IMG/VR virus record: IMGVR_UViG_3300026140_000009
Location: 1 to 26,697 of that record
Source: a virus
DNA length: 26,697 nucleotides
Direction: 5' to 3' (one strand)
In this document: positions 1 through 26,697 of the stretch, in pieces
Layout: every line of letters starts with the position of its first letter
How positions within the stretch are numbered: position 1 is the first letter of the stretch
Notes under the pieces: model-generated
Databases searched by the model: none
What the model saw: only the letters and a program-made list of their open reading frames with translations
Told to the model about the DNA's origin: nothing
Made by a program: the position numbers and the translations under genes

Positions 1-178
1 CGGCAAGCTGTTCCGCCATGGCGTCGGGAAACGGGTGGTCCGCGACCGACAGGCGAGCGCGCTGGATGCTGTCGACGCTATCGGGGACGGCCACGGCGAG
101 GGCGTACACGCCCGGCCCTTTACTGTCGGCAAGGTGGCCGCCGTGGTCCAGCGCCTCTTGAATCTCGCTCGGCGTCAC
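1..178 (-). CDS. Partial gene cut by left window edge, unknown function
   Basis: An open frame starts with GTG at 178 and runs off the left edge; 59 residues are visible. The GTG overlaps the TGA of the preceding gene (GTGA, 175-178), so translation is probably coupled and the start is well supported. Visible features are an amphipathic start (TPSEIQEAL) followed by GPGVYALAVAVP. The GVYAL strand faintly recalls the first strand of GIY-YIG nucleases, but the rest of the domain is outside the window and I do not assign it. It is the last visible gene of a minus-strand run of four starting near 620. Confidence 0.6.
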   Translation of the reverse strand, partial: MTPSEIQEALDHGGHLADSKGPGVYALAVAVPDSVDSIQRARLSVADHPFPDAMAEQLA

Positions 179-339
179 TCCACGTCACCCGTTGCGAACG
201 CCCGCGTTATCTCGCCGTCGTCGCGCGTCCGAATCCACACGTAGGGCGTGCCGTCCGCGGTGCGCGTGGCCGCCTCGGGCGGGGCCTGCGTGCGGTGGCC
301 GTCCGGCGTGGCAAACGCGATTGTCATTCGACTACTCAT
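175..339 (-). CDS. Small hypothetical protein (54 aa)
   Basis: The start is ATG at 339, chosen because it overlaps the stop of the upstream gene by 8 nt (ATGAGTAG, 332-339); a longer in-frame start would lie inside that gene. The product begins MSSRMTIAFATPDGH and contains a short strand-rich stretch (GTPYVWIRTRDDGEITRAF) that could form a small beta-sheet. No catalytic or metal-binding motif is seen. It shares a four-gene minus-strand cluster with a ribbon-helix-helix protein and a cysteine-containing small protein. Function not recognised. Confidence 0.65.
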   Translation of the reverse strand: MSSRMTIAFATPDGHRTQAPPEAATRTADGTPYVWIRTRDDGEITRAFATGDVE

Positions 340-499
340 CGGCGGCCTCCTCGTCGCGTAGGTATGCGGCTTGCCGCTCGTCATATCGTTCAACGCACGT
401 CTCACAAATCGGGAGTGCGATTTGGTCGTCAACGACCGGATCGCGCACATTTAATTCGGCGGTCGCGTGTTCATCCGGGTGAAACGTACACTCAGACAT
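332..499 (-). CDS. Small Cys/His protein, possible zinc finger (55 aa)
   Basis: The start is ATG at 499, overlapping the upstream stop by 8 nt (ATGTCTGA, 492-499). The protein has Cys4 and His7 near the N-terminus and a later CETC pair (residues about 32-35), so a C/H-CxxC zinc site is plausible. The remainder is a charged helix (VERYDERQAAYLRDEE). Small zinc-binding proteins of this kind are common in haloarchaeal virus accessory regions, where they usually lack a known role. The zinc site is inferred from the residues only. Confidence 0.65.
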   Translation of the reverse strand: MSECTFHPDEHATAELNVRDPVVDDQIALPICETCVERYDERQAAYLRDEEAADE

Positions 500-620
500 C
501 GTATCCGGCCTCCCGAAGCGCGTGACTAATCGCCTCGTCTCGCGTGCTATACTCATACTCGTCTTGAATCCGTTGTAAAGTGTCGGCCACCGGGTCGCGG
601 ATGCGTGGTCGTTCTGCCAT
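492..620 (-). CDS. Ribbon-helix-helix (CopG-like) protein, 42 aa
   Basis: The protein MAERPRIRDPVADTL... has the layout of a ribbon-helix-helix DNA-binding protein: a short strand with basic residues (RPRIR), a first helix (VADTLQRIQDEY), then the typical S/T-R-x-E-A-I start of a second helix (STRDEAISHALREAG). Such proteins dimerise and bind short operators, often as antitoxins or self-regulators. ATG at 620 is preferred over ATG at 629 because an A/T box (647-653) lies about 30 nt upstream, the leaderless spacing seen elsewhere here. It is the first gene of the leftward cluster and is divergent from the small plus-strand operon at 701. No adjacent toxin gene is evident. Confidence 0.7.
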   Translation of the reverse strand: MAERPRIRDPVADTLQRIQDEYEYSTRDEAISHALREAGYDV

Positions 621-646
621 GCGTGTCATGCTATACACTACAGGCA

Positions 647-653
647 CATAATT
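647..653 (-). promoter_or_regulatory. Candidate TATA box for the gene at 620
   Basis: On the minus strand this reads AATTATG, an A/T patch in GC-rich DNA about 30 nt upstream of the ATG at 620. It sits in the divergent gap between the leftward cluster and the plus-strand gene at 701. Confidence 0.4.
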
Positions 654-667
654 GGTTCGGGTTCGGT

Positions 668-681
668 ACCTATTAGTAGGT
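668..681 (+). promoter_or_regulatory. TATA box with embedded inverted repeat, upstream of 701
   Basis: The sequence ACCTATTAGTAGGT has perfect 5-bp arms (ACCTA/TAGGT) around TTAG and contains the A/T box TATTAGT about 26 nt before the ATG at 701. A repressor binding these arms would block the box. The nearby ribbon-helix-helix gene (492-620) is a natural candidate, by inference only. Confidence 0.4.
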
Positions 682-700
682 GGCGCACACACGGATAGGT

Positions 701-778
701 ATGGAGCGAGATACCGAACTCCGACGCGAGATCGCCCGCGAAGCGCCCTTCGCCCGCGAGGACCGCCGCCATGACTAA
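701..778 (+). CDS. Tiny hypothetical protein (25 aa), first gene of plus-strand operon
   Basis: ATG at 701 lies about 26 nt after an A/T box (672-678), the leaderless spacing used throughout the window. The frame ends with TAA at 778, overlapping the next start by 8 nt (ATGACTAA). The product is highly charged (MERDTELRREIAREAPFARE...), probably a single helix. It may be a genuine micro-protein or a leader that couples translation to the next gene. Function unknown. Confidence 0.5.
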   Translation: MERDTELRREIAREAPFAREDRRHD

Positions 779-962
779 GTGCGACGAGTGCGGCCGTGGC
801 GACCGGCCGGGGTACTTCCACGTCGACGGCCGAACGCTGTGCCGGACGTGTCGCAACGAGGCACAGGGCGACACGCGCCTGCCGAGCCGTGGTACGCCGA
901 CGCCGCGCCGCGAGGCGTACAACCGCCAGCGCGTCATTGACAACGACCGGGGGCAACGATGA
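771..962 (+). CDS. Zinc-ribbon protein (63 aa)
   Basis: The protein begins MTKCDECGRGDRPGYF and has a second pair CRTC about 20 residues later, giving a CxxC...CxxC zinc ribbon over residues 4 to about 28. The C-terminal half is basic and Pro/Arg rich (PSRGTPTPRREAYNRQR), which could contact nucleic acid. It overlaps the gene before by 8 nt and the gene after by 4 nt (ATGA, 959-962), so the three plus-strand genes are probably translated together. Confidence 0.7.
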   Translation: MTKCDECGRGDRPGYFHVDGRTLCRTCRNEAQGDTRLPSRGTPTPRREAYNRQRVIDNDRGQR

Positions 963-1066
963 AGTCGTGCCTCCGCTGCGGCGACGCGATTGACCGCGAG
1001 GGCGGGTCGTTGCTCCAATACTGCGCGTTTTGCGTCCGGCTGGAGCGCCCGGCCGGGTGGGACTAA
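959..1066 (+). CDS. Zinc-ribbon micro-protein (35 aa)
   Basis: The frame runs from ATG at 959 to TAA at 1064-1066. The product starts MKSCLRCGDAID and contains a second CAFC pair, so almost the whole protein is one CxxC...CxxC zinc ribbon. It follows another zinc-ribbon gene with an ATGA overlap. Its stop interlocks with the stop of the opposing gene at 1063 in the four bases CTAA. Confidence 0.65.
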   Translation: MKSCLRCGDAIDREGGSLLQYCAFCVRLERPAGWD

Positions 1067-1605
1067 GCCGCCGTCTCTTTTGGCAACACGCCGTATGCGT
1101 CGCCGTCCTGTTGCTCGCCCGTGAGGTGCGCGAGCGGGTCCGTGATTGCCGCCTCGGTGTGTGCGCAGAGGTCAACCGTCCCGTCACTATTACGGAACAG
1201 ATACCCCTCCACCTGTTCGGTCCCACCGTTCACGGTCCACACGACGTGCGCTGCGCTCAACGGGTCGCCGTGCGTGTCCGGCCGGCGCTTGAGTGAGTTA
1301 ATCAGGTGGAGCGTCGCCCCGGCAGCTTGGAGGTCTTGAACGACGCTGCGCACGCTGCCGTCCACCGTCCGCACGAACTCGGGATCGTCACGGCCGCCCT
1401 TGTCGCTGACGAGGAGAATCGCCTTGTCGACCGCTGGGATACGGTCGGCAAGCGGGAACACGCCACGCTTGAAGCGGTGGAGTTCGCGGTACTCGCTCCA
1501 TGTAAGTTCCGTTTGATACGCGCGGGCGAGCCGGAGCGCAATCGCAAGCGCCACGGCAAGCTCCGGGTGTTGGGTCAACACGTCGACCACGCTCGGGAGA
1601 GACAT
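1063..1605 (-). CDS. Hypothetical protein (180 aa)
   Basis: Clear coding frame with ATG at 1605 and a CTTTTTG box 25-30 nt upstream. The first 50 residues are helical and moderately hydrophobic (LAVALAIALRLARAY). The middle has an alternating strand/helix pattern (KAILLVSDKGGRDD, then helix, then ATLHLINS), which suggests a small Rossmann-like or vWA-like fold; this is weak. The last third appears strand-rich (VVWTVNGGTEQVEGYLFR). No catalytic motif is recognised. It is transcribed leftward, convergent with the zinc-ribbon operon. Confidence 0.6.
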   Translation of the reverse strand: MSLPSVVDVLTQHPELAVALAIALRLARAYQTELTWSEYRELHRFKRGVFPLADRIPAVDKAILLVSDKGGRDDPEFVRTVDGSVRSVVQDLQAAGATLHLINSLKRRPDTHGDPLSAAHVVWTVNGGTEQVEGYLFRNSDGTVDLCAHTEAAITDPLAHLTGEQQDGDAYGVLPKETAA

Positions 1606-1629
1606 ACGCCCCGATACGCACGCGTCCGC

Positions 1630-1635
1630 AAAAAG
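1630..1635 (-). promoter_or_regulatory. TATA-like box for the gene at 1605
   Basis: CTTTTT on the minus strand, centred about 27 nt from the ATG at 1605, in otherwise GC-rich DNA. Confidence 0.45.
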
Positions 1636-1646
1636 AGGTCGGCCGC

Positions 1647-2024
1647 CTACTCAACCGTCGCCGCTGCGTCGAGTCGCGCCGCGCCGTAGGCAAGCACGCG
1701 CTCACCCTCGCTTGTGACGGCCACGCCGCGCGCGTTCGGCGTTGGCTCGCCGTCGCGTCTCTCCACAAGGCCCGCGTCGGCAAGCCCGTCAAGCGCCGCC
1801 TGCGTCGTCTCAGGCGAGGGCGTGTGTCCGGTGAGTCGCCCCACCGACTCGGTAAGGCCACGCGTCGACGGAATCGCGCCGTGCTTGGCGGCGTGGATCG
1901 CGGCGGCCATGAGGTGGTCACGCTCGCGGGAGCGCAGGGCGTGGTACTCGTCGGGGGTGAGCATGGTTTCAAGCTGGTCGTCTGTCGGCGGGAGTCGGTC
2001 GGGTTCGGTGTCGTCTTGGGTCAT
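1647..2024 (-). CDS. Winged-helix-like regulator (125 aa)
   Basis: The order of elements resembles a winged helix: helices from about residue 20 (TPDEYHALRSRERDHLMAAA), a helix-turn-helix-like part (STRGLTESVGRLTG...PETTQAALDGLADAGL), then a wing-like ending (VERRDGEPTPNARGVAVTSEGERVL). The phrase 'LDGLADAGLVERR' followed by a turn and 'VTSEGERVL' is typical of PadR/MarR-like or phage winged-helix proteins. The ATG at 2024 follows a consensus TATAAA by about 27 nt, so it probably makes its own leaderless message. Likely a virus-encoded transcription regulator; its target cannot be told from the window. Confidence 0.65.
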   Translation of the reverse strand: MTQDDTEPDRLPPTDDQLETMLTPDEYHALRSRERDHLMAAAIHAAKHGAIPSTRGLTESVGRLTGHTPSPETTQAALDGLADAGLVERRDGEPTPNARGVAVTSEGERVLAYGAARLDAAATVE

Positions 2025-2048
2025 GTGAGTTGCTATCGCGGGATGCGG

Positions 2049-2054
2049 TTTATA
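2049..2054 (-). promoter_or_regulatory. TATAAA box for the regulator at 2024
   Basis: Minus-strand TATAAA, about 27 nt from the ATG at 2024. It overlaps the last codons and stop (GTA TAA) of the upstream gene 2050-2169, so the promoter is embedded in the end of that coding region. Confidence 0.65.
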
Positions 2055-2169
2055 CGCCCGATACGGCCGTCACGGTGAGGCCCGCACGCGACAGGCGCTC
2101 CGCGCGCTCGGCGTCAAACACGGGGTACGTCACGCCCCGGTCGTCGCGCACGGTGTACACGGTGGTCAT
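2050..2169 (-). CDS. Small hypothetical protein (39 aa)
   Basis: ATG at 2169 overlaps the stop of the upstream gene (ATGA, 2166-2169) and the frame ends at 2050-2052. The product starts MTTVYTVRDDRGVTYPVFDAE, followed by a short helix and a final strand (GLTVTAVSGV), a compact beta-alpha-beta pattern. Last gene of a four-gene leftward operon beginning at 2861. Function not recognised. Confidence 0.65.
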   Translation of the reverse strand: MTTVYTVRDDRGVTYPVFDAERAERLSRAGLTVTAVSGV

Positions 2170-2444
2170 GGCTCCACCTCGGGGAACATGACCACGCCCT
2201 GAACGAACGGGAGGTCACACACGGCGTTGCGCGCGAGGCGTGCGGTGTCGGCGTTGCCCTGAACGTTGAACTTCTCACCGTCCGGTTCTATGAGATTCAA
2301 CACGGCCGTACTGCCGTCCATGTTGAACGTGTACGTGGTATAATACGTGTATTCGCTACCCCGGCGGCGCGTGTCGACCTCCACCTTCTTGGCCTCGTTG
2401 TCGCGCCGCGTTACCGTCACGGTGGTCGTTTCGGCGTCCGTCAT
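2166..2444 (-). CDS. Hypothetical beta-rich protein (92 aa)
   Basis: The start ATG at 2444 overlaps the previous TGA by 4 nt. The sequence is rich in alternating beta-branched residues (TTTVTVTRRDNEAKKVEVD, then YTYYTTYTFNMDG) and ends with FVQGVVMFPEVEP, suggesting a small beta-sheet protein. No motif is recognised. It is part of the 2050-2861 operon. Confidence 0.65.
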   Translation of the reverse strand: MTDAETTTVTVTRRDNEAKKVEVDTRRRGSEYTYYTTYTFNMDGSTAVLNLIEPDGEKFNVQGNADTARLARNAVCDLPFVQGVVMFPEVEP

Positions 2445-2614
2445 GCCCGGACCCCCGTGAACTCGTCAAAGTCAAGGAGTGGGTCGTTCGCACGACACGC
2501 GGTAAGCGTTGCGTCCGGTTCCACGGCGGCCACGGCCGCAGTCACGTCGGGGTCGTCGGTGACGCCCGCGAGCGCCGCGTCCGCAAGCGTCGTTCGGATG
2601 CTGTCGTGTGTCAT
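2441..2614 (-). CDS. Small hypothetical protein (57 aa)
   Basis: ATG at 2614 lies one base after the stop of the upstream gene (2616-2618), so it is probably co-translated with it; an upstream in-frame ATG at 2638 would overlap that gene by more. The product is acidic and Ala/Val rich (MTHDSIRTTLADAALAGV...). No recognised domain. Confidence 0.6.
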   Translation of the reverse strand: MTHDSIRTTLADAALAGVTDDPDVTAAVAAVEPDATLTACRANDPLLDFDEFTGVRA

Positions 2615-2615
2615 G

Positions 2616-2861
2616 TTAGTCTTCGGCGTACTCCTCAAGCATGATGCTCACAAAGCCCTCCTCGCGGTCGGCCTTGTGGAGAACGACGCCGCGGCACTTG
2701 AGCGCGACCGACACCGCGCCCGAAAACTGCGTGTCGTCGCTCGCGTTGAACGTACACCACACAGTGTTATTGGTGCCCTCGGTGACACCCGGCAGGTCGG
2801 TGATACGGTCAACCGCGTCGTTCATCGTCGTTTCGTCCATCCGCGTCGTCTGTTGCGTCAT
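2616..2861 (-). CDS. Hypothetical protein (81 aa), first gene of leftward operon
   Basis: ATG at 2861 (MTQQTTRMDETT...) is chosen because an A/T box (2887-2893) lies about 29 nt upstream; the longer frame starting at 2888 would begin inside that box. The protein has a strand-turn-strand pattern (NTVWCTFNASDDTQFSGAVSVALKCRGVVLHK) with two separated cysteines. It is divergent from the RelE-like gene at 2959. Confidence 0.65.
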   Translation of the reverse strand: MTQQTTRMDETTMNDAVDRITDLPGVTEGTNNTVWCTFNASDDTQFSGAVSVALKCRGVVLHKADREEGFVSIMLEEYAED

Positions 2862-2886
2862 CACATATGGTACATACCGCCCCACC

Positions 2887-2893
2887 ATAATAA
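2887..2893 (-). promoter_or_regulatory. TATA-like box for the 2861-2050 operon
   Basis: TTATTAT on the minus strand, about 29 nt upstream of the ATG at 2861, within the divergent gap shared with the RelE-like gene. Confidence 0.55.
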
Positions 2894-2928
2894 GTGTAAC
2901 GGTATAGCGTAACAGTAGAAGCCGGACG

Positions 2929-2935
2929 CTTTAGA
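2929..2935 (+). promoter_or_regulatory. TATA-like box for the RelE-like gene
   Basis: CTTTAGA, centred about 27 nt before the GTG at 2959. The same CTTTAG core occurs on the minus strand upstream of the gene at 23845. Confidence 0.5.
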
Positions 2936-2958
2936 CACCGGGGCGTGTATGTCGGGGC

Positions 2959-3258
2959 GTGACACAATACAAGCTCCAAATTCACACGACCGCGAAACGC
3001 GAACTCACGGCGTTAGAAAGCGACGAACGCGAGCGCCTGACCGACGAGATTGCGGACGTGGCGACACACCGCAAGCCGACTAACCACCCGAGCGTCCGCT
3101 TACTGGAGGGGCAGGACGGCCTCTATCGCGTGCGCGTCGGTGACTTGCGGGCGGTCCTCCAGTTGGACAAGCCCGCGCTCCGCGTGTTGCGCGTCGGGCG
3201 GCGCAACGGCGTGTATGAGCAAATTGACGAAATCTATGACCGGCGGGCGACGAGTTAG
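2959..3258 (+). CDS. RelE/ParE-superfamily toxin-like protein (99 aa)
   Basis: The start is GTG at 2959; the frame is closed by TAG at 2932-2934 and contains no other usable start. The sequence follows the RelE/ParE order: strand (YKLQIHTTAKRELTAL), two helices (DERERLTDEIADVATHR), then VRLLEGQDGLYRVRVGDLRAVLQ and a final strand (ALRVLRVGRRNGVYE). 'G-LYRVRVGDLRAV' is the family's hallmark. RelE members are ribosome-dependent mRNA nucleases and ParE members target gyrase; the sequence here does not decide between them. No antitoxin gene lies next to it, so it is an orphan at this locus. Its stop interlocks with that of the opposing hub gene (TTAG, 3255-3258). Confidence 0.85.
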   Translation: MTQYKLQIHTTAKRELTALESDERERLTDEIADVATHRKPTNHPSVRLLEGQDGLYRVRVGDLRAVLQLDKPALRVLRVGRRNGVYEQIDEIYDRRATS

Positions 3259-6200
3259 TTATCCCCGGTGAATTGCGTGGTTTCGGCCGACGCGATCCGT
3301 TGGCCGGCGTCGACCGTGAACTCTGCGAGTTCGTGCCGCGTGAGGAGGGTGTCCGTCGCGGCGTGCTTGAGGCCCGCCTCGCGGAGTGTTTCGCGCGTGA
3401 TTGTGTCGGGCCGCACGATTGCGCGGGCGATTGTCTCGCCAATATCGTCCGTTAGCACGGCATCGGGGTTGGCGAATAAGTCCCAGTCCTGAATCGCTTG
3501 CCCGGCGTCGCCTTGTGACGGTGTGGTCGTACTGTCGACGGTGTAGTTTGACAGGCCGATATTCGTATCAACGCCGGAGTCCGGGCTTGCGAACGTCACG
3601 CTTCCGTTCGCAGTATTGGAGAGTCGGGTGAACGTGCTGCCGTCGTTGGCAAGCTCAATATACTGGTTGTTGGACGTGTCGTTCCAGACACTTTCAAAGC
3701 GTGCCTCGGTGATATTGCGGCGCGTGCCCGCCGTTTCAAAGCTTACGTCCACGACCGGCGGGAACAGTTTGGGATTAGCGAGCGCGTTGTTGCTATCTAC
3801 GGTGTTATCCCAATTGCTCGGGTCGGTCGTATTGTCTTTGTCGTAAATCGCAAAGCAATCAAAGCGGAGGTCGGCGGCGTCGCCTTCGCTTTCAAGCTGG
3901 AGTGTCTGCGTCTCGCCGGCTTGGAAGTCGCTGCCGCCATTCACGCCGTAATCATCTGTCCCGGCAAACGCACCGTTGTCGTACCAATCAAGGAACGACA
4001 ATGTTGACGCCACTTCATCAATGAGCGTGCCGTTAAGCGTGATATTCGTCGGATCGGGGAAGTCTTGCCGGTCAAGTTGCTCAAGTCGATACGCCACGCC
4101 GACGCGCTCGGCCGGAAGGTCAAAGTCGGGCCATGTAAATTCAAACGTCGCGGTGTCGGTGCCCGTCGTTGCGGCTTCAATCCCGCTCCCGCCGCTAAAG
4201 TCGCCATCGGTGACGTTACCATACGACGCGTCACTATCGCGGTCCTCCGCTTCAAGGAACACGGCCGTTTGTGCGCTCCCAAGTTCGTCATTTGCTATCA
4301 CTATCGGCGCACCCGACGCGACGGTATTTTCCCACTCGCTTGTGAGGTTGGCGTCTTGAACCAACACCTCCTCAAGTGACACCTCAACGATTTCGTTGCC
4401 GAGCGCCGAGTCGGACTCACTCACCGCGCTGCCGTTGTCACCATACGCATACGCGTCGGGGAGCGCGGGCGAATTGTCGGCCAACACGTCACGCGTCGCC
4501 GTTTGGCCGTCCGTAGTAAGCACGCCGCGCGACACGCTCGCGTCGTTACTCACGTTGAGCGTCACCGTCACCGTGCCGTTGAGGTCCACGGGCGACGCAA
4601 AGACCACGCGCGTTATGAGCCGCCCGTCCGCCGTCTCTAAGCCGAGTTCTTGAACGCCAGTCTGTGTGACGCTTGCCGTGAACGAAACGCTCGTCGCGTC
4701 GGGCAACGCCTGTGTGACGCTTGCGCTCGCCGTCTGATTGCGGAGCGTGTCGTTACTCCGCGAGAGGCCCGTGCCGTCATCCCCCACCACAAGCGTCGTA
4801 ATATCGGGCGCAGCGTCGCCGGTCCACGTGTCCCGCACCGCGCGCCGGCCGTCGTTCACAAAGCGCACCGCGTCGGGCGTGTTGCCGTCTGCGTCCACCG
4901 ACACGTCAACGAGCGCGGTCGCGTTCGTCGTCGTAATGCGGTTGCTCGGCGCGTCACGATTCGCGCCCTCCATTTCGACGCGCTGGACGCTATCGTTGAG
5001 GTCCGTGAGTATGTCATCCACGTCGCCGCGGCGCTCAATGATGGTGAGGATCGTTTCGTCAACGCCCCACCGATACTCGACGCCCGCAATCACAAACTCC
5101 GAATCAATCCCGCGGGAGGCAATCGTTATGTCAATCGTATCGCCCGGCTCGGCGTCATACAAGCCGAACGTGGTGACGGTCCCCGACAGCGTGGAGTTGC
5201 GGAACTTGAGATATTTGCGCCCAATGTCCTCGGCGTCCGCTATGTCGGTGACAAGCGGGCGATTAAGTTCGGCGCGCTGCGTGCCCGGCGACGGAAGCCC
5301 GAGGTTGTCTTGGAGGTCCAGCTTATCGGTCCCGTCGTCAACGATGACGCTTTCCTCGCCGTCGTCAAACCAGACTTCTACCTCGTTAATCGCCTCTTTG
5401 CCGAGTTCGGGAATGTCGTACCGGAACCACTCGGTATTATCAATCCCGCGGTCAATATGCCGCGTCTCGCGTGGTCTAAAGAAGAACTCTAAGGCGTCGT
5501 TGACGCCGAACTCCTCGTTATTAGACTTAAACGCAAAGTCGCGTAGCACGTTCTCGACGGCCTCGCCTTGATAGGAGCGCGTTAGCTCTTGGTCGTCGCC
5601 AACGTCCACGTTGCCCGCGACGTATGAGACGGGTGTATCGGTTTGGATAATGTCGGCAAGCGCCTGCGAGATTGTATTGCCGCGTTGGTCGTTCGTGACC
5701 GTGTTACGCCGCAAGAATTGGTCGAAACTATACGCCTCCACCTCAAGCGCGTCCGCACCCGCTTGCTCGTTTTCGCGGCGTTCAACGACGTAGCCGCTTA
5801 GTCGGGGCGTCGTCTCTTGTGGCGCGTAGAAGTCAATCCGCTCGCCACGGCCGTACAGGTCAAATATTTGTCCACCGCGGTCGTCGGCTTTGAACACGCC
5901 GTAATCTCCAAACGGGTTGGCCGTGTCGACCACGGGGTCAACGTCATACGCGGCGCGTTCGATCCGCGGGGAGACGTTTGTGTCGGGGTCAATGAGGTCC
6001 GGCGCGACCACTTGCCAGCCGTCTTGCGCGGTGATTTGCGTGGAGCGCGTGACGGTGACGGTGGTTTCGCTAAACGACTCTGTATATGGCGTAAACGCAC
6101 GCAAGCGGTATTCGTACTCACCCGCGTCCACATTGTCGGTGTATGTCTCGGTGTTGGGCGCAAGCGTCGCCACAACCTCATACGCGCTCGGCGTGCCGCT

Positions 6201-7247
6201 ATCGGTGGATAGCTCGCGCCGCTGGACCTCAATGCCGTCCTCGTTATCGGCGTTGTCGGTCCACGTAAGCGTCACGTCACCCGTGGCGTCGTCAAGAGAC
6301 GCTGCGAGGTCCGTAATCGCCGGGAATTTGGTAACGATGCTAACGGGGTCGGTGAACGTGCCCGTGGCGTCCGCGGTTTCGGTGCGCCCGCGCACGTCGT
6401 ATTCCTCGCCGTCGAGTAAGCCCACGTATTCAAACGTGAGCGTGTCAAACGCGCCGATGAACTGTTGAAACGACGCGGCCGTGTCCCAGTCGGGCGCGTC
6501 CTCGCTTCGTCGGAGCTGATAGCGCACGTCGCCGTTGTTCGTGACGGCTGTTTCGCGGTCGACGGCCACCTCGTCCAACACGCCGTTACCTAAGACCGGC
6601 TGATCCTCGTCGGGGAGGATTGTCGTGTCTGCGACTTGCGCCCCGTCCGTTTGGGCGTGGTCCGTGATCCGGCGGGCCGTATAGAAGTATTCCTCGCCGT
6701 CGAGCAGCCCGGTGCCGGTGTAGCTTGTCGTATCCGGCGCAAGGCCCGTTGCGACCGCACTCCCGAGCGTGCCGTCCGTTGAGCGGTAGATTTCAATGCT
6801 CCCGTCCGGGGAGTTGTCTTGTGGGTTGAGCGTAAGCGTGATTTCACGCTGAACGCTCGCGTCCGTGGCCGTGATTTCCGCCGCGGGGAGCGTGGTCGTT
6901 TGGTCGGCCTCATTCGAGAGGTCACCCTCGCCCACGTCGTTGCGGCCGGCGACGCGATAGTAAAACCGTTCGCCGTTTTCGAGGCCGGTGTCGGTGTAGG
7001 TTGTGCTGGTTGTGGTGTCTATCTCGGTGTAGTCACCAACGACCGTCCCGGACGCTTCGGCGCGATAAATCGCGTATTCGGTCGCGCTGCCGGCGGCGTC
7101 CCAACTGAGATCAATCTCGGTGTCGCTATCGGCACCCGCTTGCGCCGTCAGGTTCTCAACTTGCCGCGGGAGGGGTGTGCCGTAGGCGGAGCCGGTGTCT
7201 CCACCGTAGGTTGCGCCGTTTGGGCCGCCGTAGGTGAAGCCGGGCAT
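3255..7247 (-). CDS. Large tail hub/tip protein with FN3 repeats (1330 aa)
   Basis: A Gly/Tyr-rich N-terminus (MPGFTYGGPNGATYGG) is followed by four fibronectin-III-like repeats within about residues 30-410, each ending with a recurring phrase such as GLENGERFYYRVAGR, GLLDGEEYFYTARR, GLLDGEEYDVRGR or DAGEYEYRLRAF. Next comes a stretch resembling siphovirus tail-hub/Tal proteins (DRGGQIFDLYGRGERIDFY, then LSGYVVERRENE). The C-terminal half has repeated beta-rich segments typical of tail-tip or fibre regions. Such proteins cap the tail tube and organise host contact. The start at 7247 follows the stop of the kelch gene by 2 nt, so the two are probably co-expressed. The hub role is inferred from order (last large tail gene) and pattern; adhesion via FN3 domains is also possible. 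Confidence 0.75.
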   Translation of the reverse strand: MPGFTYGGPNGATYGGDTGSAYGTPLPRQVENLTAQAGADSDTEIDLSWDAAGSATEYAIYRAEASGTVVGDYTEIDTTTSTTYTDTGLENGERFYYRVAGRNDVGEGDLSNEADQTTTLPAAEITATDASVQREITLTLNPQDNSPDGSIEIYRSTDGTLGSAVATGLAPDTTSYTGTGLLDGEEYFYTARRITDHAQTDGAQVADTTILPDEDQPVLGNGVLDEVAVDRETAVTNNGDVRYQLRRSEDAPDWDTAASFQQFIGAFDTLTFEYVGLLDGEEYDVRGRTETADATGTFTDPVSIVTKFPAITDLAASLDDATGDVTLTWTDNADNEDGIEVQRRELSTDSGTPSAYEVVATLAPNTETYTDNVDAGEYEYRLRAFTPYTESFSETTVTVTRSTQITAQDGWQVVAPDLIDPDTNVSPRIERAAYDVDPVVDTANPFGDYGVFKADDRGGQIFDLYGRGERIDFYAPQETTPRLSGYVVERRENEQAGADALEVEAYSFDQFLRRNTVTNDQRGNTISQALADIIQTDTPVSYVAGNVDVGDDQELTRSYQGEAVENVLRDFAFKSNNEEFGVNDALEFFFRPRETRHIDRGIDNTEWFRYDIPELGKEAINEVEVWFDDGEESVIVDDGTDKLDLQDNLGLPSPGTQRAELNRPLVTDIADAEDIGRKYLKFRNSTLSGTVTTFGLYDAEPGDTIDITIASRGIDSEFVIAGVEYRWGVDETILTIIERRGDVDDILTDLNDSVQRVEMEGANRDAPSNRITTTNATALVDVSVDADGNTPDAVRFVNDGRRAVRDTWTGDAAPDITTLVVGDDGTGLSRSNDTLRNQTASASVTQALPDATSVSFTASVTQTGVQELGLETADGRLITRVVFASPVDLNGTVTVTLNVSNDASVSRGVLTTDGQTATRDVLADNSPALPDAYAYGDNGSAVSESDSALGNEIVEVSLEEVLVQDANLTSEWENTVASGAPIVIANDELGSAQTAVFLEAEDRDSDASYGNVTDGDFSGGSGIEAATTGTDTATFEFTWPDFDLPAERVGVAYRLEQLDRQDFPDPTNITLNGTLIDEVASTLSFLDWYDNGAFAGTDDYGVNGGSDFQAGETQTLQLESEGDAADLRFDCFAIYDKDNTTDPSNWDNTVDSNNALANPKLFPPVVDVSFETAGTRRNITEARFESVWNDTSNNQYIELANDGSTFTRLSNTANGSVTFASPDSGVDTNIGLSNYTVDSTTTPSQGDAGQAIQDWDLFANPDAVLTDDIGETIARAIVRPDTITRETLREAGLKHAATDTLLTRHELAEFTVDAGQRIASAETTQFTGDN

Positions 7248-7249
7248 GA

Positions 7250-8605
7250 TTAGCGACTAATACCCCCCGGGAAGTTTGTGTAAACGGATTCTTTCAAATT
7301 TGTATTATTATCTGTACCCCCTATTATATAGACGCTATCGCCGTCGCTTGCGCCACCGGAAGACGATAGCCCCGTTGGGATCGGTGGCAATGTAATCCAC
7401 GAATCGGAGTCGGGAGTGTATTCGTACACAGTCGCTATGCTGTTACTATTCGAGTCAATCCCACCCAATACGTAAATTGCGCCGCGGGCGGGTGCCGCAA
7501 CTGAGTTTGTAGCAGTTACCGGGAGCGATGCGACAGTTGTCCATGAATCTCCGACCGGATCGTATTGATAGACTGTATCTTGTTTGTTCGTCCCATTATC
7601 CCCACCGATCGCATAGATGAAGCCGTCAACTGCCGCGGCAGTAAGCAGGGCGCGAGAATTAGGCAACGGCGCAACCGTTGTCCACGAATCTCCGACCGGG
7701 TCGTATTCATACACCGAAGTTTGTGTATTAAAACTCCCATCAAACCCGCCGATTACATAGACCAATCCGTCTAACTCCGCAATACCGTAGTCTTGCCGCA
7801 CGGCCGGCAGCGACGCGACGGTTGACCATGAATCCGTAACAGTATCATACGCATAGACAACATCAGATGTTCCAGAACCGCTTACGCCACCGGGAACGTA
7901 TATTTCATTACCCACAGCGACAGCACCCATACTACGCCTTGTCGCCGGCAACGGTGCAACCGTTGTCCACGAATTTGTTAACTGCTCAAATTTATACACC
8001 GTATCTTGCGCGTTGAATGATGCGTTTCTGCCGCCGATCGCGTATATATCAGTCCCCACCGCCGCAGCGGCAAGCGTATCACGTGGTTCGGGTAGGCGTT
8101 GGGCACTCCCGGTCACGCGCCCGCCAAAGGGAAGTGTTGGCTCAAAGTTCTCTACCGCATCGTTACTCACCCGCCGGTCCCGAACGTCCGCACTCTCTAA
8201 GACCGTTTCGCCCGCCGCAAGCCAGACCTCCGCGACGACAACGCCGGGGACGCTTTCGGCGGGCGGTTGTGGGTCCCACGTTCGAAAGCGAAACTCGTTT
8301 TCGGGGTCGGCCGGCACCGCCGTCCCGAGCGTCTTGACGACGTTGCCGCCCGAATCCACGCTAATCGCCGCCTTCCGCGGGTCGTCGGGGTCGGGGTCGC
8401 CCGTAAAGTCGACCGTCTGTGTGCTACCGGTGGATACGTCGCCTCCGTTGATCGCACCCTCGCCCGCGGCGATGTCAACTTCAAGGTCGCCCGTCCCGAG
8501 CGTGGCGTCCCAGCCCGACTTCCAGTAGGTGCCGTCGAGTGCGTCCCGAAACTGGTTGAGCGTCAGTGCGTCCGCCCCGTCGCCAATATCCACGTCGTAT
8601 GGCAT
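7250..8605 (-). CDS. Kelch beta-propeller tail fibre / receptor-binding candidate (451 aa)
   Basis: Residues 1 to about 165 form an anchor domain (DGADALTLNQFRDALDGTYW) like the N-termini of tail-fibre proteins. From about residue 165 there are six kelch repeats, marked by IYAIGG, IYVPGG, VYVIGG, IYAIGG, IYVLGG and VYIIGG, with the interleaved phrase SW-TVA-LP. Six blades fit one closed propeller, a fold that often binds sugars or proteins, so a host-receptor role is likely. The DNA of the propeller is much AT-richer than the anchor and neighbouring genes, suggesting exchange of the binding module. The ATG at 8605 has an A/T box about 27 nt upstream. A non-adhesive structural role is possible. 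Confidence 0.8.
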   Translation of the reverse strand: MPYDVDIGDGADALTLNQFRDALDGTYWKSGWDATLGTGDLEVDIAAGEGAINGGDVSTGSTQTVDFTGDPDPDDPRKAAISVDSGGNVVKTLGTAVPADPENEFRFRTWDPQPPAESVPGVVVAEVWLAAGETVLESADVRDRRVSNDAVENFEPTLPFGGRVTGSAQRLPEPRDTLAAAAVGTDIYAIGGRNASFNAQDTVYKFEQLTNSWTTVAPLPATRRSMGAVAVGNEIYVPGGVSGSGTSDVVYAYDTVTDSWSTVASLPAVRQDYGIAELDGLVYVIGGFDGSFNTQTSVYEYDPVGDSWTTVAPLPNSRALLTAAAVDGFIYAIGGDNGTNKQDTVYQYDPVGDSWTTVASLPVTATNSVAAPARGAIYVLGGIDSNSNSIATVYEYTPDSDSWITLPPIPTGLSSSGGASDGDSVYIIGGTDNNTNLKESVYTNFPGGISR

Positions 8606-8626
8606 ACCCGACTATTCTCGCGCCGC

Positions 8627-8637
8627 CCCTTTAGAAG
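8627..8637 (-). promoter_or_regulatory. TATA-like box for the kelch gene
   Basis: CTTCTAAAGGG on the minus strand, about 27 nt upstream of the ATG at 8605. It lies in the short gap before the 8642 gene end, allowing separate expression of the fibre genes. Confidence 0.45.
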
Positions 8638-8641
8638 TTGC

Positions 8642-9490
8642 CTATGGCGAGTAGATACGCCGCAACTCAAGCGAGGGGACCGTCACCCAATCTTGCCCGG
8701 CGCTCTGGACCTGCCTGAACGGCGCGCTCCCCACCGGCACGGCTTCAATCTCACCGAGGCCTAACATCCCGTTAAAGTCCACGGTGACGCCCTGCCGCCC
8801 AAGTTGCTCCCGAAAGACGTTATCCGTAATGCTGTTTAAGACGCTTTGCGCGTTCTGGACCGCCTCAAAGTTGAACGTGAATACGTCGCTCGTCACCTTC
8901 GCTTTGACCTCATAGCGCGGATCGGCCTGTTGGGGCTGCCGGCGTATCGCGTCGTTCGGCCGCCCGACCGTGCGCTCTAAGCCGAGGCCGGCGGTCGGGA
9001 CTTCCACCGTGGTCCCGCCAATCCGAAGCTCAATCGGGCCGGTGCCCGTCGCGGTCGGCGTCGTCGCCTGTTGCTCGTTGACGCCAAGCACGTCCCCGAT
9101 GCGCGTGAGGTTGAGCGACACGTTCACGTTATCCCGCTTGCCCGCCGGATATTCTAACGTCAAGGCCGTGTCTTGGCCCGCTGCGGGCGCGACGCGCAGC
9201 GTGTCGGGGTAAATGTCCGTGGGAAGCGATAGCTCCAGCGGGTCAAGTGACGCGCTCTTAATCAGGTCCGCGAGGTCGTGTGAGGTTTGATAGTCAAAGA
9301 GCCGGCCGGCAAGCTGAATACCTTGAAGCGCGCTCCATTGCGAGATTGTGCGAGGATTCAAAGTCCCACCCGACTCCCGTATCTGCCGCTCGGGATCACC
9401 GAACGTAGAGGACACCAATATCTCGCCGCCTTCCTCTACAAGCGGTATGTCGACGCTTGTGGTCCCGCGCGACAGGGTGGCGACGGCCAT
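8642..9490 (-). CDS. Probable tail protein downstream of tape measure (282 aa)
   Basis: The gene begins immediately after the tape measure stop (9491-9493, no gap), the usual place of the distal-tail (Dit-like) or tail-tip protein in siphoviruses. The sequence is beta-rich with a repeated strand pattern (ELRIGGTTVEVP, VKAKVTSDVFTFNFEAV, WVTVPSLELRRIYSP). It begins MAVATLSRGTTSVDIPLVEEGG, reminiscent of proteins with a tube-like fold. The role as distal-tail protein is inferred from position; I see no unique motif. Confidence 0.65.
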   Translation of the reverse strand: MAVATLSRGTTSVDIPLVEEGGEILVSSTFGDPERQIRESGGTLNPRTISQWSALQGIQLAGRLFDYQTSHDLADLIKSASLDPLELSLPTDIYPDTLRVAPAAGQDTALTLEYPAGKRDNVNVSLNLTRIGDVLGVNEQQATTPTATGTGPIELRIGGTTVEVPTAGLGLERTVGRPNDAIRRQPQQADPRYEVKAKVTSDVFTFNFEAVQNAQSVLNSITDNVFREQLGRQGVTVDFNGMLGLGEIEAVPVGSAPFRQVQSAGQDWVTVPSLELRRIYSP

Positions 9491-10510
9491 TTACAGCCCC
9501 CGCCGCCGGCTTGGGTCGCTGCGATACCGTCCGGTGGACTCGGTGAGCGTGCGGCCGTCAAGTTGCGTGCGCCGGCCGATTCCCGTGCCGCCGAACGGCG
9601 AGCGCGTGACGTTGCCGCCGCCACCGCCCCCACCGCCACCGCCGCCGAGTGCGCCACCGAGCGACGGGACGGAAATGCCGACGTTGCTCCCGATATTGCG
9701 AAGGTCGCCAAGGAACGACCGGACGCGGCCGATAAGCGACTGAATGCCATTGATAAAGCCTTGAACGAGGTTGCGCCCCCAATTGAACGCGTCACTTGCG
9801 AGGTTGCCCGCCCATTCGGTGAGGTCGCCCGCGAAGCTGAGGAGCGACTGTTTCGCGCCGGCAAGCGCCTTGTCCGTAATGTCGCGCACGCCCCGGAAGT
9901 TAGTCACATACGCGGCGACGAACCCGACCGCAGCCGCCGCGAGCGCAGCAAGCCCAACCGTGGCCGCGCTTAGTCCGGCAATGAGGCTCCCGAGCGTGAC
10001 AGCCGCGCCCTTAACCGCACCCGCAAGCGCGCTTGCCGCGCCGATGACGCCTTTCGCTTTGATTGCCCACGCCGCAAGGCCGACTGCCGCCCCGGACGCA
10101 GCGGTGAGAATGACACCAAACACGCCCGCGAGGTCGCCAAGCGCGCCCTTGGCCGACACGACCGCGTTTGCCGCGTTGAACAGCGCCCCCGTCAAGCCGT
10201 CCGCGCCGAGGTCGCGTAAGAGTTGGTCAATCTGGAGGCCAATCGCGCTAATGATTGCGCCGAGGCCGGCCGCGAACTCTTGGAGGATCGGGACTTGCGA
10301 CAACAGCCCGCCGGTAATGAGCGCAATGCCACCCACGGCCGCGGACGCCGCGCCGGCTAAGTCCTCCGAAAAGCCGACCAACTCCTCGGCCGCGTCGCCC
10401 GACTCCTCGGCCGTTTCCTCCATCGACTCACCGATTGCCTCAACGTCCTCCCGCGTCTCCCCGACGCCTTCGGACTGAATGGCAACCACAAGCTCCTCGG
10501 CCGTGACCAT
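9491..10510 (-). CDS. Tape measure protein, short (339 aa)
   Basis: ATG at 10510 (MVTAEELVVAIQSEGVGETREDVEAIGESM) starts one base after the preceding stop; a longer in-frame start would overlap that gene. After the N-terminal helix come long hydrophobic Ala/Gly/Val-rich segments (GGIALITGGLLSQVPILQEFAAGLGAIISAIG; AAVGLAAWAIKAKGVIGAASALAG), the membrane-associating part typical of tape measure proteins. Near the C-terminus is a run of 11 glycines. Tape measures set tail length and are ejected with DNA; 339 residues is short for the family and predicts a short tail. Position after the chaperone frames supports the call. Confidence 0.85.
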   Translation of the reverse strand: MVTAEELVVAIQSEGVGETREDVEAIGESMEETAEESGDAAEELVGFSEDLAGAASAAVGGIALITGGLLSQVPILQEFAAGLGAIISAIGLQIDQLLRDLGADGLTGALFNAANAVVSAKGALGDLAGVFGVILTAASGAAVGLAAWAIKAKGVIGAASALAGAVKGAAVTLGSLIAGLSAATVGLAALAAAAVGFVAAYVTNFRGVRDITDKALAGAKQSLLSFAGDLTEWAGNLASDAFNWGRNLVQGFINGIQSLIGRVRSFLGDLRNIGSNVGISVPSLGGALGGGGGGGGGGGNVTRSPFGGTGIGRRTQLDGRTLTESTGRYRSDPSRRRGL

Positions 10511-10511
10511 G

Positions 10512-10664
10512 TTACGCCTCCGCGGGAATGTGCGCCTTGCCGAACTCCCACCCGGCAAAGGTCATGCTCACAAAGAGGCCGATAAGGCCAACGAGTGAGC
10601 CGGTGACAACCATGAACACGACACTCAGGAACGCCGCCATAACCGCGTAGTGGATTCGATTCAT
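10512..10664 (-). CDS. Small membrane protein (50 aa)
   Basis: ATG at 10664 (MNRIHYAV...) is chosen because an A/T box lies 27 nt upstream; a longer frame to 10793 would overlap the chaperone second frame. Residues about 6-40 are strongly hydrophobic (VMAAFLSVVFMVVTGSLVGLIGLFVSMTF) and form one or two membrane helices, with a short charged tail (WEFGKAHIPAEA). It sits between the tail chaperone and the tape measure. A holin-like or tail-membrane role is possible but unproven. Confidence 0.7.
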   Translation of the reverse strand: MNRIHYAVMAAFLSVVFMVVTGSLVGLIGLFVSMTFAGWEFGKAHIPAEA

Positions 10665-10685
10665 ACCCGTATGTTTAGGCCGTGG

Positions 10686-10696
10686 CGCTAAAAGCG
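10686..10696 (-). promoter_or_regulatory. TATA-like box for the small membrane protein
   Basis: CGCTTTTAGCG on the minus strand, centred about 27 nt from the ATG at 10664. The CGCT/AGCG ends are mutually complementary around the A/T core. Confidence 0.45.
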
Positions 10697-10702
10697 TGCG
10701 GG

Positions 10703-10933
10703 CTATCCCGGCCCGTTCTGCGCGCGTTCTTTCGCCCGCTTTTTCTCTTGATACCAGCGCGCCCGAACGAGCGCCGTGAGGTATCGGTTCCACCGATCCA
10801 TCTTGTGTATCTCCCGAAACGTCATGTCCGTCCCGTCTTGGACTAAGGCGTATTGAAGGATTTCGTCGCTACTCTTGGCGAAACCCGTCCGCGTCCCCGC
10901 GCAGGCGTTCGTCCTCGGTGCGGAGTGCGTCCA
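10703..10933 (-). CDS. Second frame of tail assembly chaperone (T part), expressed by frameshift
   Basis: This frame overlaps the end of the 10869-11354 gene in the +1 register and is open from 10933 to the TAG at 10703-10705. After the first gene's stop it encodes ILQYALVQDGTDMTFREIH, then a helical basic tail ending AQNGPG, the pattern of the T half of lambda gpG/gpGT-type tail chaperones, directly before the tape measure region. A likely shift site is GGG TTT CGC (10878-10886): tRNA-Phe reading TTT could slip +1 onto TTC (10880-10882), giving a fusion with 58 extra residues. A -2 slip gives the same frame. Independent initiation at the internal ATG (10825) is the alternative. Confidence 0.65.
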   Translation of the reverse strand, partial: WTHSAPRTNACAGTRTGFAKSSDEILQYALVQDGTDMTFREIHKMDRWNRYLTALVRARWYQEKKRAKERAQNGPG

Positions 10934-11354
10934 TCACCTCCTCTAAGATACGCCGGACGGGCGCGACGCCTTCGGCCTGATACGTCTGATACACGCCACG
11001 CGCCGTAATCTCGTCGTCGTCAACGAGGTCGTCAATAATCTCCCCGAGTTCGCGCACAATATCAGACACGCCATCAGGCGCGTCCTCGTCGTTCGCACGG
11101 CGTTTGGCCTCGGCGTCAAGGCGTTCCACCCGCTCGATGAACGCGCCGTTCAAGCGCCCGCTCACGGGGATTGTGACGCCCGCAATCGTGGCCTTTGTCT
11201 CAAGAAGGGGCGCACCCTCCTCGTCGGCCACGGCGTCGAATAATTCGTGCTGTTCGGCTTTGGACTGCTGGTACTCCTCATGCGCCGCAAGCGCAAGGTC
11301 CGCCGCGAGTTCGTCGGGATTGTCGGCGTCCATGCCGAGCGTGTCGTCGGCCAT
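10869..11354 (-). CDS. Tail assembly chaperone, G part (161 aa)
   Basis: An acidic helical protein (MADDTLGMDADNPDELAADL...) lies between the tail tube and the tape measure, where nearly all siphoviruses carry a tail assembly chaperone. The N-terminus is rich in Asp/Glu/Ala. The middle reads LLETKATIAGVTIPVSGRLNG, then long helices to RRILEEVMDALRTEDERL. These proteins coat the tape measure during tail assembly and are absent from the finished virion. Its stop (TAG, 10869-10871) falls inside an overlapping frame that continues another 166 nt. Confidence 0.75.
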   Translation of the reverse strand: MADDTLGMDADNPDELAADLALAAHEEYQQSKAEQHELFDAVADEEGAPLLETKATIAGVTIPVSGRLNGAFIERVERLDAEAKRRANDEDAPDGVSDIVRELGEIIDDLVDDDEITARGVYQTYQAEGVAPVRRILEEVMDALRTEDERLRGDADGFRQE

Positions 11355-11356
11355 GA

Positions 11357-11830
11357 TTAGGCGGTGCCGGACGTGTCGCTAAAGTCGCTTAGCTGGCGGC
11401 CCGACCCGGACAGGTCCCACTCCTCATATTCGCCATATGAGCCTTCAACCACGGGGAACTCGGGGAACACCACGTTTTCAACGACGGCCGTGCGTTCAAA
11501 CGTGCCGTCCGCGCTCGGCGTCACGTCCTCAATGCTAAAGAGCGCCGGGTCGGAGTCGTCTTGTGACGCGGTGGCCGTCGCGCCCTCGCCGCCGAGCCAT
11601 TCCTGCGCGGCTTCCACGCTAAACTTGGCATACGTGATTTCCACGTTCACGTTATGTTCGTATCGCTTGACGGTATCGCGGAACGACGAGTCCATTGTGT
11701 ATAGCTCCTCATGCTCATACGCGGGGACAATCGATACCTCTTGAATCCCGGCAATCGGGACGGTCGTGTCCGCGGAGTTCTGGACGCTCAACGTTCTCGC
11801 GTTAGACCAAATGGCCTCCTCACTACTCAT
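11357..11830 (-). CDS. Major tail (tube) protein (157 aa)
   Basis: The size, acidic beta-rich composition and position directly before the chaperone indicate the tail tube subunit. Features include an N-terminal strand region (TVPIAGIQEVSIVPAYEHEEL), the phrase YEHNVNVEITYAKFSVEAAQEWLGG in the middle, and FERTAVVENVVFPEFPVVEGSYGEY near the end, consistent with a tube beta-sandwich with a solvent loop. The subunits stack as rings to form the tail lumen. The ATG at 11830 is preceded by the 15-bp promoter repeat shared with the connector gene. Confidence 0.75.
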   Translation of the reverse strand: MSSEEAIWSNARTLSVQNSADTTVPIAGIQEVSIVPAYEHEELYTMDSSFRDTVKRYEHNVNVEITYAKFSVEAAQEWLGGEGATATASQDDSDPALFSIEDVTPSADGTFERTAVVENVVFPEFPVVEGSYGEYEEWDLSGSGRQLSDFSDTSGTA

Positions 11831-11853
11831 GTGCGGGCAAAGACGGCGGCGGG

Positions 11854-11868
11854 CCTAAGCGTTTGCCC
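11854..11868 (-). promoter_or_regulatory. Shared 15-bp promoter element, copy 1
   Basis: The minus strand reads GGGCAAACGCTTAGG, 24-38 nt upstream of the tail tube ATG at 11830. An identical copy (13826-13840) has nearly the same offset from the connector ATG at 13801. The CTTAGG end takes the place of the A/T box. The two copies suggest a shared promoter type for structural genes. Confidence 0.6.
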
Positions 11869-12152
11869 TATTCGTCGTCGTCTTGCGTATCGGTGAACGT
11901 GATTTGGACTTTATCAAGCACCCGAATCTCGTCTATCTCGACGCCGAAGATAAGCATGAGCGTCAACATACTCATGCCGACCACGCCGAGGATCACATAC
12001 GGGCCGCTCCCCTGTTGAAGCGCCCATAACGCGATTAGCATGACGCCAAGCCCGTACACCAACGACAGGACTTGACGGTACCACGGGATCATTTTCATTG
12101 ACCACCCGGTGCGGTACTTGACCGCGCAAAAGCGATTGTGTGCGACACTCAT
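11868..12152 (-). CDS. Membrane protein with two predicted helices (94 aa)
   Basis: ATG at 12152 (MSVAHNRFCAVKYRTGW...) is followed by two hydrophobic segments, approximately VLSLVYGLGVMLIALWAL and PYVILGVVGMSMLTLMLIFGV, and an acidic cytoplasmic-type tail (TFTDTQDDDE). The gene is embedded between tail terminator and tail tube genes and has its own A/T box. A role in lysis, superinfection exclusion or assembly at the membrane is conceivable; none is shown by the sequence. Confidence 0.7.
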   Translation of the reverse strand: MSVAHNRFCAVKYRTGWSMKMIPWYRQVLSLVYGLGVMLIALWALQQGSGPYVILGVVGMSMLTLMLIFGVEIDEIRVLDKVQITFTDTQDDDE

Positions 12153-12182
12153 GACTCACTATGTACGTGTTGGAAAGCCGTG

Positions 12183-12190
12183 ATATTAAT
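12183..12190 (-). promoter_or_regulatory. TATA box for the membrane protein at 12152
   Basis: ATTAATAT on the minus strand, about 33 nt upstream of the ATG at 12152; one of the clearest A/T patches in the tail module. Confidence 0.5.
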
Positions 12191-12201
12191 GTCCGGCTTA
12201 C

Positions 12202-12669
12202 TCATGGTTTCGCCGTGTCGCTTAGGCCCGTCGTCTCGACCGTGACGGACATGACATAGTGGTCCGTACTCCGCGCGGGTTTTTGCTCCCGGAAGTCCGC
12301 CTGTCCCGTTGGGTGGACATCGCTGTAGGGCGTGCTTACCGTGTTGTCGTCAAGGTACTGCGAGAGGATTGTGGTCACGTCCGCTTGGAGTTGCCGCGCT
12401 TCTTGCTCGTCTAAGCCCCACGCCTGTATCTCGACGGTCGTATTCTCAAGAAAGTCGTCACCGTCCATGCTAAACGTCTCAAGCTGCGAGTCGGTCGGAC
12501 TCCAGACGTATAGCACGCCCGGTTGGTCCGCGCCCGGCCCGCGCTCGCTTTGGGCGTCATCCCAATAGTTGCGGATCGCGGGCGTGGCCGGCGTCCAGTC
12601 CGTATCGGGCGCGGCGTTGAGTAGCGCCTTGATTTCCTCGACGTGTGTCGTTGCGTCCGTCGCGCTCAT
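12202..12669 (-). CDS. Probable tail terminator / completion protein (155 aa)
   Basis: It lies between the gp10-like neck gene and the tail tube gene, the standard position of the tail terminator in siphoviruses, and its size fits. The N-terminus is an alpha-helix (TTHVEEIKALLNAAP), the core mixes strands and helices (VLYVWSPTDSQLETFSMDGDDF; TTVEIQAWGLDEQEARQLQADV), and the end is a strand (DHYVMSVTVETTGL), consistent with the alpha/beta terminator fold that makes one compound measurement per tail end. Assigned by position and layout, not by a unique motif. Confidence 0.6.
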   Translation of the reverse strand: MSATDATTHVEEIKALLNAAPDTDWTPATPAIRNYWDDAQSERGPGADQPGVLYVWSPTDSQLETFSMDGDDFLENTTVEIQAWGLDEQEARQLQADVTTILSQYLDDNTVSTPYSDVHPTGQADFREQKPARSTDHYVMSVTVETTGLSDTAKP

Positions 12670-12692
12670 ACCCGCACTTATGCGGCGACGGG

Positions 12693-12699
12693 GTAAAAC
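12693..12699 (-). promoter_or_regulatory. TATA-like box for the terminator gene
   Basis: GTTTTAC on the minus strand, centred about 27 nt from the ATG at 12669. Confidence 0.45.
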
Positions 12700-12705
12700 G
12701 CCGCC

Positions 12706-12954
12706 CTACTCGACACGCGTAAACATCCCTTCTACGATTGACGGCGGGGCCTTGTGCGCGTCGCGGGCGTGGGTCGCGCGCTTGTCCTTCGGCACCTCGG
12801 CGTCGCACCTGTCGCACGCGTAGGTCGGCGGCGTGTCGTCGGTGTCCGTCTCGCGCGCTTGGAGCATGACGCGGATTTGCTGGAGTTCGGTTAGTATGCC
12901 GATGAGTATGTCCTTGTCGTCTAAGTCGTCGTATTGCTCGCTATAGTCGTCCAT
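12706..12954 (-). CDS. Small C2H2-type zinc-finger protein (82 aa)
   Basis: The N-terminal half is an acidic helical segment (DLDDKDILIGILTELQQIRVMLQAR) that could form a coiled coil. Residues from about 49 contain CDRCDAEVPKDKRATHARDAH, a C-x2-C-x11-H-x3-H arrangement that fits a C2H2 zinc finger. It is placed among neck and tail genes, 5 nt after the neck gene stop. It could be a small assembly factor or a DNA-binding protein; the finger is the only solid feature. Confidence 0.7.
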   Translation of the reverse strand: MDDYSEQYDDLDDKDILIGILTELQQIRVMLQARETDTDDTPPTYACDRCDAEVPKDKRATHARDAHKAPPSIVEGMFTRVE

Positions 12955-12959
12955 GATTG

Positions 12960-13379
12960 TTATAGGTCTAGCCCGTGATTATCTAACCATGGTTTCATCC
13001 GCTCGGCAGCGGGTCTGAGATAGGGTTGAGCGTCAATCCCCTCTTGAGGTATCTTTTGGGTGGCAACCCAAATCCCAAATCCACGCGACTTTCCTATGCG
13101 CTCCGCCCAACGCGCCAACGGCTCGATTGGGGGTGTCGTTCCGGGTTCCGTACCGTATTCCATCGGCGCGGCTTGACGCGCGGTGTAGCCAAATACCACG
13201 TCCTCCTCGCGGAACTCCGGCGGGAAGCCCGATTGCTGGAGCGTCCCCGTGTCGACCGGCACGCGCTCTTGGGACACGCTAAAGCCGAGTTGCGACGCTT
13301 GTTTGACGCGCTCGCGGTGCGCCTGATATACGTCCTCGGCCGTTACGTCCACCTCAAGGTCCACGCTCGCCTCAAGCAT
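12960..13379 (-). CDS. HK97 gp10-like neck / tail-component protein (139 aa)
   Basis: The start ATG at 13379 (MLEASVDLEVDVTAEDVYQ) shares one base with the connector stop (TGATG), so I prefer it over a longer in-frame start at 13418. The hallmark phrase VPVDTGTLQQSGFPPEF is the 'P-V-D-T-G-x-L-x-x-S' signature of HK97 gp10-like/minor tail proteins. It is followed by YTARQAAPMEYGTEPGTTPPIEP, which also fits the family (A-x-x-x-E-Y-G-T), and the end has PYLRPAAERM. These proteins sit at the head-tail junction. Confidence 0.85.
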   Translation of the reverse strand: MLEASVDLEVDVTAEDVYQAHRERVKQASQLGFSVSQERVPVDTGTLQQSGFPPEFREEDVVFGYTARQAAPMEYGTEPGTTPPIEPLARWAERIGKSRGFGIWVATQKIPQEGIDAQPYLRPAAERMKPWLDNHGLDL

Positions 13380-13801
13380 CAGTATGAACGCACCACGCTT
13401 ATCGACGAGTCCTCCCACACGTGTCGGAGCGCGGTCTTGCCGAACCGCGTGAGCGTGAGATAGTCCTCCACGTTGCCGGTCGTATAGCTCACGCTCCCGC
13501 CCTCGCCGCTTTCGCTTTGCGCCTCGCCACCTTCCGCGAGTTCCATCTTGTGCGCCGCAAGATTGAGCGTGAACACCTCGGCGTCACCGTCAAGCGTCGG
13601 CAAGCGACTCATACGGTCGGTATAGAGCGTGTCGCGTTCGGCAATCGCGCTGCGGATCGCCTCGCTCTTGCGCTCGCGGGAGAGTTGCGCCCAGCCGGTG
13701 CTTGACAGGTACTCCACCTGTTCAATAATGTCGTCTTGCTCTTGGGTCGTGGCGGCGTCCCAATCGCTCTTACTCAACTCGTCAATACTCGGGTCGGGCA
13801 T
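13379..13801 (-). CDS. Head-tail connector protein (140 aa)
   Basis: A mostly helical protein (MPDPSIDELSKSDWDAATT...) with a helical repeat AERDTLYTDRMSRLPTLDGDAEVFTLNLAAHKMEL and a glycine/serine linker (SESGEGGSVSYTTGN) before a final strand segment. This matches the layout of DUF4054/gp6-like connector proteins that dock under the portal. It precedes and overlaps the gp10-like gene by one base. The ATG at 13801 follows copy 2 of the 15-bp promoter element. Confidence 0.7.
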   Translation of the reverse strand: MPDPSIDELSKSDWDAATTQEQDDIIEQVEYLSSTGWAQLSRERKSEAIRSAIAERDTLYTDRMSRLPTLDGDAEVFTLNLAAHKMELAEGGEAQSESGEGGSVSYTTGNVEDYLTLTRFGKTALRHVWEDSSISVVRSY

Positions 13802-13825
13802 ACGTCACGGTTCGGCACGCCGGTC

Positions 13826-13840
13826 CCTAAGCGTTTGCCC
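13826..13840 (-). promoter_or_regulatory. Shared 15-bp promoter element, copy 2
   Basis: Identical to 11854-11868: GGGCAAACGCTTAGG on the minus strand, 25-39 nt upstream of the ATG at 13801. The rest of this 212-nt divergent gap (13802-14013) holds no gene that I can support. Confidence 0.6.
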
Positions 13841-13980
13841 GCTGCGGAGCGCGCGCGAGCGTTCGAACCCTATTTTACACCGATATTTGACTGTAAGACG
13901 GCTATATCACGGTCGGTTCGGGTGTAATCAACCCCGATCCGCACCCAAACCACCCCTGATGTAGCCCTCTAAGGGATAAC

Positions 13981-13988
13981 TTTATATA
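13981..13988 (+). promoter_or_regulatory. Strong TATA box for plus-strand unit at 14014
   Basis: TTTATATA lies about 29 nt upstream of the ATG at 14014, the best TATA match in the window. The spacing predicts a leaderless transcript. Confidence 0.75.
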
Positions 13989-14013
13989 CCTACGGTGTTA
14001 TGGTCTATATGTA

Positions 14014-14574
14014 ATGACGCGCCCGATGACCTCGCAGCCGGCGACCGACGAAGAGCTTACGAACGCAACGCAGAACGCGAACGCGGAACTCAGCAAGATG
14101 CTTGAAAACGGTGACATAGAACGCGGCTTCAACGACGACGAGGACGAACAGACCGACGACGAGAAGCTTGCGGAACTCCGCGAGTTCAAGGAAAACAATC
14201 AGGATCTCTACGAGGACAACGGCAAGGGCGGCCAGCAGATCGCTGTTAGCGACGACGAAACGGAAATGGTCGTGACCGACAACGACGGCGAGACAACGAC
14301 CTACACCCGCGAGGAGTGGGACAACGAACGTGGCACCCGTATGCGGACGTGGAAGCGGATGGAACGCACCGGAACCATGTTCGTCCGTGTCGCCCGGTGG
14401 TTCAACGATACCGACGTGAACAAGGTTCAGACCGGGCGTGGATTCTACGGTCACAAGGTCGGAGAGACTGAAAAGGCACTCAAGTTTGAAGTTCCGGTTG
14501 AAAGCACCCACACGGCCGAAGCTGAAACGGTGTGGGTTCCCAAGAAAGCCGTTCGGACGCACGAACTAATCTAA
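14014..14574 (+). CDS. Acidic hypothetical protein (186 aa), independent unit
   Basis: The frame starts at ATG 14014, about 29 nt after TTTATATA. The first 75 residues are helical and very acidic (LAELREFKENNQDLYEDN). The second half is more basic and mixed alpha/beta (EEWDNERGTRMRTWKRM; GTMFVRVARWFNDTDVNKVQ; KFEVPVESTHTAEAETVWVPKKAV). I do not recognise a family. It is transcribed against the surrounding structural genes from its own strong promoter, like a phage 'moron'. A regulatory, anti-host or DNA-binding role is possible. Confidence 0.7.
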   Translation: MTRPMTSQPATDEELTNATQNANAELSKMLENGDIERGFNDDEDEQTDDEKLAELREFKENNQDLYEDNGKGGQQIAVSDDETEMVVTDNDGETTTYTREEWDNERGTRMRTWKRMERTGTMFVRVARWFNDTDVNKVQTGRGFYGHKVGETEKALKFEVPVESTHTAEAETVWVPKKAVRTHELI

Positions 14575-14611
14575 CCCGCTTGGGCGGCCGCGGTTCGACT
14601 CCGCGGGCGGG
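14575..14611 (+). other. GC-rich hairpin resembling a tRNA T-arm / possible att remnant or terminator
   Basis: CCGCGG (14588-14593), TTCGACT (14594-14600) and CCGCGG (14601-14606) make a perfect 6-bp stem with a 7-nt loop. GGTTCGACTCC (14592-14602) equals the tRNA B-box/T-loop consensus. CCCGC (14575-14579) can also pair with GCGGG downstream. No complete tRNA is visible, so it could be the 3' end of a tRNA captured at an attachment site, a tRNA-like element, or simply a hairpin between two genes. Confidence 0.4.
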
Positions 14612-14614
14612 AAT

Positions 14615-14734
14615 ATGGGACGCAAGAATCTCAAGATTGCCGAAGACACGTATGACGAATTGCGCGACGAAAAACGCGATATGGAAACGTGGGACTCTAT
14701 GCTCCGGCGGTTGCTGCGTGAAGGCGGCGACTAA
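14615..14734 (+). CDS. Small antitoxin-like protein (39 aa)
   Basis: The frame runs from ATG at 14615 to TAA at 14732-14734. The sequence (MGRKNLKIAEDTYDELRDEK, ending LRRLLREGGD) has the form 'K-N-L-K-I-x-E-x-T-Y-D-E-L' then 'R-x-x-E-T-W-D-x-M-L-R-R-L'. This matches the short VapB-like/ribbon-helix-helix antitoxins that are common in haloarchaeal genomes and viruses. No toxin gene follows: the next gene is convergent with interlocked stops (CTAA, 14731-14734). It may act as an orphan antitoxin or repressor. Confidence 0.7.
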   Translation: MGRKNLKIAEDTYDELRDEKRDMETWDSMLRRLLREGGD

Positions 14735-14916
14735 GGCGCGTCTGTGTGGACGGACTCAAAGCGTTGCCACGCGTCGCACTCGGTACAGTAGTGTTCCGTC
14801 CGGCGTTGCGGCGTCTGGATAGTCGCGGCGTGGCCGCACGCCCGACACGTGTGCGTGCCGTCCGTGTCGCTGTCGGCGTCGTTCCACTCCTCGCGGGACC
14901 ACCAGCGTTGCGACAT
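14731..14916 (-). CDS. Zinc-ribbon protein (61 aa)
   Basis: ATG at 14916 (MSQRWWSREEW...) is selected by an A/T box about 26 nt upstream; the longer frame begins inside promoter-like DNA. Residues about 24-48 contain CRAC and CTEC pairs, a CxxC...CxxC zinc ribbon. It ends convergently against the small antitoxin-like gene with overlapping stops. The ribbon is visible; its partner, nucleic acid or protein, is not. Confidence 0.7.
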   Translation of the reverse strand: MSQRWWSREEWNDADSDTDGTHTCRACGHAATIQTPQRRTEHYCTECDAWQRFESVHTDAP

Positions 14917-14936
14917 ACGCGCGTGTTTGTGCCGCA

Positions 14937-14947
14937 CTTTCAAAACG
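14937..14947 (-). promoter_or_regulatory. TATA-like box for the zinc-ribbon gene at 14916
   Basis: CGTTTTGAAAG on the minus strand, about 26 nt from the ATG at 14916. The rest of the 147-nt gap 14917-15063 shows nothing else that I can support. Confidence 0.45.
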
Positions 14948-15063
14948 CTACGGGCCGAAGCGTTCGACGGCCGCCCCGTCTTGCCACAAACACGGGTGTA
15001 GTGGTGGCGGTATCCGATGACGCACACGTTTCCACCCGTTCCGTGTGTTGAGTTACGGCGGTC

Positions 15064-16539
15064 CTATTCTCGGGAGTAGTGCCGCGTATCAATCGGGAAC
15101 ACGCCGGTTAGTCCGTCGTCGCTCACCCCGTGCGCGTGCGCGATAGTCGGCACGTTCGGCCCCGTCACCTCGCCGAGCTTGCGCGCGTACTCGCCGCCGG
15201 GCTTCGGACTCCCGGTGATTAGCACGGGCGGGCCGTTCCACGGCAAGCGCCCTGATACGTGGTGGTGGCCCATCCATATCATGTCGACCGCCGTGCCCGC
15301 GTTGAGACTGTCGAGAATCGTACTCAGCCATTCCTTCTTGCGCGCGGACGTGTCGGCCTGCGGACTCCGGTCTTGCCCGTGGCGGAGTTGCCCGTGGATC
15401 GCGCCGTCGCGCAGGTAGAACACGGTCGGCCGGCCGGCGCGTCCGATTGTGAACTCCACGTTCTCAAGTTGCCCGCACTCTTGAAGCGCGGCCACCGTGT
15501 TCCGCACGCTCTTATACAGTATGAGGTCGGCGTTCGCCTGTTTGCTGGAGCCATTCGCGCGTATCTCGCCGTGGTTGCCGGCTTGGCATACGATATGGAC
15601 CTTAGGGAACGCTTTCGACAGCGCCTTGAGGTGGCGCAAAAGCGGCGCGTGGAGTACGTCAATCTGTTCGTCAAGCCATGCGTCTAAGTCCTCAAATTGG
15701 CCCTCATAGATGGATTCGTTCGTCACAAAGTCGCCGCCCCAAAGCGAATAGGCCGTGCGATAGTCCGATCCGTGCTTGACCGCGAGGGCCAACGACCGCT
15801 CGGTGATATGGTCAATCATCGGCGGCAAGTCCTCGGTGCGGTGTACCACGTCGCCCTGATACCCCAACACTTCATCCCCGGCGTGGAGGTCCGTCAAGTG
15901 CGTCACCCAATCTTCCGCGCCCGACGCGTCGCCCTGTGGCGTGGCGGTCGGTGTGTCAAGCTCCCGGTAGCGTCGTTCAAGCGCGGAGTGCGTGAGTTCC
16001 CACCACCGATTCGCTTTCCGGGTGCGCGTGCCCTTATGTTCGCTTGACCGCAGGGGTTCGTCCGTCTCTAAGCCGATGTATTCCGCCGTCTCGTCAATAT
16101 ACACCTTCCATCCCGACCGGCGGAGTTCGCGCAAATGCTCGGTGATAATCGCGTCGCGTTCCTCAAGCCGACCGGTGAGGTCGGCAAGCGTCGCCCCGGT
16201 CTGGAGTTCCGACACAAGCACGCGCTCGCGGTCTGTGAGGTCATCCATATCCGGCGCGGCGTCCGCAACGGGCGTGTCGGACAAGTCCGGCAGCGCGTCG
16301 CTCTCGTCGTCTGAGTCGGGTGTCTCTACGGGGTCATCGGGCGCGTCCCCGAGCGTGAATATCCGACTATTCCCGTCGCGTTCCGAATGGAGGTCATACC
16401 CCGCCGCCCGCAACGCCGCGAAGTGATCGCTCACCGTGGATTTCGTCACGTCCAGCGCGTCGGCAATCTCGCCGCGTGTCGTCGCGCCACTTGACAACTC
16501 ACGCAATACCTCGGCCTCTCGCTCCGAAAGGTCCGGCAT
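15064..16539 (-). CDS. Double winged-helix / calcineurin-type phosphoesterase fusion (491 aa)
   Basis: ATG at 16539 (MPDLSEREAEVLREL) has a CTTTTTG box about 28 nt upstream; a longer in-frame start at 16575 is less likely. Residues 1-65 form a winged helix (TRGEIADALDVTKSTVSDHF is the helix-turn-helix). Residues about 100-157 look like a second, diverged copy (LADLTGRLEERDAIITEHL). From about 208 there is a metallophosphoesterase with the full motif series: D217-x-H219, GGD (268-270), GNH (321-323), H382-G, GHHH (424-427). Such enzymes hydrolyse phosphoester bonds with two metal ions, and some, like Mre11/SbcD, act on DNA. The N-terminal helices would direct it to DNA. It could be a virus-encoded nuclease or a regulatory phosphatase; the substrate is not known. 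Confidence 0.85.
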   Translation of the reverse strand: MPDLSEREAEVLRELSSGATTRGEIADALDVTKSTVSDHFAALRAAGYDLHSERDGNSRIFTLGDAPDDPVETPDSDDESDALPDLSDTPVADAAPDMDDLTDRERVLVSELQTGATLADLTGRLEERDAIITEHLRELRRSGWKVYIDETAEYIGLETDEPLRSSEHKGTRTRKANRWWELTHSALERRYRELDTPTATPQGDASGAEDWVTHLTDLHAGDEVLGYQGDVVHRTEDLPPMIDHITERSLALAVKHGSDYRTAYSLWGGDFVTNESIYEGQFEDLDAWLDEQIDVLHAPLLRHLKALSKAFPKVHIVCQAGNHGEIRANGSSKQANADLILYKSVRNTVAALQECGQLENVEFTIGRAGRPTVFYLRDGAIHGQLRHGQDRSPQADTSARKKEWLSTILDSLNAGTAVDMIWMGHHHVSGRLPWNGPPVLITGSPKPGGEYARKLGEVTGPNVPTIAHAHGVSDDGLTGVFPIDTRHYSRE

Positions 16540-16564
16540 TACGTGAACGGTAGGGCCACGGCCG

Positions 16565-16571
16565 CAAAAAG
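16565..16571 (-). promoter_or_regulatory. TATA-like box for the phosphoesterase gene
   Basis: CTTTTTG on the minus strand, about 28 nt upstream of the ATG at 16539; it sits in the gap after the stop of the 16582 gene. Confidence 0.5.
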
Positions 16572-16581
16572 GCACGCCCGC

Positions 16582-16818
16582 TTACGCGTCGTACTCGTCA
16601 AAGGTGCGCTGGACCACAAAGTAACTCCGAATCTCCAAGAGCGTCGACCGCCCGCTTATCTCGTCGGTGTCGGCCGCGCCCGCAAGGCGGCGCTTGAAGT
16701 GTTGATCAAATTGGTCAAACTCCGCGGCCGTAAACGTGAGGTCGTCGGCTTCGTTGCGTTCAATCGCCGTCTCCGCGACAAGCTTCGGCGGCTTGGGGGG
16801 TTGCTCGGCGTGGCTCAT
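16582..16818 (-). CDS. Small hypothetical protein (78 aa)
   Basis: ATG at 16818 overlaps the cytosine methyltransferase stop (ATGA), so the two are translationally coupled. The protein is helical with a charged middle (LTFTAAEFDQFDQHFKRRLAGA) and a C-terminal segment LLEIRSYFVVQRTFDEYDA. It may assist the methyltransferase upstream, for example as a small accessory subunit, but no family is recognised. Confidence 0.6.
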   Translation of the reverse strand: MSHAEQPPKPPKLVAETAIERNEADDLTFTAAEFDQFDQHFKRRLAGAADTDEISGRSTLLEIRSYFVVQRTFDEYDA

Positions 16819-17450
16819 GCGTTGATCCAATCCTCGGCCGTTGATTGTCGCTCCGACGTAGCGGCGTTATAGACGTGTTCACCTAAGCGCGGGTGGACGC
16901 AGTTGCGGAGCATCTTTTTCTTTTTGTCCGCCGGTATGTCGTACCCCGAGAGGTCAAACCCATACAAGTCCTCCCAATCGTTAACTTGTCCATATTGATT
17001 ATCTTGGCTCGGCATATCCTTATCGGGAATATAGTAGTTTGACCAGAACGCATGACGCCCGGCGTAGTTCGGTTCAATCAACGGGTCATACCACGGCTTC
17101 ACGTTTTCCACGGCCCAATCACCACTAAAGTATCCTTGTAAAAATAGCACCTCTTGATAGAGGCGCATATCGGGGTACTTCGGATCATTTTGCTCGCCTT
17201 CGCCCGAGGTTATCTTTCGGATTTTACTATGCGTCGGGCAGGGTGGGGACGCCCAAATGAAATCAAACTCGTCGTAATGCTCCTTGAGATATTCGTGCGC
17301 GTCGGCTTCAACTACCGTGTCGTCGGGGAAGTGGTCGCGGTACACGTCCGCCTTGTCGCCGTCCCACTCCACCGCGGTCACGTCCACGTCGGTCCACCGC
17401 TTTCGGTTGCCGCCGATCCCCGCGTACAAGTTGAGTACCTTAGTCGTCAT
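16815..17450 (-). CDS. C5-cytosine DNA methyltransferase, small (211 aa)
   Basis: Motif I (VLNLYAGIGG, residues 5-14) binds S-adenosylmethionine, motif IV (SPPC, 68-71) carries the catalytic Cys71, and motif VI (ENV, 115-117) contributes the catalytic Glu. These define a DNA cytosine-5 methyltransferase. At 211 residues it is much shorter than typical members (300+), with little room for a target-recognition domain. A segment GRHAFWSNYYIP follows motif VI. The DNA is AT-rich compared with its neighbours (one 60-base line, 16981-17040, is 35% GC), which suggests recent acquisition. It overlaps genes on both sides by ATGA. Likely use: self-methylation to escape host restriction. Confidence 0.85.
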   Translation of the reverse strand: MTTKVLNLYAGIGGNRKRWTDVDVTAVEWDGDKADVYRDHFPDDTVVEADAHEYLKEHYDEFDFIWASPPCPTHSKIRKITSGEGEQNDPKYPDMRLYQEVLFLQGYFSGDWAVENVKPWYDPLIEPNYAGRHAFWSNYYIPDKDMPSQDNQYGQVNDWEDLYGFDLSGYDIPADKKKKMLRNCVHPRLGEHVYNAATSERQSTAEDWINA

Positions 17451-17665
17451 CCGTCCACCCGCTCTTTCCCTTCAAGCGCGTCGCGGATGTCGTCGGCACT
17501 ATCCCGCCCGTTCACCTCGTCGGTCGGATGCTCCGCGGCGAGGCTCTGGAGTTCGCGGCCGTCCATGCGCTCAAGCTCCTCGGCGCTGTACTTGTTGTCG
17601 AGAAACGGGTCGTTTGAGTCGTCGGGGATGAACGACCGCGACCACGTGGGGCGATTGCCGCTCAT
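17447..17665 (-). CDS. Small HeH/SAP-like protein (72 aa)
   Basis: ATG at 17665 (MSGNRPTWSRSFIPDD...) overlaps the preceding stop by ATGA; a longer frame to 17770 would sit inside that gene. The C-terminal half (YSAEELERMDGRELQSLAAE, ending DDIRDALEGK) has the helix-extension-helix pattern 'L-x-x-M-x-x-x-E-L-x-x-L-A' that is common in small phage proteins and in SAP-type DNA-binding motifs. It is coupled to the methyltransferase by another 4-nt overlap, so it may help DNA targeting. The DNA-binding role is inferred. Confidence 0.6.
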   Translation of the reverse strand: MSGNRPTWSRSFIPDDSNDPFLDNKYSAEELERMDGRELQSLAAEHPTDEVNGRDSADDIRDALEGKERVDG

Positions 17666-17859
17666 GCGTTGCCCTCCGCGGCTGTAAACTCGGGCTTTGT
17701 GGTTGCCTCGTCGGCCCAAACACGATCCCACTCGCCTTCCGGTTCGCGCACGTCTTTTAGGATTGACCAATTCGCGCTACCGGGGATTTGTTTCACTTGT
17801 ACGCGGTGTTCAAGCCCGTGCGCGCTCATCCATTTGACGACGGTAGTAGCGTCAGACAT
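17662..17859 (-). CDS. Small hypothetical protein (65 aa)
   Basis: The ATG at 17859 shares one base with the previous stop (TAATG). The sequence MSDATTVVKWMSAHGLEHRVQVKQI... mixes helix and strand, with an aromatic patch (SANWSILKDVREPEGEWDRVWADE). No motif is recognised. It is a middle member of a run of at least five tightly coupled genes from 18107 to 16582. Confidence 0.55.
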   Translation of the reverse strand: MSDATTVVKWMSAHGLEHRVQVKQIPGSANWSILKDVREPEGEWDRVWADEATTKPEFTAAEGNA

Positions 17860-18107
17860 TACCGATCCCTCAGGTTCCGCACGTCGGTTCCGTTCATACC
17901 AAACACGTCAATGGCACGGTTGAAGATATACAGGCGCGGGTTATCCTCGCCCGTAATCTGTGCCGTCTCAAGGTTGTACTTGATAATCTCGGTATTGGAA
18001 AAGAACGCGTCTAAGTCGCCACTATACGCCTGTTCACGGGCGCGCTGGCGCTGTTCGTGCCAATCAGCATCAACAGCCCGCGCGCCGGGTGAGCGTCGGA
18101 GTTGCAC
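17859..18107 (-). CDS. Small hypothetical protein (82 aa), GTG start
   Basis: The frame is bounded upstream by TAA at 18117-18119 and the only plausible start is GTG at 18107. A TATA-like ATAAA (18138-18142) lies about 33 nt upstream, consistent with a leaderless message. The product is helical (DWHEQRQRAREQAYSGDL) with a later FNRAIDVFGMNGTD segment. It opens the coupled run that includes the cytosine methyltransferase. Confidence 0.55.
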   Translation of the reverse strand: MQLRRSPGARAVDADWHEQRQRAREQAYSGDLDAFFSNTEIIKYNLETAQITGEDNPRLYIFNRAIDVFGMNGTDVRNLRDR

Positions 18108-18137
18108 ACGCGGGCCTTACACGGCCTCCCACAAAGG

Positions 18138-18142
18138 TTTAT
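18138..18142 (-). promoter_or_regulatory. TATA-like box for the 18107-16582 run
   Basis: ATAAA on the minus strand (within CCCATAAACC), about 33 nt upstream of the GTG at 18107. Confidence 0.4.
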
Positions 18143-18150
18143 GGGTCGTC

Positions 18151-18684
18151 TTACAAGTCCTCGCGCTCAAGATACACGACGCCGATGCTCCCCGGCGCGG
18201 CTTCGGTCCCGTCGTTCTGGAGTTCAAGCACGACCTCGCGGCCGGGTTCAATAATCGGCTCGGTGCCAATCCCCGCGCCGCCCGTGCCGGTCCCGCCAAC
18301 CCCGCCGCCGGGCAACACGGAATTGAAATGCGGCGTCCCGTCCGCGGTGAACGTCACGCCGCTGTTTGCCGTTGCGGTTCCCGTGTCCGACCCGTTGCCG
18401 CCGGAGTCAATGAGGAGGTTATCAATCCCAACCGCCGACCCGCCGCTCGGGGCCGTGTCGAATTGGTCGTAAATCTTGAATTGGCCCTTGAATTGCGACG
18501 AAAAGAGAAACTGCGATACATCAACCGCCACGCCACTATCGGCCGGATTTGACAGTTGCATGTTGATTGTCCCGCCGCTTGTGACGCTTGTGGCGAGTGA
18601 CGCGACAAAGGCTTGCTCTTTGGCCTTGAAATGCTGGAGCCGCGCCACGTCCGCCATGCGGTTAAGCGTGTCCTGATTTGCCAT
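18151..18684 (-). CDS. Probable virion-associated protein (177 aa)
   Basis: ATG at 18684 with a CTTTTTG box about 28 nt upstream. After an N-terminal helix (NRMADVARLQHFKAKEQAFV) the protein becomes strand-rich with serine/threonine-rich loops (TSGGTINMQLSNPADSG) and a long Gly/Thr linker (GGGVGGTGTGGAGIG) before a final beta segment (VVLELQNDGTEAAPGSIGVVYLE). This resembles small head or tail decoration or fibre proteins. It lies between a methyltransferase and the accessory genes, not in the usual structural order, so the virion role is only a guess. Confidence 0.55.
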   Translation of the reverse strand: MANQDTLNRMADVARLQHFKAKEQAFVASLATSVTSGGTINMQLSNPADSGVAVDVSQFLFSSQFKGQFKIYDQFDTAPSGGSAVGIDNLLIDSGGNGSDTGTATANSGVTFTADGTPHFNSVLPGGGVGGTGTGGAGIGTEPIIEPGREVVLELQNDGTEAAPGSIGVVYLEREDL

Positions 18685-18707
18685 ACGCGCCGCTACGGGG
18701 AGCGCGA

Positions 18708-18718
18708 CAAAAAGAAAG
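18708..18718 (-). promoter_or_regulatory. TATA-like box for the gene at 18684
   Basis: CTTTCTTTTTG on the minus strand, about 28 nt from the ATG at 18684. The stretch GTAGCCCCTT-CTTTTT is shared with the box at 21750-21760. Confidence 0.5.
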
Positions 18719-18726
18719 GGGCTACG

Positions 18727-19992
18727 CTATTCGTATGCCTCAAGCCCGTGCTGCGCGTCGTCGCCACGCACAACGCTCGGGTCGTCGGGCGTCAGGCCAA
18801 CCCGCACGCGCGCCACGTCCGCCCATTTCGCCTGTCGCTCAATCCCGACAAACTCCCGCCCGAGGTCTTTCGCCGCGCGGCAGGTGGTTCCGCTCCCCGT
18901 GAACGGGTCAAGGACGATTTGGCCCTCGGCGGTGACGAGCGTGACCAACCACTCCATGAGGTCGGCGGGCTTGACCGTGGGATGGGCGTTATCAATCTGG
19001 CCGTCTAAGGTGCGTTCGGCTTTGCTGGCCTTTGAGGTGTAGAAGTAGCGGGAGGGGCCGCCGCCGTCTTCATATGCTTCACCTTCACGCCCATCATGGT
19101 GTTTCAAGAATTGGCTGTTTGAACGTGTCACCGTGTCTCCGGTGTCTCTCTCCCCAACCTCCCGATCTAACCGCTCGGCTTCCGTCTCGTCAAACACGAC
19201 ATTACTCGGGTAGCGGCCTTCGGTTGTGGTGCCGGTTGCTTTTGAGCCGTTTCCGATTGTGCTGGTTTCATCCCACATATTTCTATCATGGGTTTCGGTG
19301 CCGGATTCGCGCTGGGGGCGCTCCCCTGATTCAATCCGCGTCCCGTCAATATTCAGCGCGCCCGTCCCGTGTTCCAGCACACAATCCACGGTCGCGCCGT
19401 CGAACGGCTTCCGGGCGACAACCACGTACTCGGTCGCGGGCTTCAGGCCGGTCTTGAACCCGTCCCACTCCTTTGCGGCGTCGGTGGCGGGGGCGGTAAG
19501 TTCGTTCCGTGGGTTATCGTCACTCGGACGCTGATAGCCTTCATGTGACCCCTCGGTTTGGAACTGTTTCTTTCGTTCGGAATACGGTTTCCCGTCCGGT
19601 GTTGTTTTCTCACCAACTACCTCCCGCTCGGCGTCGGCCCGCTTGTCAATCGTTTTGCTAATATCCGACGCTTTCGGAAACCCTCCCCCATAATGCCACG
19701 TAATCGTGTCCCGAATCTCAAAGCCCGCGTCCTCAACGCCCGTGAACAGGCGGTGATGCGTCCGGTTGCCCGAGAACGCGAGGAGGTGGCCGCCGGGCTT
19801 CAAGACGCGTTTCACCTCGCGCGCCCACCGTTCGCACCACTCTTGGTACTCTTTTGGCTCAAAGTCATCCCAATCCCGCCCCATGAACGCAAGGCCATAC
19901 GGCGCGTCGGTCACGCACGCATGAATTGACTCGGCGGGCAACTCGGGCAATACGTCAAACGCGTCGCCGGTATGGATACAGTCGCGTTCCAT
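18727..19992 (-). CDS. Beta-class DNA amino-methyltransferase (421 aa), variant DAPY motif
   Basis: The catalytic loop appears first as T-D-A-P-Y (residues 28-32, variant of DPPY) followed by GLAFMGRDWDDF. The S-adenosylmethionine site comes last as DPFTGSGTT (362-370). This order (motif IV before I) defines beta-class N6-adenine or N4-cytosine methyltransferases. Further family marks are RVLKPGGHLLAFSGNRTHHR, ITWHYGGGFPKASD, YFYTSKASKAER and HPTVKPADLMEWL. Phage enzymes with this exact layout usually carry DPPY; here the first Pro is Ala. Expected role: methylating viral DNA against host restriction. The central 100 residues would form the target-recognition region. It is placed right after the major capsid gene with its own A/T box. 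Confidence 0.88.
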   Translation of the reverse strand: MERDCIHTGDAFDVLPELPAESIHACVTDAPYGLAFMGRDWDDFEPKEYQEWCERWAREVKRVLKPGGHLLAFSGNRTHHRLFTGVEDAGFEIRDTITWHYGGGFPKASDISKTIDKRADAEREVVGEKTTPDGKPYSERKKQFQTEGSHEGYQRPSDDNPRNELTAPATDAAKEWDGFKTGLKPATEYVVVARKPFDGATVDCVLEHGTGALNIDGTRIESGERPQRESGTETHDRNMWDETSTIGNGSKATGTTTEGRYPSNVVFDETEAERLDREVGERDTGDTVTRSNSQFLKHHDGREGEAYEDGGGPSRYFYTSKASKAERTLDGQIDNAHPTVKPADLMEWLVTLVTAEGQIVLDPFTGSGTTCRAAKDLGREFVGIERQAKWADVARVRVGLTPDDPSVVRGDDAQHGLEAYE

Positions 19993-20014
19993 ACCCGTGG
20001 GTAACGCGCTATCG

Positions 20015-20023
20015 CAAAAATAG
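20015..20023 (-). promoter_or_regulatory. TATA-like box for the amino-methyltransferase
   Basis: CTATTTTTG on the minus strand, about 27 nt upstream of the ATG at 19992; it lies between the capsid stop and the methyltransferase. Confidence 0.5.
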
Positions 20024-20046
20024 TACCGGAAAGCGGGTTACGCCGC

Positions 20047-21306
20047 TCAGAACGTAATCGTGGACGCCGAGCGACCCTGACTGTACTGCGCGTCGACGTG
20101 AACGCGAGCATTAACGCCAGTAATATCCCGAATGGGGTCGTCGTAATCCTTGATTTCCACGTCCTGCCCGTTCGGCGCGTAGAGAATCGTGTGGATATTG
20201 TCGCGGTCGTAGACCACGGCACCCTTGTCGCCGTCCGAACTGAAGCCCCACGTCTCCTCGCCGCCGGACCAACCCGTGTCGGTGCCGTCGTCGTAGGTGG
20301 CCGAGGACATGGCGGCATGCATGTCAAGCCCGGCAATGTCGCCGACAATCGGGGCGTCCTCGCGGTTGCGAAGCACCTCGTTCGTCCCCGCGCGGTTCGC
20401 GTAGGACAGATTGGTGTCGTTGAATAGCTGCGTCCGGTAATCCGGGTGCGTGACGTAGGTGTCCGGCCGGAAGTCGTTAGCGTCAACCTCGCCAACGGCC
20501 GAGTTGAGCGCGGCGTAGCCCTGATCCGCCCCGGCGGTGTCGTGGTCCGCCTGCGCGTCGTCAACGAGTTCCGTGAGGAACACGCGGTTAATCCCGTTCT
20601 CGACGGACGCACCCACCTTCTGGATGTTGCGCTCAATCAGGTCAACCATGGCCTGATCGCGCATTTCGTCGGTGACGCGCGACCCCTCGGTGAGCTTTTC
20701 GCAGTTCCACGTGACGGTGGTGTAATCCTCACCGTCGTCACGAATCTCCGCGCCCTGCGCGGTCGGCCGGGCAAACTGTTCGTCCGACGCAACCGGCACG
20801 TCACCGACGCGCGTGTTGGCGTTGATGACGTTGGACGCGTCGCGGGCCACCTTCCGAAGCTGGCGGCCCTCCATGATGACCTCAAGAAGCTGCTCGCGGA
20901 ACAGCGTGTCCACCTCCTCGGGGTCGGAGGTTGCGAACAGCATCCGCGGGATGGCGTCGTCAAGCCGCGCCTCAATCACGTCGCCGTCCTCCTCAAGCCG
21001 CTTGCTGGACTTGAGCGTCTTGGGAAGCTTGCTCCCGTCAACGTCAACCGCGTAGTCCTTGAGCGTGCGGTGGCGCTCCGATCCGGCCTCGGCGCGGGCC
21101 GTCCGCGTCATCTCGGCTTCAAGCGTGCGGTTGGGGTTGCCCTGAAGGAACGAGTAATCGCCCTTGTTGGCACCCGGCCACACCTTGGCAACCTCTTTGG
21201 CCGATACGTCGGAGTTCGGCAGGGCCGCCTCCATGAGCATCTTAAACCGCCAATTCCCCTGTCGCCCGTACCGCTTGAGCTTGTTGCGTGCGTGTGCCGT
21301 GGACAT
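20047..21306 (-). CDS. Major capsid protein, HK97-fold (419 aa)
   Basis: Length, position after the protease and decoration genes, and layout all fit an HK97-fold capsid protein. A basic helical N-arm (ARNKLKRYGRQGNWRFKMLMEA) precedes a long helical segment ending near VDTLFREQLLEVIMEGRQLRKVA (E-loop/spine region). Middle phrases such as VTWNCEKLTEGSRVTDEMRDQA and VTHPDYRTQLFNDTN, and the end (DDPIRDITGVNARVHVDAQYSQG), match phage major capsids. ATG at 21306 follows the decoration stop by 2 nt, and a GGAGG on the minus strand about 8 nt upstream provides a Shine-Dalgarno site, fitting translation inside an operon. Confidence 0.88.
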   Translation of the reverse strand: MSTAHARNKLKRYGRQGNWRFKMLMEAALPNSDVSAKEVAKVWPGANKGDYSFLQGNPNRTLEAEMTRTARAEAGSERHRTLKDYAVDVDGSKLPKTLKSSKRLEEDGDVIEARLDDAIPRMLFATSDPEEVDTLFREQLLEVIMEGRQLRKVARDASNVINANTRVGDVPVASDEQFARPTAQGAEIRDDGEDYTTVTWNCEKLTEGSRVTDEMRDQAMVDLIERNIQKVGASVENGINRVFLTELVDDAQADHDTAGADQGYAALNSAVGEVDANDFRPDTYVTHPDYRTQLFNDTNLSYANRAGTNEVLRNREDAPIVGDIAGLDMHAAMSSATYDDGTDTGWSGGEETWGFSSDGDKGAVVYDRDNIHTILYAPNGQDVEIKDYDDPIRDITGVNARVHVDAQYSQGRSASTITF

Positions 21307-21308
21307 TG

Positions 21309-21722
21309 TTAGGCCTCCGCCCCCTGAACGGCGAAGATATACGCCTCAATCACGTCGCCCGCGCTGCCGCCCTCCTGCGCGATTGCGACGCCATTACTGC
21401 CGGTGGACGTGGCGACCGTCTCGAACGCCGCGCTCCCGTCCGGCAGGAGTTCGTCGCCCGCGCTCACCGTCTCACTCACTTCAACGCGCACCTCGCAGTC
21501 GTCGCCGGCAATGGCGGCCTCCTCGCCGCTGGCAACGTCGTAGAGGTTGACGCCGAGGAAATCTCCCTCCCCGGCCGCGCTGGCCGATACCTGATAGTCC
21601 CCGCTAATCCCCACGGGTTCGCCCGTGGTAAGGTCCTCCCCGGCGGAATAGCCGCGGAGTTCCTCGCCACTAACGAGGACCTCAATGTCAAACGTATGCT
21701 CGCCTTCACTTCGGGTAGCCAT
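21309..21722 (-). CDS. DUF2190-like capsid decoration protein (137 aa)
   Basis: The sequence shows the DUF2190/decoration pattern: SAGEDLTTGEPVGISG, then FLGVNLYDVASGEEAAIAG, then VSETVSAGDELLPDG and a final strand region with GVAIAQEGGSAGDVIEAYIF. These proteins bind the capsid exterior and stabilise it. It is the first gene of a two-gene operon with the major capsid gene and has its own A/T box. The start ATG at 21722 has no better alternative. Confidence 0.8.
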   Translation of the reverse strand: MATRSEGEHTFDIEVLVSGEELRGYSAGEDLTTGEPVGISGDYQVSASAAGEGDFLGVNLYDVASGEEAAIAGDDCEVRVEVSETVSAGDELLPDGSAAFETVATSTGSNGVAIAQEGGSAGDVIEAYIFAVQGAEA

Positions 21723-21749
21723 GTTCTACGCTTTGCTATGTGACGCGTG

Positions 21750-21760
21750 GTAAAAAGTAA
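21750..21760 (-). promoter_or_regulatory. TATA-like box for the decoration-capsid operon
   Basis: TTACTTTTTAC on the minus strand, about 32 nt upstream of the ATG at 21722. Together with the preceding GTAGCCCC it resembles the box before the 18684 gene. Confidence 0.55.
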
Positions 21761-21822
21761 GGGGCTACGGCAAGGGGTCGGTGCGCGCCATGTCGGGGGG
21801 CATGACGCGCGCGGCGCGGGCG

Positions 21823-23379
21823 TTACCAGCGCGTCCCCGAGGATACCGGCTCGTCATAGTTGGGTTCCCACTCCTCCCCGTCGTCGCTATCCGCGAGCGT
21901 GCGCGCCTCTTTGGGTTCGTCCTCAAGCTGCGAGAGGCGACGGTCAAGCTCCTCCACCGTGTCGGCGTCGGCAAGCTTGTTGCCCGCGGCGTCCTCAAGT
22001 TCGGCGTCCACGTCGTCGGCGGTCATGGCCTGCGCGACCATATCCTCTAAGTCCTCCAGCCGGGACGCAAGGTTTTGGACGCGATCCTGTACCGCGTCCA
22101 TGTCGTCGCCCATTTCCATTTCGTCGTCCTCTTCCTCTTCCTCCATGTCCTCTTCCATTTCCGCGCCCTCTTCTTCTTCCTCTTCCTCCTCGTCGTCGCC
22201 ATGCTCGGCCATTTCCGCGCCCTCAAGTTCGTCCATGAGGTCGCCGTGGAGGTCCTCGGCCATGTCCATGACCTCCTCGTCATCAAGGTCGTCGGTGTCA
22301 AGGCCGAACATATCCATGATTTCGCGCACTTCGCCGGGGTCCGCTTCCAGAATCTTCGGAGCCATACCCGTGCTTTGTCGGACAAGGGCCTTAGCGTTGG
22401 TGCCACTCATGGCAATCGGGCGGCGGGCCGCCTCCCGCGCAAAGTTCACGCTCTTGCTCGCGGGGTCCATGACGAGGGCAACGCCCGTCAGGAGGCCGCC
22501 GTCCACGCGCGGCATATCGCGCTGCGGGTCATGCGACTGTTGAAGCCCGCGGGCCGGGATTTCGACGCTCGGGCCGCCAAAGCCGACCGTGCCCTCGTTC
22601 TCCAGCGTACTCTTGAGGTTGTCATCCGCGAATTGGCCCGCGCCCTTCGCCGTGTCAAGCACTAAGTCCCCGAATAGGTTGCCGTCGTCGTCGGTGTCGA
22701 GACTGTCGGGGTCAATATGGCCCGCCACGGACGCCTCATGCGCCTTCCACTCGTCGGTATCCAAGTCATGCATGATATTGAGCGGCGGGCCGTCATGCGC
22801 GGCGTCGTCATAGTCCGCCTCAAGCGCCGCGATCCCGTCCGGCGGGTAGTACGTCTCGGTCTGACTGCCGGCGTCCGCCCAAATCCCCGGCGACAAGAGC
22901 TTGACGTTGGTGTATCGCACCGTGTTGTCGCCCGCTTCCACGCGCTCAATCGGCTCAGACTCTAAGGACTTGAGCGTGAGATACGACGCGTTATCCGACA
23001 GGATGGACGCGGGCGCGTCAACGGACTCGCTCGCATCGCCTACGGGCACGCAGCGGTCGCCAATCTTGACCATGCCCTCGCCGCAGCGGTCATCCGCCGC
23101 CGCAAGGTTGGCGTCGGGCACCTCGTCGTCGGGCACGCAGTTCGGCACGGGTTCGCCGTTCTCACCGCGCTTCATGCCGACCATCGTGTACCCCTCCCAA
23201 CACGGATCGTCTTGGGCTTTGATCGCCGCGCGGTAGAGGTCGTCGTCGCTCGCGTCGTCGCCGAGGTCAAGTTCGCCGCGGTTCTGTTGCGCCCAACAGA
23301 TAGCGTACGCGCGGCTCTCTGAGTAGTCGGGGTTGTCCTCCATGACGGACTTGACGCAGTTGTCTACGGCTTCGGGCAT
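21823..23379 (-). CDS. Prohead protease fused to acidic scaffold (518 aa)
   Basis: The N-terminus has three short cysteine modules: residues 1-30 (DNCVKSV...AICWAQQ), 57-82 (DPCWEGYTMVGMK...NCVP) and 97-112 (DRCGEGMVKIGDRCVPV), all of kinds known in phage protease and portal proteins. The protease domain spans about 125-310; NIMHD (His204) and GFGGPSVEI (Ser271) are the likely catalytic His and Ser of a herpesvirus-type/DUF2213 prohead protease. Residues about 370-430 form a very acidic Glu/Asp/Met run, then a coiled coil (LASRLEDLEDMVAQ) to the end, typical of a scaffold. It processes and shapes the prohead. The start at 23379 shares a base with the previous stop (TAATG). Confidence 0.85.
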   Translation of the reverse strand: MPEAVDNCVKSVMEDNPDYSESRAYAICWAQQNRGELDLGDDASDDDLYRAAIKAQDDPCWEGYTMVGMKRGENGEPVPNCVPDDEVPDANLAAADDRCGEGMVKIGDRCVPVGDASESVDAPASILSDNASYLTLKSLESEPIERVEAGDNTVRYTNVKLLSPGIWADAGSQTETYYPPDGIAALEADYDDAAHDGPPLNIMHDLDTDEWKAHEASVAGHIDPDSLDTDDDGNLFGDLVLDTAKGAGQFADDNLKSTLENEGTVGFGGPSVEIPARGLQQSHDPQRDMPRVDGGLLTGVALVMDPASKSVNFAREAARRPIAMSGTNAKALVRQSTGMAPKILEADPGEVREIMDMFGLDTDDLDDEEVMDMAEDLHGDLMDELEGAEMAEHGDDEEEEEEEEGAEMEEDMEEEEEDDEMEMGDDMDAVQDRVQNLASRLEDLEDMVAQAMTADDVDAELEDAAGNKLADADTVEELDRRLSQLEDEPKEARTLADSDDGEEWEPNYDEPVSSGTRW

Positions 23380-23552
23380 TAGGTATCATCCTCCATCCAG
23401 TTGACCATGTCGTCGCGGTGGTCCTCGCAGGCGTAATAGATGTCCCCGACGTACGTCGTCGGCGTCGAGTCGCACGGCAGGCCGTCGCCGTCCTCGCACC
23501 AATTACACCCCTCGTCGTACACGTAGTTCTCGTCTTTGTTTGCGGTCGCCAT
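23379..23552 (-). CDS. Small cysteine-rich protein (57 aa)
   Basis: ATG at 23552 to TAA at 23379-23381, overlapping the protease start by one base. Cysteines appear as CNWC near residue 16, CDS near 27 and CEDH near 42, so a zinc site made of C/C/C/C-H is likely. The ending is acidic (DDMVNWMEDDT). It may be a small assembly partner of the protease. Length and position are the only other clues. Confidence 0.65.
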   Translation of the reverse strand: MATANKDENYVYDEGCNWCEDGDGLPCDSTPTTYVGDIYYACEDHRDDMVNWMEDDT

Positions 23553-23555
23553 GAG

Positions 23556-23657
23556 TTAGTCCTCCCCCTCGTCGTCAAAGTATCCATCCGACACCTGTTC
23601 GGCGAGGAGTTCGTAAAACATCCCCTCTTGAACGCTGTCGTCGTATGGGTCCGCCAT
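23556..23657 (-). CDS. Acidic micro-protein (33 aa)
   Basis: ATG at 23657 and TAA at 23556-23558. The product (MADPYDDSVQEGMFYELLAE...) is acidic with an amphipathic helix in the middle. It lies between the helix-hairpin-helix gene (2-nt gap) and the 23552 gene (3-nt gap). Its tight packing between two coding genes supports it as real; no function can be read. Confidence 0.5.
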   Translation of the reverse strand: MADPYDDSVQEGMFYELLAEQVSDGYFDDEGED

Positions 23658-23659
23658 AG

Positions 23660-23845
23660 TCAGTCCTCCAGCCGGTTGAGGTACACCGCCGCGTCACGGT
23701 CGTTGCCCTCGGCGGCCGCGGCTTTAGCGCGCTCAAAGAGCGGGTCCGTCTCGCCCGTGTCGTGCGCGTCAAGCACGTCAAGAATCTTGTCGGCCGTCGC
23801 GTCACCAACGCCTTGAATGTCGGTGAGGTCGTCTTTGAGGCTCAT
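23660..23845 (-). CDS. Helix-hairpin-helix protein (61 aa)
   Basis: The N-terminal part (LTDIQGVGDATADKILDVLD) is a textbook helix-hairpin-helix: a helix, G-V-G hairpin, second helix. This motif contacts the DNA backbone without sequence preference. The rest is an acidic helical tail (ETDPLFERAKAAAAEGNDRD). The ATG at 23845 follows a CTTTAG box by about 27 nt. It could help DNA packaging or repair; its place beside head genes favours a DNA-handling role during assembly. Confidence 0.75.
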   Translation of the reverse strand: MSLKDDLTDIQGVGDATADKILDVLDAHDTGETDPLFERAKAAAAEGNDRDAAVYLNRLED

Positions 23846-23869
23846 AGGCGAGCCAACGGGCGGGAGGGG

Positions 23870-23875
23870 CTAAAG
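23870..23875 (-). promoter_or_regulatory. TATA-like box for the gene at 23845
   Basis: CTTTAG on the minus strand, about 27 nt upstream of the ATG at 23845; the upstream TAGCCCGCAC stretch is also found before the 10686-10696 box. Confidence 0.45.
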
Positions 23876-23883
23876 TGTGCGGG

Positions 23884-24036
23884 CTATTCAAGCTTCAATA
23901 GCGTACAGTCGCACGTCCCGCATTTCAACTTTATCGTGCCATTCCCAGCCTCCATTTTTAGATCGGCATTTGTTCTAATCACTCCCTCGCAGTCCCCACA
24001 CCGGATTGTTATGCCGTCTTTAAACATTTCACTCAT
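23884..24036 (-). CDS. Zinc-ribbon protein (50 aa)
   Basis: ATG at 24036 overlaps the preceding stop by ATGA. CGDC and CGTC pairs about 25 residues apart (CxxC...CxxC) make a zinc ribbon; a final Cys (CDC) sits beside the second pair. It is the last of three consecutive cysteine-rich small genes in AT-richer DNA (one line, 23941-24000, is 50% GC). Confidence 0.7.
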   Translation of the reverse strand: MSEMFKDGITIRCGDCEGVIRTNADLKMEAGNGTIKLKCGTCDCTLLKLE

Positions 24037-24137
24037 TTGCGGACACACCCCATATTTGGGCAACGATATTCGGCACTTGTCCGAATCCATTGAAGACGCG
24101 TGCCACACTTATCGCACGTTAATTGTAACTCAGTCAT
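24033..24137 (-). CDS. Zinc-binding micro-protein (34 aa)
   Basis: ATG at 24137 overlaps the upstream stop by 8 nt (ATGACTGA). The product starts MTELQLTCDKCGTRLQWI and ends CPNMGCVRK, so CxxC and CxxxxC pairs form a minimal zinc ribbon. Nearly the whole protein is the metal site, so it likely works by binding a larger partner. Confidence 0.65.
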   Translation of the reverse strand: MTELQLTCDKCGTRLQWIRTSAEYRCPNMGCVRK

Positions 24138-24303
24138 CTTCCCAATCTCGTTGTATGCGGCAGTTTTCCTTTCGCATCGGGTTATCTGGGTGCTCCCGTT
24201 CAAAGTGTACCTTTCTCCACCGCTTCGCACCCTCCACCGACGAGAACCACCCACCCGCGAGGTTACAAATATCGCAATAGCCGCGGTATCGGTATCTATT
24301 CAT
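24130..24303 (-). CDS. C2H2-like zinc-finger protein (57 aa)
   Basis: ATG at 24303 overlaps the upstream stop by 8 nt (ATGAATAG) and is preferred to an ATG at 24312. CDIC followed by about 20 residues and H-x5-H (VHFEREHP) gives a C-x2-C...H-x5-H arrangement close to C2H2 fingers. The rest is aromatic and basic (AKRWRKVHF), which could contact nucleic acid. Confidence 0.65.
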   Translation of the reverse strand: MNRYRYRGYCDICNLAGGWFSSVEGAKRWRKVHFEREHPDNPMRKENCRIQRDWEDD

Positions 24304-24469
24304 CTGACGCACCTTCGGTCGGTTGCCGGATTACTTGAACCTCAGTCGCCCCCGCAAGGACCGCACCCGCGGCGGCGTGGATTGCGTCATACTCGGCGCT
24401 ATCCTCGTTGTTCGGCTTCCAAACCTCGCCGTCAATACGAACGTGTATCGGTTCGGTTCGATCACTCAT
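24296..24469 (-). CDS. Small hypothetical protein (57 aa)
   Basis: ATG at 24469 is 2 nt after the previous stop. The N-terminal phrase MSDRTEPIHVRIDGEVWKPNN is a small strand pair; the second half is an Ala-rich helix and a strand (GATEVQVIRQP). No catalytic residues or metal site are recognised. It joins the preceding 60-residue gene to the zinc-finger trio without gaps. Confidence 0.55.
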   Translation of the reverse strand: MSDRTEPIHVRIDGEVWKPNNEDSAEYDAIHAAAGAVLAGATEVQVIRQPTEGASDE

Positions 24470-24471
24470 CG

Positions 24472-24654
24472 TTATTCCAAGTGTTCTAACGCCAACCGTG
24501 CCGCGGCTATCATGTTGTCTTCATCTTCCGTGTCCGGCCCCATGACAATCGCATAGGTGTCTCGATGCTTATCGTGGACCATCTGCCATTTTTCACACCC
24601 GGCGAGTCGTGCGACGTTACCGACCGGCTCCCGAAGTTCGCTCAACTCACTCAT
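24472..24654 (-). CDS. Small hypothetical protein (60 aa)
   Basis: ATG at 24654 overlaps the stop of the 24781 gene by 8 nt (ATGAGTGA), which fixes the start in preference to an upstream GTG/ATG at 24702. The sequence shows two helices and a central strand (MSELSELREPVGNVARLAG; WQMVHDKHRDTYAIVMG). No domain recognised. It is the second gene of the leftward operon led by the ribbon-helix-helix protein. Confidence 0.6.
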   Translation of the reverse strand: MSELSELREPVGNVARLAGCEKWQMVHDKHRDTYAIVMGPDTEDEDNMIAAARLALEHLE

Positions 24655-24781
24655 CTTGCTCGGCCTCCATACCCTTATCCACAAGCTCCCGCACGCGCTC
24701 ACTCACGCTTTGCCGCTCGCCTTGGGTCGCAAGCACGTACTGATACTGTCCGTTGTTGAACGCGACTGTATGACTTGGCAT
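24647..24781 (-). CDS. Ribbon-helix-helix protein (44 aa), probable self-regulator
   Basis: ATG at 24781, TGA at 24647-24649. A short strand (HTVAFNNGQYQYV) is followed by the second-helix phrase SVSERVRELVDKGMEA, typical of ribbon-helix-helix regulators ('S-x-S-E-x-V-R-x-L-V-x-x-G'). It is the first gene of the small-gene operon. Between its A/T box and ATG lies a perfect 19-bp palindrome, the sort of site such dimers bind, so it probably represses its own operon. Confidence 0.65.
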   Translation of the reverse strand: MPSHTVAFNNGQYQYVLATQGERQSVSERVRELVDKGMEAEQDE

Positions 24782-24783
24782 AC

Positions 24784-24802
24784 GGTTGTTGTTACAACAA
24801 CC
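24784..24802 (-). promoter_or_regulatory. Perfect palindromic operator candidate
   Basis: GGTTGTTGTTACAACAACC has 9-bp perfect arms around one central base. It lies between the A/T box (24807-24815) and the ATG at 24781, covering the predicted start of transcription. Binding there would block RNA polymerase. The adjacent ribbon-helix-helix gene is the natural binder, by inference. Confidence 0.6.
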
Positions 24803-24806
24803 ACAT

Positions 24807-24815
24807 ACTAAAACG
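24807..24815 (-). promoter_or_regulatory. TATA-like box for the small-gene operon
   Basis: CGTTTTAGT on the minus strand, about 30 nt upstream of the ATG at 24781, directly upstream of the palindrome. Confidence 0.5.
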
Positions 24816-24821
24816 TGGCGC

Positions 24822-26697
24822 TTACAGGTCTTGCCAATTCGGCGGCGCTTTGGCGAAGGTGGACCGCTCCCCGATATGGATCACCCACGAATCCGCCCGG
24901 ACCATCGAGGCGTCAAGGTCGGGGTCTTGCTCCGCCGCCCACGGCAAGAGCGACCGTAGCTCCTCAAGTGGCACCGGCTCGCCCCCGTGATAGGGATTCG
25001 TGCGCTCTATGAGTAGCCGACACGCCTCGGTTTGTCTGTCGTCGCCGGGTTCCGCACCCGTCCAGTAGAATAGGTCATCCGCTTCGCCGCGCTCTTGATA
25101 CCCCTCCTCGCGTGCCGTATTCATGACCGATGACATTTCTGTGCGCGCCGTGATTTCCGCGCTATCCCGGCTCTTGTCCGTGAACTCCATAACGGCGTCC
25201 GTCACGTCGTCAAGCGTGAAGTCGTCGGTGGCGAGATTGTCCTTGAACAGTTCACGGAAGCCCATCAACTCGTCGCCGGGCACACCCTCAATATCGCTAA
25301 AGATAGCGCCCGCGTTCACGGCGTCGCGGATTCGGTCTAAGACGAACTCCGGCGTGCCCGATGCCGCGAAGTCAACCAGCGCGCGATTAGGGTCGCTGTT
25401 CGGATCGCTAACGCCGCGGAACATTTCTAAGAGCGGGCGGTCCCACTCGGGCGCGTGGGATAGTTGCTCGTCGGTGACGCCCTCCCCGAGACACCTAAAA
25501 TCCGTATCACCCGACAGGGCCGCGTTCTCGCGTGCCTCCTCAAGTTCGTCCATCTTGTCGTCGGCCCATGCGATCCCCTCGTCGCCGCCCCACGCCTTCC
25601 ACGCCATCCAGCCGCAGTCCGCGCGGCCCTCCTCATCTTGGTCTTTGTCCTCCTCAAAGCGTTCAAACGCCGACATACTCTCAAGTTGCTCTTGTGAAAC
25701 CGGGTCGCCCTCGGCAAGATTGTTTGCCACGGCCCACCCCGTTTGCGTGAGGCAATCGTTGGGGTTGCCCGTGTCCTCGCGGGCTTCAAGCGCCATTTCC
25801 GCGTTCTCTTGGGCCGCCTCGGGGTAGTCGTCTAAGGCCACGTCCTCCACGTCCTGAAGCTCCCGGTCGCCGTTGAACAGCCCGCCCATCGGTTCGTCTT
25901 GAACGCCCTCCTCGTCGCGCTCTATGTCGGCCGGCGAGCGGTAGGATTCGGCCACGTCGTCATCCTCGGGTTCGGGGAGGTCCAGCCGGCGCTTGACCTC
26001 GGCGTTGGTCATATATTCTCCGACCTGATTGATAAGGTCCGCCGTCTCGCCAATATCCTCAAGCGGGTCGTCAATCTCAACGGTGACGGTCGCTGTGTGG
26101 TCAAACGGCGAATAGTCCCGAATCACGGGCCGGATGACCTTTTCCACGAATTGCGTTGAAAAGCTCCGCTGGTTAGCCTTAATCGCCAACTTGAGGAGCG
26201 CAAAGCGCAACTCGGCGGGCTTGCCGGACCCGAGGCCGTCCGCGCCGACGTTGCCCGCCTCAAGCGGCAAGCCGAGCGCGGTCGTGAGGTTCCGCATATC
26301 CATTTCGTGGATCGCTTGATAATCAAAGTTCTTAGCTTCAAGCGTCTCTACGTCCACGTCTTGCCCCGTGAAATACGCAGTATTCGCGTCCGTGCTATGC
26401 GGGTCAAACAGCGTCCGCACGCGGCGCAAGTCGTCGTCACGCACGGGTGCGCCCTCCTCGCGGCCAACCTTGACGTGTCGCTGCGGGAAGCCATGAAGTT
26501 CAATCGCGTTGTTAATCGCTTGCTCATTTTCCTTGAACGCCGTGATTTCGTCCTCGTTACGCAAGACCTCGCTAATGCCGGTCTTGTCGCGGGCGCTTTG
26601 CTTGTTGAGGACGATATTGGATAGCACGTCGGCGTTCAACGTCTGTTCCTGTCGCGTGCCGTTCTGGAGGACTTGTTGTTTCCACGCGATTATCTCG
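24822..26697 (-). CDS. Portal protein fused to MuF-like head domain (partial, start beyond right edge)
   Basis: The frame is open to the right edge, adding residues ...KQQVLQNGTRQEQT before the first in-window start-like codon (TTG 26639), so the true start is outside. The portal part covers the first ~240 visible residues (LRNEDEITAFKENEQAINNA; MRNLTTALGLPLEAGNVG; ELRFALLKLAIKANQRSF), which matches portal stem/clip regions. At about 280-370 there is a known phage module: NDCLTQTGWAVANNLAEG, then MSAFERF and KAWGGDEGIAWADDK. The C-terminus (ARTE at 498-501, YWTGAEPGDDRQTEAC) is the MuF head-morphogenesis signature. Portal and MuF are usually separate genes. The fused protein would carry the DNA entry ring and minor head function together. 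Confidence 0.85.
   Translation of the reverse strand, partial: EIIAWKQQVLQNGTRQEQTLNADVLSNIVLNKQSARDKTGISEVLRNEDEITAFKENEQAINNAIELHGFPQRHVKVGREEGAPVRDDDLRRVRTLFDPHSTDANTAYFTGQDVDVETLEAKNFDYQAIHEMDMRNLTTALGLPLEAGNVGADGLGSGKPAELRFALLKLAIKANQRSFSTQFVEKVIRPVIRDYSPFDHTATVTVEIDDPLEDIGETADLINQVGEYMTNAEVKRRLDLPEPEDDDVAESYRSPADIERDEEGVQDEPMGGLFNGDRELQDVEDVALDDYPEAAQENAEMALEAREDTGNPNDCLTQTGWAVANNLAEGDPVSQEQLESMSAFERFEEDKDQDEEGRADCGWMAWKAWGGDEGIAWADDKMDELEEARENAALSGDTDFRCLGEGVTDEQLSHAPEWDRPLLEMFRGVSDPNSDPNRALVDFAASGTPEFVLDRIRDAVNAGAIFSDIEGVPGDELMGFRELFKDNLATDDFTLDDVTDAVMEFTDKSRDSAEITARTEMSSVMNTAREEGYQERGEADDLFYWTGAEPGDDRQTEACRLLIERTNPYHGGEPVPLEELRSLLPWAAEQDPDLDASMVRADSWVIHIGERSTFAKAPPNWQDL

What the first reader, a model, noticed from the sequence alone, without database searches (positions are those of the whole stretch)
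10703..11354. Tail assembly chaperone with a +1 (or -2) overlapping second frame
The 10869-11354 gene ends with TAG inside another frame that stays open from 10933 to 10703 and encodes a chaperone-T-like helical tail. Lambda-type phages make this extension by -1 frameshifting; here the downstream frame is +1, and the -1 frame runs into a stop shortly after the overlap. The codons GGG TTT CGC (10878-10886) offer a simple route: tRNA-Phe slips from TTT to TTC. Programmed +1 shifting in a haloarchaeal virus tail gene would be unusual.
Basis: partly seen in the sequence, partly recalled or inferred. Interest (0 to 1): 0.8.

Follow-up and report, generated by a model that had tools for sequence, protein, structure and literature searches.

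The report
Frameshifted tail chaperone in halovirus
This virus of salt-loving archaea almost certainly makes a longer version of a tail-building helper protein by having some ribosomes skip one base at the sequence TTT-CGC; the same trick had been proposed for one other group of such viruses, and here it proves conserved in a second family and turns up in a third, where databases record it wrongly or not at all.

Summary
On the minus strand a 161-codon gene (11354-10869) overlaps a +1-frame ORF (stop to stop 10933-10703) that has no ATG/GTG/TTG before the conserved region. The gene lies between tail tube and tape measure genes and is a relative of Haloferuviridae (HRTV-29, HRTV-4, HFTV1). The +1 extension is conserved in all 12 family members found and is under purifying selection in that frame (pn/ps 0.24, against 1.03 for the -1 frame). 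In-frame TTT_CGC sits in the overlap in every one. The same UUU_CGN site occurs in all 12 Hafunaviridae checked, whose G proteins are not detectably related, and in HRTV-28 (Suolaviridae, one genome, unannotated). UUU_C is the only position in all of these where a P-site tRNA can re-pair in +1. It is not unprecedented: +1 was predicted for HSTV-2, TTT-CGC was proposed for the HF1 group in 2020, and UUU_CGN drives influenza PA-X. New here: extension to two more families, and evidence that GenBank's "-1" (HRTV-29) is the wrong frame and "-2" (Hafunaviridae) is unlikely.

The parts
10869..11354 (-). G-like tail assembly chaperone, 161 aa, zero frame, stop TAG 10871-10869
   Evidence: 88% identical to HRTV-29 gp64. 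33-37% to HFTV1 and HRTV-4. No Pfam or PHROG hit.
10878..10883 (-). Proposed +1 slip site TTT_CGC: P-site TTT 10883-10881 slips to TTC 10882-10880; base 10880 is skipped; the next codon GCC starts at 10879
   Evidence: Invariant TTT_CG[C/T] in 25 distinct sequences of three virus families.
10703..10882 (-). T extension in the +1 frame (FAKSSDEILQYALVQDG...RAQNGPG, stop TAG 10705-10703); the +1 ORF is open from 10933
   Evidence: Conserved in 12 of 12 family members. pn/ps 0.24. Predicted three-helix fold, pLDDT 85. No start codon before codon +19.
10703..11354 (-). Predicted GT fusion, 216 aa: 11354-10881 joined to 10879-10703; junction GDADGF-AKSSDE
   Evidence: Inference from the above; no protein data.
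11357..11830 (-). Tail tube gene directly upstream
   Evidence: 94% identical to HRTV-29 gp62 'tail tube'; 66% to the HFTV1 tail tube protein.
10512..10664 (-). Small membrane-type protein between T and tape measure (ATG 10664), relative of HRTV-29 gp65
   Evidence: 94% identity.
9491..10510 (-). Tape measure protein gene (homology begins at ATG 10510)
   Evidence: 68% identical to the HRTV-29 tape measure protein; weak PHROG tape measure hit.

Best explanation
The gene encodes a G-type tail assembly chaperone. A small share of ribosomes shift +1 at UUU_CGC, four codons before the stop, and make a 216-aa GT protein in which the helical T domain replaces the last few residues of G. The likely step is that peptidyl-tRNA-Phe (anticodon GAA) slips from UUU to UUC while the A site holds CGC; the next codon read is GCC. 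By analogy with lambda, G would coat the tape measure protein and T would recruit tail tube subunits, and the low shift rate would set the G to GT ratio. Shown here: frames, conservation, selection, gene order and uniqueness of the re-pairing site. Inferred: the shift itself, its rate, and the roles of G and T.
For: All 12 distinct family members carry the +1 extension with TTT_CGC in the overlap. T is under purifying selection in the +1 frame only: pn/ps 0.24, against 1.03 in -1 and 2.4 in 0. UUU_C is the only P-site position that can re-pair in +1 in all 24 sequences tested. In L030/L031 the site is GGG TTT CGC TAA with only a 26-nt overlap, which pins the shift to that stretch. The same UUU_CGN site occurs in 12 Hafunaviridae with G proteins that show no homology and in HRTV-28 as GAG TTT CGT TGA. 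Background in-frame TTT_CGN is 1-3 per 10,000 codons, so finding one in an overlap by chance has P of about 0.002-0.007 per family. The window has no start codon for a separate T. Gene order is tail tube, G/T, tape measure.
Against: No protein or reporter evidence. No stimulator found: no conserved downstream structure and only a weak Shine-Dalgarno-like signal upstream. CGC is the commonest Arg codon in this virus and UUU is not rare, so a hungry-codon pause is not supported. UUU_CGN also occurs at other in-frame places in the same genomes. Within one family, the invariant T of TTT is also constrained by the Phe codon of the +1 frame. The G model has no solved-structure match, and its structural similarity to annotated tail chaperones is weak.
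Confidence: 0.87

Rival explanations
1. The same frame is reached by a -2 shift, as in phage Mu and as GenBank records state for several Hafunaviridae.
For: Frames +1 and -2 are identical. GenBank notes '-2' for HRTV-13, HJTV-2, HRTV-25 and HRTV-27. Natural -2 shifting exists in phage Mu (PMC3498833).
Against: A -2 slip of tRNA-Phe would land on GGU, GAU, CCU, AGU or AAU in the various sequences, with mismatches at both first positions. UUU_C to UUC pairs fully in every sequence (codons). PA-X at the same motif was shown by peptide sequencing to be +1 (PMC3498833).
Confidence: 0.05
2. T is translated on its own by re-initiation near the end of G, as annotated in HRTV-4 (gp65) and HFTV1 (gp37).
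For: HRTV-4 and HFTV1 have an ATG two codons before the TTC of the slip site.
Against: That ATG exists only where the codon is GAT GGG; the window, L003, L005 and L008 read GAC GGG. The window and L032 have no start codon upstream of the conserved domain, and the HRTV-28 +1 ORF has none at all. Re-initiation would not explain an invariant TTT_CGN in unrelated genes.
Confidence: 0.05
3. A -1 shift, as GenBank states for HRTV-29 gp63.
For: HRTV-29 has an open -1 frame of 64 codons after the stop; record note '-1 frameshift'.
Against: The -1 frame closes after 7-31 codons in nearly all relatives, 8 in the window, and shows no selection (pn/ps 1.03). There is no X_XXY_YYZ heptamer at the site.
Confidence: 0.01
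4. The overlap is a chance open frame with no function, or a sequencing error that split one gene.
For: Long spurious ORFs are common in GC-rich DNA.
Against: The same overlap recurs in isolates and metagenome contigs assembled independently, with selection on the +1 product.
Confidence: 0.01

Closest known systems
HF1-group haloviruses (Hafunaviridae: HF1, HF2, Serpecor1, Hardycor2) tail chaperone pair with TTT-CGC
   Same: Tail chaperone gene before the tape measure gene, +1 overlap, in-frame TTT-CGC near the G stop, proposed as the shift site in PMC7230728
   Different: Myoviruses of another order. G proteins not detectably homologous. The codon after CGC is the rare AGA in most of them, but CAA or AAA in the window and its near relatives.
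HSTV-2 tail assembly chaperone
   Same: +1 frame fusion annotated in the record. Reviews cite it as very likely +1. The site is TCC TTT CGC.
   Different: Different family. E-site codon UCC as in influenza, whereas the window has GGG.
Influenza A PA-X and plant amalgavirus +1 sites (UUU_CGN)
   Same: UUU_C P-site slip with CGN in the A site; low-level +1 (0.7-1.3% for PA-X, PMC3498833; PMC5052127)
   Different: RNA viruses on eukaryotic ribosomes; the product is unrelated; experimentally proven for PA-X, not here
Lambda gpG/gpGT and other phage tail chaperones
   Same: Position between tail tube and tape measure; G with a low-level frameshifted T extension
   Different: Lambda shifts -1; no sequence match to the known families in Pfam or PHROGs
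-1 type halovirus chaperones (HCTV-1/2/5, HVTV-1; here also HATV-2 and HATV-3)
   Same: Same gene position and presumed role
   Different: -1 heptamers: A_AAA_AAC in HATV-2 and G_GGA_AAC in HATV-3

Membership tests
Tailed-virus G/GT tail assembly chaperone pair | Two overlapping frames between the major tail (tube) gene and the tape measure gene | tested here: met
   Tail tube 94% and tape measure 68% identical to the annotated HRTV-29 proteins
Tailed-virus G/GT tail assembly chaperone pair | T frame conserved and under selection as a protein | tested here: met
Tailed-virus G/GT tail assembly chaperone pair | Sequence or fold match to a known tail chaperone family | tested here: inconclusive
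   No Pfam or PHROG hit. Weak Foldseek hits to annotated tail chaperones (ChaoS9 prob 0.87, ctvv53 prob 0.69), none significant. No PDB match.
Tailed-virus G/GT tail assembly chaperone pair | Fusion protein made at a low ratio and needed for tail assembly | not testable with these tools
   Needs protein data and mutants
UUU_CGN (PA-X-like) +1 frameshift sites | UUU in the zero frame followed by CGN, inside the +1 overlap | tested here: met
   TTT_CGC at 10883-10878; 25 of 25 sequences
UUU_CGN (PA-X-like) +1 frameshift sites | E-site UCC (stimulatory in influenza; to my reading not a defining feature, since amalgavirus sites are named only by UUU_CGN) | tested here: not met
   GGG in the window; the E-site codon varies (GGG, GGA, TCC, AAG, ACC, GAA, GAG); TCC only in HSTV-2, HRTV-7, L040 and L041.
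UUU_CGN (PA-X-like) +1 frameshift sites | Direction and site of the shift proven by peptide | not testable with these tools
   No proteomics available. The HFTV1 virion study searched only the 68 annotated proteins (PMC12494034).

The most novel reading that the evidence does not exclude
UUU_CGN is a +1 slip site that works on archaeal as well as eukaryotic ribosomes, without a strong stimulator, and was recruited independently for the tail chaperone ratio in at least three archaeal virus families (Haloferuviridae, Hafunaviridae, Suolaviridae). If proven, it would be the first +1 programmed frameshift class demonstrated in Archaea.
Probability: 0.6. Interest if true: 0.72.

Novelty: new member of a known kind. 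Interest (0 to 1): 0.5.

Why it matters
A 2021 review counts a single experimentally shown archaeal frameshift, a -1 case (PMC8211752). A motif shared with influenza virus and plant amalgaviruses, recurring in archaeal virus genes that show no common ancestry, suggests that slipperiness of UUU before CGN is a general property of ribosomes. HFTV1, HRTV-4 and HF2 are cultured isolates, so this is directly testable. It also indicates errors in public records: HRTV-29 (-1), several Hafunaviridae (-2), HRTV-4 and HFTV1 (separate ORFs), HRTV-28 (not annotated).

Tried and rejected
Looked for relatives in genome contigs with G and T alignments: none. Looked for a downstream stimulatory structure: 80-nt folds are no better than shuffled in the family (z between -1.2 and +1.0). 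Upstream Shine-Dalgarno pairing: moderately strong in Haloferuviridae (best 3-23% of gene positions) and absent in several Hafunaviridae, so not a common element. Rare-codon pausing: CGC is the commonest Arg codon. Transcriptional slippage: no homopolymer run longer than three at the site. Slip of tRNA-Gly on GGG_U: excluded as a common mechanism because L005 and L006 have GGA_U and Hafunaviridae have other codons there. Homology of G between Haloferuviridae and Hafunaviridae: none found, though both profiles are thin (Neff about 2.2-2.5). PDB fold search of G: nothing. Folding the whole GT fusion with a four-letter codon was dropped because T contains a second TTTC that also triggers the rule. 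Searching haloarchaeal genomes by class was not possible for a virus record. Pietila 2013 and Sencilo 2013 are not held, so what they say is known only through reviews.

Full report
What is there. The window is a 26.7-kb virus record. The gene at 11354-10869 on the minus strand encodes 161 residues and ends GAC GGG TTT CGC CAA GAG TAG. A second frame, +1 relative to it, is open from 10933 to 10703. The closest named relative is HRTV-29 (Haloferuviridae, Kirjokansivirales; G protein 88% identical), and HRTV-4 and HFTV1 of the same family are more distant, at 33-38%. The gene directly upstream is the tail tube gene (94% identical to HRTV-29 gp62). After a small membrane-type gene follows the tape measure gene (68%). 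This is the standard position of the G/T tail assembly chaperone genes.

Is the +1 frame real? Twelve distinct sequences of this family were collected from isolates and metagenome contigs. Every one has the +1 extension, with the same helical protein. In the part that does not overlap G, the six closest sequences show pn/ps 0.24 in the +1 frame, 1.03 in the -1 frame and 2.4 in the zero frame. The T peptide is therefore a selected protein. AlphaFold models it as a confident three-helix domain (pLDDT 85).

Can T be made on its own? In the window the +1 ORF has no ATG, GTG or TTG before codon +19 past the slip site, well inside the conserved domain. In HRTV-4 and HFTV1 an ATG arises from GAT GGG and was used to annotate a separate ORF, but the window and others read GAC GGG.

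Where is the shift? Among 24 sequences from three families, TTT_C was the only codon in the overlap from which a P-site tRNA can re-pair one base downstream in every case. In L030 and L031 the overlap is only 26 nt and ends GGG TTT CGC TAA. The codon before TTT varies, while TTT_CG[C/T] is invariant in 25 of 25 distinct sequences (12 Haloferuviridae-like, 12 Hafunaviridae, 1 Suolaviridae; CGC in 23, CGT in 2). Within one family the T of TTT is also fixed by the Phe codon of the +1 frame, so the stronger argument is recurrence in genes with no detectable kinship: hhalign of the two G families gives 0.2% probability. Background in-frame TTT_CGN is 1-3 per 10,000 codons, giving a chance of 0.2-0.7% per family of finding one in the overlap. 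The profiles are thin, so very remote common ancestry of the G genes cannot be excluded.

A third family. HRTV-28 (Suolaviridae) gp33, a 'hypothetical protein' between tail tube and tape measure genes, ends GAG TTT CGT TGA and has a +1 extension of 69 residues with no start codon at all. This is one genome without relatives, so it rests on anatomy alone. Other haloviruses use -1: HATV-2 at A_AAA_AAC and HATV-3 at G_GGA_AAC, and HGTV-1 has its T-like frame in -1. HHTV-1 has a +1 frame after UUU_CCA, but T there has its own ATG.

How it probably works. Peptidyl-tRNA-Phe (one isoacceptor, anticodon GAA) moves from UUU to UUC while CGC waits in the A site, and translation goes on at GCC. This is the mechanism proposed for influenza PA-X at UCC_UUU_CGU, where peptide sequencing showed +1 and the rate is about 1% (PMC3498833), and for amalgaviruses (PMC5052127). 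A rate of this order fits the low GT to G ratio of lambda, about 1 to 30 (PMC5009743). I found no stimulator: no downstream structure, no consistent Shine-Dalgarno-like pairing, and no rare A-site codon. The same motif also stands at other in-frame places in these genomes, where a slip would mostly soon hit a stop or is simply tolerated.

What was known. Reviews cite +1 frameshifting as very likely in HSTV-2 (PMC5009743, PMC8211752). For the HF1 group, PMC7230728 named the TTT-CGC motif and compared it to the eukaryotic viruses. For Haloferuviridae I found no such statement. The HRTV-29 record says -1, which the comparison contradicts. The HRTV-13, HJTV-2, HRTV-25 and HRTV-27 records say -2, which is the same frame but would need unpaired landing codons. 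The HFTV1 structure paper mentions neither chaperone nor frameshift. This case is therefore a new member of a known, still untested kind.

Verdict. Observation confirmed, interpretation supported, novelty moderate. The claim that matters, UUU_CGN as a +1 site in a further domain of life, now rests on 25 sequences in three families and one straightforward peptide test (GDADGFAK for +1, GDADGFFAK for -2).

Noticed in passing
L037 / MZ334526 30391-31070 (HRTV-29 gp63): GenBank joins this chaperone by a '-1 frameshift'; the conserved, selected frame is +1, so the deposited C-terminus appears to be wrong.
   Followed up: yes
L057 / MZ334528 17666-18308 (HRTV-28 gp33): Unannotated +1 extension after GAG TTT CGT TGA, with no start codon in the extension: a probable G/GT gene of Suolaviridae.
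   Followed up: partly
L060 / NC_021322 24105-25020 (HHTV-1 gp33/gp34): T-like frame is +1 of G after CAG TTT CCA GAA TAA (UUU_C but not CGN), and T has its own ATG: frameshift or separate gene is open.
   Followed up: partly
L064 / NC_021328 16397-17058 (HGTV-1 gp19/gp20): Unannotated -1 frame extension of the gene before the tape measure gene, near GAT TTT CAC: probable -1 type chaperone.
   Followed up: partly
window 10814-10819, minus strand: The T frame of the window holds a second TTT CGG (in MTFRE), so a second slip inside T is conceivable; the FR pair is not conserved in the more distant relatives.
   Followed up: no
window 15064-16575, minus strand: Exonuclease-type protein (PHROG 284) with an ArsR-like helix-turn-helix at its N-terminus: an unusual-looking fusion of a DNA-binding domain to a nuclease.
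   Followed up: no
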